NCBI GenBank assembly: GCA_003222395.1
Contig: QHWB01000052.1
Span: forward strand, 372,001-436,000
DNA length: 64,000 nt
DNA from: Acidobacteriota bacterium
GTDB taxonomy: Bacteria > Acidobacteriota > Vicinamibacteria > Vicinamibacterales > CAVVIG01
Direction: 5' to 3'
Shown: piece after piece, positions 1-64,000 of the stretch
How the letters are laid out: each line of letters starts with the position of its first letter
Position numbering within the stretch: position 1 is the first letter of the stretch
Position numbers and translations under genes: made by a program
Notes under the pieces: generated by a model
Database searches by the model: none
What the model saw: the letters and a program-made list of their open reading frames with translations, nothing else
What the model was told of the DNA's origin: nothing

Positions 1-789
1 GTATGCGTCCGCTGCATTGAGCTTGTCGCTGCGGAAATAGCCGTACATGCTGCCGCTGTAGTTGTTCGCACCCGCTTTCGAGATCGCCTGCACCTGCAGC
101 CCCACCGACCGGCCCATCGTGACGTCGAACATGTTCGTCACGATCTGATACTCGGCGATGGCGTCGCGGCTGATCCCTGGCTGACCGAAACCGGTGACCG
201 ACGTCTCCTGCGTGATCTCCTGTCCGTCGAGGTTCACTCGAAAGGCCGCCGTTCTGCTGCTGCCGTTCGGCGTCGATGTATCGGTGATCTGGTTGGCGGT
301 AATCCCTTTGACCATCGTGGAGAGCTGGAGCCAGTTCCGTCCATTGATCGGGAGCTCCTCCATTTGACGCCGATCGACGTTGCCCGAGACCTGCGCCTGC
401 CGCGTGTCGACGAGCGGCGCGGCCGCGCTCACCGTGAGCGTCTCTGCGATGCTCGCCACCTTCATCGAAAACACGATCGTGGCGTTCTGTCCGACGAGCA
501 GTTCGACTTCCGAAAGCACCGAAGGCGCGAAACCTGCCAGCTCGGCCTGCACTTTGTACTTTCCCGCCTGCATGCCGACGAGCCGGTACTCGCCGCGCAC
601 GTCGGTGACAGCCGTGAACTGACGTCCCGTGGCGAGGTCGGCCGCGGTGACGGTGACGCCGGGAAGGACGGCTTTGGATTCGTCGGCGACCGTTCCGACG
701 ATTGTGGCTTCGACCTGCGCGTACGCAGGCGCAACCACCGCGAGAAGGACGAACAAGGTGGCCACGAGACGGGCGCGAACGGGTTCCAT
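1..789 (-). CDS. TonB-dependent receptor with N-terminal carboxypeptidase-regulatory-like domain (C-terminus beyond window start)
   Basis: Minus-strand translation from ATG at 787-789 preceded by AGGAGG: MEPVRARLVATLFVLLAVVAPAYAQVEATIVGTVADESKAVLPGVTVTAADLATG...GNVDRRQMEELPINGRNWLQL; open to window edge (absent from ORF track because it is truncated). Confidence 0.88.
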   Translation of the reverse strand, partial: MEPVRARLVATLFVLLAVVAPAYAQVEATIVGTVADESKAVLPGVTVTAADLATGRQFTAVTDVRGEYRLVGMQAGKYKVQAELAGFAPSVLSEVELLVGQNATIVFSMKVASIAETLTVSAAAPLVDTRQAQVSGNVDRRQMEELPINGRNWLQLSTMVKGITANQITDTSTPNGSSRTAAFRVNLDGQEITQETSVTGFGQPGISRDAIAEYQIVTNMFDVTMGRSVGLQVQAISKAGANNYSGSMYGYFRSDKLNAADAY

Positions 790-894
790 CGGTTCCTCCT
801 AGATCCGGGGGGCTTCGCCCCCGCGGCCCCCCACGCCGTCGCTCGCGGCGGCCCCTTGCCCCGCTCCGCTCCGGCGGGCGCGCCTGTGGCGCGC

Positions 895-3059
895 CTAGCC
901 AGGTTCCGGCAACGAGTCAGCGCGTCGACGTCGACCGCGGCCGCGAACGATCGCGAGCGCGAACGCCGCCACCACGACCAGCCCTGCACTTCCGAGTCGT
1001 GCCTGCGCCGACGAAGAACGCGCGGTCGCGCGGCGCAGGATGTCGTCGTACTTGGCGTCGGCCTGCTGCACGCGGGAACGCAGCAGATATCGCTGGCGTT
1101 CCCACTGCGGCGCGAGCACGCTCACGGTTTCCCATGCTTCGAGGTCGCCCATCGGGTCGACGGGAGCGGTGAGCAGATCCTGCAGAATCTGGTGTTCTCC
1201 GCGCACCAGCTCCGCGACGGCCGGCGTTTTCCAGAACGGCTGGTCGTCGACGACGACGTAGATTGGCGCCGAGTGCGCGATTGCGCCGAGCTCCTGCAGC
1301 TGGCCCTGCGCGGGCACTTCCCGGTTTCCGGTGGCGCGCACCGCGATCCACATGCTGTGATCGGCCGTCAACTCCTTTTGCAGCTCGATGCGGTCGCCGC
1401 CGCTCGCACGCTCGGTGACGGCAACGTCGCCCTGCACGATCAGGTCGAGACGCCCCAATGCGTCGATGTCGGGGTTGAGCCGCGCGGCCGCCGCGATCTG
1501 GAGCTGCGCGCCTCGCGCGACATGAATCTCGTCGCCCATTCCTCGTCCGTTGATCGTGAAATCGAGCAACGGACCGTTTGTGACGAACGCGTGGCCCGCT
1601 TTGAAGGATGAATACCAGGCGTCCGGATCGAACGGACCATCGAGCTTCACGTAGTACCGCTCGACGCCAGGCAGCGAGGGACCGAAGTACGGGTAATCGG
1701 ATCCGGCGGCGGGACTTATCTTGAACCCGAGATTGAGATACGGATACCAATTGTCGACGCCGAGGCGCCCGCCCTGCAGCACTTCGATGAAGTCGACGAG
1801 ACCGAACGGAGCATCGAGCGACAGACCGCGGCGGCCGTTGAAGATCTGCGCCATGTGCGCGTAGCCGGACACGCCGCCCTGCATGTGCGACGCTTCGAAG
1901 ACCTTGTGATACGAAAAGAAATCCTCCGGCGGAAGATGAATCGGCTTCTGCAGGTTGTGATGAATCGTGTGGCCGCGCTCCGTCGTTCGCGGATCTTCCT
2001 GTCCCGATGCAAGCAGGTGCCCGTCACGCAGATACCGTCCGGCCTTGCCCCACGCCGGTTGGCGGTAATGCGTCGTGACGATGTTGCCCATCTCGAGGAG
2101 ATTGCCGACGTGCACGTCCTCGGCTGCGACCTGTCCCCACACGGCGGCGTCCTGCGTTTGTTCGCGCATGCGACGCGCGCGAGTTGACCGGCTTTCACGT
2201 CGACCGCGCCCTTGAAGACGCGGTACTCGGGTCCTTTCGTCGCGACGACCTCGTACGATCCGGCAGGCACCTGAGTCTCGTAGGTGCCGTTCACGTAGAA
2301 GGCCTGACGCTCGGCGGAAGGCCAGAGCAGCCGCGGCGCCACCCACAGCAGCCGCGTTTCGTCGGCGTACCTGTGAATCAGCAGAGCCTGGTCCGACGGC
2401 AGCGGCGTTCGTCCCGTCGCGTCGTACAGCCCCAGGCGTGCCGCGACGAGCTCGCCCGTATCCGCATCCTTTACTTCGATTTGAACGCGTCCGCGAGGCG
2501 CCGCCGCCTTCGTCGCGGCGCTTCGGACGATCGAGATGTCGCAGAGCGCAATGCCGCCGCGCGCGCCGACGGCGAGATCGGTGTTGAGAATGCCGAGGCC
2601 GGCGAAGCGGGCCCGTTCGAGGCGGACCGTCGCCTTCCGCAGCGCCGCGCCCGGCTCAGGCGAGATCTCTTTCGAGATGCCGTATCCATCGCCGCCGTTC
2701 TTGTCCCAGGCAATCGCGAAGGGCTGCGTGCGATCGGGCGCGTACGTCACGGTCACGTCGACCGGCTCGTCGACATCGAATGCGTATCGATCGTCGACAT
2801 CGAACGCGAACAGATCGCCGAAGAGACATGCCTGGCCGCCAATCGTCATCATCTGTGCCGGCGCCTTGCTGCCGTTCAGGCCCAGTTCGGATCGATTGGC
2901 ATCGAGGACGCGCGTGATGTGATCGCGTTTCCACGTGAGGGACACGACGCGCCGGGCTTCGGTGCCGTGCGCGCGCAACGTGACCGCTTGCCCGGCGGAC
3001 ACAAGCGCGGCGAGCGCCACGAGAGCCGACAATCGAGCGCGCTCATGTCGCAATCTCAC
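895..3059 (-). pseudogene. CehA/McbA-like (PHP-type) metallohydrolase, interrupted by a frame-changing deletion near 2165-2190
   Basis: N-terminal half in ORF 1716-3059 (signal peptide ... FKGAVDVKAGQLARV) and C-terminal half in ORF 895-2346 (MREQTQDAAVWGQVAAEDVHVGNLLEMGN...GHTIHHN...); frames switch at ~2170 and the expected GDxHxH segment is missing. Confidence 0.6.
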
Positions 3060-3083
3060 GTCCGCCTCCTCCTGTGTGTGGCG

Positions 3084-4997
3084 TTACTCCGGCCGGAATT
3101 GCAGCTGCGCGCGAGATTCACCCTTCATCGAGCGGACGCCGAGATACAAATCGCCGCGCGCGAGGGCCTCGCGATCGATCGGCTGAAGCACAACGTCGCC
3201 CGTGGATGCGGACCCGTTGAGCACGCTCAGAATCACCGGGCCGTTGTGGTCCTTCGCCGCCCGGTGTATGGCCACGGAAACAGCGCCGGCGCGCGCGCTC
3301 GTCGCCGACACGTCGTAGGACAAACGCCCTGTCACCGGATCGAATGTGAACGTCGCCCGCACTTCCTCGATGGCTGCGGCGCTGCGCAGCGGCGGCGGAC
3401 GCTTTCCGTTCACGAGCGCAGGTGTCGTGGCCGGCGCGCGGCGGGGCTGGACCGCGCGTTCGAACGCGTACGCGATCGAAAGCAGCCGCGACTCGGTCCA
3501 CGGCGGACCGAGCAGCTCCATGCCGATCGGCACGCCGTCGGCCGTGAAACCTGCGGGTACACTCAGCGCCGGGAAACCGGTGCTCGCGCTGACCTGGCAG
3601 TTGTTCATCCCTCGCACCGGCTCTCCGATGAGCGCAGCCTTGCGGCTCAGAACCGGATAGACCAGCGCATCGACCCGTTGCTCCTCGAGAGCCGCCGTGA
3701 TCAGTTCACGCACCGCCGCACGTTTGTGCAGCGCAATCCGGTGCGCTGCGCTGTCGCGGCTGTCGATTGCGTTGCTCTGCTTGAATCCGGCCTCGAGCGC
3801 CGCGTGATAGTCGCCCCGCTTGAGAATTTCTCCGAGTGAATGAACCGGAGCCTGCGGGTAGCGGGCGAGGTAATCGAGCAAATCGAATTTGAATTCCGTG
3901 TTGATGACGCTCGACCCCTGCAGCGCGGTCTCGAGTCCGGCAATCGCGACGTCGACGATCGTCGCGCCCCGATCCCGCATCGCATCGATCGCCTTGCGGA
4001 CGACGTCGCCGCCTTCCGTGTCTTCCGGCGCGGAGCCAAAAAGATTCCTGACGGCTCCAAGACGCGCGCCGGCGAGCGCCTCGGGCGTGAGCGCGTCGCG
4101 ATAGCTTGCCGCGCGGTGTCCCTCGCCATCGCGCGTCACCGGATCATCCGCGTCGAGGCCGACCGTCGCGTCGAGCACGACCGCCAGATCGACGGACGTC
4201 CGCGCCAGCGGCCCGCCGACGTCCTGCGTGTGCGAGAGCGGGATGATTCCCTGCCGGCTGGAGAGTCCCATCGTGCCCCGCAGGCCGAACAGATTGTTGT
4301 TCGCCGCCGGGATTCGAATCGATCCACACGTGTCGCTGCCCAGTCCGGCCGCAGCGAAGCTCGCCGCGACAGCCGCGCCGGTACCGCCGCTCGAACCGCC
4401 GGGATTGCGCGACGGATCGTACGGGTTTCGCGTCTGACCGGAAATCGAGCTGATGGTCGTAATGCCGCGCGCGAGCTCGTGCAGGTTCGTCTTCCCGATG
4501 ATCACGGCGCCGGCGTCACGCAGCTTCCGGACCTGGAACGCGTCGCGTTCGGGGGAGAAACCCGTCAGGGCGATCGATCCGCCGGTCGTCGGCAAATCGC
4601 GCGTGTCGTAATTGTCCTTGACGACGACCGGAATGCCGTGCAGCGGTCCGCGAACGCGACCGGAGGCGCGTTCGTCATCGAGCGCCTTTGCGGCGTCGAG
4701 CGCGCGCGGGTTCAGCGTCACCATCGCGTTCAGGCGTGGACCCTCCTGATCGTAGGCGGCGATGCGCGCGAGGTATGCGGCGACGAGCTGTCTGGAGCTG
4801 ACCGTCCGAGCGGCCATCGCGTCCTGCAGCTCGGTGATCGTCTTCTCGACGACGTCGAATGACGCCTCCGAAGCCGCCGCCGCGCGCTGAACCCGCAGCC
4901 GGGCAGGCACCGCGGCTGATACTCCGAAGGCAGTCGCCACGGCCGCCACGAACGCCACGCGCGTGATCTGTCGTCGCAAGTTGCGGTCTTGTAGCAC
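3084..4997 (-). CDS. Amidase signature family protein with C-terminal CHRD-like domain
   Basis: 637 aa; GIPVVVKDNYDT, NPGGSSGGTGAAVAA, GLGSDTCGSIRIPA amidase signature; C-terminal FTFDPVTGRLSYDV...AIHRAAKDHNGPVILSVL...LARGDLYLGVRS resembles CHRD. Confidence 0.92.
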   Translation of the reverse strand: MLQDRNLRRQITRVAFVAAVATAFGVSAAVPARLRVQRAAAASEASFDVVEKTITELQDAMAARTVSSRQLVAAYLARIAAYDQEGPRLNAMVTLNPRALDAAKALDDERASGRVRGPLHGIPVVVKDNYDTRDLPTTGGSIALTGFSPERDAFQVRKLRDAGAVIIGKTNLHELARGITTISSISGQTRNPYDPSRNPGGSSGGTGAAVAASFAAAGLGSDTCGSIRIPAANNNLFGLRGTMGLSSRQGIIPLSHTQDVGGPLARTSVDLAVVLDATVGLDADDPVTRDGEGHRAASYRDALTPEALAGARLGAVRNLFGSAPEDTEGGDVVRKAIDAMRDRGATIVDVAIAGLETALQGSSVINTEFKFDLLDYLARYPQAPVHSLGEILKRGDYHAALEAGFKQSNAIDSRDSAAHRIALHKRAAVRELITAALEEQRVDALVYPVLSRKAALIGEPVRGMNNCQVSASTGFPALSVPAGFTADGVPIGMELLGPPWTESRLLSIAYAFERAVQPRRAPATTPALVNGKRPPPLRSAAAIEEVRATFTFDPVTGRLSYDVSATSARAGAVSVAIHRAAKDHNGPVILSVLNGSASTGDVVLQPIDREALARGDLYLGVRSMKGESRAQLQFRPE

Positions 4998-5016
4998 CAG
5001 CCGTATGGAGTGTCAA

Positions 5017-5060
5017 CGACGCAAATGTCGTCAGTGCGCGCATCTTCGACAGAAATGTCG
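5017..5060. promoter_or_regulatory. Candidate tandem dyad operator: CGACGCAAATGTCG (5017-5030) and CGACAGAAATGTCG (5047-5060)
   Basis: Two 14-bp sites sharing CGAC..AAATGTCG, start-to-start spacing 30 bp, in the 80-bp divergent intergenic region. Confidence 0.55.
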
Positions 5061-5110
5061 GACGCGAAGATCATTCGTTGGTGCTAGGATGCGCCGGGCT
5101 TCGCGGCTCG

Positions 5111-6853
5111 ATGGCCAACCTCTTCTTCCGGACGCTTTCGCAGGGATTGCAGGCGTTCACGCCGGTCGCGGCGGCGCTGATGTGGTGCGCCGCCGTGGGC
5201 GCGGCGCGACACAGATCCGCGATCCGATACGGCCTCCTTCTGTCGATCCCGGCGACCGTTCCGTCCGCGTGGTGGTTTCAGGGCAGCGCGGCGCGTGCGC
5301 TCGACGAAGCCATCCTTGCCACGGTGACGTTCGCAATCGTGCTCGTGTGCGCGCGCAGGCTGCGATCATCGATCGGCGGCGCGACAATAGGTCATTCGCC
5401 TCCAGCGCGCAGTGGCACTTTTTTCGCGCTCGCTGCCGCGACGATCCTCGTCGTGGTTCGTCAGACGATGGAAATCGGATCGGTGTTGAGCGTGGCGGCG
5501 TTGCAGCTGCGCTCGTTCGACGCGACGTCGGCGATTGTGACCGGCGCCGCGCTTGCGGGTGTCGCCGCGTGGTCGTGGGCTCGCCTCGGCCGACAGCTGT
5601 CGCTACCGGTGGTTGAAGTTGCGATCGGCACGTTCGCCGCGCTCTTTCTCGCGCAGGTTGCCGTGTACGCCTTCCACGAGTGGGCGGAAGCGCGGCTGCT
5701 GCCATGGAGCGAGGCGCTGCACGCCGCGACGGAGCCGTACGGACCCGACGGGATCTACGGTATTCATTTCAGCGACCTGTTGCTTGTCGGTCCGCTTGCC
5801 GCGGTGGCGTGGACGCTGGTCCGCTCACGCGTCGCCGCGGCGCCGCGCGCTCGCGTCGTCAGCGCCGTCGCGCGCCCGCGCCTCGCCACCGTGACGATCG
5901 CGGTCGTGTGCCTGGCGTCGATGGGCATGCAGCGCGCCGACGCGCCGCCGCCGCTCACGCACGCGGGCGCCGCGCCCGCTGAAATCGCGCCCGTCCTCGC
6001 CCGACCGCACGTCGTGTTCCGCGACACCATGCCCGGACCGAATTTCGGTCGACTGAGCGTGGCGCCCCTCGACAACGTGCGACTTCGCCTGGCGGCCGCG
6101 GTGACGTGCGAACGGGTCTCGTTTGCGGCCGGACGTGGCCTCTGCCTGCACGTCGATCGCGGCGTGTTCAACCGCTACACCGCCCTGCTGCTCGACGGCC
6201 AGCTGCGTGCCGGCCCTTCGATCAAGCTGCAGGGTCTTCCCAGCCGGACGCGCGCCGCCGCCGACGGTCAGGTCGGCGCCGTCACGGTCTTCGTGACCGG
6301 CGACGATTACGCGTCGGAGTTTTCGACGCGGACCACGATCGTCGACCTGTCGAGCGGCGACGAGATCGGCGAGCTCGAGCAGTTCGCGACGTGGCGGAAC
6401 GGCGCGCGGTTTCGGGCCGTCGATTTCAACTTCTGGGGCGTCACGTTCGCGCGCGACACGAACACGTTTTACGCATCGCTCCGCAGCGCGGGCACCACGT
6501 ATCTGGTTCGCGGCGAGCTGGGGTTGCGCAGACTGACGGTCTTGCGCATGGGCGTCGAGTGTCCGTCGCTCTCACCGGACGGTCGCTTGCTCGCGTACAA
6601 GAAACGTGTCGGCCCAAGCCCCGACAGCTGGCGGCTGCACGTGCTCGAGCTCGCGACGAACGTGGAACGAATCATCGACGGCGAGACGCGATACATCGAC
6701 GATCAGGTCGAATGGCTCGATTCACAGCACGTGCTGTACGCCATTCCGCGCCGGACGACCGCGATTTCAGACGTGTGGGTCGCGCCGGTCGACGGCGGCG
6801 GGTCCGCGCGGATCTTTCTGTCGGAAGCCGAATCGCCCATCGTCGTTCATTGA
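5111..6853 (+). CDS. FTR1-permease-like membrane domain fused to C-terminal TolB/WD40-like beta-propeller
   Basis: ORF 5078-6853 with likely start MANLFF at 5111; hydrophobic helices, RQTMEIGSVL and FHEWAEARLLPWS...YGPDGIYG resembling FTR1-type proteins; C-term SPDGRLLAYKKRVG...DVWVAPVDGG propeller-like. Confidence 0.5.
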   Translation: MANLFFRTLSQGLQAFTPVAAALMWCAAVGAARHRSAIRYGLLLSIPATVPSAWWFQGSAARALDEAILATVTFAIVLVCARRLRSSIGGATIGHSPPARSGTFFALAAATILVVVRQTMEIGSVLSVAALQLRSFDATSAIVTGAALAGVAAWSWARLGRQLSLPVVEVAIGTFAALFLAQVAVYAFHEWAEARLLPWSEALHAATEPYGPDGIYGIHFSDLLLVGPLAAVAWTLVRSRVAAAPRARVVSAVARPRLATVTIAVVCLASMGMQRADAPPPLTHAGAAPAEIAPVLARPHVVFRDTMPGPNFGRLSVAPLDNVRLRLAAAVTCERVSFAAGRGLCLHVDRGVFNRYTALLLDGQLRAGPSIKLQGLPSRTRAAADGQVGAVTVFVTGDDYASEFSTRTTIVDLSSGDEIGELEQFATWRNGARFRAVDFNFWGVTFARDTNTFYASLRSAGTTYLVRGELGLRRLTVLRMGVECPSLSPDGRLLAYKKRVGPSPDSWRLHVLELATNVERIIDGETRYIDDQVEWLDSQHVLYAIPRRTTAISDVWVAPVDGGGSARIFLSEAESPIVVH

Positions 6854-6854
6854 G

Positions 6855-6965
6855 CTGGTTGCTGGTTGCTGGGTTGCTGGCGGCGGGGTTGCTGGGGCTG
6901 GTTTCATTGCTGGTTGCCGGTTGCTGGGAGGAATCATTACCAGCCACCAGCAACCAGCCAGCCAC
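6855..6965. repeat. GGTTGCTGG-rich tandem/inverted repeat in the leader of the DMFase-like gene
   Basis: Left GCTGGTTGCTGGTTGCTGGGTTGCTGG...; right CCAGCCACCAGCAACCAGCCAGCCACCAG is complementary to it. Confidence 0.75.
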
Positions 6966-6979
6966 CAGAGGAGGTTCGC

Positions 6980-9361
6980 ATGTCGACCGTACGCACGCTG
7001 ATACGGATCGCGATCTTCGTCTCGCTCGCGCTGATGGTCGGGCGCGCGCAGGCGCCGCAGGTCCAGCCGTCCGCGCAGGAAGGGCTCGACCGGATGGGAA
7101 TCGTCGGCTACGCGGATCACATGACGGCGCAGCCCGGTGATGCGATCAAGTTCATGGTGAGCAGCAGCGCGTCGCGGTATCGCGTCGACATCGTTCGCAT
7201 CATCCACGGCGACATCAACCCCAGGGGTCCCGGGATGAAAGAGTCGGTGGTGGAGACGGCGACCAACGGCGAATACTCCGGCAAGCGCCAGACGTTGCCC
7301 CTCGGATCGTACGTCGTCGTGCGCGACAATCCGGCGCTGCGTCTGACGGGCAGCTTCACGATGACGGCGTGGATCGCGGCGACGCGGCACGATCCGGTGG
7401 CGCCGGGCGGGCGCGCGCCCGACGGCGATCAGGGCATTCTGACGAAGTGGTCGCCGCGCGATCAGAGCGGATACGGTTTGTTCATCGAGAACGACGCGCG
7501 TCTCGCCTTGTGGCTCGGCGGACCGGGCGGCCGGATCGAGAAGGTGCGTGCGGAGATGCCGCTCCGGCCGTGGGTGCCGTCGATTCCTGGCGCGGCCAAC
7601 GCGCCGCGGCCGCAGCACGTCACCACGACGTCGTGGTATTTCGTCGCGGCCTCGTACGACGCGGCGGCCGGCCGCGTCACGCTCGTTCAGGAGCCGCTGA
7701 CCGAGTTCCCGTTCGATCCGACGCGTTCGACCACCGAGCATGCCACGCAGCTGAAGTCGCTCTCGACCAATGCCGCGCCGTTTCTGATCGCGGCGTATTC
7801 GTCGGGCGCCGCTGCCGGCGGCGAACCCACCAGCAGCGGTCACTTCAACGGCAAGATCGACAACCCGCGGATTTACGGTCGCACGTTGAGCCGGCGCGAT
7901 CTCGACGAGATTCGCCTGGGCCGCGGTCCGACCGATGCGATCGCGTCGTGGAATTTCTCGCTCGACATTCCGACCAGCGTCGTCACCGATACGTCGTCGC
8001 GGAAGCTCAATGGCATTGCGGTCAATACGCCGACGCGCGCGGTCACTGGCCACAACTGGACGGGCCGGGAGATGGATTTCAAACACGCGCGCGACGAGTA
8101 CGGCGCGATTTACTTTCACGACGACGATCTGGAAGACACGAAATGGGAGCCAGGATTCGAGTTCAAGGTGCCGCCGGATCTCAAGAGCGGCGTCTACGCC
8201 GCACGCCTTCGAACTGATTCGGCCGAGGACTACGTGCCGTTCTTCGTGCGGCCGAAGAAGGGAACGGCGACGGCGAAGATCGCGTTTCTCGTTCCGACGT
8301 TCAGCTATCTCGCGTACGGCGGGACCGGCAACTCGGGATTCAACATCCTGAGCAATTACGCGCACCACACCGACGGCAGCGGCATCGGTTACTCGTCGCG
8401 CCTGAGGCCGATCACCAACATGCGGCCCAAGATCACGACGCGCAACCCATGGCAGTTCATGGAGGACACCTACATCGTCGATTGGCTCGACGTGAAAGGG
8501 TTCACGGTCGACGTCATCACCGATCAGGACCTGCATTTCGAGGGCGCGGCACTGCTGGCGCCGTACAAGGCGGTTCTCACAGGGTCGCATCCGGAGTACT
8601 ACTCACAACAAATGCTCGACGGCCTTCACGCGTATCTCGAGAAAGGCGGTCGCGTGGTGTATCTCGGCGGCAACGGATTCTATTGGGTGACGCCGATGGA
8701 TCCGGCCGGACGCTTCATCGAGCTGCGGCGCCGCGACGGAACCGAGCACTGGCAGGGGGCGCCCGGCGAGTCGTATCACAGCCTCACGGGCGAACCGGGC
8801 GGTCTCTGGCGGTTCCGCGGTCTGCCGCCGCAGCGGTACTTCGGCGTCGGCTTCACCGCGCAGGGTTTCGACAAGGGGTCGCCATATAAAAGGATGCCGG
8901 GCAGCTTCGACCCCCGCGTCGCGTTCATCTTCGAAGGGATCGGCGCCGATGAAATCATCGGGGACTTCCCCTCACTGGCGCTCGGCGAAGGGGCTGCGGG
9001 ACAGGAGCTCGATCGCGTCGATTATCCGATCGGATCGCCCGCGCACACGCTGCTGCTCGCGCAGTCGTTCGGCCACTCCGATGCTTATCAGCATGTCGTC
9101 GAAGAGGTGAACACGTCCGATTCGCGGCAAGGCGGAACCGTCAACAAACTGGTGCATGCCGATCTCGCGTATCTCGAGTACCCCAACGGCGGCGCGGTGT
9201 TTTCGACCGGATCGATCGCGTGGTGCGCAAGTCTCTCGTACAACAACTACACGAACAACGTGTCGCGACTCACGAAAAACGTCCTGCGCCGCTTCGCGTC
9301 GGATGTGCCGCTGCCTCCGCCATCGACGTCGCGCCCGACGAGTCAACCGGCGATTCGGTAA
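6980..9361 (+). CDS. N,N-dimethylformamidase large (beta) subunit-like protein with LamG-like segment
   Basis: RBS GAGGAGG then ATG at 6980; YKAVLTGSHPEYYSQQMLDGLHAYLEKGGRVVYLGGNGFYW, GGLWRFRG, HADLAYLEYPNGGAVFSTGSIAW. Confidence 0.85.
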   Translation: MSTVRTLIRIAIFVSLALMVGRAQAPQVQPSAQEGLDRMGIVGYADHMTAQPGDAIKFMVSSSASRYRVDIVRIIHGDINPRGPGMKESVVETATNGEYSGKRQTLPLGSYVVVRDNPALRLTGSFTMTAWIAATRHDPVAPGGRAPDGDQGILTKWSPRDQSGYGLFIENDARLALWLGGPGGRIEKVRAEMPLRPWVPSIPGAANAPRPQHVTTTSWYFVAASYDAAAGRVTLVQEPLTEFPFDPTRSTTEHATQLKSLSTNAAPFLIAAYSSGAAAGGEPTSSGHFNGKIDNPRIYGRTLSRRDLDEIRLGRGPTDAIASWNFSLDIPTSVVTDTSSRKLNGIAVNTPTRAVTGHNWTGREMDFKHARDEYGAIYFHDDDLEDTKWEPGFEFKVPPDLKSGVYAARLRTDSAEDYVPFFVRPKKGTATAKIAFLVPTFSYLAYGGTGNSGFNILSNYAHHTDGSGIGYSSRLRPITNMRPKITTRNPWQFMEDTYIVDWLDVKGFTVDVITDQDLHFEGAALLAPYKAVLTGSHPEYYSQQMLDGLHAYLEKGGRVVYLGGNGFYWVTPMDPAGRFIELRRRDGTEHWQGAPGESYHSLTGEPGGLWRFRGLPPQRYFGVGFTAQGFDKGSPYKRMPGSFDPRVAFIFEGIGADEIIGDFPSLALGEGAAGQELDRVDYPIGSPAHTLLLAQSFGHSDAYQHVVEEVNTSDSRQGGTVNKLVHADLAYLEYPNGGAVFSTGSIAWCASLSYNNYTNNVSRLTKNVLRRFASDVPLPPPSTSRPTSQPAIR

Positions 9362-9373
9362 AGGGATGGACGT

Positions 9374-10066
9374 TTATCTGCGCCGGAGGCGGCGGGCGAA
9401 AGCGCCAGCGACCGCCGTCCCCATCAGAAAGACGGTAGCTGGTTCGGGAGTTGGCGAAGGACCGTTCTCAGCGGCAAACTTGTAGTCGAGGTCTGCGAAG
9501 AAAAACATCCCGCCGGCGGCGGCAGCGAAGAACTGCACTGTTCCGTTGCCGGTCAACGCGGTCGAGAAAAGCGGGGCCGTGTTTCTGGCGATTGTCGGGA
9601 ATCCAGTGACTTGCCCGGAGAACGTGAACCCTTCATTGAACCTTAAGAACATCGTCTGCGATGGGTCCGGCGCTACGACGATAGGCGCATCGAACACCAC
9701 GTCGCCGGAGTAGAACACTGTCGCGTAGGTGTTGCCGTTGAACTGGACCGGAAAATCCGGCCTGTTGACCCACTCGCCGATGCTGCCAGTGAGATGACTG
9801 CTCAGATCCACCGGAGCGCCGCCGCTGCACGGGTTGCAGGTGCGGAGAGGCCCGGGCAGATTGCCGAATAGTAGCTCGGCGGGGAAGTCAAATCCGTTAC
9901 CAATGAACCGAAAGAAAGACGGATCGCCGTTGTTCACGCTTAATGTGCCGGCGTTGACCAGGATTGGATCAGCCGAAGCTGAATCAGCAGATGCCGCGGT
10001 AATCAATAACAACACCGGAAGGCAGCGGAAACTCGTCCCTATCGCCATGAGGAACCTCTTTTCCAC
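9374..10066 (-). CDS. PEP-CTERM sorting domain-containing secreted protein
   Basis: N-terminal signal peptide; C-terminus PTPEPATVFLMGTAVAGAFARRLRRR (PEP motif, TM, Arg tail). Confidence 0.85.
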   Translation of the reverse strand: MEKRFLMAIGTSFRCLPVLLLITAASADSASADPILVNAGTLSVNNGDPSFFRFIGNGFDFPAELLFGNLPGPLRTCNPCSGGAPVDLSSHLTGSIGEWVNRPDFPVQFNGNTYATVFYSGDVVFDAPIVVAPDPSQTMFLRFNEGFTFSGQVTGFPTIARNTAPLFSTALTGNGTVQFFAAAAGGMFFFADLDYKFAAENGPSPTPEPATVFLMGTAVAGAFARRLRRR

Positions 10067-10187
10067 TTTGTGACAGGCGCTTACGTTGACTGTCCTTCGC
10101 TGCGCCGATCCGCTGTCGTACGGCTACGAATGTACGCGCGAGTGCAAGGCGCTGGCCCTTTCGCTCGACATGACGATGAGCAGAAGG

Positions 10188-10242
10188 TATCGAAGTGGGA
10201 TCTCGCGTATCTCGACTATCCAAGCGGCGGCGCGTCGATTCA
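10188..10242 (+). pseudogene. Short remnant of a second DMFase-like C-terminus
   Basis: gatctcgcgtatctcgactatccaagcggcggcgcg (10199-10234) encodes DLAYLDYPSGGA, near-identical to DLAYLEYPNGGA of the gene at 6980-9361. Confidence 0.45.
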
Positions 10243-11238
10243 GCGTCCCGTCATACGCCGTCGGTCGTCGTCCCAGCGCCAGATGGCGATCCCGTTCTGC
10301 AGATGCACGCCGCCGAGCCACCGATCGAGTCCGCACGCGACCCGATCTCGACGGCCGGCCAGGACTTCGCGACCGGCGTCCGTCAGCGTGACGGTTCCCT
10401 GAAGCGATGCGCCGTCGACATGCGCCCCAGGAGCGATCGTGAGGAGCGAAGGTGATGTGCGGGACAAAGTACCGACGAGCGCGGCGAGCGAGCAGTCGGT
10501 GATGTAGTAAACGGCCTCGTCATCGTGCATACGCGGAAATGCGTCCGCCACGCCGATCGGACCGCGATCCGCGAGGCGCAGGAGCCGCCGCTCGCTTCGA
10601 GAGAGCCCGTCGATCGTCGAGGGATATTCCTGAAGAAAGCGCTCGAGAGCCGGCGCGAGGTACGGCAACGCGATCGTGTCGGAATGCCGCAGGTTGTCCA
10701 GTGGCTCGGGCCGCGGCTCGCGAAACGACTGCCATGCACGCGCGGCAAGGATGTACTCGGCGTCGCGGACGGGTCGCCGCGTTTCGAAGAGCGATGCCAA
10801 TTCATCGGGTGAGAGCTCGCCGAGACCCTTGAATCCGGGATGGCCGGGAAACGATCCGATGCACACGAGGCTCACGCTCTTCCCGGCGGGAAGGCGCGTC
10901 CGAATCCAGCTGAGGATTTGAATGAGATTGAGCTGGTCGAACAGGTCGTGTTCGAACCAGAGCACGAGCTCGTCGTATGAGTCGTGCGCCTCAATCGTTC
11001 GTCGCCAGCGACGCAAGTCATTCACCGGTTCAACGAAGGGATCGTCAGCGGGGCCGGCAAGGTAACGGCCGCGCACATCGATCAACTCCTCGTCGCTCAA
11101 GCCGGCCGGCACCGGCCCCTCGTAGAGCGGATCGGCCCAGATCGATCGCGTGCCCGGAATGGCCGCGGCTTCGATGATGTTCGTCGTGCAGGTGCCGTTG
11201 GCGACGTGCAGGAACCGCGCTCCGGCCGGATCGCTCAC
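10240..11238 (-). CDS. DUF1835 domain-containing protein
   Basis: GTG start at 11236-11238 after GAGGAGCGA; FLHVANGTCTTNIIEAA...GTRSIWADPLYEGPVP...ELVLWFEHDLFDQLNLIQIL. Confidence 0.8.
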   Translation of the reverse strand: MSDPAGARFLHVANGTCTTNIIEAAAIPGTRSIWADPLYEGPVPAGLSDEELIDVRGRYLAGPADDPFVEPVNDLRRWRRTIEAHDSYDELVLWFEHDLFDQLNLIQILSWIRTRLPAGKSVSLVCIGSFPGHPGFKGLGELSPDELASLFETRRPVRDAEYILAARAWQSFREPRPEPLDNLRHSDTIALPYLAPALERFLQEYPSTIDGLSRSERRLLRLADRGPIGVADAFPRMHDDEAVYYITDCSLAALVGTLSRTSPSLLTIAPGAHVDGASLQGTVTLTDAGREVLAGRRDRVACGLDRWLGGVHLQNGIAIWRWDDDRRRMTGR

Positions 11239-11299
11239 GATCGCTCCTCGGTCCGTCCGCCCATTCGCTGGTTGTGGGTGTTCATGCCCCACTGGTCCG

Positions 11300-12682
11300 C
11301 TACTGGAGGATTTCGACAATGGGCCGTCCCGATCCATTCGGTACAGACACGCCCAACCATTGCGCCATCGTGGCGTGCACATCCGAGAGCCTCGCCGGCG
11401 TCAGGCCCGACTGCGCCGCAATCGGCGCGTCCGATCGGATCGCGAGCATCTCGTCGACGCCTTCCGCGAGGAAGAGATAGAGCGTCTTCTTGCGATAGGC
11501 GGGGTTCTTTTCCGCGTTCAGCCAGACATAGTAAGACAACTGCTCGACGTCGATGAACGATCCGACAGGATCCTGAGCGACGGGTATCTGATCGGTCGCG
11601 CGGGGTTGTGAAAAGAGGACCATGCTGCTGAACGGTTTCAACCTGTCGCGGACGCCAAAGCGTGTGACCAGGATGCGCGGCTGCGCCCGCCTGAGCGCCT
11701 GAATCGCGGCCCACTCGACGAACGTGTTGTTCATCAGGAGCGTTCCATTGCCGCTGATCAGCACGTCGCGCACGAACGCCAGCAGAATGTCGGGAGCGTA
11801 GAGCAGCGTGCCGGCAGGCGGGACAATCTGGAGGCTGCGCGCGTAGGCCGCAAATGCCTGAGGGCTCTCGACGCCGCTCTGGATCTTGCGGTTCAGCGCG
11901 CGCGTCAGATCGTCGCGATAGGATCGCAAGCGGTCGTAACTCAAACCGGTCAACGAGGCCGACGACGTGCCGCGATCGTTTCGGCCGGACGTCTCTGACG
12001 TCTCGGACGTTTTCGACATTTTCCACAGGGCGTGAAGCGCCTCGTGCGATTCGATGAGCCATGCATCGAGCGGCGCCGACTCGATTGCTGCGGCAAAGAG
12101 CGCCGGTCCGCCGCGGCCCGGCTCGCCCGCACCAAACAATGCCTGCAGAAACGGTTCGGTCGCGTTCGTTCCTTCCAGATTCAGCGGGAGACGCAGGCCG
12201 ACGCCCTTGAATCGCTTCCACAGCCTGTCTCGCTGAACCGCGATGCCGCCGCCATAGAGCTGGACGACGAGGCGACGCCGAGCATCTGCGGCATAGAGCG
12301 TTGCCTCCAGCACCGGGTCGACTTTCTGGAAGAACCCGTCAACTTCTCCGCGCCAGTCGACGATCAGCCCGCGCTTTCGCAGGAGCGCCTGCGCCTCGTC
12401 CTGGAATCGCGCCGGATTGCGCTCGCCGAGGCGATTGACGCCCGACTCCGCTTCGATGCGTCCGATTCCGGAGACCGCCTGGTCCAACTCGCCCGTGGGC
12501 ACGCGTGAGAGGTGTTCCAGCAGGGCGCGCTGGTAGCGCTGCTCAGGGCCGAACAGCATCGGCCACTTCTCGAGCTCGACGAGAATGAAGGCGTGAACGG
12601 TCGCCGGCAGACGCGCGAGCATCTCGCCGTGCTGCCGCGCCAGCGTGGCGGCGTCGCCGGTCAATGCGGCATTGAACTGCAT
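11300..12682 (-). CDS. Hypothetical protein (460 aa) encoded next to alkaline phosphatase-superfamily gene
   Basis: Long ORF co-oriented with 12752-13927; no family recognised. Confidence 0.65.
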   Translation of the reverse strand: MQFNAALTGDAATLARQHGEMLARLPATVHAFILVELEKWPMLFGPEQRYQRALLEHLSRVPTGELDQAVSGIGRIEAESGVNRLGERNPARFQDEAQALLRKRGLIVDWRGEVDGFFQKVDPVLEATLYAADARRRLVVQLYGGGIAVQRDRLWKRFKGVGLRLPLNLEGTNATEPFLQALFGAGEPGRGGPALFAAAIESAPLDAWLIESHEALHALWKMSKTSETSETSGRNDRGTSSASLTGLSYDRLRSYRDDLTRALNRKIQSGVESPQAFAAYARSLQIVPPAGTLLYAPDILLAFVRDVLISGNGTLLMNNTFVEWAAIQALRRAQPRILVTRFGVRDRLKPFSSMVLFSQPRATDQIPVAQDPVGSFIDVEQLSYYVWLNAEKNPAYRKKTLYLFLAEGVDEMLAIRSDAPIAAQSGLTPARLSDVHATMAQWLGVSVPNGSGRPIVEILQ

Positions 12683-12751
12683 CGGTTAGGCCGTCGCTCG
12701 GCTAAAGCTTCGCGCTCCAATCAGCCTGCAGCCTCGCGCTCCATCGTGTGT

Positions 12752-13927
12752 TCAAAAGGCCAGTTCGGCGAGCGGCTTTCCCTCGCATTCCGCCATCTTG
12801 AACCCGAGAATCTGCGCCACGGTCGGCGCGACGTCCACGGTGCGGATTGGCCGTTCGGTCCCGGCGCCCTTCGGCACACCGGCTCCGACAGCAACGAGCC
12901 ACACACGACGACACGACTCGTCGCCGCTGCGGTGGTTGGCGAAACCGTTTCCGGCGACATCACTATCCCGTCCCATCTCGGGGACCACGATCAGCGTCGT
13001 GCGATCGCGGTACTGCGGCAACGATTGCACGTGCTGCCACAGCTCGTGCACCAGTCGATCGGTTCTGCGGATGGCCTCGAGGTAGAGCGAGTAGGCGCCG
13101 TAATGCGCGATGTCGATGTCCCAGAAGTTCACGACCAGCAGCGACGGCGCGAGCCGGTTCATGATCTCCTTGGTCATGAAGAACGTCAGCTCGTCACCGC
13201 TCGTCGGTGTGGCCGGATCGTTAAAGTAATCGATGAGCGATTTCGCGAGCGTCGCCTTCAGCTCCGCGCCGAGCGCACGGCCCGACTCGTAGACTCTCCA
13301 TCCGAATCCTTCGTACCCTTCGTCGAGCGCCAGCATCATGCGCTCGGCGAGCGCCCGCCGGTCTTCGACGCCCGGCCCGGCATTCGTGCTCACCGCCGCC
13401 TTGATCGTGCTGATCAACAACTGCTTCGGCAGGACGACGTTCGCGGAGTACGGATCGCCAAACGATCTCAACTTGCTGCCGCCCATCAGCCCGAAGCTCT
13501 TGTTGGTCGCGATCACCCAGGCTTCTTCGGGCGGCAGCGCGTGTTCCTTTCGAAAGAGCTCGAAGATCGTCGGCGTGACGGGCGCTTCGCTGCCGTACGC
13601 GTCGACGTTCTGCCGGCTGCCGGTGACCAGCGCGCCCGTGGAATTGAAATGTCCGGTGAGCCCTTCGTGACGCGCGACCGGGTACACGAGTCCCTGCGGC
13701 ACGAGGTCCGACGCGAGGTGGGGAATGTTGACCCATCCGTCACGCGCCAGCGTGTCCTCGTAGCGGACGCCTCCGCCGAACGTCACGACAATCACGCGGC
13801 GCTCGCGCTTGCGCGGCGTCGAGGTTCTCTGCGCAAACAGACATCGCGGCAGCCACCAGTCGGCCATGCACGCCGCCAGGATGCGGAGCGCCTCCCGCCG
13901 CCGCCAGGTCAGTCCAGGATTCTTCAC
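12752..13927 (-). CDS. Alkaline phosphatase superfamily / sulfatase-like protein, possible TAT-type leader
   Basis: RRREALRILAACMADW leader; VIVVTFGGGVRYEDTLA; LLVVNFWDIDIAHYGAYSLYLEAIRRTDRLV; TLIVVPEMGRD. Confidence 0.7.
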   Translation of the reverse strand: MKNPGLTWRRREALRILAACMADWWLPRCLFAQRTSTPRKRERRVIVVTFGGGVRYEDTLARDGWVNIPHLASDLVPQGLVYPVARHEGLTGHFNSTGALVTGSRQNVDAYGSEAPVTPTIFELFRKEHALPPEEAWVIATNKSFGLMGGSKLRSFGDPYSANVVLPKQLLISTIKAAVSTNAGPGVEDRRALAERMMLALDEGYEGFGWRVYESGRALGAELKATLAKSLIDYFNDPATPTSGDELTFFMTKEIMNRLAPSLLVVNFWDIDIAHYGAYSLYLEAIRRTDRLVHELWQHVQSLPQYRDRTTLIVVPEMGRDSDVAGNGFANHRSGDESCRRVWLVAVGAGVPKGAGTERPIRTVDVAPTVAQILGFKMAECEGKPLAELAF

Positions 13928-13972
13928 ATGCGTGCCGATGCTTACTCCGGTCCCCGGGTGCTGCGCATGGTA

Positions 13973-15706
13973 TCAGTGCTGCCCGCACGCCGCCAGCGCG
14001 CGGCGCACCAGCGGTTCGCGCCGAACCACACCGCTGCCTTCACGAATGACGACAAGCTGATCCGCATCGATGGCGGCGACTGCATCCGCGGTGCCGCTCG
14101 GCCAGGCCACTTCGATGCGATCGGCGCGGGTGCGTACGCCAAGACCCGTATGGATCCGCAAATCGCTTTGCGAACAAAAGCTGCCGCCGCTGCGCACCTC
14201 GTCGATCAACCGCCGTCCAGCCAGCTGCACCGTGACCCGCGCGCCGATCGCGCTGCGGTTCGAGCGCGTTCCGATCAACTGCACCACGAGGCTGTGGCCC
14301 GCGGACGGAGCACAGTCGTGAAGCAGGGTTGGTGAGTCGTTCATGTTGTTCACGACGACATCCTGCCGCCCTGAGTTGAAAAGGTCGCCGAAGGCGGCGC
14401 CGCGCGCCGCTTTCTTGGCAGCGACTCCGGGTCCTGCCCGCTTCGACACATCCTCGAAGCGTCCATTGCCGAGATTGCGGTACAAGATCTTCGGCTGCTC
14501 ATAGCCGTAGCGCCCGCCGATGCGATCCGCCTCCGGATAAACATGGCCGTTGACGATGAAGATGTCGGGCCATGAGTCCAGGTCGAAGTCGATGAACCCC
14601 GTGCCCCAGCCCAGATACGCGGTGTTGACCCCCAGCCCTCCGGCGACCGTCGCATCGTCGAACGTTCCGTGGCCCAGATTGCGGTAAAGCGACGTCGTGT
14701 CATCGTCGAAGTTCGTCTTCACGATGTCGAGCCAGCCATCGCGGTTGTAGTCGCCGGCGCCGACGCCCATCCCGGCCTGAGCGCGGCCGTCTGCGTTGAG
14801 CGCCACGCCGGCCTGAAGGCCGACCTCTTTGAACGTGCCGTTGCCGTTGTTGTGGAAGAGCAGCGACGGGCTGGAATCGTTCGCGACGTACACGTCGGGC
14901 CACCCGTCGTTGTCGTAGTCGAGCACGAGCGGCGTGAGACCGTAGGCGGGTCGCGGCTTCAGGAGTCCCGCCTCCTCGGACACGTTGGTGAACGTGCCAT
15001 CCGGATTGCCACGGTAGAGCGCGTTCGAAGAGCCAGCCAGACCGTGCGGGCCGCACATCACGCCGAGTCCCTTCCAAAAACAGTTGTCGCGGCTTCCTGG
15101 TGCGTAGCGTGTCGCATCGGCGTAATCGACGTAGGCCGAGACGAACACGTCCAACCGACCGTCGCGATTGAAGTCGAGAAATGCGCACCCCGTATTCCAA
15201 CGCGGTTTGGACAGCGACAGCCCGCTTCCACGCGTGACATCGTTGAACGTGCCGTCGCCGTTGTTGCGATAAAGAACTTGATGGCCGTAGTAAGTGACGA
15301 ACAGGTCGATGTGGCCGTCGTTGTCGTAGTCGCCGGCGCAGACGCCCTGTCCCCAGCCTTTGCCGGCGACGCCGGCCTTCTCGGTGACGTCGGCAAACGT
15401 GCCGTCGTGGTTGTTTCGATACAAGTGACTCACGGGCGCAGCGTCGGCGGCGGAAAGCGACCGCCGTGCGCCGTTGACAAGAAAGATGTCCGGCCACCCG
15501 TCGTCGTCGTAGTCGACGATCGCGACGCCGCCGCCTGTCGTCTCCAGGATGAACTGCTTGGTGCGTTCCCCACCGATAACCGTGCGTGCGTTGAGACCGG
15601 CTGCGGCGGCGAGGTCACGGAAGTCCGCGAGCGGCTCCGGTACGGCCGCCGATTGAAACGCCGACAGGACCGTCAGCGCGAGAGCGGTACCAAAGAAGAG
15701 CTTCAC
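13973..15706 (-). CDS. CRTAC1-family protein (FG-GAP/VCBS repeats, ASPIC/UnbV C-terminus)
   Basis: Repeated DYDNDGWPDVYVAND / LYRNNGDGTFNDVT units; C-term HSLVVQLIGTRSNRSAIGARVTVQLAGRRLIDEVRSGGSFCSQSD...EVAWPSG. Confidence 0.92.
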   Translation of the reverse strand: MKLFFGTALALTVLSAFQSAAVPEPLADFRDLAAAAGLNARTVIGGERTKQFILETTGGGVAIVDYDDDGWPDIFLVNGARRSLSAADAAPVSHLYRNNHDGTFADVTEKAGVAGKGWGQGVCAGDYDNDGHIDLFVTYYGHQVLYRNNGDGTFNDVTRGSGLSLSKPRWNTGCAFLDFNRDGRLDVFVSAYVDYADATRYAPGSRDNCFWKGLGVMCGPHGLAGSSNALYRGNPDGTFTNVSEEAGLLKPRPAYGLTPLVLDYDNDGWPDVYVANDSSPSLLFHNNGNGTFKEVGLQAGVALNADGRAQAGMGVGAGDYNRDGWLDIVKTNFDDDTTSLYRNLGHGTFDDATVAGGLGVNTAYLGWGTGFIDFDLDSWPDIFIVNGHVYPEADRIGGRYGYEQPKILYRNLGNGRFEDVSKRAGPGVAAKKAARGAAFGDLFNSGRQDVVVNNMNDSPTLLHDCAPSAGHSLVVQLIGTRSNRSAIGARVTVQLAGRRLIDEVRSGGSFCSQSDLRIHTGLGVRTRADRIEVAWPSGTADAVAAIDADQLVVIREGSGVVRREPLVRRALAACGQH

Positions 15707-15838
15707 GAGTTCGTCGGGGAGGATAGGCTTGCAAAGCGTTGAGGGTCAAGCTAGTCTCGGCCCGCGAAATCGGCAAGACGATCGCACGGCGACAGACCGT
15801 GCGCTTGCACGACGCGGTCGGTCGAAACGGAGGACGCG

Positions 15839-18800
15839 ATGGACATGCAGCCGGTACTCGGCAGGGGCTGTTTGTTGGCGCTGACCTTGACGGTGGCGCT
15901 GTCCGTACCCGCGAGTGCCCAGGTCGACACGGGCACGATTTCAGGCACGGTCAAAGACGAGTCGGGCGGCGTGCTGCCCGGCGCCACGGTCACCATCACG
16001 CACGAAGGTCAGGCGCTCACGCTGACCAGCGTGACGCGCGAGGACGGGACCTACATTTTCACGCCCATACGCACGGGCGCCTACCTGATCGAGATCGAAT
16101 TCCCGGGGTTCAGCAAAGGCGTGCGGCGAGGCATCACCGTCGGGATTCAGGAGCAGGTGCGCGTCGACTTCGTCCTTCAGCGGGGTGCGATCAGTGAACA
16201 AGTGCTGGTGACCGCCGACTCGCCGGTGCTGCAGACTGGATCGGGGAGCGTCGGCGAGACGCTGAAATCCGACACGATCGAAAACCTTCCGGTCAACGGC
16301 CGCGACTACACCGTGCTCGCCCGCCTCACCGCCGGTGTCGTGCCGCCGCAGCAAGGCGCGCGCGCGCCGCTGATGTTCGCCGCCAACGGCGTGAGGCCGG
16401 CGCAGAACAATTACCTGCTGGATGGCATCGACAACAACACGAGCAATGTCGACTTCCTCAGCGGCGTCGCCTACGTCGTCAAGCCGCCGATCGATGCGGT
16501 CGACGAGATCAAGATTCTCACGAGCTCGTTCAACGCGGAGTACGGGCGCGCGGGCGGCGCGGTGCTGAACACGACGCTCAAGTCTGGCACCAACAAGCTG
16601 CGCGGCACCATCTGGGAGTTCAACCGGAACGACGCGCTCAACGCCAACGACTACTTCGCGAAGCGCGCCGGCGTCAAGAAAGGCGAATTCCTGTCGAACC
16701 AGTTCGGCGTGACGGCCGGAGGTCCTGCGATCGGCTCGAAGACCTTCTGGTTCTTCGACTACGAGGGGAGCCCGACCAAGCAGGCGCGCACATGGGTGAG
16801 GAGCGTCCCCACGGATCTCGAGCGCAGCAGCGGGTTCACGAACTTCGCCGATCTCATGACGCTGCAGAGCGGCACCCTCGGCGCCGACGTCCTCGGGCGC
16901 AGCTTTCCACGCGGCACGATCTTCGATCCCGCGACCACACGACTGCTGCAGGCGGGGCAGCTCGATCCAGTCACCGGCATCGTGGCGGCGCGTACCGGCT
17001 ACGTGCGCGACGCCTTCGCCGGCAACCTGATTCCGGCGAGCCGGATCAATCCCAATGCGCTGAAGCTGATGCAGCTCTACCCGGCACCGAACCAGGCGGG
17101 ATTGAGCAACAACTACGTCGTCAACCGGACCAACACGGACGACACGCACGCGTTCGACGTGCGCGTGGACCACAACTTCAGCAGCAACGATCGACTCTTC
17201 GCCCGCTACAGCTTTTCGAACAACCACAAGGTGCGGCCGTCGCCGTTCGACGGCGATGGCGATGGCGGTGGTTTCTCCGAAGGCGACGAGAAGGTGCGCG
17301 TCAACGGGTTCGCGGTGAGCCACACGCACGTGCTGTCGCCGACGTTGATCAACGAGGCGCGGTTTGGTGTCGGTCGCGAACACACCTTCCGGCTGCAGCC
17401 GAACGGCGACGACACCAGCAACGTTCCCGGACGCTACGGTATCCTCGGTATCCCGCAGCTGAACGGAAACGGCGGTCTCCCGCTCCTGCAGATCGGCAGC
17501 GGCACCGCGACTGGGTCGGGCAACCTCAGTGATTTGGGACACGCGAGCTGGGTGGTCAGCGAACGGTTCAGCAACACGGCGCAATTCAGCGACAACCTGA
17601 CGAAGGTGTACAAGTCGCACGCGTTCAAGGGCGGCTACATGTATCAGTACATCTTCTTCGGTTCGACGCAGCCGCCGTACGCGCGCGGCGAATACAACTG
17701 GGACGGCCGCTACACGTCGCTCGTCAACCAGACGGACAACAGCACGGCGCGAGCGCAGATGCTGCTCAACCAGATCCCGTCGGCCGTGCCGGGAGGCGTC
17801 GACTTCCTCGGCGGTCTGAACGTGCTGCGCGCGTCGCCGTTCGGATCGGTCGATGCGTTCAAGACGTACCACGGCGCGTATGGCCAGGACAGCTGGCACG
17901 CCTCGTCGAGGCTGACCGTGAATTACGGCGTGCGCTGGGACTACTTCAGCCGCGAACAGGAGCTCCAGTCCGAGCAGGCCAACATGGTGCCGGGACCGCC
18001 GGCGCAGTACTTGATCCCGGCCGATTGGAAGAACAAGCCGCTTTCTCCGAGCTTCGTCAGCAACCTGGCGAAAGACGGGATCGAGCTGGTGTACACGAAC
18101 GAGTTCGGCAGCGGCCTGGGACCGATGCCGAAGAACAACTTTGCGCCGCGCGTCGATGCGGCGTACGAGATTGCGCCGAAGGTCGTGTTGCGATCCGGGT
18201 ACGGCCTCTTCTACGGCGCGTTCGAGAACCGCGGCGGTAATCCGAGCCTCGGGTACAACTACCCGTTCCAGTTCACGCTCGTCTACCAGGCGCCGAACGA
18301 CACGGCGCCGAACCGTCTGCCTGACGGGTCGCTCGTCGGGCTCGACGCTCGCGACCGCGTCGCCGTCGATGCGCTCAACGTGAACGCCAACGGTCTGACT
18401 TTGCGTGGCGTCGAATTCGACTACCGGACGCCGAGATATCACAGCTACAACGTGACGCTGCAGACGGAAGTACTGCCGGAACACTCATTGGAAGTCGGCT
18501 TCGTCGGGACGAGGGGACGACACCTGGAGACCTTCACTGGCATGAACAACGTGCAGATGCTGCTGCCGCCGGGGACCAACCCGCAGCCGTACGTACGATG
18601 GCCCGACTTCGCGCGCGGATCGCTCCTGGTCCGGACCGTCGGCGTGAGCTCGTATGACTCGCTGCAGGCCAAGTTCCAGCGAAGATATCACCGCGGACTG
18701 CAGTTCCTTCTGAGCTACACGCTGAGCGACTCGAAGACGAATGCCGGCGATTCACTGTCAAACGGCTTCGTCGGCAACCTCCGCGCCCCGGACGTCGCTG

Positions 18801-19363
18801 GCTGGGATCTGGCGAACGACATCGGTCTCTCTTCCATCCATACGAAACAAGCGTTCGTCTTCAGCGGCAACTACGATCTCCCCGGCAAAGGGGCGATTCT
18901 CGGCGGATGGCGGACCAACTGGGTGTTGTCGATGTACAGCGGCCAGGCGCAGACCATCAATTGCTCGGTGGCCAGCGGATCGGGAACGGGCTGTTACGCG
19001 CTGGTGGTCGGCGATCCCTACGCGGGGAGCCACAATGTGGATCAGTTCTACAATCCGGCCGCGTTCGCGGACCCCAAACCGGTTGCCACAATCGGGCAGA
19101 CGGATTTCAGCCCACTCGGCGGGACGCGCAGCCAGGTGACCGGTCCGCCGATGCGCCAACTCGACATGGGCGTTGCGCGCCAGTTGCGGATCCAGGGAGA
19201 GCGGCAGTTCGAAATCCGCGTCGAGGTGTTCAATGTCACGAACACCGCAGCGTTCAACCTGCCGGGTTCGCTGAATTTCCTGGACGCCCGGAACTTCGCG
19301 AGCATCACGACAATGCGCAATACGCCGCGTCAGGTTCAGCTCGGCGCCAAGCTCTATTGGTAG
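15839..19363 (+). CDS. TonB-dependent receptor with carboxypeptidase-regulatory-like domain
   Basis: 1174 aa; signal peptide, VDTGTISGTVKDESGGVLPGATVTI, ENLPVNGRDYTVLARL, SSFNAEYGRAGGAVLNTTLKSGTN. Confidence 0.95.
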   Translation: MDMQPVLGRGCLLALTLTVALSVPASAQVDTGTISGTVKDESGGVLPGATVTITHEGQALTLTSVTREDGTYIFTPIRTGAYLIEIEFPGFSKGVRRGITVGIQEQVRVDFVLQRGAISEQVLVTADSPVLQTGSGSVGETLKSDTIENLPVNGRDYTVLARLTAGVVPPQQGARAPLMFAANGVRPAQNNYLLDGIDNNTSNVDFLSGVAYVVKPPIDAVDEIKILTSSFNAEYGRAGGAVLNTTLKSGTNKLRGTIWEFNRNDALNANDYFAKRAGVKKGEFLSNQFGVTAGGPAIGSKTFWFFDYEGSPTKQARTWVRSVPTDLERSSGFTNFADLMTLQSGTLGADVLGRSFPRGTIFDPATTRLLQAGQLDPVTGIVAARTGYVRDAFAGNLIPASRINPNALKLMQLYPAPNQAGLSNNYVVNRTNTDDTHAFDVRVDHNFSSNDRLFARYSFSNNHKVRPSPFDGDGDGGGFSEGDEKVRVNGFAVSHTHVLSPTLINEARFGVGREHTFRLQPNGDDTSNVPGRYGILGIPQLNGNGGLPLLQIGSGTATGSGNLSDLGHASWVVSERFSNTAQFSDNLTKVYKSHAFKGGYMYQYIFFGSTQPPYARGEYNWDGRYTSLVNQTDNSTARAQMLLNQIPSAVPGGVDFLGGLNVLRASPFGSVDAFKTYHGAYGQDSWHASSRLTVNYGVRWDYFSREQELQSEQANMVPGPPAQYLIPADWKNKPLSPSFVSNLAKDGIELVYTNEFGSGLGPMPKNNFAPRVDAAYEIAPKVVLRSGYGLFYGAFENRGGNPSLGYNYPFQFTLVYQAPNDTAPNRLPDGSLVGLDARDRVAVDALNVNANGLTLRGVEFDYRTPRYHSYNVTLQTEVLPEHSLEVGFVGTRGRHLETFTGMNNVQMLLPPGTNPQPYVRWPDFARGSLLVRTVGVSSYDSLQAKFQRRYHRGLQFLLSYTLSDSKTNAGDSLSNGFVGNLRAPDVAGWDLANDIGLSSIHTKQAFVFSGNYDLPGKGAILGGWRTNWVLSMYSGQAQTINCSVASGSGTGCYALVVGDPYAGSHNVDQFYNPAAFADPKPVATIGQTDFSPLGGTRSQVTGPPMRQLDMGVARQLRIQGERQFEIRVEVFNVTNTAAFNLPGSLNFLDARNFASITTMRNTPRQVQLGAKLYW

Positions 19364-20643
19364 TCCGCTCGCAGCTTCTCCTCCCGCTCGTGCTCGTCGC
19401 GGTGGCGCGAGCGGGAGCCGTCTCGCAACCTTCCACATCGGCCCCCAGACCGAGCTCGCAGCCGGTCCGCCAACAGAGCTCAGGGCAGGCCCCTCGACAG
19501 CGCTCGGGCCAGGCCGACGGCCAGTCCCGCAAGCCGAGCGCGGCGGAGTCTGCGGCCATCGAGCGGCGGCTGTTAGAAGTTGTGCGACGAAACCCGGACA
19601 GCTTCGAGGCGCACTATCAGCTCGCATCGTTTTACGTGCAGCAAGGCCAGCTGCAGGCGGCGCTGCCTCACCTCGAACGCGCGCGGGCCATCAACCCCAC
19701 CGACTACGCCAGCGGCCACGATCTTGCTCTCGCGCTGCTCGAAACCGGAAAGCTCGACGACGCGCGCTCGCTGATTCTTCAGATGATCGGCGCGCTGGAC
19801 ACGGCGGAGCTTCACAATCTCCTCGCCGACGTCAACGAACGCAGCGGGAACCTCCTTGGCGCCGCCGAAGAGTATCAGCGGGCCGCGCACATGGATCCGA
19901 CCGAGGATCATTTGTTCGACTGGGGAGACAACCTGCTGCAGCTTCGCGCGTTCGAAGAGGCCACGCAGGTCTTCACTGCGGCGATCGAACGCCATCCGCG
20001 ATCGGCGCGACTGCACGTGGGTCTGGGGATCGCGCAGTACTCTCGCGGACAACACGAGGACGCCGTCAAATCATTTTGTCAGGCCGCGGATCTCGCTCCA
20101 TCGGATCCGCGCCCGTACCAGTTCCTTGGCGAGATGTACGGCGTCGCTCCGGCGTTGGGCGCCGAGATCAACGACCGCCTTGCGCGTTTCGCGAAAGCGC
20201 ATCCGCGAAACGCACTGGCTCAGTTCCACTACGCGATGAGTCTCTGGAAAGGCCAGCCCGCGGCACCCGGCGATCTGCGACCGGTGGAAGCATTGCTGCG
20301 ACGTGCGGTCGCGCTCGATCGCAGCTTCGCCAAGGGCTTTCTCCAGCTCGGCATCCTGCTCTCCGATCAGCAGCGATACAGGGAAGCGATCCAGGAGCTG
20401 CGGTCCGCCACGCGGCTGGAGCCCGATCTCGCGCAAGCGCACTACAGGCTTTCGCAGGCGTACCAGCGCACCGGTCAAAAGGCGCTGGCCGCGAAGGAGC
20501 TCGAAATCTTCGAGCGGCTCAGCGCCCGCACGTCGCGGAACAATTACCCTACCTTGTCCAATCCCTCGGTCATCTCGATGTACGTGCCCCACGGGTCCGT
20601 GATGAAGGCGATGGCAATACCGAGCGCCGGGACTTTTCTGTAA
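19357..20643 (+). CDS. Tetratricopeptide repeat protein (likely TTG start overlapping the receptor stop)
   Basis: Same frame as ORF 18907-20643; TPR units FEAHYQLASFYVQQGQLQAALPHLERARAINP, SARLHVGLGIAQYSRGQHEDAVKSFCQA, AQAHYRLSQAYQRTGQKALAAKELE. Confidence 0.8.
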   Translation: MVVRSQLLLPLVLVAVARAGAVSQPSTSAPRPSSQPVRQQSSGQAPRQRSGQADGQSRKPSAAESAAIERRLLEVVRRNPDSFEAHYQLASFYVQQGQLQAALPHLERARAINPTDYASGHDLALALLETGKLDDARSLILQMIGALDTAELHNLLADVNERSGNLLGAAEEYQRAAHMDPTEDHLFDWGDNLLQLRAFEEATQVFTAAIERHPRSARLHVGLGIAQYSRGQHEDAVKSFCQAADLAPSDPRPYQFLGEMYGVAPALGAEINDRLARFAKAHPRNALAQFHYAMSLWKGQPAAPGDLRPVEALLRRAVALDRSFAKGFLQLGILLSDQQRYREAIQELRSATRLEPDLAQAHYRLSQAYQRTGQKALAAKELEIFERLSARTSRNNYPTLSNPSVISMYVPHGSVMKAMAIPSAGTFL

Positions 20644-21407
20644 GGCACAGCCAGCTTGACGCCGTCGGCTTCGAGTTGCCTGCAGAAAGCCTCGAGATCC
20701 TTCACCTCAAAGCCGATGTGATCGAGCGCGCGCCCCTGCGTGCCGACCACCGGATCGGTCGACGGTGAGAAGTTCAGCGCGACGCCAGGCAGATCTGCTG
20801 CCGGGAACGCGCCTCCGCTCCGTGGCTTGGCGCCGAACGTCTTGACGTACCACGCTTGCATCTCCGTGTTTTTCGGATTGAAGAAATGCACGTGGTGCAG
20901 CGTGATAGGTATCGTCTGCTGCTTTGCCTCCACGAACTCGACCTTCACCTCGTCCGGTCCGAGCGCGAACGCGATCGACGCGCCGCCCGGTTGGAGCGGT
21001 CCGGCAATGTCGTCTTTCACTTCGCGGCCTGGCACCTCCGTGTTCGTGATCATCTGGAAGCCGTTCGCTTTGACCCTGGCGACGATCGGACGAAGGCTCG
21101 GCACCGAGAAACCGATGTGGTTCACCGTGGTGCCCCGTGTGCCGCCCGTCGGCGCCTGTGTCGATCTGAAAAAAATCAGGACGTTCGGGAACTCGACGAT
21201 CTCTGTGTTGTTCGTGCCGATCGTGACGAGCTTCCCGCCAAGGGTCTCGACGAAGAACTTCTTCTGCGCCGCCATGTTCGTGGTGTTCAGGTGATGATGG
21301 CCGTAGACAACCGGGCCATCTTTGGTCGCGAGGAGCTGCGCGGAGCTCTTCGACGGAAACGCCAGAAGCAACACTGCGGAGAGTAGAGACAGAAGCGTTC
21401 GTTTCAT
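20544..21407 (-). CDS. VOC (glyoxalase/bleomycin resistance) family protein, secreted
   Basis: Start MKRTLLSLLSAVLLLAFPSKSSAQ at 21407; HHHLNTTNMAAQKKFFVETLGG, HHVHFFNPKNTEMQAWYVKTFGA, LDHIGFEVKDLEAF. Confidence 0.85.
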   Translation of the reverse strand: MKRTLLSLLSAVLLLAFPSKSSAQLLATKDGPVVYGHHHLNTTNMAAQKKFFVETLGGKLVTIGTNNTEIVEFPNVLIFFRSTQAPTGGTRGTTVNHIGFSVPSLRPIVARVKANGFQMITNTEVPGREVKDDIAGPLQPGGASIAFALGPDEVKVEFVEAKQQTIPITLHHVHFFNPKNTEMQAWYVKTFGAKPRSGGAFPAADLPGVALNFSPSTDPVVGTQGRALDHIGFEVKDLEAFCRQLEADGVKLAVPYRKVPALGIAIAFITDPWGTYIEMTEGLDKVG

Positions 21408-21463
21408 TCGAGTTCTCCAGTCGCAAGAATTCCGTGGCTCACCGCTCACGAGCGGGCTTCGCT

Positions 21464-23179
21464 TCATTCTTTTCTGTCTCTCAGAGCTCGATACAGTGCG
21501 AAGTCCCGCCAGATCTGTTGGACCACCTTCGCATCGACCAGCCGAATCTCTCCCTTGTCCGGATCTTTCTCCGAATACAGCACGAGCTTGACGCTGGCGC
21601 ACGCCGGCCCGATCGCGTCGGGATCGAAGACGTAGAGACCTGCATGGATCGCGTCGCTCTCGGAGATACGCTGCTCGATCTGGAACGGGTGGATTGGCGT
21701 GACCTCGGCGTCGCCGCAAAAGGCGCGCATCCGCGAGAAACCTGACGCGAAGCGCTTGATGGGAGGCAGGACGACACCCTGCGTCTCCGCGGCGCCGCGC
21801 GCCACCTTCGTCCAGAAGCCCTCCACCAGCTTGGGCGTCACGCGGATCAGCAGCACCGGCGGAAAGTCCGCGACGTACTCGGACCAATTGCTGAAGTCCA
21901 TCAGCGGGCGCATGAGCGCGTACGCCGCGTCCGGTCCGAGAGGAACTCTGGGGCGCTCGCGCCGGCCCGCCTGCTCCGACTGGTGCTGCGCACCGTAGAT
22001 CATCACTGGCGTAATGAACGCGACGTCGAAGTCGGACGCGGACATCTGGTAGGGGCTCAAGCTGCCCGCGCGCCCTTTCGCGGCCTCCTCGAGCGCGTCC
22101 ACGGGGATCGGCTGCACCGGTTCAACTGGAAGATGCGTTCCAGCCGGCGGCGCGGCATCCTTCAATCTCTTCTCCGCACCTGCGACGACGTCGCACACAT
22201 CTCCGATCCGAACGATCGGCGTGTCTCCGCGGCTGCGCTCGCCTTTGTCGTCGCCCACAGACGTAATCCCGACCACGACGCCGCCGGCTGTGAAGACGGG
22301 GCCACCGGCGCTGCCGGATGCGAGAGTGAGGTCGGACACGAGTGCATGCGCCCCCTGGCGGCTCACCGCTCCGGTTGTGATGCCCTTCTGCTGACGGAGC
22401 GGAACGCTGATCGTGAAGATCTGTTGACCGTCCGCGACAGTCGGCATCGATTCCGCGCACTCCAGCGGCACAGGCCGCGCCGATGCGAGTGCTTTCGAAT
22501 CGATCCGAAGGACAGCGACATCCCGCGCACGATCTGCCACGACGACGCTTCCCGCCACTTTGACGTCCCGCGTGAGCTGTACTTCCACCGACGTGGCGGA
22601 GCCGATCGCCCGCTGGCTCGTCGCAATGAGCCCGTTCGCGTCGATCACGAATCCCGATGCGTGAGCGGTCGGAGTCCAGAGGGCGACAACGCTGTCCTCC
22701 CATTGAGGCAAGCGCAACCAGGGGTCAGCCTCCAACGGCGCACCGGAGGTCGCCGTCGCGGCAGTGACGGCCTCGACCTCCGCGTTGTCGGCTGTCAGCT
22801 CCAGGACCGCGTCACGCCCCGCGACGATGTCCAAGGTCTGCGTCCATTGATAGGTCTTGCCGTGAAACGCGACCGGCTGGTCCGACTCCACCGTGTAATT
22901 CCCGGGGCGAAGGCGCACGTCGACGGTACCGTCCATCGCCGTGACGATTCGGCGAGGCGTCACAGTCGCCGGATTGTCGCTCACGAGCAGCGCATGGCGC
23001 GGCACCGGCGTTGCCCTCCCCTCGGCGTCCACGAGGATGACCTTGATATGAAGGACGCTTACCACCTGGACGGCGGCCGTCCGCGGGATGGCCGAAAGAA
23101 TCGTCGCAAGGACCAGCGCGCGGATCATCAGCGTCATCGTCGCCGCGTGAAAACCGGATGTCAACAACTCTGCGGACAT
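21464..23179 (-). CDS. Trypsin-like (HtrA/S1C-like) protein, catalytic His and Ser apparently lost
   Basis: ASGFVIDANGLIATSQRAIG...DVAVLRIDS...SGSAGGPVFTAGGVVVGITS; fold motifs present, residues at the His and Ser positions differ. Confidence 0.7.
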   Translation of the reverse strand: MSAELLTSGFHAATMTLMIRALVLATILSAIPRTAAVQVVSVLHIKVILVDAEGRATPVPRHALLVSDNPATVTPRRIVTAMDGTVDVRLRPGNYTVESDQPVAFHGKTYQWTQTLDIVAGRDAVLELTADNAEVEAVTAATATSGAPLEADPWLRLPQWEDSVVALWTPTAHASGFVIDANGLIATSQRAIGSATSVEVQLTRDVKVAGSVVVADRARDVAVLRIDSKALASARPVPLECAESMPTVADGQQIFTISVPLRQQKGITTGAVSRQGAHALVSDLTLASGSAGGPVFTAGGVVVGITSVGDDKGERSRGDTPIVRIGDVCDVVAGAEKRLKDAAPPAGTHLPVEPVQPIPVDALEEAAKGRAGSLSPYQMSASDFDVAFITPVMIYGAQHQSEQAGRRERPRVPLGPDAAYALMRPLMDFSNWSEYVADFPPVLLIRVTPKLVEGFWTKVARGAAETQGVVLPPIKRFASGFSRMRAFCGDAEVTPIHPFQIEQRISESDAIHAGLYVFDPDAIGPACASVKLVLYSEKDPDKGEIRLVDAKVVQQIWRDFALYRALRDRKE

Positions 23180-23334
23180 CTCGCTATTCGAGACGTGACG
23201 CTTCAGGCCAACATCACTGCGAGGCTCGAGCGTTGGGACAACGCGTCAACCGACCGGTCAACCGGGACGCCATCGGGTTCCTGCACGTCGGCCCCGTGCT
23301 GTAGACTCTCGCGTCAGCGCGGACGACTCGAGCC

Positions 23335-24126
23335 ATGAAGCCACCAACCATTTTTCTCGGCGAGATGACGAACCCGGAAGTCGAGGCGTTTCTCAAAACA
23401 CACCAGACGGTCATCATTCCAACCGGCGCGACGGAGCAGCACGGACCGCATGGCCCCCTTTTGACCGACGTGCTCATTCCACAGGAAGTGGCGCGCCGCG
23501 TCGCCCCGCAGATTGGTGCGCTCGTGGCTCCGCCGATCAACTACGCCCTTTCGTATCCGCACGTCGGCTTCACCGGGATGGTCCATATCCGCATTCCGAC
23601 GTTCATGGCCCTCGTCGCGGATCTCTGCGCTTCGTTTGCCGCGTCGGGCTTCAGGCGCATCATCTTCCTGAACGGCCACTACGACAACACGTACGCCATC
23701 GCCTACGGCTGCGCCGACGCGGCCGACCGAATGCCGAAGGGAGTGCAGGCGTTTCCGATCAATTACTGGGACGGCCTGACAGCCCAGGAGGTCGCGGAGT
23801 TCTCGGGGCTGAAGAACGGGTTGCATGCCAACGCCGCAGAGACGTCCGCGGTGCTCGCCATCAACCCGGCGTTGGTAGACCTCGAACGGGCGAACGTCGA
23901 GTTCCCGCCGTTCCCGGAATTCACCGTCAACACGGCTCCGGTGCACACGGCTTTTTTCTTCACATCGCCGGGCTCGGTGTACTGGGCGACGAAATCGGGT
24001 ACGTGGGGCGATGCGCGCAAGTCGACGGCGGCCCTGGGCGAGCGGTACATCGAAGCGGGGGTTCGATCGACGCTGGCCGTGCTCGAGAATATCGAGAACA
24101 CCTTCGCGGCGATGCCGCCGCGGTGA
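23335..24126 (+). CDS. Creatininase family protein
   Basis: IIPTGATEQHGPHGPLLTDVLIPQEVARRVA; IIFLNGHYDNTYAI; NAAETSAVLAINP. Confidence 0.9.
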   Translation: MKPPTIFLGEMTNPEVEAFLKTHQTVIIPTGATEQHGPHGPLLTDVLIPQEVARRVAPQIGALVAPPINYALSYPHVGFTGMVHIRIPTFMALVADLCASFAASGFRRIIFLNGHYDNTYAIAYGCADAADRMPKGVQAFPINYWDGLTAQEVAEFSGLKNGLHANAAETSAVLAINPALVDLERANVEFPPFPEFTVNTAPVHTAFFFTSPGSVYWATKSGTWGDARKSTAALGERYIEAGVRSTLAVLENIENTFAAMPPR

Positions 24127-24138
24127 GCGAATTCATGC

Positions 24139-24333
24139 ATGCGCGATCTGCTGTTCGGCGGCGATGGTTCAGCAAATTTCGTCGCGTACGATCCATCGAC
24201 GGGCGATCCGCTCTGGCATGCCGGACTCCACGCGACGCCGTCGAACGCGCCGATCACGTTCATGCTCGACGGGCGGCAGTTCGTGGTGATCGGCGCAGGC
24301 GACTCCTTGTACGCGTTCACGCTGGCGCGATAA
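24139..24333 (+). pseudogene. C-terminal remnant of a PQQ-dependent (quinoprotein) dehydrogenase
   Basis: LLFGGDGSANFVAYDPSTGDPLWHAGLHATPSNAPITFMLDGRQFVVIGAGDSLYAFTLAR*; only the last blade(s), no upstream domain in any frame. Confidence 0.7.
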
Positions 24334-24340
24334 GAGGCGG

Positions 24341-25204
24341 ATGATGGCTGCGCTTTCCAGGCGGGAGTTAATGACCGTGTTCGTCGCCGCAACCGTTGCG
24401 AGGCTTCGCGCCAATCCGCTCGGACTGCCGATCGGCAGTCAGACGTGGCCGCACCGGCAGATGATCAAGGACGGCAACTTTGCCGGCCTGGCGAAGGCGC
24501 TCGCCGACATCGGCGTCGAAAGCGTCGAGATGTGCTCGCCGATCGGGTACAACGATTTCGCGATGCTGTCGGACGGGAAGCAGGTGAGGAGAATCCTCGC
24601 CGATCACGGCCTCACGTGTGTCAGCAGCCACTTCAGCATGAAGGAACTGAGGGAGAAGCAATCGGCGAGCATCGCCTGGGCCAAAGACGTCGGCATCACG
24701 CAGATGATCACCGCCAGCCTCGGCGCCGGAAACGCGCCGACCATGGATGATGTGAAAAGAGCGGCCGACGAATACAACGCGATCGCGGCGGTGGCCGCCG
24801 GGGCCGGCATTCAGCAGGGGCTGCACAACGAAGGCTTCGAGGTGTCGATGGTCGACGGCCGGCGGACCTACGACGTCCTGATGGGACTGCTCGATCCGAG
24901 ACTGGTCAAGTTCCAGTTCCAGATGTCGACCATCAGCCAGGGCTTCGTCGCCCATGAGTACTTCACGAAGTACCCTGGCCGCTTTTACTCGATGCACATC
25001 CAGGATATCGATCTCAACGCGCCACTGCCTGCCGGCGCCCGGGGACAAGGCCGCGGGACGCAGGTGGCGGTCGGCAAGGGCAGCATCGACTGGGTCAAGA
25101 CGTTTACCGCCGCCAAGACTGGCGGCGTCAGGAACTACTTCGTCGAACAGATGATGGAGCTCACGAAAGAAAGCGTCGCCGCACTGAAGGCGATGAAGGT
25201 TTGA
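24341..25204 (+). CDS. Sugar phosphate isomerase/epimerase (AP endonuclease 2-like TIM barrel)
   Basis: LGLPIGSQTWPHRQMIKDGNFAGLAKALADIGVESVEMCSP; GIQQGLHNEGFEV; YFTKYPGRFYSMHIQDID. Confidence 0.88.
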   Translation: MMAALSRRELMTVFVAATVARLRANPLGLPIGSQTWPHRQMIKDGNFAGLAKALADIGVESVEMCSPIGYNDFAMLSDGKQVRRILADHGLTCVSSHFSMKELREKQSASIAWAKDVGITQMITASLGAGNAPTMDDVKRAADEYNAIAAVAAGAGIQQGLHNEGFEVSMVDGRRTYDVLMGLLDPRLVKFQFQMSTISQGFVAHEYFTKYPGRFYSMHIQDIDLNAPLPAGARGQGRGTQVAVGKGSIDWVKTFTAAKTGGVRNYFVEQMMELTKESVAALKAMKV

Positions 25205-25298
25205 AACGGATCTGGTGAAATCGCCCGGCTGCAGCTTCGCGCTCCGCGAGTATTTCACCGCTCGGCTTTTGCGGCCCACTTGAACGACAATCGTTCGC

Positions 25299-27662
25299 AT
25301 GGTCGGCGAGCTGCTGTCGCACTATCGCATTCTCGACCGGATCGCCTCCGGCGGCATGGGCGACGTGTATCGGGCCGAGGACCTGCAGCTGCGCCGGATC
25401 GTGGCGTTGAAGATGCTCCGCGACGCCGCCGGCGACGACGGCCGAGGCCGGCTGCTAACTGAGGCACGAGCCGCGTCGGCCCTGAACCATCCAAATATCG
25501 CGGTCGTCTACGAAACGAGCGAAGTCGAGCTCGAGGGACGGCGCATCGCGTTCATCGCGATGGAGTACGTGGACGGGACGACGCTGGCAGCGCTGGCGGG
25601 CGGCGCGCCGATCAGTCTCGATCGCGCGCTCGACATCGGCGAGCAGATTGCCGGCGCGCTCGCGGAAGCGCATCGGCAGGGGCTGGTGCATCGCGACCTG
25701 AAGCCGTCAAACGTGATGATGACGCCGGCGGGCCGCGTGAAGCTGCTCGACTTCGGCGTCGCGCATCGCCGGACAGCCTTATTGGCCGCACCGGACGACA
25801 TCACTCGAAGCATCGACCTCTCGGACGCGGCAGGCCGTTTCGTCGGCACGCTTCCTTATGTGTCGCCCGAGCAGGCGACCGGGCGCGACGTCGACGGGCG
25901 GGCCGACATGTTCTCGCTCGGCGTCATGCTGTACGAGCTGACGTGCGGCAGGCCGCCGTTCGGCGGAACCACCATCGCGCAGATTCTCGAGAGCATTCTC
26001 CGCGACGATGTGCCGCCATTCACGGACGTCCAGCGCGATCCCCGACTGCCGCAGCTGGAGAGGGTCGTGCGCCGGATGCTCGCGCGCGATCCGCAGCAGC
26101 GATTCGCCGACCTCGAGGAGGTCCGCGGCGCGCTCGCCTCGATTCGCGCCGGCGGGCGGATCGCGGACGCTATCGATTCCCACGAGGCCATAACCGTGGC
26201 CGTCACCGGGTTTGTGAACATTTCCGGTGGCGCGGACGACGACTGGCTCGGCGCAGGGCTCGCCGAGACGCTCACCGCCCGCGCCGTTCAGCTCGATGGC
26301 GTCGCGGTCGTCTCGCGCGAACGGATTTCGGAAATTCTGAAAACACTCGCGGGGCAGACGGGCGAGCGCGGCAGCGCGCTGTTCCTGTCGGCGGCGCGCG
26401 AACTGAGAGCGCGCTGGTTGGTGAGCGGCGCATTTCAGAGGGCCGCCGACGCCGTTCGCGTCACGGCGTCGCTCACCGACGTCGATAGCGGTCAGTTGAT
26501 TCGGTCGACGAAAGTGGATGGGACGCTCTCCGAGATTTTCGATCTGCAGGATCGGCTGGTGCAGGAGCTGGCCGGCTGGTTGCGCGCCGCGAGCGTGCCC
26601 GATCGGCGCGCATCGTCCGAGACCGCCGTGGTCGATGCGTACGAGGCGTTCTCGCGCGGGCTCCTCAATCGCAGCGTCGAGACTTTCGAGGCGCTCGATC
26701 GCGCCGTGACGCTGTTCGAGCGCGCAGTCCGCCTCGATCCGGCGTACGCACGCGCGCACATCGAGCTCGGAGTTGCCTACGCCACCAAGGCCGACTATCT
26801 GTCGATGTCCGAACTCCGCGATCGCGCGTTGTCGAGCCTGCGACGCGCCGTCGAGCTGCAGCCCGAATCCGGTCGCGGGTGGCGCGAGCTCGGATGGCTC
26901 CTCACGGCGATGGGACAGGACGTGGAAGGGATGGCGGCCATACGCCGCGCACTGGCACTCGACCCCGACGACGCCACTGCGTACGCCGCCATGGCGCGGG
27001 CGCTGTTCATCGGCAGCGCGCGGTTCGCGGAGGCGGCCGACTGGTACGACCGCGCGCTCGAGCGCAACCCGAAGGCCGGCTGGTACGCGCTGCAGCTCGC
27101 GCATTGCGCGGCGCTCCTTCGCGACTTCGATCGCGGCCGCCGCGCCGCCGAGCGTGCGATGGAGTTGCAGGAGGCGTTTCTGTCGGGCCGCGAAGGTCTG
27201 GCTGTGGTCGGAGGCTACATGCGCGCCGGTCACCTGGCCGCTCTGCAGGAGCGTTACAGCGACGCGCTGCAGTACTTCGAGCGCGAGATCGATTTCCTGG
27301 TCCGCACCGATCACGCGCTTCGGAACCGGATCCTCGTCGAGCTGAACGCCCGCCTCGGCGGCGCCCACCTTCGTCTCGGCAACGTCCACAAGGCGAATGC
27401 GCTGTTCCACGTGGCGCTCGAGAGCTTCGAGCGGCGCGTCCGCCTTGGCGCGGACGATCCATTCACGAGGTACTACGCGGCATCGGTTCACGCGATGCGC
27501 GGCGATGCGGAACCGGCGCTGGCGTTTCTCGAGCGGTCGCTCGCGGAGTTGCCGGCGTTCACAGCCGCACGCGCGCGGATCGAGCCGGAGTTCGACGGTC
27601 TGCGCGCCGACCCCCGATTCGAGAGGCTCGTCGGTTTACTGGCGCGTCGCCTCTCGGTTTGA
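25299..27662 (+). CDS. Serine/threonine protein kinase with C-terminal TPR domain
   Basis: YRILDRIASGGMGDVYRAEDLQLRRIVALKML, HRDLKPSNVMM, KLLDFGVA, GTLPYVSPEQ; multiple TPRs. Confidence 0.95.
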   Translation: MVGELLSHYRILDRIASGGMGDVYRAEDLQLRRIVALKMLRDAAGDDGRGRLLTEARAASALNHPNIAVVYETSEVELEGRRIAFIAMEYVDGTTLAALAGGAPISLDRALDIGEQIAGALAEAHRQGLVHRDLKPSNVMMTPAGRVKLLDFGVAHRRTALLAAPDDITRSIDLSDAAGRFVGTLPYVSPEQATGRDVDGRADMFSLGVMLYELTCGRPPFGGTTIAQILESILRDDVPPFTDVQRDPRLPQLERVVRRMLARDPQQRFADLEEVRGALASIRAGGRIADAIDSHEAITVAVTGFVNISGGADDDWLGAGLAETLTARAVQLDGVAVVSRERISEILKTLAGQTGERGSALFLSAARELRARWLVSGAFQRAADAVRVTASLTDVDSGQLIRSTKVDGTLSEIFDLQDRLVQELAGWLRAASVPDRRASSETAVVDAYEAFSRGLLNRSVETFEALDRAVTLFERAVRLDPAYARAHIELGVAYATKADYLSMSELRDRALSSLRRAVELQPESGRGWRELGWLLTAMGQDVEGMAAIRRALALDPDDATAYAAMARALFIGSARFAEAADWYDRALERNPKAGWYALQLAHCAALLRDFDRGRRAAERAMELQEAFLSGREGLAVVGGYMRAGHLAALQERYSDALQYFEREIDFLVRTDHALRNRILVELNARLGGAHLRLGNVHKANALFHVALESFERRVRLGADDPFTRYYAASVHAMRGDAEPALAFLERSLAELPAFTAARARIEPEFDGLRADPRFERLVGLLARRLSV

Positions 27663-27710
27663 TTCAGTCCGGAACCGGATGCTCGCCGCGGTTCAACTGA
27701 TGCTGACCGC

Positions 27711-28109
27711 CTATGCGTACATCGGCCGGCCATCGTGCAGCGACAGCCAGCCGCGGACAATCCGGTAAATGAACCAGAGTCCCACCATGGCCATCGGAAA
27801 CCACGCGATGAGGATGCCGATGCCCAGCGTCACAACGATGAAGATCACGCAAAGCGAGATCCAGAGCAGTCCGAACCAGAACGTTCGAATCTGCCATCGA
27901 AAATGCGACTCCAGCCAGGTGCCGCGCGTCTCGCTCCGCTTTACATAGTTGAGGATGACAGCGATGATCGACGGCCAGCCGGTGAGAAACGCGCCGACCA
28001 CCGTCGCGGCCCCGAGGATTCCCGTGAGCAGGCTGAACGCGTGGAGCGCATAGATGACCTGCGTCCACCGTATGAGCGAGCTTGACGCCCGCTCGTTATC
28101 GTTGTCCAT
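27711..28109 (-). CDS. DUF4870-like small membrane protein
   Basis: Start MDNDNE at 28109; TM helices, WLESHFRWQIRTFWFGLLWISLCVIFIVVTLGIGILIAWFPMAMVGLWFIYRIVRGWLSL. Confidence 0.8.
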   Translation of the reverse strand: MDNDNERASSSLIRWTQVIYALHAFSLLTGILGAATVVGAFLTGWPSIIAVILNYVKRSETRGTWLESHFRWQIRTFWFGLLWISLCVIFIVVTLGIGILIAWFPMAMVGLWFIYRIVRGWLSLHDGRPMYA

Positions 28110-28141
28110 CGCGCTGAACGTTAACACGGTGATATAACGAT

Positions 28142-29446
28142 TTGAGCCAGCGCCGGGATCTTATGAAGCAAAAAAGGATCGTCCTCGTCGGCGCAATCGC
28201 GGCGGTGCTGTGCCAGGCGCCGCGATATGGGCTGACTGCGGCCGGATCCGACTGGACCCAGTGGGGCGGGCCGAACCGCAACTTCGTGTCCGACGCGACG
28301 GGACTCGCGTCGACGTGGCCGCCCTCCGGTCCGACAAAACTGTGGACGCGCGCGCTCGGTGAAGGACATTCGTCGATCCTCGTCGAACGCGGTCGCCTTT
28401 ACACGATGTATCGCCCCGGCGGCGTGATCTCCTACGTGCGTCGCAGCCAGCAGGAAGTGGTTGCGGCGCTCGACGCCGCGACGGGCAAAACGATCTGGGA
28501 GTTCGCGTACGCCGCGCCGACCGACGGCGTCGATTTCTCAGAGGGCGCCGGCCCCCACGCAACGCCGCTCATCGTCGGCACGCGGGTCTACGCGACGAGC
28601 TCGCGCCGCGAGCTCTTCGCGCTCGACAAAGCGACCGGCAAGCTTCTCTGGTCGCACGATTTCATCAAGGAGTACGGCGCGCCATCGCCCAACCGCGGCG
28701 ATTCCTGCAGTCCGCTCGCCTACAACGGAACGGTTATCGTGACGCTCGGCGGTCCGGACCAAGCCGTCGCCGCGTTCAACCAACGGACCGGCGCGCTCGT
28801 GTGGAAAGGCGGCAGCGGCGAGGTCTCTCCGGCCTCGCCGATTCTGATCGACGTCGATGGCCAGCCGCAGCTCGTCGTGTTCGCGGGCGACCGCGTCGTC
28901 GGGATGAACCCATCGAACGGCCAGACGCTGTGGACCCATCCGCACAAAACGGATTACGGCCTGAACATCAGCACGCCGGTCTGGTCGCCGGCCGATCATG
29001 TCCTCTTCGTTTCCTCAGCCTATAGCGCGGGCAGCCGGGCGATCGAGCTGCATCAAGCGGCGGACAAGACCGTCGCTGCCGAGAAGTGGTTTTCGAACCG
29101 CATGCGCGTGCACATCGGCACGGTCATCCGTCTCGGCGACTACGCGTACGGCTCGAGCGGCGATTTCGGCCCGGCGTTCATCACCGCCGTCGACATGAAG
29201 ACCGGGAGAATCGCGTGGCAGAATCGCGCCTTCGCGCGCGCGCAGCTGCTCTACGCAGACGGGAAGCTGATCGTGCTCGACGAGGATGGCCATCTCGGCC
29301 TCGTGACCGTGTCGCCGCAAGGCATGAAGGTGCTCGCGCGGGCTGATATTCTCGAACACCTGTCGTGGACGCCGCCGACGCTTGCCGGCACAACTCTCTA
29401 TGTGCGCGACAGAAGGACGATCGCGGCCTTCAACCTGGGCGCGTAA
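28142..29446 (+). CDS. PQQ-binding-like beta-propeller repeat protein, secreted
   Basis: DWTQWGGPNRNFVSD; repeated ALDAATGKTIWEF / ALDKATGKLLWSH blades. Confidence 0.92.
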   Translation: MSQRRDLMKQKRIVLVGAIAAVLCQAPRYGLTAAGSDWTQWGGPNRNFVSDATGLASTWPPSGPTKLWTRALGEGHSSILVERGRLYTMYRPGGVISYVRRSQQEVVAALDAATGKTIWEFAYAAPTDGVDFSEGAGPHATPLIVGTRVYATSSRRELFALDKATGKLLWSHDFIKEYGAPSPNRGDSCSPLAYNGTVIVTLGGPDQAVAAFNQRTGALVWKGGSGEVSPASPILIDVDGQPQLVVFAGDRVVGMNPSNGQTLWTHPHKTDYGLNISTPVWSPADHVLFVSSAYSAGSRAIELHQAADKTVAAEKWFSNRMRVHIGTVIRLGDYAYGSSGDFGPAFITAVDMKTGRIAWQNRAFARAQLLYADGKLIVLDEDGHLGLVTVSPQGMKVLARADILEHLSWTPPTLAGTTLYVRDRRTIAAFNLGA

Positions 29447-29592
29447 CCGTCTGCCAGGTTCTCCGTAGCTTTGGAGATTAAGGTTGCTTGCGTCGTGTCC
29501 TGGTCGGCCGGTCAAACGGTGCGCCAGAGCGAGGGCGCCCTCACGCGATCCAGCGTCTGGAACGTTCGATGATGTTCGTTCGGCAACGATGC

Positions 29593-30855
29593 TCATCGCG
29601 CGCGGATGTCGTAAGCGGCGAGCGTCGTCTGGTTGCGGATGTACAGGCGGCCGTCGCTCACGACCGGATGCGCCCAGCTCGGTAATCCCCGATCGGTGAT
29701 TCGGAATCGACCCTTTTCCTGGTACCCGCCGGGCGTGGCAGCGGCCAGGCCGACGACGTTGTCTTCGCTCAATATATAAAGGTTGCCGTCCGCGTACGTC
29801 AGCGAGCCCTTGCCGACGCTGCGATCGCGCCACATCATCTTTCCGGTCGCGAAATCCAGGCATGTGAGGATGGAGTTGTTGAAGCCGTAGAGATAGCCGT
29901 TCACCAGCACGATCCCGCCGTGGTGATTCTGCATCTCGCGCGTGAAGTAGATCTGACGCGCGCTCACCTCGCCGTTCCGCGCCGTCAGGCCAAGCAGCGC
30001 CGCCCCGGTGCCGTAGTTCGACGAATAGAAGACTTTGTCGTCGTGGAAGATCGGCGTGGCGATGTTGGCGGTGTTGTTCGCGACCGGCTCAAACCTCCAC
30101 ATCAACCTGCCGTCCGTTGCGCGGACGCCGACGCCGGCGCTCGACGTCAGCGTCATGACGACTCGCACGCCCTGGACGTCGGCAGCGATCGGCGAGGCAT
30201 AGCCGGCTTCGTCGCTCAGCTGCTGGCTGGTCCACACCGTCTTGCCGGTTATCTTGTCGAGCGCGACGATTCCGGCACGCGGACCGCCGGGCGTGACGAT
30301 GACGTTGTTGCCGTCGACGAGCGGCGATTCGCTGATCAACCACGAAATCTGGCGGCCGCTGAAGTCGCTCAGGATATTGCGCTGCCACAGCGACGTGCCG
30401 TCCTCGGTCTTGAGGCACGCGAGCGTCCCCTGCTCCGTCAGGACGTACACGCGATCATCGTCGACCGTCGGCGTGCCGCGCGGACCCGACCCGCGATCGT
30501 TGGTTCCAGCAGGCCCGAGCGCCTTCGACCAGATCCCTTTCCCATCGGCGCGATTGAGCGCGTAGATCACGCTCTGCCTGTCTTTCGCGCCCTGCACGAA
30601 AATGCGATCGCGCTTGGTCGCGATCGAGCCGTAGCCGGCGCCGAGCGTCGCGACCGACCAAACGATCGGCGGACCTGCGGCCGGCCAGTTCTCCAGTAAT
30701 CCAGTCTCTTGTGACAATCCGTTACGTTCGGGCCCCCGCCACTGCGGCCAGTCGACGGTCGAATCGCGGCCCTGAAACGGGAACGCCACGATGACGGCGC
30801 TCGTCCCAAGAGCGAACGCCAGCATCAAACTGCAAACCGCCGATCTACGCGTCAT
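29593..30855 (-). CDS. PQQ-binding-like beta-propeller repeat protein, secreted
   Basis: Start MTRRSAVCSLMLAFALG at 30855; DWPQWRGPERNGLSQETGLLENWP; ALDKITGKTVWTS. Confidence 0.92.
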   Translation of the reverse strand: MTRRSAVCSLMLAFALGTSAVIVAFPFQGRDSTVDWPQWRGPERNGLSQETGLLENWPAAGPPIVWSVATLGAGYGSIATKRDRIFVQGAKDRQSVIYALNRADGKGIWSKALGPAGTNDRGSGPRGTPTVDDDRVYVLTEQGTLACLKTEDGTSLWQRNILSDFSGRQISWLISESPLVDGNNVIVTPGGPRAGIVALDKITGKTVWTSQQLSDEAGYASPIAADVQGVRVVMTLTSSAGVGVRATDGRLMWRFEPVANNTANIATPIFHDDKVFYSSNYGTGAALLGLTARNGEVSARQIYFTREMQNHHGGIVLVNGYLYGFNNSILTCLDFATGKMMWRDRSVGKGSLTYADGNLYILSEDNVVGLAAATPGGYQEKGRFRITDRGLPSWAHPVVSDGRLYIRNQTTLAAYDIRAR

Positions 30856-30906
30856 AAGAGGAACTCCCTCGAAGGCGGCCGCATCAGGATATGGGAGAAT
30901 TCGCCA

Positions 30907-33033
30907 ATGTATCAGACGCCGATCAACCGTGTTGCGGCCGTCGCGTACTGCCTGCTCGCGGCGGTCGTTCCTTCCGCGGCACAACCTCCGGTTTACACGA
31001 CGCTGCCGCCGATTACGGTGACGGCGCAAAAGGAACCAGACGATCCGCAGAACCTGCCGGTGAGCGTGACGGCCGTCTCGAACGAAATGCTGACGCTCGC
31101 CGCGCTGAACAGTGTCAGCCAGGCGGGCTGGTTCGCGCCGAACAGTTTCTTCAACGAGTTCACGGCGCGAAAACTGAGCAACCCGCGGTTCCGCGGCGTC
31201 GGTGCGAGCCCGACCAATCCCGGCGTCACCAGCTACATCGACGGCGTCCCGCAGCTCAACGCCAACTCCTCGAGCATCGAGCTGGTGGACGTCGATCAGA
31301 TTGAGTTCGTCCGCGGCCCGCAGAGCGCGCTGTTCGGGCGCAACGCGCTCGGCGGCATCATCAATATCACGAGCGGCCGGCCATCGTTGAAAACGTGGAC
31401 CGGCAGCCTGATTGGCCCGTACGGCAACTTCAACAGCGGCGATGTGCGCGGCACCGTTTCCGGCCCGCTGAAGGGCGACACCGTCGCTGTCGGATTGGGC
31501 TTCGGCTACTCGGCCCGCGACGGGTTCACGAAGAACGACGTCACCGGCCACGGCCTCGACTCGCGCTCGGCCCTGTTCGGCAAGGGCCAGCTTCTGTGGA
31601 AGCCCAACGCGCGCTGGGAGGCGCGGGCGATGGTCAGCGGTGAACGCGCACGCGACGGCGACTACGCGCTCAACGACCTCGGCGCCCTTCGCGCGAGACC
31701 GTTTCACACGTCACGCGATGTCGAAGGATTCACTCACCGCGACATCGTCGCGCCGACGGTTCACGTGTCGTTCACCGGATCGAAGATCGACTTCTCGACG
31801 ACGACCGGCTTCCTGAAATGGAAGACGGAAGATCTGACCGACCTCGATTACACGGCGCAGCCCCTCATCACGCGCAACAACACCGAAGAGGACTTCCAGT
31901 TCACCGAGGAGGCCAGGTTCGCGTCGGCGAAGGCCGCGCCGATCGTTCTCTCTCCGCGTGTGGCGCTGAAGTGGCAGCTCGGCGTCTTTACGTTCACGCA
32001 GAACTACACGCAGGACGCCGTCAACAACTTTTCGCCGTTCGTGCTCTCCCAGTTCCTGAGCTTCCCGGTCAGCCAGCACTCGCCGAAATCGGCATTGGAC
32101 GATCGCGGACTCGGGATATACGGCCAGGCCACGTTCAGCTTCTCGAGCGCGCTCGATGTCGTCGTCGGCGCGCGCGGCGATCGCGAGCACAGGGAGGCGA
32201 GCTTGAATACGTTCTTCACACCCGCCATAGCGCCCGCCGTGGTCCTGACGCCGCAGAAGGACTTCGCCGACGTATCGCCGCAGTTCTCGGTGGCCCACCG
32301 CGTCGTACCGAAGACGACCGTGTATGGCACTGTCGCGCGCGGATTCAAAGCCGGCGGCTTCAACGCAGCGTCGCCGGCGGGAGCGGAGGCCTACAGCGAG
32401 GAACACAGCTGGAACTACGAAGCCGGGGTGAAGACCGCCGCGTTTGCCAACCGCTTGTCGGCCAGCGTCGCGGCGTTTCGCATCGACTGGAGCGACGTGC
32501 AGGTGAACGTGCCCAATCCGCTTGTGCCCGCGCAGTTCTTCATCGGGAACGCGGCCGGCGCCCACAGCACGGGCGTCGAGTTCGAAATTCACGCGCGACC
32601 AGACCCGGTGCTCGATCTGTTCGGCGGCGCCGGCTTCACCCACGCGCGCTTTTCGGACGGCAGCATGTCCAACGGCGTGGACGTGAGCGGCAAGACGCTG
32701 GCGAATATGCCGAGCTACACGGCCGACTTCGGCGTTCAGTTCACGCATCCGCTCAACGGCGAGCTGGCGTTGACGGCGCGCGCCGAGGCCATCTGTTACG
32801 GCGACTATCAGTACGACGACGCGAACACCGCGGGGCAAAGTGCATATAAGTTGGCGAACTTCCGCGCGGGCGTGCGCGGCAGACACACCTTCGGCGAAGT
32901 GTGGATCCGGAACGCATTCGACACGCGCTACGTGCTGGTCGCGTTTCCGTATCCCGGCCTGGCGCCGTCGGGATTCGTGGGCGAAAATGGCGCGCCGCGC
33001 ACCTTCGGGGTACGGGCGGGAGTGAGTTTCTGA
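30907..33033 (+). CDS. TonB-dependent receptor (classic plug/barrel type)
   Basis: ITVTAQKEPDDPQNLPVSVTAVSNEML; VDQIEFVRGPQSALFGRNALGGIINITSGRP; C-terminal RTFGVRAGVSF. Confidence 0.95.
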   Translation: MYQTPINRVAAVAYCLLAAVVPSAAQPPVYTTLPPITVTAQKEPDDPQNLPVSVTAVSNEMLTLAALNSVSQAGWFAPNSFFNEFTARKLSNPRFRGVGASPTNPGVTSYIDGVPQLNANSSSIELVDVDQIEFVRGPQSALFGRNALGGIINITSGRPSLKTWTGSLIGPYGNFNSGDVRGTVSGPLKGDTVAVGLGFGYSARDGFTKNDVTGHGLDSRSALFGKGQLLWKPNARWEARAMVSGERARDGDYALNDLGALRARPFHTSRDVEGFTHRDIVAPTVHVSFTGSKIDFSTTTGFLKWKTEDLTDLDYTAQPLITRNNTEEDFQFTEEARFASAKAAPIVLSPRVALKWQLGVFTFTQNYTQDAVNNFSPFVLSQFLSFPVSQHSPKSALDDRGLGIYGQATFSFSSALDVVVGARGDREHREASLNTFFTPAIAPAVVLTPQKDFADVSPQFSVAHRVVPKTTVYGTVARGFKAGGFNAASPAGAEAYSEEHSWNYEAGVKTAAFANRLSASVAAFRIDWSDVQVNVPNPLVPAQFFIGNAAGAHSTGVEFEIHARPDPVLDLFGGAGFTHARFSDGSMSNGVDVSGKTLANMPSYTADFGVQFTHPLNGELALTARAEAICYGDYQYDDANTAGQSAYKLANFRAGVRGRHTFGEVWIRNAFDTRYVLVAFPYPGLAPSGFVGENGAPRTFGVRAGVSF

Positions 33034-33088
33034 TCTGGACACTGTATCGCCCCAACTGTTGTGAGGTCACATCGGTGAGGCGCACACC

Positions 33089-35314
33089 ATGACGATACTG
33101 AAGAAATCGAGCCTCCTGGTTTTCCTCGGTGCGATGAGCGTGCTGGCGTCCGCGCAGGGATCCCGGCGCGTCGCGGTCGGCGACTGGCCGGAAGCGCGCG
33201 GGCCGAATCGCGATGGCGTCTCGATGGAGACCGGTCTGGTCGACAAGTGGGCGATCAACGGCCAGAACTTCCTGTGGCGCGCGCCGTACGGCGGGCGGTC
33301 GGCGCCGATTGTGATGGGCAACCGGGTCTACGTGCAGAACCCGGCCGGACGCGGTCCCGCGATGCAGGAACGGGTCATGGCGCTCGATGCCGATACCGGC
33401 AACGTGGTCTGGGAGTACAAGTTCAACATCTTCCAAAGCGACGTGCCGCCGCATCGCGTCGGCTGGCCCTCGCCCGCCGCCGATCCCGAGACGGGCAATA
33501 TCTACGCCCTCGGCGTCGGCGCGCTGGTCGTCGCATTGAACAAGGATGGCAAGCTGCTCTGGGAGCGATCCATCGGTGAGGAATTCGCCGCCTTCACCAC
33601 GCACGGCGGCCGGACAATGTCGCCGCTCATCGATGGCGATCTGGTCATCGTCAATGCCGCCATCTCGAACTGGGGCGCGCTGGCCAACCGCTCCCTGCGA
33701 TTCGTCGCGCTCGACAAGCGAACCGGCGACATCGTCTACGTCTCGACGCCCGGTGGACGACCGTACGACACGGCATATCCCGCGCCGATCATCGCGACGA
33801 TCAACGGCATCCGCCTGCTCATCTGCGGAAACGGCGACGGCGGATATCAGGCGATCAAACCGCAGACCGGTGAGAAGGTGTGGAGCTTCACGCTGTCGAA
33901 GCGCGCGATCAACACCGGCGCCGTCGTCAAGGGGAATACGGTGATCGTCTCGCACGGCGACGAGAACCTCGACTCCGAAGAGCTGGGGATGATCGCGGCG
34001 ATCGACGGATCGCAGACCGGTGACATCAAACAGACGAAATGGGCCGTGAAGGGGATGCAGTTCGGCTTCTCCTCGCCGGTGATCGACGGCGATCGCGTGT
34101 ATCAGATCGAGAACGGCTCGCGTATGCGGGCCTTCGATATCGCCAGCGGCCGGGAGTTGTGGAAGCAGGATCTCGGAACGGTGCAGAAGGCGCCGCCGGT
34201 GCTGGCCGACGGCAAGATCTACGTGGGCACTGAAAGCGGGAAGTTCTTCATCCTGCGGCCGCACGCGGACAAGGCCGAGGTGCTCAGCGAGGTCCAGCTG
34301 CCGATCAGCACGAACAGCGCGCAGCAGGAAGAGGGAACGCCCGAGCCGGTGCTGGGCGGCGCGGCCGTTTCGCGCGGGCGAATCTTTTTTGTGTCCAGCG
34401 ACGCCGTGTACGCCATCGGACCCAAGGCCGCCAAGACGACGACGGGATGGGCGGTGGACGCGCCCGCGGAGAAAGGCGATGGCGCGCCGGCGTACGTGCA
34501 GGTGACGCCGACCGAAATGGTGCTGAAGCCGGGACAGACCGTCAGGCTGCACGCAAGGCTCTTCGACGCGAAGGGTCGATTCCTGCGCGAAGAAACCGCC
34601 GCGACATGGTCGCTGCAGGGACTGAAGGGGACGGTTGCCGACGGGACGTTCACGGTCGCTGCCGATCCGGTCGCGCAGGCCGGCACCATCAAGGCGGCGG
34701 CGGGCGCGACGAGCGGCGAGGCACGCGCACGCATCGTGCAACCGCTGCCGTGGACCGAAACGTTCGACTCGTACGCCGACGGCTCGTCGCCGCCGGGATG
34801 GGTCAATGCAGCCGCCGGCAAGTTCTCCGTGACGACGCTCGACGGCCAGAAAGTGCTGCAGAAAGCTCCCGACGAGAGCATCTTCCAGCGGCTGCGCATG
34901 TTCATCGGACCGGTCGACTGGTCCAACTACACGTTCGAAGCGGATGTTCGGGTGAACACGCGGCGGCGGCAGATGGGCGACATCGGGATTACGGCGCAGC
35001 GATACACGCTCGTGTTGTACGGCAACAACCAGCAGCTGAAGCTCGAGCCATGGGAGCCGGAAGTGCAGCGAACGGTCACGGTGCCGTTCGCGTGGAAGCC
35101 CGATGCCTGGTACCACCTGAAGCTGCGGGTCGAGAATACCGCCGACGGCAAGGTCCGGGCCCGCGGTAAGGCGTGGCCCACCGGAGACGCGGAGCCGGCC
35201 GCATGGATGATCGACAAACTGGATCCGATCGGAAACCGCCAGGGCGCGCCCGGCGTCTTCGCCGCCGCGCAGTTCGGCGCCTATCTGGACAACCTGAAGA
35301 TCGTGGCAAATTAG
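33089..35314 (+). CDS. PQQ-binding-like beta-propeller protein with C-terminal LamG/concanavalin-like domain
   Basis: GDWPEARGPNRDGVSMETGLVDKWA; KTGDIVYVS blades; C-terminal ETFDSYADGSSPPGWVNAAAGKFSV...NYTFEADVRVNTRRRQMGDIGI. Confidence 0.9.
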   Translation: MTILKKSSLLVFLGAMSVLASAQGSRRVAVGDWPEARGPNRDGVSMETGLVDKWAINGQNFLWRAPYGGRSAPIVMGNRVYVQNPAGRGPAMQERVMALDADTGNVVWEYKFNIFQSDVPPHRVGWPSPAADPETGNIYALGVGALVVALNKDGKLLWERSIGEEFAAFTTHGGRTMSPLIDGDLVIVNAAISNWGALANRSLRFVALDKRTGDIVYVSTPGGRPYDTAYPAPIIATINGIRLLICGNGDGGYQAIKPQTGEKVWSFTLSKRAINTGAVVKGNTVIVSHGDENLDSEELGMIAAIDGSQTGDIKQTKWAVKGMQFGFSSPVIDGDRVYQIENGSRMRAFDIASGRELWKQDLGTVQKAPPVLADGKIYVGTESGKFFILRPHADKAEVLSEVQLPISTNSAQQEEGTPEPVLGGAAVSRGRIFFVSSDAVYAIGPKAAKTTTGWAVDAPAEKGDGAPAYVQVTPTEMVLKPGQTVRLHARLFDAKGRFLREETAATWSLQGLKGTVADGTFTVAADPVAQAGTIKAAAGATSGEARARIVQPLPWTETFDSYADGSSPPGWVNAAAGKFSVTTLDGQKVLQKAPDESIFQRLRMFIGPVDWSNYTFEADVRVNTRRRQMGDIGITAQRYTLVLYGNNQQLKLEPWEPEVQRTVTVPFAWKPDAWYHLKLRVENTADGKVRARGKAWPTGDAEPAAWMIDKLDPIGNRQGAPGVFAAAQFGAYLDNLKIVAN

Positions 35315-35343
35315 CGCCTGCGGCCCGCGCGAGCAGCCGGGGC

Positions 35344-35368
35344 CCCCAACGCGGCAGCCGCGTTGGGG
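35344..35368. repeat. Perfect palindromic hairpin CCCCAACGCGGC-A-GCCGCGTTGGGG
   Basis: 12-bp perfect arms around 1-nt loop; between two PQQ-like genes. Confidence 0.85.
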
Positions 35369-35432
35369 TGGCAGTAGCGAGTCTTCGAGCGCGCAGCGCG
35401 AGCCGTGAGAAATGTCAACAGGACCTGACATC

Positions 35433-36884
35433 ATGAGAAAGCATCTATCTCGTTCTCTTCTCGTCGCGTTGCTGTTGATGCTAGCTGCCACGATTTCGAG
35501 CCAATCTGCCTCCGATCCTGGCAGCGGCGACTGGCCCATGTGGGGCGGCACCCCCGATCGCAACATGGTGTCGACCATGAAAGGGCTGCCGACCGAGTGG
35601 GACGTCAAGACGAAGAAGAACGTCAAATGGATCGCCGAGCTCGGATCCCAGAGCTACGGTAATCCGGTCGTGGCCGGCGGCATGGTCTTCGTCGGCACGA
35701 ACAACGAGCGGCTGCGCGATCCCAAGCAGCCGGGCGATCGCGGCGTGCTGATGGCCTTCCGCGAATCGGACGGCGAGTTCCTGTGGCAGCAGACGCACGA
35801 AAAGCTCGCGGCCGGCCGGGCCAACGACTGGCCGTATCAGGGCGTCGCCTCGTCACCGCTCGTCGAGGGGACACATCTGTACTACACGAGCAACCGTGGA
35901 GTGGTCTGGTGCCTCGACATCAACGGCTTCCGCGACGGCAAGAACGATGGTCCGGTGACCGACGAGAAGCTGACCGGCCAATTCGACGCCGACGTGATCT
36001 GGTCGTTCGACATGATGGAAGAAGTCGGATCGTATCCGCACAACATGTCCAACTCGTCGCCGGTCATCTGGGGCGATTTGGTCTTCGTGAGCACGTCGAA
36101 CGGGCAGGACGAAAGCCACGTGCACATTCCGTCGCCGAAAGCGCCCGCGATCATCGCGCTCAACAAGAACACCGGGAAGCTCGTGTGGGAGGACAACTCG
36201 GTCGAGGACCGCATCCTGCATGGACAGTGGTCGACGCCTTCGGTCGGACGGATTGGCGGGGTCGATCAAGTGGTAAGCGCACAGGGCGACGGCTGGGTGC
36301 GCGGCTACGAGGCGGCGACCGGCAAGAAGCTCTGGGAGTTCGACACGAATCCGAAGGACTCGGTGTGGCCGAAAACGCGGAACGAATTGATCGCCACGCC
36401 GGTCATTTACCAGGACCGCGTCTACATCGGCAACGGCCAGGATCCGGAGCACGGAGAGGGCGTCGGTCACTTCTATTGCATCGACGCCACCAAGCGCGGC
36501 GACATCACGCAGAGCGGCAGGGTGTGGCAGTTCGACAAGATCCGACGATCGATTTCGACGGCATCCATCGTCGACGGCCTCCTGTACGTTCCAGACTTCA
36601 GCGGCTTCCTGCACTGTCTCGATGCGAAGACCGGTCAGGAGTACTGGACGCACGACATGTTCGCCGCCGTCTGGGGTTCGACGCTGGTGGTCGATGGCAA
36701 GGTGTATCTCGGCGACGAGGACGGCGACGTCACCATCCTGCAAGCGGGCAAGGAAAAGAAAGTCCTCGGCGAGATGAACATGGGCAGCGCGGTGTATGCC
36801 ACGCCAGTGCCCGCGCACGGCGCGCTGTTCCTGAACAATCGCAATCAGCTCTTCGCGCTGGCCGCTAATGCAGGCACGAAATAG
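35433..36884 (+). CDS. PQQ-binding-like beta-propeller repeat protein, secreted
   Basis: ATG at 35433 ([24 protein letters not shown]); [35 protein letters not shown] blades. Confidence 0.92.
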
Positions 36885-38010
36885 CCCGCGCGCTCTGCGG
36901 GACGGCCTCAAGGCCGTCCCCTGCATTCTGCTGATATCGGTTCTCGTATCCGCGCAGACGCCCACCGCGGCGAACTGGAGTCAGTTTCGCGGCGACGCGC
37001 GCCTGACCGGCATCGCGGCGGCCGCGCTGCCCGATCGCTTGACGCTGCGCTGGACGTACGAGGCCGGTGAGTCGATCGAATCGTCGGCCGCCATCGTCGA
37101 CGGCGCGGTCTACGTCGGATCGGCGAAGGGCGAGCTGCTGGCGATCGATCTCGAGAGCGGGAAGCTGCGGTGGAAGTACTCCACCGGCGAAGGCGGCTTC
37201 ATCGGTGAATCGTCGCCCGCTGTGGGCGCCGACGCCGTGTATGTGGGCGATCTCGCCGGCGTCGTTCACGCCGTCGGCATTCGCGACGGACGCCGGCTGT
37301 GGACGTTCAGGACCGACGGCGAAGTGCGATCGTCGCCGGTGCTGGTCAACGACCTGCTGCTGATCGGATCGTACGACACCAACTTGTACGCGCTCGACAG
37401 GCGCAGCGGCAAGGTGCGCTGGCAGCTGCAGACCAGCGGGCCCGTGCACGCGACGCCGGCCGTCCAGAATGGCGTGGCATACATCGGCGGCTGCGATGAA
37501 CAGTTCCGCGCCGTGCGGATTGCCGACGGCAAGACGCTGTTCGAGCTGCCGCTCGGCGCCTACACCGGCGCCTCGACGGCCGTTGACGGCGGCCGGGCGT
37601 ACGTCGGCACGTTCAACTCGGAAGTGCTCGCCATCAATCTCCAGACTCGCAAGCTCGCGTGGTCGTTTCGCGATCCCGATCGCGAGTTTCCGTACTACTC
37701 GTCGGCCGCGCTCGTCGACGGTCGCGTCATCGTCGGCGGCCGCGACAAAGCGATCCACGCCATCGACGCCGCGAGCGGCAGGAGCGCGTGGAAGTTCGTG
37801 ACGCGGGCGCGCGTCGATTCGTCGCCGGTCGTCGCCGGCGGACGCGTCTACGTCGGCTCGAACGATGGCAAGCTCTACGTGCTCGACGCGGCAACCGGAC
37901 AGAAGCGCTGGGAGTTCGACGCGGGCGACGCCATCACCGCCTCGCCGTCGATCGCAGCCGGACGTCTCGTCGTCGGGTCGACCGACGGGCGGCTCTACTG
38001 CTTCGGCTAA
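36868..38010 (+). CDS. PQQ-binding-like beta-propeller repeat protein, overlaps upstream gene by 17 bp
   Basis: [58 protein letters not shown] blades. Confidence 0.92.
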
Positions 38011-38204
38011 AATTGACGTTCCACCAATTCGTGGAGACGCATCCTGATCGGCGATCTGTTCACCGATAGAGTCGACAAGGTCTGGCAGCCGATGGAGTCG
38101 GTCAGTGCGCCGGGCAAGGCACCGATTCCACCGTGGAATGCCGGCATGCCGATCGATGCGGCGCCGGAAAAATCGAACGAGCTCATTCTGCCGGAAGGAC
38201 GAAA

Positions 38205-38629
38205 GCCATAGCGGCCTGGCGCGCGTCCTCATCGAGCGCTCGAAGGATGTCGTCACGATTCTCCTGCTGCCGGCATTCTTCGCATTCGCGGGCATGCGAA
38301 CGCGGATCGATCTGGTATCCGGAGCATCCAGTTTGGCGATCTGCGCTCTGATCGTCCTCGTGGCGACGACGGCCGGTAAGTTCGGCGGCACGTTCATCGC
38401 GGCGCGCGTGACGGGCCTCGGTTCGCGCGCGGCGGCGAGCCTGGGGATTCTGATGAACACCGCGGGCTGATGGAGCTGATCGTGCTCAACATCGGTCTCG
38501 ATCTGGGCGTGATGTCCCCCGGTGCTGTTCACGATGATGGTGCTCATGGCACTGGCGACAACGATTGCGACGACGCCGCTCGTCGATCTGCTCGTGCCCG
38601 GCCTCGTGCGCTACAATCGACCGGCCTGA
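38205..38629 (+). pseudogene. C-terminal remnant of CPA2-type cation/proton antiporter with at least two frameshifts
   Basis: VVTILLLPAFFAFAGMRTRIDLVSG...GKFGGTFIAARVTG...GILMNTAG* then, in shifted frames, LMELIVLNIGLDLGVMSP and VLFTMMVLMALATTIATTPLVDLLVPGLVRYNRPA*. Confidence 0.8.
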
Positions 38630-38672
38630 CGGCTAGCGAATGAGTCCACACAATCCAGGAGAGAGAAAACGT

Positions 38673-39122
38673 ATGGGATGGGTGATCTTCGTGGCCGGCG
38701 CCGCGTTGTCCTGGGGCGCGTACGGAGTGTTTCTGCAGCAAGGACAGATTCAACTCGGAAATCCGCTCAAGGCGCTGCTGTGTGTGGGCGTCGCCTACTT
38801 CCTGATCGGCGTCCTGATCCCCGTCGTCGGCCTGTCGGCGCAGGGCGGGTTGTCGGGGTTCAACATGGGCGGGATCATCCGCGCGACGATCGGAGGCGGG
38901 CTCGGCGCCGCCGGCGCCGTGTGCATCATCTGGGCGTTCAAGTCCGGTGGCCTGCCCGTGTACGTGATGCCGCTCGTGTTCGGCGGCGCGCCGATCGTCA
39001 ACGTGCTGCTGGCCATGACGCTGCACCCGCCGAAGTCGGCCATCAACCCGATGCTGTACCTCGGCTTCGTGCTGGCGTCGATCGGCGCTGCGATGGTGCT
39101 CTACTTCAGACCGACGGCTTGA
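38673..39122 (+). CDS. Small multi-TM membrane protein (EamA/DMT half-transporter-like)
   Basis: MGWVIFVAGAALSWGAYGVFLQQGQ...GLGAAGAVCIIWAFKSGGLPVYVMPLVFGGAPIVNVLLAM...SIGAAMVLYF; purine-rich RBS upstream. Confidence 0.75.
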   Translation: MGWVIFVAGAALSWGAYGVFLQQGQIQLGNPLKALLCVGVAYFLIGVLIPVVGLSAQGGLSGFNMGGIIRATIGGGLGAAGAVCIIWAFKSGGLPVYVMPLVFGGAPIVNVLLAMTLHPPKSAINPMLYLGFVLASIGAAMVLYFRPTA

Positions 39123-39139
39123 AGGAACTGGAAGAAATC

Positions 39140-40366
39140 ATGAAGCGCACCATCTTCAGCATTGCCGTCATCGCGGGCTTCAGCGCCGCGTCCGCGGCGC
39201 AGAGCCGACCCTCCGACTGGCCGCAGTGGCGCGGGCCGAATCGTGACGGCGTGGTGGCTTCGTTCACGGAACCGAGGGCCTGGCCGGATCAGCTCAACAG
39301 AAAATGGAAGATCGACGTCGGGTTGGGCTACTCGACACCGATCCTGATCGGCAACCGGCTCTACATGTACTCCCGCCAGAGCGACAACGAAGTGCTCACG
39401 GCAGTCGATGCCGAGACCGGCAAAGTGATCTGGCAAAGCAGCTACGCGGCGCCGTTCACGATGAATCCGGCGGCGGCGCGCCATGAAAAGGGTCCCAAGT
39501 CGACGCCGACGTTCGCCAATGGCCGGCTCTACACGCTCGGTATGAGCGGCATCGTCACCGCCTTCGATGCGACGACCGGCAAACAACTCTGGCAGAAGCC
39601 GGCGTCACCGGTCGGACCGCTGTACGGAACGGCGATGTCGCCGCTCGTGGACCGCGGCCTCGTCATCGTGCACGTCGGCGGCCACAACGAGGGCGCGCTG
39701 ACGGCGTTCGACGCGACCACCGGCGACGTGAAGTGGCGCTGGACCGGCGACGGTCCGGCGTACGGGTCGCCGATCGCCGCCGAGTTCGACGGGACGCGCC
39801 AGGTGATCGTGTTCACGCAGGAAAATCTCGTCGGCGTCTCGGCGGCCACCGGCGAGCTGCTGTGGAAGCGGCCGTTCACCACGCGGTCAACCCAGAACAC
39901 GATCACGCCGATTCTCTACGGCCAGACCGTGATCGTGTCCGGCCTCGAGAAGGGCGTCACCGCGTTCAAAGTGATGAAGCGCGACGGCCAATGGACGACT
40001 GACAACGTCTGGGACAACCAGGACGTGTCGCTGTACATGACCAACGGCGTCATCGTGCGCGACATGCTGGTCGGGATGTCACACAGGAACAGCGGTCAGT
40101 TCTTCGCACTGGACGCCAAGACGGGCAAGACGTTGTGGACGAGCGCCCCACGTCAGGCGACCAACGCCGCGATCGTTCGCGCCGGCGACGTCGTGTTCCT
40201 GCTGAAGGACGATGCCGAGCTGATCGTGGCCAAGCCGAGTGCCAGCGGCCTCGATCCGGTGAAGCGCTATACCGTCGCCGACAGCGCCACGTGGGCCGCG
40301 CCGACCGTTGCCGGCAATCGGATGTTCGTCAAAGACACGTCTGCGCTTGCGCTGTGGACTTGGTAG
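39140..40366 (+). CDS. PQQ-binding-like beta-propeller repeat protein, secreted
   Basis: ATG at 39140 (MKRTIFSIAVIAGFSAASAAQ); DWPQWRGPNRDGVVASF; DATTGKQLWQK, DAKTGKTLWTS blades. Confidence 0.92.
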   Translation: MKRTIFSIAVIAGFSAASAAQSRPSDWPQWRGPNRDGVVASFTEPRAWPDQLNRKWKIDVGLGYSTPILIGNRLYMYSRQSDNEVLTAVDAETGKVIWQSSYAAPFTMNPAAARHEKGPKSTPTFANGRLYTLGMSGIVTAFDATTGKQLWQKPASPVGPLYGTAMSPLVDRGLVIVHVGGHNEGALTAFDATTGDVKWRWTGDGPAYGSPIAAEFDGTRQVIVFTQENLVGVSAATGELLWKRPFTTRSTQNTITPILYGQTVIVSGLEKGVTAFKVMKRDGQWTTDNVWDNQDVSLYMTNGVIVRDMLVGMSHRNSGQFFALDAKTGKTLWTSAPRQATNAAIVRAGDVVFLLKDDAELIVAKPSASGLDPVKRYTVADSATWAAPTVAGNRMFVKDTSALALWTW

Positions 40367-40451
40367 TCATTTCTTAACTCGCGTGGGGCCCCACCCCCAC
40401 GCGCTGACGCGCTCGCGGCGTAAACCGCTCGCGCGTATCCAGAACAGAACG

Positions 40452-40923
40452 TCACAGACCGGTCCGGTTTCCGATGCAGTACAGAAATTTCGTCGTCCGA
40501 ATGAAGATCTGCCCCTCCGATATCGCCGGAGAGCTGAGCGTGTAGTCGTCGAAATCGTTCTCCGCGAGCACCTCGAACCGCGGTCCCGCTTTGACAACGA
40601 CGGTCACGCCGTCCTCATTGGTGACGTAGATCTTGTCGTCCGCCAGCACCGGTGACGCGCTGTAGGTCGCCGACCGCAGGCGCTGCCGCGCGTAGACTTC
40701 CTTGCCGGTCTTCGCGTCGAGGCACCACATGATGCCGCGATCGTTGATCACGTAAAGATAGATGCCGTCGGTGACCGGCGTCGGCACGTCGGGGCCGGAA
40801 CCGAACGACCAGAGGACGTGCGACTTCGTTCAGCGATGGTCCACGCCATTGCGGCCAGTTCTCGGCGCGGGGCGCCGCACGGGCACCGGCAAGGACGACG
40901 ATCGTGATCATCACGAGCCGCAT
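40452..40923 (-). pseudogene. PQQ-binding-like beta-propeller gene with large out-of-frame internal deletion
   Basis: N-term [33 protein letters not shown] (ATG at 40923) joins in a different frame to [40 protein letters not shown]...[29 protein letters not shown]; about 157 codons in total against 400 or more in paralogs. Confidence 0.8.
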
Positions 40924-41004
40924 GTTAGGCGCGCACAGCGCGCCTGCGAGGGAGCGGCGCGGGGCGTAGGGATCCCCGCTAGCGACCGAGCCGGGGTGCG
41001 GGGC

Positions 41005-41085
41005 CCCCAACGCGTCCGCGACTCCATCGAACCATGAAAGATGGTCGCGAACGCGTTGGGGACCCCGGTGTGGGGCGGAGCCCCA
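41005..41085. repeat. Composite palindromic repeat: 17-bp inverted repeat CCCCAACGCGTCCGCGA/TCGCGAACGCGTTGGGG plus hairpin TGGGGCGGAGCCCCA
   Basis: Arms 41005-41021 and 41045-41061 (one mismatch), inner ACCAT/ATGGT; second hairpin 41071-41085. Confidence 0.8.
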
Positions 41086-41099
41086 CGTGATGAAGTCTC

Positions 41100-44000
41100 T
41101 CACTCGGATCTCAACGCGTTGAGCAACGGCGTGCGCAAGGCGGCTCTCGTCGCGACAAACGACGATATCAGTCCCGCGAAGAACACCGCGACCAGCAGCA
41201 GCGCGCCGGCTGACGCCACCGGCGCTCGACCGCCGCGCTCCAGGACTGCTGGCGCAATCGCGACGAGGGCCGACGCCGCGCCGATCGCCAGGCCCCAGGC
41301 GAGCAGCAGCAGATTCTCGGCGACCACGATCGTGAAGATGTGCCGACGCCCGTAACCGACGGCGCCGAGCAGCGCCAGCTCGCGGCGCCGCTCCAGAACG
41401 TTCCGCAGCACGACGGCCGCCAGGCCTACCGTGCCGACGAGCAGTCCCAGGCTGCCGAGCGCTTGAAACGTCGAGAGATAGGTGTTCTCGACTGTGTGGA
41501 ATTCCGCCAGCCGCGTCCTGGATTCCACGACGTCGGCGCCAAGATCGGCGGCGCCGTCCTTGATCGCGGCGGATACCTGCGTCACCCGATCCGGTGGCGT
41601 GTCGACGAGCAGGAAACGGTAACCCTCCTGGTCGGGAAAGAGCCGCGAAAAGTTCGCGTCCGACATCAGCAGCTCGCCCTGGAAGATGCTGTCGGCGAGC
41701 GCGGCGACCAGACGCAGCCGAACGGATCGGTTGCCTCGTGTGATGACGATGTCGTCGCCGAGACTCTTGTGGAGCACGTACGTGATGGAATTTGCATCGC
41801 CGATCGCCGGCACCGCATCGGCGCCAAGGTCGCGATTCAGGAGCAGCCACGGGTTCGCGCGCTCGCCGCTGCTCGGCGCGAGCGCGCTCTGAAAGGCAAA
41901 GCGGCCGGAATCGATGAACGTTCGGCTGACGCCGACGACGCGAGGACTGATCGGCGCGTACAAGTTCAAACAGCTCGCATCGTCGCCCGGCAGCAGCCGC
42001 AACGGCTCGATCGCAATCTGGTCGCCTCCACTCAGTCCCAACGCTTCGCGGCCGTCGCGGCCGTTGGGATCGCTGACGAGCGGGAGCAGCAGCTCGACGA
42101 CCAACGGATAACCACCGGTGCCCGCGTGTCGATCGGCCGCGATTGGCGCATCACGGCGGAACGCGTCGACGGCGATCAGAATGAACGTCGCCGACGCGAC
42201 CACTCCGATCGCGAGGACGCTGCGACCGGGACGGTCCGCGGCGTTACGGAGTCCGAGGCGCCAGACCGGACGCCAGCCGTAACCACCGAGCGACGAGTGC
42301 AGCGGCCGGCGCAAGCTGACGGCAACTCCGCACAGACAGGCGACGAGCAGCGAGGTCCCTGCGCCGAAGAACGCAGCCGTGCGGGAGATCGCACCGGACA
42401 GGCTGATGCCCACCAGCGTCGCGCCGAGCAGCCCGAAGCCAATCGCTCCGACCAACGACGCCCTTCTCGGCGTGTACGCGCGGAGCTGACCGCGTGCGTG
42501 GGCCGACGAAAGACGGCCCACACGATCGTCGGTGATGTCGCCGGCGAGCAGGCTGCGCTCGGATATTCGCGACAGGCTTCCGAGCGTCCACCAGATGCAG
42601 ACCATCGCCGCGATCAACGCGCCGGCCGCGCCCGCCGCCAACGACAGGGGCGAAACGTGGAGAACCAGCGCGGTCGTGCCGACGGCGCCGGACCACCACG
42701 TGCGAAGACCGATCATCATCACGGCGCCATAGGCGACGGCGCCCGCGACGCCGAGCAGACCGCCGATCGCGGCCAGCACGCACCCTTCGATGAGAAACAG
42801 ACGCCGGACGCCGGTCGTGGTGAAGCCGACGGCGCGAAGCAGGCCGACCTCGCGCGCGCGCTGCTCGACGCCGAGACGGAAGAACAGAGCGGCGAGCATC
42901 AGCGCCGAGAAGACGAGGAAGAAGCTGAAGTAGGTGAAGTACTCGCCGAAGTCCGTGGCTCCGCGCGAGGCGGCGACGCCATCGCCGCGAATGTCGCGCA
43001 CCGACAATCCGAGGGCGAGCGGATCGATTGCGGCGCGGAGATGCGCAAGATAGCGATCGCGCGTGCCGGCTGGCGATCCCTCGCCTGCCGTCGCGACGCG
43101 CACCGAGGTGCGGTCGCCGAAGCGCGACCGCCACAACCGACGGCCGACCTCGAGCGGGATGAACGCCTTCGGCGTGGTGCGGTACCGTTCCCAATAGTCC
43201 TCGTCGATGCGCCGGATCCGGTGCAGGTCGATCGGAAACGGCGGGTCCCAGTCGCCGAGAGTCTTCGCCTCGGTGATGCCGGGATAGATCGGCGCCAGAT
43301 CGCGATCGGCGGCTGCGCCCGCGATCGGCGCGACCGCCGCGATCTGGAATTCTGCGGTGTGCGTCACGAGCCGTCCCGGTTCTTCCCACGTGTAGTACTC
43401 GAGCGTCAGCGGATCGCCAACCCGGGCGGCGAGATCGCGCGCGGTCCAGTCGTTCAGCACGATTGGCGGAGACGCCGAACCGGCCGCGACGGCGACGTCC
43501 ACCGCGATCGCGCGGAGATCCACCGCGGTCACCAACGAATACGGCACTTCACGGCCGCCGCTCGTTCGGATCGTATTTGCGAGATACGTCAGCACCGGCT
43601 GCGTCTGCATCGCAGCGGCCTTCGCAGCATCGTCGACGACCTTCGCGTGCGCCTCATCGATCAGTCCGGAGGCGCTCTCGACCGCGACGGCGCCAGACGC
43701 CACGACGCGGACAGTCAGGCCGATGTCCTCCAGCGCAAACCGACGTCGAACCAGCGCCTCCAGCGCGCCGGCCGTGGCCGATCGATCGGAGACCAGCAGC
43801 GCGTTTACCCGGCCGTCGAGGTCGAGATCCTGCTGCAGCCGCCGAAGCGGAACGAACACGGCCCGGACGTCGGCCTGCTGCGGCTGCAGAGAGAACTCGC
43901 CGAGATCCGACGGTCCGAGGATCGCGCGTACGGTCAGGCGCATCGTACGACCGAGATTGTCTTTGCGCCCGTGCAGCGATTCGATCGGGATCGCCGACGG

Positions 44001-44480
44001 CCGCTCGATGCGCACGAGCACGCTGCTGCCCGCGGCGGCGCCGATGTCGGCCGCGAGCGGGCGGCTGAGCAGCGCCTCGCGTCCATCGGGCCCGCTCGCG
44101 CCGGCGACTCCATGAAACCGCCAGAAGCGATCGTCGACACCGTACACCTGGACGCGCGACCGACGGCGGCCGCTCCCCTGCTCGGTCACGACGCCTTGCA
44201 TGACGATCACGGGACAGATCGCGTCGAACGACGATGAGAAGCTAGCGTCCTGCTGGAGATCGGCTGCAAGCGCTTCGCGGAAGAATCCGGTCGACAATAC
44301 GACGCGGCTAGTCCGACCGAGCCGCTGCCCGATGAGATCGCGCAGGCTCCCGCGCACCGATTCGCCGACCAGCAGCGCCCCGGCGAGCACGGCGGCCGCC
44401 GTCGCGACGCCGAGCACGACTGCGGCGTTCGTGCGCCAGTAATAGCGGATGCCGCGAAGCACGAGACGGTTCGGGTTCAT
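41100..44480 (-). CDS. ABC transporter permease (FtsX/MacB-like)
   Basis: Start [49 protein letters not shown] at 44480; FtsX-like EQRAREVGLLRAVGFTTTGVRRLFLIEG and ERRRELALLGAVGYGRRHIFTIVVAEN. Confidence 0.92.
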   Translation of the reverse strand: MNPNRLVLRGIRYYWRTNAAVVLGVATAAAVLAGALLVGESVRGSLRDLIGQRLGRTSRVVLSTGFFREALAADLQQDASFSSSFDAICPVIVMQGVVTEQGSGRRRSRVQVYGVDDRFWRFHGVAGASGPDGREALLSRPLAADIGAAAGSSVLVRIERPSAIPIESLHGRKDNLGRTMRLTVRAILGPSDLGEFSLQPQQADVRAVFVPLRRLQQDLDLDGRVNALLVSDRSATAGALEALVRRRFALEDIGLTVRVVASGAVAVESASGLIDEAHAKVVDDAAKAAAMQTQPVLTYLANTIRTSGGREVPYSLVTAVDLRAIAVDVAVAAGSASPPIVLNDWTARDLAARVGDPLTLEYYTWEEPGRLVTHTAEFQIAAVAPIAGAAADRDLAPIYPGITEAKTLGDWDPPFPIDLHRIRRIDEDYWERYRTTPKAFIPLEVGRRLWRSRFGDRTSVRVATAGEGSPAGTRDRYLAHLRAAIDPLALGLSVRDIRGDGVAASRGATDFGEYFTYFSFFLVFSALMLAALFFRLGVEQRAREVGLLRAVGFTTTGVRRLFLIEGCVLAAIGGLLGVAGAVAYGAVMMIGLRTWWSGAVGTTALVLHVSPLSLAAGAAGALIAAMVCIWWTLGSLSRISERSLLAGDITDDRVGRLSSAHARGQLRAYTPRRASLVGAIGFGLLGATLVGISLSGAISRTAAFFGAGTSLLVACLCGVAVSLRRPLHSSLGGYGWRPVWRLGLRNAADRPGRSVLAIGVVASATFILIAVDAFRRDAPIAADRHAGTGGYPLVVELLLPLVSDPNGRDGREALGLSGGDQIAIEPLRLLPGDDASCLNLYAPISPRVVGVSRTFIDSGRFAFQSALAPSSGERANPWLLLNRDLGADAVPAIGDANSITYVLHKSLGDDIVITRGNRSVRLRLVAALADSIFQGELLMSDANFSRLFPDQEGYRFLLVDTPPDRVTQVSAAIKDGAADLGADVVESRTRLAEFHTVENTYLSTFQALGSLGLLVGTVGLAAVVLRNVLERRRELALLGAVGYGRRHIFTIVVAENLLLLAWGLAIGAASALVAIAPAVLERGGRAPVASAGALLLVAVFFAGLISSFVATRAALRTPLLNALRSE

Positions 44481-45148
44481 CACGATACCCGGACCAGGTG
44501 CCGATGGGTCAGCTCGAATCGAATTGGAAACTTCGATGCGAGCTGCGCGCTGTGCGTCACGACGATCAGGATCGCATTCTGACGGCGGTGGAGATCGACG
44601 AGCAGCGATGCGACATTCTCGGCGGCGGCGTGATCGAGGTTCCCGGTCGGCTCGTCGCACAGCAGCAGCCGCGGGCTCCGGATCAGCGCCCGCGCGATCG
44701 CCACGCGCTGCCGCTCGCCGCCCGACAGCTCGCCTGGCCGATGGTCGATCCGATCGCCGAGCCCGATCTGATCGACGAGCCACCGCGCGCGGGCGAGATG
44801 GTCGTCAGCAGAGCGCGCGACCAGCGTCGGAATCAACACGTTTTCGAGCACGGTGCACTGCGGCAGCAAACAGTGATCCTGAAAGACGAACCCGATCGCG
44901 GTGTTGCGGAAGGCCGCCAGGTCGGCGGCGGCGAGCTGAAACGGGTTGCGTCCTTCCAACGTCACCGTGCCGGATGTCGGCGGCTCGAGCGCGCCAAGCA
45001 CGTACAGCAGCGAGCTCTTGCCGCTGCCCGATGGTCCCATTACCGCGGCCGCGTCGCCGGCGGCGAGCGTGAACGAGACGTCGGTCAGCACCGTGAGCGG
45101 CCCGCGCACGGTTGGATATTCTTTGCTGAGATTCGCGACGTGAAGCAC
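44480..45148 (-). CDS. ABC transporter ATP-binding protein (LolD/MacB type)
   Basis: Walker [10 protein letters not shown], signature [15 protein letters not shown], Walker [13 protein letters not shown]; stop overlaps permease start. Confidence 0.97.
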
Positions 45149-45157
45149 GCGAACGCT

Positions 45158-46468
45158 TCAACGGGTTAAAGGTTCAAGCACCCCTTGAACCTTTTCGTAG
45201 ACCTCGAGCAATGCGTCCGCCGATCGCTGGATGCTGTAATGCTCGCGCACGCCATGGAACGCGCGCTCGCGGAGCGTCCGGGCCAGGTCGCGATCCTTCC
45301 ACAGCGCGTACAATCCGTCGGCCAGCGCCGCCGGATCGTCGGGCGCGACGAGCAGGCCGCCACCGGTCTTCTCGACAATCTCGGTGAATGCGCCGCGCCG
45401 CGGCTGCACCACCGGGACACCGCTCGCCATGGCCTCGAGCAGGAACAACCCCTTGGGTTCATCGCAGGGCGTTGGGACGGAGAGGACGTCGAGCGCGCGC
45501 AGGAACGCCAGCTTGCCGTCGCGATCGACCGCGCCACGATACGCGAACTCCCCCGCAACACCGGCCCTCTCGAGGCTGCGCTTCACGTCGGCGAGGTACG
45601 GCGCGTGTGCGCGCGAGAGATATCCGGCCGCTTCGAAACGGATCGCGGCGCCGCGTGTGCGCTGGCGGAAGAGCGCGTACGCATAGGCCAGGACGTGCAG
45701 TCCTTTCTCCGGCGCGATGCGCGCGAAATATCCCACGCGGAACGGGGTCGGGGCCGACTCCTCGGCTCTGCGCTCGTAGCCGTTCAGATTGATCCCGAGC
45801 GGCACGACCGAGATCCGGTCGGACCCGATCCCGAGCAGCCGCGACATCGTCGGCACGTAGTACTCGCTGACGGCGATGAACCGATCGATCTCCGGGACCT
45901 GCCGGCGAATCAGATCGATCGCCTTGCTGCGATACGGTTCGAGCAGGCCATCGAGGAAGAGATCCTCTCCCTGAAGCGTGCAGCAGATCGGACGATGCAG
46001 GCCGTCGCGCAACGGTCTGGCGAGGCCGATGAGCAGCGAGTTCGGCAGATTGACGATGTCGGGAACCGCTTCGTCGGCGAGCCAGTCGAGCAGCTTGTCG
46101 AACTCCTTGCGCAGCACGCCGCGATCGCCTTCGAGCATCGAGACAGTCATATCGCCGAGCAGCTTCGGATCTGTGGAAATGGACCGTCTTGCGAACGCGC
46201 GGATGACGCCCGGCGAGTCCCAGATCCGATCGAGAAACCGCGGCGTCGTGCGGAAGAGCGCCACGTGCTGCTGCAGGTAGATGCTGATGCCGCCGAACAG
46301 CACGCGCTTGCGGCTGACGTTGGCCTCGTCGGGATTCGTTGGTGTGTACAGCGGCAGGAGCGTGACATCGTGGCCGCGCGCGAGAAGCTCCACCGCCAGC
46401 GCATTGTCGCGCGAGCAGCTGCCGCAATACATCCCCGCGGCGCCAGCCGTGATCGACAGAATCTTCAT
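45158..46468 (-). CDS. Glycosyltransferase family 4 protein
   Basis: Start MKILSITAGAAGMYCGSCSRDNALAVELLARGHDVTLLPLYTP at 46468; VGYFARIAPEKGLHVLAYAY; SVPTPCDEPKGLFLLEAMASGVPVVQPRRGAFTEIVEKTGGG. Confidence 0.93.
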   Translation of the reverse strand: MKILSITAGAAGMYCGSCSRDNALAVELLARGHDVTLLPLYTPTNPDEANVSRKRVLFGGISIYLQQHVALFRTTPRFLDRIWDSPGVIRAFARRSISTDPKLLGDMTVSMLEGDRGVLRKEFDKLLDWLADEAVPDIVNLPNSLLIGLARPLRDGLHRPICCTLQGEDLFLDGLLEPYRSKAIDLIRRQVPEIDRFIAVSEYYVPTMSRLLGIGSDRISVVPLGINLNGYERRAEESAPTPFRVGYFARIAPEKGLHVLAYAYALFRQRTRGAAIRFEAAGYLSRAHAPYLADVKRSLERAGVAGEFAYRGAVDRDGKLAFLRALDVLSVPTPCDEPKGLFLLEAMASGVPVVQPRRGAFTEIVEKTGGGLLVAPDDPAALADGLYALWKDRDLARTLRERAFHGVREHYSIQRSADALLEVYEKVQGVLEPLTR

Positions 46469-47889
46469 AAATCGGCAGACTGAAATGCTCGCGCGCGGAA
46501 CAGGAATTCGACGAGGTTCCCTTCGTGTGGTTGCAGCCAGTTCAACTGAGTCGTCGGCACCGGCCCCAGGTTCAGCCGATCGATGTGGACGGCGTCGAGC
46601 AGCGACCGGCGGAACGCGCCATTGCAGGTGATCGCGCTGCAGACCAGCGTCGGGCCAATCGCATCGAGCATCGTGCGCTCGGGGCACTGCACGACGGTCA
46701 CGAACGGAAACATGTATTCCTTCCTCGCGATGGCGGCCTCCGGCGAGTCGCAGTGCACGACGGTCGGCAACAGGTAGTCCGCCCTGTCCTCTTTGATGAG
46801 GCGCGCATCTCCGCGGTGCTGCGCGGTGACGTCGGTGACGCCGGACGTCTGCAGGTCGGCGTCAATCTCCTTCGAGATTGCATCAGCGACGCCGGGCACG
46901 GTAAACGCGGCGAGGCTCGACTCGGGATGATCGGGAGGCAACGGACGCACGGCCACGACCCTGCGCGCCAGCGCATCGGCGATGTCGCGGGTGTGACGGC
47001 TCGCCCAGATGCCCGAGCAGTTGATGCAGCTGCGCCCGCTGTTGAGCAGCACACTGTCGACCATGACGTCGAGGAACTGTTCCCAGCGATCGACCTGATC
47101 GTCGCCGATCAGGATCTTCGAGAAACCGGGACCGTGCGCCTGGACGGCGGGATTGCCGCGATAGCGATCCACCGTTGCGGTGCCGCCAAAGATCAAGCTG
47201 CGCCCGCAGCTCTCGAGCACCGCCGCACCGACGTCGCCCTGGCCGGGGTACACCGAGATCGCCTCGCGCGGAATCCCGGCCTCGCAGAACGCCTCGGCCA
47301 TGCGGTACGGCGTCCATGGCTCCTGAGGGCCGGGCTTGAGCACGAGTCCGATTTGCAGCGGAATGACCGGCAGCCACAGCGTGTGCACGCCGGGCGAGTT
47401 CGAGGGCAGCACCAGACCGACGACGGGACTCTGCGGCTGGTAGCTGACGGGGACGCCGCGCTCTTCGCCGTGGCCGCGCGTCAGGATGTCGAACTGCAGA
47501 CCGCGCGTCAGCGACGTCAGGATGCCGCGCATTTCCGCGAGCACGAACGAATTCTTCTTCATGTTCGCGCGGCACATGCGCTCGGGCAGGCCGGTCGACG
47601 CCGATTGCGCCCGCACGAACTCGTCCGGCGTCTGCGTGCCGTCGCCCATGGGAAGCGTGCCGTTCATGTACAGCTCGCCCGCTTTGCCGACGCGGGCGAT
47701 CAGCTCGTCGACTGGGATTTCGCGGAGCACGTCGCGCGCGCGCGACGCCTTCCGCATGTCGCGCTGGATCAGTCCGCCGTTGGCGCGGCTGACGTTTGCG
47801 ATTGGCTCGCCGGTCGCGAAATGCACCACCGGATCGACATCGAGGCTCGTGTAAGGTTGACCCCAGCGCAGAACCGGCAGATGCAGCAT
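46465..47889 (-). CDS. Aldehyde dehydrogenase / LuxC-like acyl reductase family protein
   Basis: Start MLHLPVLRWGQPYTS at 47889; LVLPSNSPGVHTLWLPVIPLQIGLVLKPGPQEPWTP; LIFGGTATVDRY; LLNSGRSCINCSGIWASR (catalytic Cys region); overlaps GT4 start. Confidence 0.82.
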   Translation of the reverse strand: MLHLPVLRWGQPYTSLDVDPVVHFATGEPIANVSRANGGLIQRDMRKASRARDVLREIPVDELIARVGKAGELYMNGTLPMGDGTQTPDEFVRAQSASTGLPERMCRANMKKNSFVLAEMRGILTSLTRGLQFDILTRGHGEERGVPVSYQPQSPVVGLVLPSNSPGVHTLWLPVIPLQIGLVLKPGPQEPWTPYRMAEAFCEAGIPREAISVYPGQGDVGAAVLESCGRSLIFGGTATVDRYRGNPAVQAHGPGFSKILIGDDQVDRWEQFLDVMVDSVLLNSGRSCINCSGIWASRHTRDIADALARRVVAVRPLPPDHPESSLAAFTVPGVADAISKEIDADLQTSGVTDVTAQHRGDARLIKEDRADYLLPTVVHCDSPEAAIARKEYMFPFVTVVQCPERTMLDAIGPTLVCSAITCNGAFRRSLLDAVHIDRLNLGPVPTTQLNWLQPHEGNLVEFLFRARAFQSADL

Positions 47890-47906
47890 GGTCGTCGCGG
47901 CGCAGG

Positions 47907-49022
<1,116 letters not shown>

Positions 49023-49056
49023 GAAAACGTAGTATAGCGCCCAGGGCGGAGACTTC

Positions 49057-50400
49057 ATGACCACGGTCCAGTCCGAAGCGACGCTGCCGCGCCTGACGAT
49101 GTCGCAGTGGCTGATCGCGATCATCGCGGCAATCGGGTTCGCCTTCGACTCGTATGTGCTGTTGATGCTGCCGCTCATCGTGCGGCCGGCGCTCATCGAG
49201 CTGCTGCACGTCGCGCCCGGCAGCCCGGCGATCAACGACTGGGCGGGCCTCATCTTCTATGTACCGGCGGTGACGGGCGGCATCTTCGGCCTGCTCGGCG
49301 GCTACTTCACGGATCTGTTCGGCCGCCGGCGCGTGCTCGTGTGGAGCATCCTGTTGTACGCGTTCTCCGCGCTGGCGTCGGGCTTTTCGACATCGGTCCA
49401 GTGGCTGCTCTTCTGGCGGTGCTGCACATTCGTCGGCGTGTGTGTCGAGTTCGTCGCCGCGGTCGCGTGGCTCTCCGAGCTGTTCCCCAATCCGAAACGG
49501 CGCGAAGCGATCGTCGGCTACACGCAGACGGTGGGATCGATCGGCGGCATCATGGTGACCGGCGCCTACTACCTCGTCGTGACGTACGGCGAGCATCTGC
49601 CGCTCGTGCGCGGCGGACACGAGGCCTGGCGCTACACGCTGATGTCGGGCGTCATTCCCGCCATCCCGCTGATCGTCATCCGGCCGTTCCTGCCCGAGTC
49701 GCCGATCTGGGAGCAGAAGAAACGCGCCGGCACGCTCAAGCGGCCGAGCTTTGCCGAGCTCTTTCAGCCGCAGTTCCGCACGACCACGATCGTCACGACG
49801 GTGATGATGGCGGCGGCGTACGCCGCCGCGTTCGGCGCGATTCAGCAGACACCGCGCATCGTGCCCGGTCTCGCTGAAGTGCGCACGCTGCCGCGGCCGG
49901 CGCAGGAGCAGATCGTCAGCGCCGTTCAGTCGTTTCAGGAATTCGGAGGGCTCGCGGGCCGGATCCTCCTCGCGTATCTCGCCGTGCACATTGTCAGCAG
50001 ACGCCGCGTGCTGCGGATCTTTCAAGTGCCCGGGCTCGTGCTCGTCCCGATCGTCTTCGCCGTGGCGGCGACGAGCAGCCTCTCGCTGCTGCAGTGGGGC
50101 ATCTTTCTGTACGGCGTCGCCACCATCGGGCAGTTCAGCTTCTGGGGCAACTATCTCCCGCGCGTGTATCCAACCTACTTGAGAGGCACCGGCGAGAGCT
50201 TCGCGGCGAATGTCGGCGGCCGCATGATCGGCACCTGCGCCGCGCTCCTGACGACGCAGCTCGCGAACGTGATGCCGGGCGCGTCGGCGCCGACGAAGCT
50301 TGCGTACGCGTCGGCGCTCGTAGGAACCGCCGCGTACGTGCTCGGACTACTGACCAGTTTCTGGCTGCCGGAACCGAAGCGCGAGGAGTTGCCCGACTAA
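49057..50400 (+). CDS. MFS transporter (sugar/metabolite:H+ symporter-like)
   Basis: 447 aa, 12 TM-like; GGYFTDLFGRRRVLVWS; ELFPNPKRREAIVGYTQTVGSIGGI; RVYPTYLRGTGESFAANVGGR. Confidence 0.93.
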   Translation: MTTVQSEATLPRLTMSQWLIAIIAAIGFAFDSYVLLMLPLIVRPALIELLHVAPGSPAINDWAGLIFYVPAVTGGIFGLLGGYFTDLFGRRRVLVWSILLYAFSALASGFSTSVQWLLFWRCCTFVGVCVEFVAAVAWLSELFPNPKRREAIVGYTQTVGSIGGIMVTGAYYLVVTYGEHLPLVRGGHEAWRYTLMSGVIPAIPLIVIRPFLPESPIWEQKKRAGTLKRPSFAELFQPQFRTTTIVTTVMMAAAYAAAFGAIQQTPRIVPGLAEVRTLPRPAQEQIVSAVQSFQEFGGLAGRILLAYLAVHIVSRRRVLRIFQVPGLVLVPIVFAVAATSSLSLLQWGIFLYGVATIGQFSFWGNYLPRVYPTYLRGTGESFAANVGGRMIGTCAALLTTQLANVMPGASAPTKLAYASALVGTAAYVLGLLTSFWLPEPKREELPD

Positions 50401-50700
50401 TAGGCGCGCTCGTAGAGATCGAGCGCCGCAGCCGCATCGAACGGCCGTGGATTGCACGTGCCCGTCCACTGCGTCGCGGCGTCGGCCGCGAGTGTGGCGA
50501 GTCCCTCGCGAGGCACGCCGAGATCCCGCAGTGCCGCCGGAAGACCGCCGGCTTGCCGCAGCGCCTCGAGACGCTCGGCGAGGTGTCCGGCCGGCGCGCG
50601 ATCAACGTGTCCCGCCGCGCGATCCCGCGATCGGCGACGATGAGCGTGCGCGTGAACGACAGCTCGCGCGCAAGGTCGCCAAGGCGCGCTTTGTGGTGGC
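50397..50700 (-). pseudogene. Iron-containing alcohol dehydrogenase with most of its middle deleted
   Basis: N-terminal-like ARLGDLARELSFTRTLIVADRGIARR in one frame joined to C-terminal-like GHLAERLEALRQAGGLPAALRDLGVPREGLATLAADAATQWTGTCNPRPFDAAAALDLYERAY* in another. Confidence 0.75.
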
Positions 50701-50715
50701 CTCACCGCGCATGGC

Positions 50716-50776
50716 GCGCCAAAGCCCGAAGGCGTGACGGCCCTCGCCCGCCAAAGGCCTGAAGGCGCGACGGCGG
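50716..50776. repeat. Imperfect direct repeat (2 x ~29 bp, 32-bp period)
   Basis: gcgccaaagcccgaaggcgtgacggccct / ccgccaaaggcctgaaggcgcgacggcgg. Confidence 0.6.
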
Positions 50777-50897
50777 TCGAGATCGGAACAAGCCGTAGAC
50801 ATCCTACGTCTCAGACCTAGACGTCCCACCAAGATGACGAACATCCGGCGACGGCCGCGTGGACTCATCCTGATCTTCCGGACCCGGCGGTGGGTGG

Positions 50898-52838
50898 ATG
50901 TCTGACACGCACTCAGATCGGAATAGGGATATGTCCACTGCACAGACCGACGACTCGACTACTCGAAAACCGCTCCGGCTGTGGCCCGGCGTCATCGCCG
51001 CGGTGCTCCTTCTCTTCATGTTTGCTGTCCCTATGTTCATACCCGACACCTTTTTGTTGGGGATGATTGGTGGACTAGCCAGCGGTGTGGCGATCCTCGT
51101 GTGGTGGGTGCTCTTCAGCCGGGCGCCATGGTCCGAGCGCGTGGGCGCCATCGTCGTGATGATCGTCGCGCTGTTAGCGACATCGCGCATCGTTCATCCG
51201 TCGATTGCGAACGCGGGAATGGGCATGCTGTTGCCCATCTTCGGATTCCCGGTCCTGAGCTTCGGGTTGGTCGCCGGGACGGTGGCGAGCCGTCGCCTCT
51301 CCAGGGGCTCGCGCCGTGCCTCGATGGTCGCCGCCATCGTGCTCGCCTCCAGCGTGTTCACGCTCGTACGCACTGGCGGAATCACCGGCGACGGCGTTTC
51401 GGATCTGCACTGGCGGTGGACCAAGACTCCCGAGCAACGGCTGCTCGCCCGAGGCGGCGACGAGCCTCTCGCCCCTGCTCGAGCCGAGCCCGCGGCGCTT
51501 CCTCCCGCTCCGAAAGCTGCGGAGACGACCGACGAGCGGCTCGCGGGTCACGCGAGCGATGCGCCGATGACCCCTGCGTCGGTTCCAGCGACCGCGAAGA
51601 GTCACGAGACTCGAGTCTCTCCGGGCAGCGACGAGCCGACGGCACGATCTGGCGATCCGGTTGGGGCCAACACGGATGCCGACTGGCCGGGCTTTCGTGG
51701 ACCCGAGCGCGACGGCATCGTTCACGGCGTGCGAATCACGACCGACTGGTCTGCGTCACCGCCGGTCGAGATGTGGCGCCGGTCGATCGGACCCGGCTGG
51801 TCGTCCTTCGCGGTCCGCGGCGATCTTCTCTATACACAGGAGCAGCGCGGTGACGACGAGATCGTCGGCTGCTACAAGGTATCGACCGGTGAGCCGGTGT
51901 GGAGACACCGCGACGCGGTTCGGTTCTGGGAGTCGAATGGCGGTGCCGGTCCACGCGCGACGCCGACGCTCAGCGACGGTCGCGTCTACACGTTAGGCGC
52001 GACCGGAGTGGTAAACGCGCTGGATGCGCGCGACGGCTCGGTCATCTGGTCGCGCAATGCGGCGAGCGACACCGGCAGGAAGGTGCCGGACTGGGGTTTC
52101 GCGAGCTCGCCGCTGGTGATCGACGACCTCGTCGTCATCGCCGCCTCCGGGCAGCTGGTCGCCTACGACGTCCGCACCGGCCATCCGCGCTGGTTCGGCC
52201 CGCCCGAAGGTGGCGGCTACAGCTCGCCACATCGAATGATGATCGATGGAGTCGATCAGATCCTGCTGCTGCGGGGACGTCGCACAACCAGCGTCGCGCC
52301 GGTCGACGGCACCGTACTCTGGGAGCACTCATGGCAACCGGCCGTCAGCATCGTGCAGCCGGCTTTCGCCGCGAACGGTGACGTCCTGATCGCCGCCGGC
52401 GATGCAATGGGCGGAATGGGCGTGCGGCGCATCTCCGTCGCGCACGGATCCGCCGGGTGGACGGTCGAAGAGCGCTGGACGTCGCGCGGACTGAAGCCGT
52501 ACTTCAACGACTTCGTCGTTCACAACGGCCTTGCCTTCGGCTTCGACGGCAACATTCTCGCGTGCATCGACCTCGAGGACGGCACGCGCAAGTGGAAGGG
52601 CGGACGCTACGGCAACGGTCAGCTCGTGCTGTTGGCCGATCAAGACTTGCTGCTGGTGCTGTCCGAGGACGGCGAGCTGGCGCTCGTCGGGGCGACTCCA
52701 GACCAGTTCAGAGAGGTCGCGCGATTCCCGGTGCTCGACGGCAAGACCTGGAACCACCCGGTGCTGGTCCGCGATGTCCTGCTGGTTCGCAACGACCACG
52801 AGATGGTCGCATTCCGGGTATCTCTCGCGAACCGCTGA
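50898..52838 (+). CDS. Membrane-anchored PQQ-binding-like beta-propeller protein
   Basis: N-terminal 4-5 TM helices, Pro/Ala-rich linker, then DADWPGFRGPERDGIVHGVRI...KVSTGEPVWRH...DARDGSVIWSR blades. Confidence 0.9.
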   Translation: MSDTHSDRNRDMSTAQTDDSTTRKPLRLWPGVIAAVLLLFMFAVPMFIPDTFLLGMIGGLASGVAILVWWVLFSRAPWSERVGAIVVMIVALLATSRIVHPSIANAGMGMLLPIFGFPVLSFGLVAGTVASRRLSRGSRRASMVAAIVLASSVFTLVRTGGITGDGVSDLHWRWTKTPEQRLLARGGDEPLAPARAEPAALPPAPKAAETTDERLAGHASDAPMTPASVPATAKSHETRVSPGSDEPTARSGDPVGANTDADWPGFRGPERDGIVHGVRITTDWSASPPVEMWRRSIGPGWSSFAVRGDLLYTQEQRGDDEIVGCYKVSTGEPVWRHRDAVRFWESNGGAGPRATPTLSDGRVYTLGATGVVNALDARDGSVIWSRNAASDTGRKVPDWGFASSPLVIDDLVVIAASGQLVAYDVRTGHPRWFGPPEGGGYSSPHRMMIDGVDQILLLRGRRTTSVAPVDGTVLWEHSWQPAVSIVQPAFAANGDVLIAAGDAMGGMGVRRISVAHGSAGWTVEERWTSRGLKPYFNDFVVHNGLAFGFDGNILACIDLEDGTRKWKGGRYGNGQLVLLADQDLLLVLSEDGELALVGATPDQFREVARFPVLDGKTWNHPVLVRDVLLVRNDHEMVAFRVSLANR

Positions 52839-52844
52839 CTGGAA

Positions 52845-53474
52845 TCAACGACAAGAAACAGTCGTCCGCCGGCGACGAATCAGGAGAGCGGCGAGAGCAG
52901 CGACCGGGATCACGAACCACGTCGCCGTGCCGAGTGACGTCGCGACGTCGACGTCCAGGTCGATGCCGTGCTGCTGAACATCGCGACGCTGCGACCGGAT
53001 TGCGATGGCGCGTGTGGACGGCTTCAGCGCATTGACGAGGAAAACGCCGCTCGTCGATTCGTGCATGTTCGCGTAGCGGATCCTGTGGACGCCTCTCGCC
53101 AGAGCCGTGTCGGCGAACGCTTCGAGATGGATCGTGCCCTCCCCTTCGCGAATCTCATCCCACGAGGGCGACTCGGCGCGCGTCAACGTCAGCGCGCAGG
53201 GACGATCGTCGACGCTCAGAGAGAGATCGCGAAGGACGCGGCGCGCGTAGCCTTCGATCTCGACTGGGGAGACGCGAGCGTCGCCGTCGCGATCGATCAT
53301 GGCAAAGACCTGCGCCGCGACGAGGACGCCCGGCGTCAGATCGAGCTCGACGACAACGCGATCGCGCGAGATGCCGAGGCGTGTCGCCTGAAGATATTCA
53401 TCCAGGCGATGCGCTTCCGCAGGTGCGCTGCCGGGAAGCAGGAGGCCGAGCGCCAACACGCAGATGCGCCTCAT
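52845..53474 (-). CDS. Secreted/TM protein resembling the N-terminal part of HupE/UreJ-type proteins
   Basis: Signal peptide; AHRLDEYLQATRLGISRDRVVVELDLTPGVLVAAQVFAMIDRDGDARVSPVE; C-terminal TM then RRRR. Confidence 0.65.
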   Translation of the reverse strand: MRRICVLALGLLLPGSAPAEAHRLDEYLQATRLGISRDRVVVELDLTPGVLVAAQVFAMIDRDGDARVSPVEIEGYARRVLRDLSLSVDDRPCALTLTRAESPSWDEIREGEGTIHLEAFADTALARGVHRIRYANMHESTSGVFLVNALKPSTRAIAIRSQRRDVQQHGIDLDVDVATSLGTATWFVIPVAALAALLIRRRRTTVSCR

Positions 53475-54532
53475 CGCGAGACCAGCGTCGAGCCGTAATC
53501 GTTCGTCGGATCGCGGTAGATCGTGTGGATGTGATCTGTCGTTGGCGCGCTGTTGGTGCCTTGCGGCGCGTACTCGATCAGCAGGGTCGGACCCTGCACG
53601 CGAAAATACGCCTCTTTGCCGTTCGTCGTCGATCCGGCCCAGGCGAAGTACGTATCGCCAAGATTCGCTTCGATCTCTTTCATCTTGGCGGCTGCCGCCT
53701 CGTCATCGAGGATCGTCACCCATTCGCGGATCACGTCGATGAGCATGGCGCGCTGTCTCGCGCTCAGACCGGAAGCGCGGATTCCCTCGGGCTGAATCAC
53801 TTTACCGTCCTCGCCGGGTCCGAGCACGAGATTGCGGACCTGATAGTCGAGGAGCGCCTGCTTCTGCTGTGCGGCGTCGAGGGCGTTCATCAGGCCAAAC
53901 GCTTTGTCGTTCTCCCGGCCCAGCGGCCGAATCGTCTCGCCGTTCAGCGAGAACGCCGCCGGCTGGGCGCCCGTGTGCGTCGGGGTGAGTACGCTCTCAC
54001 GTCCGGCGAGCGTGACGTTGATCGCGAGGTGGTGTCCGCCGAATTGGAGCATCCATGGGTCGGTCGCCGATGGCGTACCGAGAACCGCAAGATAGAACTC
54101 GGCGCGGCCGAATCGTGTCCGGCTGCTCGCCGGCCGGGTCGGCGCCGTCGTTTCTTCGAGGCGTTGGTCCGCGTTGACGATGTTCAGGACTTTCTGATAT
54201 CCGGCGCGGCTCAGGACCGCCGCGACCAGCGCAAGGGCCGCCTGCTGTTGCGAAGGCGTCATGTCGCCGAGCTTCAACCCGTTGCGCTCGGTCGCGCCGA
54301 CCTGCATCGTGACCCCGGTGGGCAGATTCGACCAGACCGTGCGCGTCGTCTTGTTGAGCGGCAGCGTCGCTTTCGCGCGTCGACTCGGGTCGAGCGTGTT
54401 GAGGAATGCCGTGGCGGCCGCGACGCCCTTGACGGTTGCACCGCCTTCCGCCGGCAGTCGCTGATCCGTGGTGGGAGCGAGCGCACTGATTCCAAGAAAC
54501 ATCAACCCCGCGCCGACCTTGAACGCCGACAT
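53471..54532 (-). CDS. DUF3500 domain-containing protein
   Basis: AATAFLNTLDPSRRAKATLPLN...WSNLP; DMTPSQQQAALALVAAVLSRAGYQKV; WMLQFGGHHLAINVTLAG. Confidence 0.88.
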   Translation of the reverse strand: MSAFKVGAGLMFLGISALAPTTDQRLPAEGGATVKGVAAATAFLNTLDPSRRAKATLPLNKTTRTVWSNLPTGVTMQVGATERNGLKLGDMTPSQQQAALALVAAVLSRAGYQKVLNIVNADQRLEETTAPTRPASSRTRFGRAEFYLAVLGTPSATDPWMLQFGGHHLAINVTLAGRESVLTPTHTGAQPAAFSLNGETIRPLGRENDKAFGLMNALDAAQQKQALLDYQVRNLVLGPGEDGKVIQPEGIRASGLSARQRAMLIDVIREWVTILDDEAAAAKMKEIEANLGDTYFAWAGSTTNGKEAYFRVQGPTLLIEYAPQGTNSAPTTDHIHTIYRDPTNDYGSTLVSR

Positions 54533-54574
54533 CGTGCACCTCCGTACAGATCATTGGAGCGCGTCGCTCACAGT

Positions 54575-55144
54575 CTATCTGGTCGGTGAAAAACCTCGGA
54601 AGCGAAGAATACCTCTATCAAGGTTGACGCGTGGAAATTTGATGGCTCGCCGTTCCGTTTGCCGGGCCCGCTTCAGGAGCTGCCGGCAGTTCGCTTCGCT
54701 GAGATCGAGCATCGCCGCGATCTCCGCGTGCGTGTAATCGAAGATCTCGCCGAGAAGAAACACCGCGCGCTCGGCGGGAGTCAGGCGCTCGAGCAGGAGC
54801 AGCACCGCCATCGAAACCGATTCGTCGACCTGGGCGATGCGCGACACGTCGCTCCCAGGATCGGTGACGAGCGGCTCGGGCAGCCACTCGCCGACGTACG
54901 TCTCGCGCTGGGCGCGAGCGGACTGCAGATGGTTGATGCAGAGGCGGCTCACGATGGTGACGAGAAATGCCTTCGGCGATCGAACGTCCGCCTCGGACGC
55001 GCGCTGCCAGCGGATGAACGCATCCTGCAGCGCGTCTTCCGCGTCGGTCACGCTGCCCAGCATGCGATACGCGATGGAGAACAGCAGACCGCGATGACGC
55101 TCGAAGATGGACGTTTCGGCCAAGTCGTTGAAAGCGTCGTCCAT
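54575..55144 (-). CDS. ECF sigma factor of SigJ type, lacking the usual C-terminal SnoaL-like domain
   Basis: FERHRGLLFSIAYRMLGSVTDAEDALQDAFIRWQ; LLLLERLTPAERAVFLLGEIFDYTHAEIAAMLDLSEANCRQLLKRARQ; stop soon after region 4. Confidence 0.88.
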   Translation of the reverse strand: MDDAFNDLAETSIFERHRGLLFSIAYRMLGSVTDAEDALQDAFIRWQRASEADVRSPKAFLVTIVSRLCINHLQSARAQRETYVGEWLPEPLVTDPGSDVSRIAQVDESVSMAVLLLLERLTPAERAVFLLGEIFDYTHAEIAAMLDLSEANCRQLLKRARQTERRAIKFPRVNLDRGILRFRGFSPTR

Positions 55145-55567
55145 TCAGGCTGTCTTTCGTAAGACGCGGCCGGTCGCCACCTGGTCCCTGCCGCGGTTGA
55201 GGAACAGCGCGTACGACGCGATCAGCGCGCTCAGAAACAGCAATGGATCGATCACGAACAGCGCAGGATCACCAACGGAAAAATGGGCGATGCTGGCGGA
55301 GACGAGCGTAATGCCGAAGCCGAAGTAGGTAAATTCCTTCGCCTTCCGCGGAACAGCCGGCACCAGCAGGGCAAGGACGCCCAGCGCCTTCGCCACGGTC
55401 AGTTCGATCCGGAAATAGCTGGGATATCCCAGGTGTGTGAACGCGCCTTTCATCGGGCCCAGCGGTTCCTTCAGATTGAAATTGACGGCGCTAAACGTCA
55501 TAACCGCGCAGACGGCGCCGGTGGTCAGCCAATAGATGATCGTGTCTCGCTTGTTCGTCCGGTTCAT
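55145..55567 (-). CDS. DoxX-family membrane protein
   Basis: Start MNRTNKRDTIIYWLTTGAVCAVMTFSAVNF at 55567; LGYPSYFRIELTVAKALGVLALLVPAVPRKAKEFTYFGFGITLVSASIAHF. Confidence 0.85.
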   Translation of the reverse strand: MNRTNKRDTIIYWLTTGAVCAVMTFSAVNFNLKEPLGPMKGAFTHLGYPSYFRIELTVAKALGVLALLVPAVPRKAKEFTYFGFGITLVSASIAHFSVGDPALFVIDPLLFLSALIASYALFLNRGRDQVATGRVLRKTA

Positions 55568-55852
55568 TGCGGCCTCCGGTACCCGAGACCGCACAGCCTC
55601 TGCGAACGTGACAGCCAGCCGCTTCAGCGCGCGTGAAATTCGTACCTATCCCTTTGTTCTACGGCTTCAGGGTTGCAACTATGCCTTCTGGACGGTCTTG
55701 ACGGAGCATCTACTACCGTCTCACCGCTTGGCGACCGGTCGCCTAACCGAATAGGGTCGGCCGCGGCGGCTCAACCGAAGATGCCATCGTACCGATTCGG
55801 TGCGTTGGGCAGGCCACCCGTTCGGGCAGGCCGCTGCCGCCTGGCGCCTACG

Positions 55853-56505
55853 CTATTTCCCGCTTCTCGAGGTACGGCCCGGCGCCTGCTCGTTCTTGAA
55901 CAGCATCAGATCAACGGCGTCGGCCATCGCCTTGTATCCGGCATCGTTCGGATGCAAGTGGTCGCACGAATCGAACGCCGCGAGGAACCTTTTCGGCTCG
56001 TTCGGATCGCGCGTCGCCTTGTCGAAATCGATCACGCCGTCGTAGGCGTTGCTGGTGCGGATCCACTCGTTCACGGCGCGGCGCTTCTGCTCTCCGACGT
56101 CGCTGTAGTACGCGGCGTCGTAAAACGGCGTCAAGGTTCCTCCATAGATCTTCAGGCCTCTGGCGTGCGCTCGCTGGATGATCTGCTTGTAGCCTGCAAC
56201 GATGTCCCCGGCCGTCGGGGTTGGATTTTCGCGCGCGTTTCCGATGTCGTTGATGCCTTCCATGAACACGATATGCGTGACCCCCGGCTGCGTCAGCACG
56301 TTGTGCTCGAAACGCGCGAGCGCATTGATCCCCGCCTGAAAAGCCCCTTCGCTGAGCACGCGGTTACCGGCAACGCCGGCGTTCATCACCCCAATCCGCA
56401 GCGGGTTCGGCTGCATCAGCATACGCCGGACCAGTTGACAAAGCGGATCCGCGTAGCGACGGTTGACCTCGGGAATCGATGCGTGGGTGCGCCGATCCGC
56501 CGTAA
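55853..56505 (-). pseudogene. SGNH/GDSL hydrolase lacking N-terminus
   Basis: VNRRYADPLCQLVRRMLMQPNPLRIGVMNAGVAGNRVLSEG...VFMEGINDIG...DHLHPNDAGYKAMADAVD present; upstream signal peptide and GDSxxxG block I absent; the longest ATG ORF starts inside the domain. Confidence 0.72.
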
Positions 56506-56532
56506 TATGTGCCTGGACGAGGAGGTCCTGAA

Positions 56533-57576
56533 ATGCGAGTTCTGCGATTATCCGTTCTGGGCGGCGTCACGATCGGTGTGTCGTTCCTTGCTGCGCAGAC
56601 CGTCAGTGGTCAATCGTCGGCGCCAGCAGCTGGGAACCGATCATCTGGCGTCAACAAATCGGCGACGCTTCGTACGCCGTGGGGCGCCCCGGATCTGCAA
56701 GGCACATGGGATTTTCGGACCGTGACCCCGATGGAACGTCCGCCGGAGCTCGCCGGGAAGGCGACGTTGACAGAGAAAGAAGCGGCCGAATACGAACGGC
56801 GGATGGTGGAGCAGCGGAATGCGGACAAGCGCCATGACACGACGCCGCGCCGTACGGTGAATGGCACGGCAGAAACCGAAGACGTCGCGCTCGCCTACAA
56901 CGACTTCTGGTGGGATCGCGGAACGAAGGTCGTCGGCACGCGGCGCACCTCGTTGATCGTGGACCCGCCCGACGGCCGCATTCCGCCTTTGACGCCCGAA
57001 GCGCAGAAGCGCCTGGCTGCCGACGACGCCTTGCGAACACGCGTGACCGAAGGTCCGGAGGACCGGTCCATCGCCGAGCGCTGCATCCTGGGATTCAATT
57101 CTGGTCCGCCGATGACGCCCGGCGGGTACAACCAGAACGTTCAGATTGTCCAGCACGCTGAATACGTCGTGCTTCTGAACGAGATGATTCACAACGCTCG
57201 CATCATCCCGCTCGATGGCCGTCCGCGCGTGGACGTGGCGCAGTGGGTTGGCGAGTCGCGCGGCTATTGGGAGGGCGACACGCTCGTCATCGACACGAAG
57301 AACTTTCGCCAGAACACTTCCCTGCGGGGCTCGAGTCCGAACATGCACCTCGTCGAGCGAATACGGCGCGTCGACGCCGACACGTTGCTGTACGAGTTCA
57401 CCGTCGACGACCCAACGACCTGGACGAAGCCGTGGACCGCACAACTGCCGATGGTGAAGGCGGAGGGACTGATTTACGAGTACGCGTGTCACGAAGGCAA
57501 CTACGGCATGTTCGGGATCCTGAGCGGCGCGAGGGCGATCGAGAAGAAAGTCGCCAACGGTGGCTCGCCGCGGTGA
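56533..57576 (+). CDS. Secreted protein of unknown function, paralog 1 of 3
   Basis: Start MRVLRLSVLGGVTIGVSFLAAQT; APDLQGTWDFRTVTPMERPPELAGKA; GYWEGDTLVIDTKNF; DADTLLYEFTVDDPTTWTKPWTAQLPM; YEYACHEGN. Confidence 0.85.
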   Translation: MRVLRLSVLGGVTIGVSFLAAQTVSGQSSAPAAGNRSSGVNKSATLRTPWGAPDLQGTWDFRTVTPMERPPELAGKATLTEKEAAEYERRMVEQRNADKRHDTTPRRTVNGTAETEDVALAYNDFWWDRGTKVVGTRRTSLIVDPPDGRIPPLTPEAQKRLAADDALRTRVTEGPEDRSIAERCILGFNSGPPMTPGGYNQNVQIVQHAEYVVLLNEMIHNARIIPLDGRPRVDVAQWVGESRGYWEGDTLVIDTKNFRQNTSLRGSSPNMHLVERIRRVDADTLLYEFTVDDPTTWTKPWTAQLPMVKAEGLIYEYACHEGNYGMFGILSGARAIEKKVANGGSPR

Positions 57577-57992
57577 GGAAACATCTGCGCGTTGTCTGCT
57601 TGGCCGCTTCTGCGCTGGCGGCGTGTCGGGCGGCCGCGCCAGGACAACGTCAGGAACAACAGCTCAGGGATTCCTTCGTCCAACAAATCGCCTCTATCGG
57701 CATCGTGCGTGATTTTCACCGCGACGGTGACACCTTGTCGTTTTCTGCGCGCTACGGCCACGAGCTCGATGCGAAGTGGCGCGTGCAGATCGATTCCGCG
57801 ACGATTGAGCTTCAGGGCGCTGGAACGACGAAGGACAAGGGCGTGGTCAAATCGACGTGGTACGTCAACGGTGAACCGATACGGCCCCGTGGGTCGCAGT
57901 CGGACCTGCCCCTGCCATTTTTGGACGCCGGCATCGCTCAGGAATGTTGGGCGCTCTGGGACAGCGGCAGTCACCAATGGTCGTGGAAATGA
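57573..57992 (+). CDS. Putative lipoprotein, unknown function (GTG start overlapping upstream TGA)
   Basis: VRKHLRVVCLAASALAACRAA lipobox-like (ALAAC); co-directional, GTGA overlap. Confidence 0.65.
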   Translation: MRKHLRVVCLAASALAACRAAAPGQRQEQQLRDSFVQQIASIGIVRDFHRDGDTLSFSARYGHELDAKWRVQIDSATIELQGAGTTKDKGVVKSTWYVNGEPIRPRGSQSDLPLPFLDAGIAQECWALWDSGSHQWSWK

Positions 57993-58115
57993 TTGATCGC
58001 GGCCGGGCTTTCGCTCCGAACGGCTTGCCAAAAAACCGATGGACGGACGGCGCGGACGCGGTATCATTCAGCCCGATGGGTGTCAATCGCTGATGCTGAG
58101 GAACAGGAGGGTTCT

Positions 58116-59189
58116 GTGCTTCGAAAACGTGTCGCGAGCGTAAAGATCTTCATTGCTCTGATCGCGGCGATTTCGCTGGCCGGAATCACGCTCGCCGCTC
58201 AGACCGCGGCGCCCGGAAACGGTAAGATGGCGACGCCGCCGCGCAGTTCCGATGGCCATCCCGATCTGTCCGGCATTTGGGAGCACAACGCGGCCACGCC
58301 GTTGGAGCGCCCCGACGAGTTGGCTGACCGCGCGACGCTCACCGACGATGAAATCGCGCAACTGAAGGCGAAAGCCGCCGAGTTGTTCAGCGGCGACGGG
58401 GACGCCGGGTTCGGAGACTCCATCTACCTTGCCGCTCTCCACAACATCCTGGGTAAAGAAAAGGGGTTCAAGTCCAGGGACGTCGGGACGGGCGACTACA
58501 ACTCGTTCTGGGTCGTGGGGCGCTGGTTCGAACGCCGGACCTCGCTCATCACCGATCCGCCGACGGGCAAGCTGCCGGCGCTGACCGCCGACGCGCAGAA
58601 GCGGCAGGCCGCGGCCGCGGAACGCCGGAAGGCACACCCGTTCGACGGCCCTGAAGACATCGCCCTCGGCGAACGTTGCATCACCGGCAGCGTCCCGATG
58701 CTCGGCGCCGGCTACAACAACTACTATCAGATCGTCCAATCGCCGACGCACGTGGCGGTAAACATGGAGATGAGGCACGACACTCGGATGATCCCGATTA
58801 CGAATCGTCCGCACCTCCCGAGCAACGTGCATTTGTGGCTGGGAGATCCGATTGGCAAGTGGGAAGGCGATACGTTTGTCGTCGATTCGACCAACTTCCG
58901 CAGCGACTCCCCTGTCGGTCGAGGCGGCGCCAGCGAGAAGCTGCATCTCATCGAGCGGTTCAGCCGCATCAACGCCGAGACGCTGAAGTACGAGGTGACC
59001 GTCGACGATCCGGCGACCTGGACCAAGCCGTGGACGGCCGCGCTGTTCCTGAAGAGCACCAAGGACCAGATCTACGAGTACGCCTGCCACGAGGGAAACG
59101 AGGCAATGTTCGGGACCCTCAACGGCTCGCGTGTGCAGGAGAAAAACGCCCGAGAGAAGGCGGCGAAGAGCACGAGCTCTTCTCGATAA
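58116..59189 (+). CDS. Secreted protein of unknown function, paralog 2 of 3
   Basis: AGGAGG then GTG at 58116; HPDLSGIWEHNAATPLERPDELADRATLT; GKWEGDTFVVDSTNF; NAETLKYEVTVDDPATWTKPWTAALFL; YEYACHEGN. Confidence 0.87.
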   Translation: MLRKRVASVKIFIALIAAISLAGITLAAQTAAPGNGKMATPPRSSDGHPDLSGIWEHNAATPLERPDELADRATLTDDEIAQLKAKAAELFSGDGDAGFGDSIYLAALHNILGKEKGFKSRDVGTGDYNSFWVVGRWFERRTSLITDPPTGKLPALTADAQKRQAAAAERRKAHPFDGPEDIALGERCITGSVPMLGAGYNNYYQIVQSPTHVAVNMEMRHDTRMIPITNRPHLPSNVHLWLGDPIGKWEGDTFVVDSTNFRSDSPVGRGGASEKLHLIERFSRINAETLKYEVTVDDPATWTKPWTAALFLKSTKDQIYEYACHEGNEAMFGTLNGSRVQEKNAREKAAKSTSSSR

Positions 59190-59289
59190 CGACACCATCA
59201 TGCCTCCGATTCGCTGGCCGCCAAGCCTGCGAGTCGGAGATTCCCACTCGTTACTGTCTGCCCTCCCCTGTTGCAACGCGGCGCGCCGC

Positions 59290-59763
59290 TCATTGAGAAG
59301 TCTTGAGCGCATCGCGGATTGCCGGCAGGTACTGCTGGTGACAGTCAAGGCATGTTTGATAGAGCTCCCCACCCACATCGAACATGCGTTGCTTGTTCTT
59401 GGCGTCGGCCGCCTTGACACACTCTTCGCCCTTGTCGACGAGCGCGCGCGCGAAGGTCATCCACTGACCGCCGTCTTTCGCGCGGGGCACGATCATTAGA
59501 AGATTTCCTGCCTCCGCAACCGTCATCGCCCTGTTCCGGACCGCGGTCCACTCTTCATTGTTCTGGGGCCCTCGCTGGACCACGCCGTCCTTGGTCTCGA
59601 TCCAGCCCGACGCGCCCCAGACGTCGTCGGCCGCTGGATCGAGGATGTCGTTCATCAACTCTTTGACATCGGCAACTGGTTTGAACGGTGGAGGCTGCGT
59701 CTTGTTGCACGCGCCACACAGGCAGACTGAGAAGGACGCCAGAAGCCATGGAGCTAGTCGCAT
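59290..59763 (-). CDS. Lipoprotein with single CxxCH heme motif (cytochrome c'-like)
   Basis: MRLAPWLLASFSVCLCGACNKTQ lipobox; ELYQTCLDCHQQYLPAI. Confidence 0.82.
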   Translation of the reverse strand: MRLAPWLLASFSVCLCGACNKTQPPPFKPVADVKELMNDILDPAADDVWGASGWIETKDGVVQRGPQNNEEWTAVRNRAMTVAEAGNLLMIVPRAKDGGQWMTFARALVDKGEECVKAADAKNKQRMFDVGGELYQTCLDCHQQYLPAIRDALKTSQ

Positions 59764-59922
59764 AGCGGCCCGATTCTAAGTCTCTTCGCGCGTACGGACG
59801 TGCCCGAATTCTGCGACGTCTTCACTCCTTGCAAAGAGATGCCTTGACAGACACCACGTTAAGGGATATCTGTTCGCCCCACGACTCGAGGTGCTCCGTC
59901 AACGCGATCCTTGGGGGTCGGT

Positions 59923-60747
59923 ATGCGCACTCGGATTGGACTCGCAATTCTCGCGGCTGGAGCGGCGGTTTCGGCCGCAATCCTCAGCACCGTCGTGCCG
60001 ATGTCCGGCCAGAGCCAAAGCGCCGCGACGGCGCGCACTGCGGACGGCAAACCGGACTTCACCGGCATCTGGCAGGCGATGAACACGGCAAATTGGGATC
60101 TTCAGGCGCACGCGGCAAGCCGCGGTCCCGTGATTGCACTCGGCGCCGCTTTCAGCATCCCGGCAGGTCCGGGCGTCGTCGAGGGGAACGAGATCCCCTA
60201 CCTTCCGGCCGGAGCCGCCAAGAAGAAGGAAAACGCAGAAAACTGGTTGGCCCGCGATCCTGAAATCAAATGCTTCCTGCCCGGAGTGCCGCGCGTGATG
60301 TACATGCCATACCCGGTACAGATCATCCAGGGGCAAGAGACGATTTTGATGGCGTCTGAATTCGCAAGCGCCAGCCGCACGGTCAGGATGAACAGCAAAG
60401 AGAAAAGTCCGACCGATAGCTGGATGGGCTGGTCGATCGGACGATGGGAGGGCGATGCGCTCGTGATCGATGTCACCGATCAAACCGATCAGACGTGGTT
60501 CGATCGGGCCGGAAATTTTCACAGCGAGGCGCTGAAGGTCGTCGAGCGGTACACGCTCGTCGATCGGAACACGATCAATTATGAAGCGACGATGGAGGAC
60601 CCCAAGGTCTTCTCGCGGCCATGGAAAATCAGCATGCCGCTCTATCGCCACCTCGAGAAGAACGCGCAGGTGATGGAATACAAGTGCGTAGAGTTCGTCG
60701 AGGAACTGATGTACGGCCATCTGCGCAAGCAGCCGTCCACCCCGTGA
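59923..60747 (+). CDS. Secreted protein of unknown function, paralog 3 of 3 (divergent)
   Basis: ATG at 59923 (MRTRIGLAILAAGAAVSAAILS); KPDFTGIWQAMNTANW; GRWEGDALVIDVTDQ; DRNTINYEATMEDPKVFSRPWKISMPL. Confidence 0.83.
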   Translation: MRTRIGLAILAAGAAVSAAILSTVVPMSGQSQSAATARTADGKPDFTGIWQAMNTANWDLQAHAASRGPVIALGAAFSIPAGPGVVEGNEIPYLPAGAAKKKENAENWLARDPEIKCFLPGVPRVMYMPYPVQIIQGQETILMASEFASASRTVRMNSKEKSPTDSWMGWSIGRWEGDALVIDVTDQTDQTWFDRAGNFHSEALKVVERYTLVDRNTINYEATMEDPKVFSRPWKISMPLYRHLEKNAQVMEYKCVEFVEELMYGHLRKQPSTP

Positions 60748-60788
60748 AGCACCGGCACACGCACCGGCAGGATCATCCGGGAGGCGCT

Positions 60789-61184
60789 ATGGAGAGACGC
60801 GTGCGAGCCGGAGTTGCCGCGATCTTGTGGGCGACACTGATCGGACTGCCTGCGGCGCAGACCGGAATTCCAAAGGGGACACAGCTGAATCCAGGTCGCG
60901 TGACCCCCGGCGCGGGCAACTTCGTCGTGATCGGGTGCGTCAGCCGAGAGGGACAGAACACGCCGCCCATGTTCGTGATTACCGATTCGAGATCGAAACC
61001 ACCGGCCCGCTATCGGCTCGATGGCGACGCCGATTTGTTGCGGATGCACGTTGGACACACGGTCGAGATCGGAGGACCGATCACGCCTGCATCCGGCACG
61101 CGCGGCGGAGCGAACGCGAGCTCGCTAACCCTGACGGTGCTGTCACTGACCTACATCTCCACGACCTGCTTGAAGCTGCAATAA
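60789..61184 (+). CDS. Small secreted hypothetical protein
   Basis: ATG 60789; signal peptide MERRVRAGVAAILWATLIGLPAAQ; FVVIGCVSREGQ...YRLDGDADLLRMHVGHTVEIGGPI. Confidence 0.65.
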   Translation: MERRVRAGVAAILWATLIGLPAAQTGIPKGTQLNPGRVTPGAGNFVVIGCVSREGQNTPPMFVITDSRSKPPARYRLDGDADLLRMHVGHTVEIGGPITPASGTRGGANASSLTLTVLSLTYISTTCLKLQ

Positions 61185-61228
61185 GTCGCTCGCCTGAAAG
61201 GCTGGCGCTACACCGCTTTCCGCTTCCG

Positions 61229-64000
61229 TCAGAACGCGAGCTGGCAACTGATCTGGAGAATGCGCGGATCCAAAATCTGCGTCGGCTTCAGCCAGCTCGC
61301 ACCGAACGCGTTGTTGAGGCCCTGAATTGCGCTGGAGTTCAAGGCGTTGTACGCGTCGAGATTCACCTGAAGACGCGCCCTCTTCGGCAGTTGCATAGTC
61401 TTCGTCAACCGGAGATCGAACCGACGGATTCGTCCTTCGAACAGTCTGTTTGGCATCAAGAGCGGAACGTTGACGGTGCGAGCGCCGCCCGCCAGATTGC
61501 GTCCGAGCGACGGTGCGATCTCCGCAGCGGTTGCCGCATAGATCGCCTCGAGCGGAGGGCCTGCCTGGTCCTGATAAATGGCGCTGATTGCGAAATGCTG
61601 CGGCAGCGGAATGCTTCCGTTCAATTTCACCATTGCAAGGCCTTTGACCGGCGTCTCGACTCGGCACGTCCTCTCGCCGTCGATGGTGGTTGCGGTCTGC
61701 GGTCCCCAGAAACCGCCGGTCGTACCGATTGAATACGTGGTCAATCCGGGTGCGTCGACGACGAAACACTGATCTTTCGACATGTGACCGGCGTCGAAGC
61801 CGCCACCGACTCGGATGCCTCTGGCCAATCGTGCATTCAAGCCGAATCCAAAGAAGTGATTACGCCGAATGTCCTTCCCGAACTTCGAGACCGAATCGAC
61901 GAGTGTGAGGTTCTGTCCGAACTTTTCGGGCTTGACGTTTGACAGTCCGCAGATCTGGTATCCGCCGCCACCGGGCAGACGCGGATCTTGGGGTGCGGTG
62001 ACGCAGAACTGGTCGAAGTCTTCGGAGGCGACGAGGATGTTGTCGTTCACACGTTGTGCGCTGTCGGTATTCCGATAGTAGCCGCCCGTGTTGAAGTAGT
62101 AACCGGCGTTCAGCGAGAGGCCATGCGTGAGCTCGTGCTGCACCTCGCTCCCGAATTCCCAGTTGAAGTCGCGCACGCCCCACCCGCTCCGTACCTCGTC
62201 GCTCCATCGGACAGCGGACGGGTTGCTCTTTCCAAAGTTCTGGTTGTCGAGCGCGCCGCATTCCCCGTTCGCCTGGAAATTGCCAAGGTCGCAGTCCGGG
62301 TAGTAGTTGCGGTTGGTGTCGTTCCACGAGCGATTGGCCGTATTGACTGACGTCGTGATCGGATTGAGCAGCACAGCGACGTCGACGTTGGTCTTCGCGA
62401 CGTATCGACCGAGCGACGTCTTCAACGAAGTTCGCCCGTTGCCGAAGATGTCCCACGCCACTCCCACGCGCGGGTTCAGATCCTTCCACGACGGAATCCC
62501 GTTCACCGCTGTCAGTTTTCGCTCACCGACCCACGGATTCGACAGCGGCATGCCGGGGAAGCGATCGAAGAACTTTGGATTGGGTTTTCCGGGTATGTCC
62601 TGGTCGGGCACGTAGCCGTTGACGTAATCGAACCGCAGCCCCAGATTGAAGGTGAAGCGGCTGACCTTCCATTGGTCCTGTGCGAAGATCCCGAGGTCGT
62701 CGGTCCGATCGAGTTCGAGATACGGTGTGGTGCGCTGGAGAATGCTGATCGGCCCGCTGTTGCGGAAGGTGTACTGCACGTTTCCGTCCGCGATGAAGAA
62801 GTTGTCGGTGACGAGGTGCTCCCGTTGGAAACCGGTTTTGAATGTGTGGGAGCCGGTGACATACGTCATCGCGCCGCGCAGCATGTACCGGTTCGTGTAA
62901 TCAGGATGGCCGCGATACGTGGCCGTCGCGCCATAGCTGAGGCCGAGTCCCGTATCGGTAATCGCGACAGTCCGCGCTTGCACGCCCGGCTGCCAGAACG
63001 CATTCCATTGTGAAATGGACGCGCCGACCCCCGCTTCGAGGAGCAGCTTAGACGTCAGCGGCGAGTTGTAGGTGCCCTGGATGAACCGATTCGGCTCGAA
63101 CCGATAGCCGCCGCCGACTTCCTGCAATGAGGCGGCGGAGGTCGACCCGCAGTTGCAGGCGATCTGGTTGTCGTTCAGGATGTTGAACTTGTGTTTGGGC
63201 GACGCCTGCCACGTGAGCCGACCCAGGTAAGTGTCGTACCACTCCCATCGGCCGCTGTGCACGTCGAGCGGCCGATCGACCCAAGGCGTCAGCCGCACCA
63301 CTTCGAGGTCGGCGCCCGGCGGGCTCAGGAGCTCTCCCTGCGTCTTGTTCCAATAGACACCGGCAAACTGCCGTGCCATGCCCCATGTGCGCGCCGCACC
63401 GAAAAACCAGAGACGATTGCGCGTGATTGGTCCGCCGACGCTGACGGCCTCATCGAAAATCCTGATCGTCTTGTTTCCTGTTTCGAGGCCTCGGGCACGC
63501 AACGCGTCAGTGAGGTTACTGCTCTCCATCCCCTTGCCGCTGTAGTTCCCGTTCAAAATCGTCCGGAACGTGTTCCCGCCTTCCTTCGGCACCACGTTCA
63601 TCACGGGGCCATCGGCATTGACCTCGGCGGAGATGCCGCTCGTCTGCAGCACCATCTCTTCAACAACGGCGGCGTTGACCTGGTAGCTGCTGTTGCCGGC
63701 GCTGTTCTCGATGCCCATGCCATCGAAGTAGACTTTGGTGCCGCGTTTACCGTGATACGCGCCAGGCTCGGCGAAATACCGACCGCCAACGTCGTTGACA
63801 CCGCTAAAACCGGGTGTGAGCGCCACTAGCGTGTTGATGTGTTTCGTACTGGTCGGCAGCGCGTCGAGCAATTCGCGCGTAGCCACGATTTGCTTGCGAA
63901 CGTTCTGGGTGTCGACGATCGGAGACGCGGCGGTGACGGTGACCGTTTCCTCCAGCGCTCCTACGCGCAACTCGGCGTTCACCGTGAGCGTCACGCCGGC
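61229..64000 (-). CDS. TonB-dependent receptor (N-terminus beyond window end)
   Basis: LRVGALEETVTVTAASPIVDTQNVRKQIVATRELLDALPTS...VDVAVLLNPITTSVN...barrel; ORF open at window edge. Confidence 0.94.
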   Translation of the reverse strand, partial: AGVTLTVNAELRVGALEETVTVTAASPIVDTQNVRKQIVATRELLDALPTSTKHINTLVALTPGFSGVNDVGGRYFAEPGAYHGKRGTKVYFDGMGIENSAGNSSYQVNAAVVEEMVLQTSGISAEVNADGPVMNVVPKEGGNTFRTILNGNYSGKGMESSNLTDALRARGLETGNKTIRIFDEAVSVGGPITRNRLWFFGAARTWGMARQFAGVYWNKTQGELLSPPGADLEVVRLTPWVDRPLDVHSGRWEWYDTYLGRLTWQASPKHKFNILNDNQIACNCGSTSAASLQEVGGGYRFEPNRFIQGTYNSPLTSKLLLEAGVGASISQWNAFWQPGVQARTVAITDTGLGLSYGATATYRGHPDYTNRYMLRGAMTYVTGSHTFKTGFQREHLVTDNFFIADGNVQYTFRNSGPISILQRTTPYLELDRTDDLGIFAQDQWKVSRFTFNLGLRFDYVNGYVPDQDIPGKPNPKFFDRFPGMPLSNPWVGERKLTAVNGIPSWKDLNPRVGVAWDIFGNGRTSLKTSLGRYVAKTNVDVAVLLNPITTSVNTANRSWNDTNRNYYPDCDLGNFQANGECGALDNQNFGKSNPSAVRWSDEVRSGWGVRDFNWEFGSEVQHELTHGLSLNAGYYFNTGGYYRNTDSAQRVNDNILVASEDFDQFCVTAPQDPRLPGGGGYQICGLSNVKPEKFGQNLTLVDSVSKFGKDIRRNHFFGFGLNARLARGIRVGGGFDAGHMSKDQCFVVDAPGLTTYSIGTTGGFWGPQTATTIDGERTCRVETPVKGLAMVKLNGSIPLPQHFAISAIYQDQAGPPLEAIYAATAAEIAPSLGRNLAGGARTVNVPLLMPNRLFEGRIRRFDLRLTKTMQLPKRARLQVNLDAYNALNSSAIQGLNNAFGASWLKPTQILDPRILQISCQLAF

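Follow-up and report, generated by a model that had tools for sequence, protein, structure and literature searches.

A twin dyad between the divergent operons of a predicted amide-cleaving cluster in the Vicinamibacterales, probably an enhancer-type site of a NifA-like regulator

Introduction

The window, by which we mean the whole stretch of 64,000 nucleotides of acidobacterial DNA that was analysed, carries two short dyads between an amidase gene and a divergently transcribed gene for a membrane protein (gene 2). What kind of protein would bind such a pair, and with what effect on the two genes? An earlier note had proposed a dimeric repressor that binds cooperatively and controls both, a BlaI/MecI-type protein being one candidate. 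The positions given there for the two dyads are exact (Table 1); 12 of their 14 letters are identical, and the distance from start to start is 30 bp.

Gene cluster and promoters

Table 1. Features of the divergent locus, in window coordinates
Feature	Position	Strand	Remarks
Dyad 1, CGACGCAAATGTCG	5017..5030	.	Core GACG-CAAA-TGTC; 1 mismatch to GACA-N4-TGTC; matrix score 13.5
Dyad 2, CGACAGAAATGTCG	5047..5060	.	Perfect GACA-N4-TGTC; matrix score 19.3
Leftward promoter, -10 TACAAG	4988..4993	-	17-bp spacer; from sequence, conserved in G009
Leftward promoter, -35 TTGACA	5011..5016	-	From sequence, conserved in G009
Rightward promoter, extended -10 TGCTAGGAT	5082..5090	+	No recognisable -35; from sequence, conserved in G009
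CehA/McbA-type metallohydrolase	895..3059	-	Two frames, broken near 2154; G009 ortholog matches NF038032
Amidase	3084..4979	-	PF01425, E 5e-99; start uncertain, TTG 4979 or GTG 4958
Gene 2	5111..6853	+	Membrane domain (FTR1-like according to the earlier note) and predicted propeller-like C-terminal part
N,N-dimethylformamidase beta-like protein	6971..9361	+	DMFA2_C, PF20254; with laminin-G-like domain

The two divergent genes had been thought to start at GTG 4997 and TTG 5078. These codons lie at or inside promoter elements that are conserved in the closest ortholog (genome G009), so that neither can be a gene start. Measured from 4979 or 4958 as far as 5111, the gap has a length of about 130-150 bp, and not the supposed 80 bp. 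If the transcript starts are placed 7 bp after each -10 element, as we have done, both dyads are upstream of both promoters, their centres falling at approximately -42 and -73 of each predicted start, and dyad 1 directly abuts the minus-strand -35 element.

The gene products are consistent with the release of nitrogen from amides, their substrates being predicted. Gene 2 has no Pfam or NCBIfam match. Compared with its G009 counterpart, the CehA/McbA-type gene is missing approximately 70 bp, including the stretch with the HxH motif, which is either real decay or an assembly error. A gene for a PEP-CTERM protein (PF07589; 9374-10066, minus strand) adjoins the cluster, and the gap between gene 2 and the dimethylformamidase-like gene (6850-6960) contains a low-complexity GGTTGCTGG tract and, after it, the inverted form CCAGCAACCAGC.

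Two other readings of the dyads were considered and rejected. The overall symmetry of the promoter region extends to only 19 of 55 positions, which does not fit an inverted duplication. GAC-N6-GTC is also the DrdI restriction site; we take this agreement to be a coincidence of letters.

Frequency of single and paired dyads

Dinucleotide shuffles of the gap contain a like pair in 0.015% of cases. Intergenic DNA of this genome (52 kb) was found to hold 15 dyad pairs of any sequence, with about 0.5 expected from shuffles; 11 of these belong to one tandem array, and one other is a LacI-type operator pair. By our own scaling this amounts to roughly p = 0.05 for a single 64-kb window, so the pair by itself is suggestive, and the remainder of the case is supplied by comparison with relatives. 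The LacI-type pair, CTTTAGCGTTAAAG and CTTTACCGGTAAAG, located beside a lacI-like reading frame (G000 C1:122319-122355), is a useful positive control for paired-dyad scans. A tandem array with a period of 34 bp, built on the dyad CGCGCTAC[AG]TCGCG, is found at about 163984-164200 of the same contig.

Taken singly, the dyads are unremarkable in this genome. CGAC-N6-GTCG occurs 2150 times in its 7.74 Mb, and CGACATTTNNGTCG has five exact matches, with approximately four expected (our estimate from the CGAC-N6-GTCG count and base composition). Ten of the 70 matches with at most one mismatch are intergenic, two of these being the window dyads themselves, where 8.7% of the DNA surveyed is intergenic. 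The genome scan with a single 14-mer, as suggested in the earlier note, thus gave no promoter enrichment. Footprinting with orthologs of gene 2 and of the amidase was likewise negative, the promoters being kept in one (G009) and the dyads in none. According to the earlier note, its proposal would be refuted if the motif were neither enriched upstream of genes nor conserved at orthologs. With ten of 70 matches intergenic and the closest ortholog devoid of dyads, the single dyads fail this test; the pair, followed across the order, passes it.

The BlaI/MecI proposal had in its favour that such operators are short, GC-armed dyads lying over a promoter, and that the genome has six BlaI-type matches. 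The readable promoters of its own blaI-type genes, however, carry quite different dyads (CTCTTAAAGTATTAAGAG, TCTAGCAGCATGCTAGA and CTACGAAAGACATCGTAG), and we consider this identification extremely improbable.

A twin site across the order

Across 161 genomes of the order, the extended dyad ACGACATTTNNGTCGT is matched four times: twice in this genome, and twice in two other families, where the match precedes an ammonium-transporter gene by approximately 200 bp. In 48 amtB upstream regions of the order, GACA-N4-TGTC occurs at 1.5 per kb, compared with 0.19 per kb in ordinary sequence of this genome, and the only dyad spacings between 12 and 97 bp are 30 (eight cases) and 31 bp (four cases). An amtB-linked twin of genome G068 contains dyad 2 of the window letter for letter.

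Searched with an allowed spacing of 29-32 bp, the twin pattern is present at 39 places in 30 of the 161 genomes, and the reversed control pattern at one. Neighbouring genes were read for one place per genome, the gene calls of the relatives being mechanical reading frames. Six twins are beside amtB (L270, L272, L273, L275, L278 and L279), with further amtB-linked twins, by position, in G068 and G019; three are beside BBP2 porins (L261, L271 and L277), one beside a glutaminase (L255), and one beside a formate/nitrite transporter (L258). GAF-sigma54 activators accompany three, the twin being at the activator's own start in L265 and the activator adjoining amtB in L278 and L279. Roughly ten places are inside genes and probably due to chance. 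In L262 (by Pfam) and L268 (by eye) the twins overlap the start region of frames of the circularly permuted ATP-grasp type, which are possibly further members of the regulon. A sigma54-like element is located 40-300 bp from 14 of 26 twins, at 84-89 bp in six of these, compared with 3.5% of control positions.

The window pair matches this family in sequence, with one mismatch in GACGCAAATGTC and none in GACAGAAATGTC where one per dyad was allowed; in spacing, its 30 bp agreeing with the rule of 30 or 31; and in gene context, since an amidase and a DMFA2_C protein would fit nitrogen acquisition and relatives have twins at the same cluster. A matrix trained without the window ranks the pair first in 844 kb of the same genome, with a score of 32.9; the next pair scores 15.2. 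The sequences themselves show that such a family exists, that its spacing is fixed, which genes it neighbours, and that the window pair is one of its members.

That two GC-rich dyads should merely happen to be alike is very improbable: the abundance of CGAC-N6-GTCG and the expected number of the exact 12-letter motif are what could be said for chance, but against it stand the rarity of such a pair in gap shuffles, the wide margin in matrix rank, and the 39 places versus one in the order-wide control.

Over the 700 bp read, no twin precedes either of this genome's two amtB genes, one of which is the last of a glnD-glnK-amtB run, and the genome stretches read contain no second strong twin. In this genome the dyad matrix gives its highest score for a single site to a near-perfect palindrome, GCACGACATTTTTGTCGTGC (G000 C1:231847-231862; L081, L197), just upstream of a gene for a CheY-like response regulator and without a twin. 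Dyads of another type, CAGAC-[AT]TTN-GTC (10 bp), precede sigma54-like promoters at gene 2 paralogs (L073, at G000 C76:23598; L074; L079; L117) and also lie, at G000 C76:80808, between two genes for PrsR-like AAA+ regulators beside an exopolysaccharide cluster; they resemble a binding site for another enhancer-binding protein. We have kept CAGAC-TTTT-GTC apart from the window motif because its half-sites are 2 bp closer and its neighbours are PrsR-like regulators.

The same cluster in relatives

Three relatives bear directly on the window cluster. In G009 a CehA-type gene, rather than an amidase gene, is divergent from gene 2; the promoter elements are kept and the dyads are absent. Nothing like the dyads was found at amidase orthologs. 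In the G009 promoter region (L077 2753-2770) a palindrome, CGCGCGAAGTTTCGCGCG, takes the place of the dyads exactly midway between the conserved promoters. G011 has a twin and a sigma54 element, TGGCCCGGTGTTTGCT, between its orthologs of gene 2 and of the DMFA2_C gene, the latter product being 67% identical over 363 residues. In G017, of the window's own family, a gene for a NifA-like activator immediately precedes a gene 2 homolog, and the start of this activator gene bears a 30-bp twin. These two relatives tie the twin site to the very same gene cluster; a chance twin within a few kb of the cluster in a handful of genomes is expected approximately 0.002 times (our estimate from 39 twins in roughly 700 Mb). 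The site was either gained here before existing promoters or lost in G009.

An unrelated, genome-specific regulator of the TetR, MarR, GntR, CRP or other type, with the likeness to amtB twins arising by convergence, would account for the missing dyads in G009, for the lack of promoter enrichment of single sites, and for the failure to find the activator in the 1.67 Mb read. We think this improbable, because the dyads fit the order-wide family in sequence, in spacing and in gene context, the second-best pair in 844 kb has less than half the score, and two relatives have twins at the same cluster.

The G011 arrangement also raises the idea that the window pair is an enhancer looping to a distant sigma54 promoter, for which the candidate is TGGCGGCGGGGTTGCT (6878-6893), in the gap between gene 2 and the DMFA gene, the same gap in which the G011 promoter lies. 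NtrC enhancers can act over 1 kb or more (PMC7408454). The candidate, however, scores only 9, lies within the low-complexity GGTTGCTGG tract, and is 1.8 kb away, where pairs elsewhere are within approximately 270 bp of their promoter, and looping appears quite improbable.

Candidate regulator and direction of control

The twin-linked activators are one-component proteins with a NifA-like layout of GAF domain, AAA+ domain and Fis-type helix-turn-helix, and are mutual orthologs (57-86% identity). They score 514.7 and 527.3, just under the nifA equivalog cut-off of 528.85. Their sigma54-contact loop reads GAFTDA, a variant held to be functional (PMC4641369). No full-length ortholog was found in the 1.67 of 7.74 Mb (22%) of this genome that were read. 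Near the window pair there is no sigma54-like (-24/-12) promoter, which for an NtrC/NifA-type enhancer would be expected within about 70-300 bp. The canonical NifA site, TGT-N10-ACA, is also absent, neither TGT (5026 and 5056) having ACA after ten bases.

Since the motif family is linked to NifA-like GAF-sigma54 activators and sigma54-like promoters, a repressor is no longer the default assumption. The other part of the earlier proposal, a paired operator that holds dimers about three helical turns apart and may act on both divergent genes, gains support from the 30/31-bp spacing conserved around the order's amtB genes.

We consider it probable that the window dyads are a twin site of the NtrC/NifA-enhancer type, serving a NifA-like regulator of the order's nitrogen-acquisition genes and placing two divergent operons under joint control. 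Two dimers of the regulator would bind one face of the DNA at a distance of three turns, and their assembly would be cooperative. At amtB, glutaminase, nitrite-transporter and porin genes, pairs of this kind lie in front of sigma54-like promoters, which the bound regulator would drive; in the window, by contrast, the pair lies between two divergent promoters of the sigma70 type. With its centres at about -42 and -73 relative to each of these, a single bound complex could govern both operons at once, the amidase/CehA operon on one side and the gene 2/dimethylformamidase-like operon on the other, and nitrogen shortage would most likely raise both. The recurrence of this type of pair beside genes for ammonium transporters, glutaminase and NifA-like regulators suggests that the amide-cleaving cluster is probably switched by nitrogen status. 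Against this explanation are the lack of a sigma54-like promoter by the pair, the promoters kept without dyads in G009, the missing activator ortholog in the 1.67 Mb read, the lack of a twin in 700 bp upstream of this genome's two amtB genes, and the weaker match of dyad 1.

The binding protein, its cooperativity and the nitrogen signal we infer, as we do the direction of the effect, for which activation seems somewhat probable and repression possible; the dyad positions favour joint activation of both operons. That the same regulator on the same twin represses here, its occupancy beside both -35 regions blocking sigma70 polymerase, is in our judgement rather unlikely. Such an effect would suit the abutment of dyad 1 on TTGACA and the twins at the activator genes' own starts, where autorepression would be usual, and in Caulobacter some sigma70 promoters are activated and others repressed by NtrC (PMC10274813). 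Activators, too, classically have their sites centred at -42 and -73, however, and physiologically one would hardly expect an activator that responds to nitrogen starvation to silence genes for amide nitrogen, except if it were bound when nitrogen is in excess.

More tentatively, and with rather less than even confidence, we suggest that a NifA-like, one-component family with a twin code of its own (GACA-N4-TGTC at 30/31 bp) governs nitrogen scavenging in the order and at this locus acts on two divergent sigma70 promoters without sigma54. The twin site is a computable signature from which a regulon of amtB, glutaminase, nitrite transporter, porins and amide hydrolases may be predicted; it names a likely regulator and points to a testable oddity, an enhancer-type pair between two sigma70 promoters. 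The literature searched describes no nitrogen regulon for this soil order, which is weak evidence of novelty.

Comparison with known systems

BlaI/MecI operators are similarly short dyads over a promoter, sometimes paired, but the window dyads do not resemble in sequence those that accompany the blaI-type genes of this genome. The upstream sites of NifA have the form TGT-N10-ACA. The linked activators are laid out like NifA and fall a little short of the nifA equivalog threshold, whereas the dyad is GACA-N4-TGTC and the genes it accompanies serve ammonium transport and the use of amides or nitrite, and are not nif genes.

Upstream of glnA, NtrC binds to a pair of sites in tandem (PMC7408454). 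The window pair resembles that enhancer in having two dyads on one DNA face, approximately three turns apart, at nitrogen genes and with an AAA+, Fis-type activator; it differs in dyad sequence, in the regulator of the relatives, which resembles NifA, has a GAF domain and lacks a receiver domain, and in the lack of a sigma54 promoter at the window locus. In Alphaproteobacteria, NtrC proteins either stimulate or inhibit sigma70 promoters (PMC10274813), and those of Rhodobacter capsulatus and Caulobacter provide the parallel of an enhancer-binding protein at sigma70 promoters. Those NtrCs are without the GAFTGA loop, however, while the activators described here keep it as GAFTDA.
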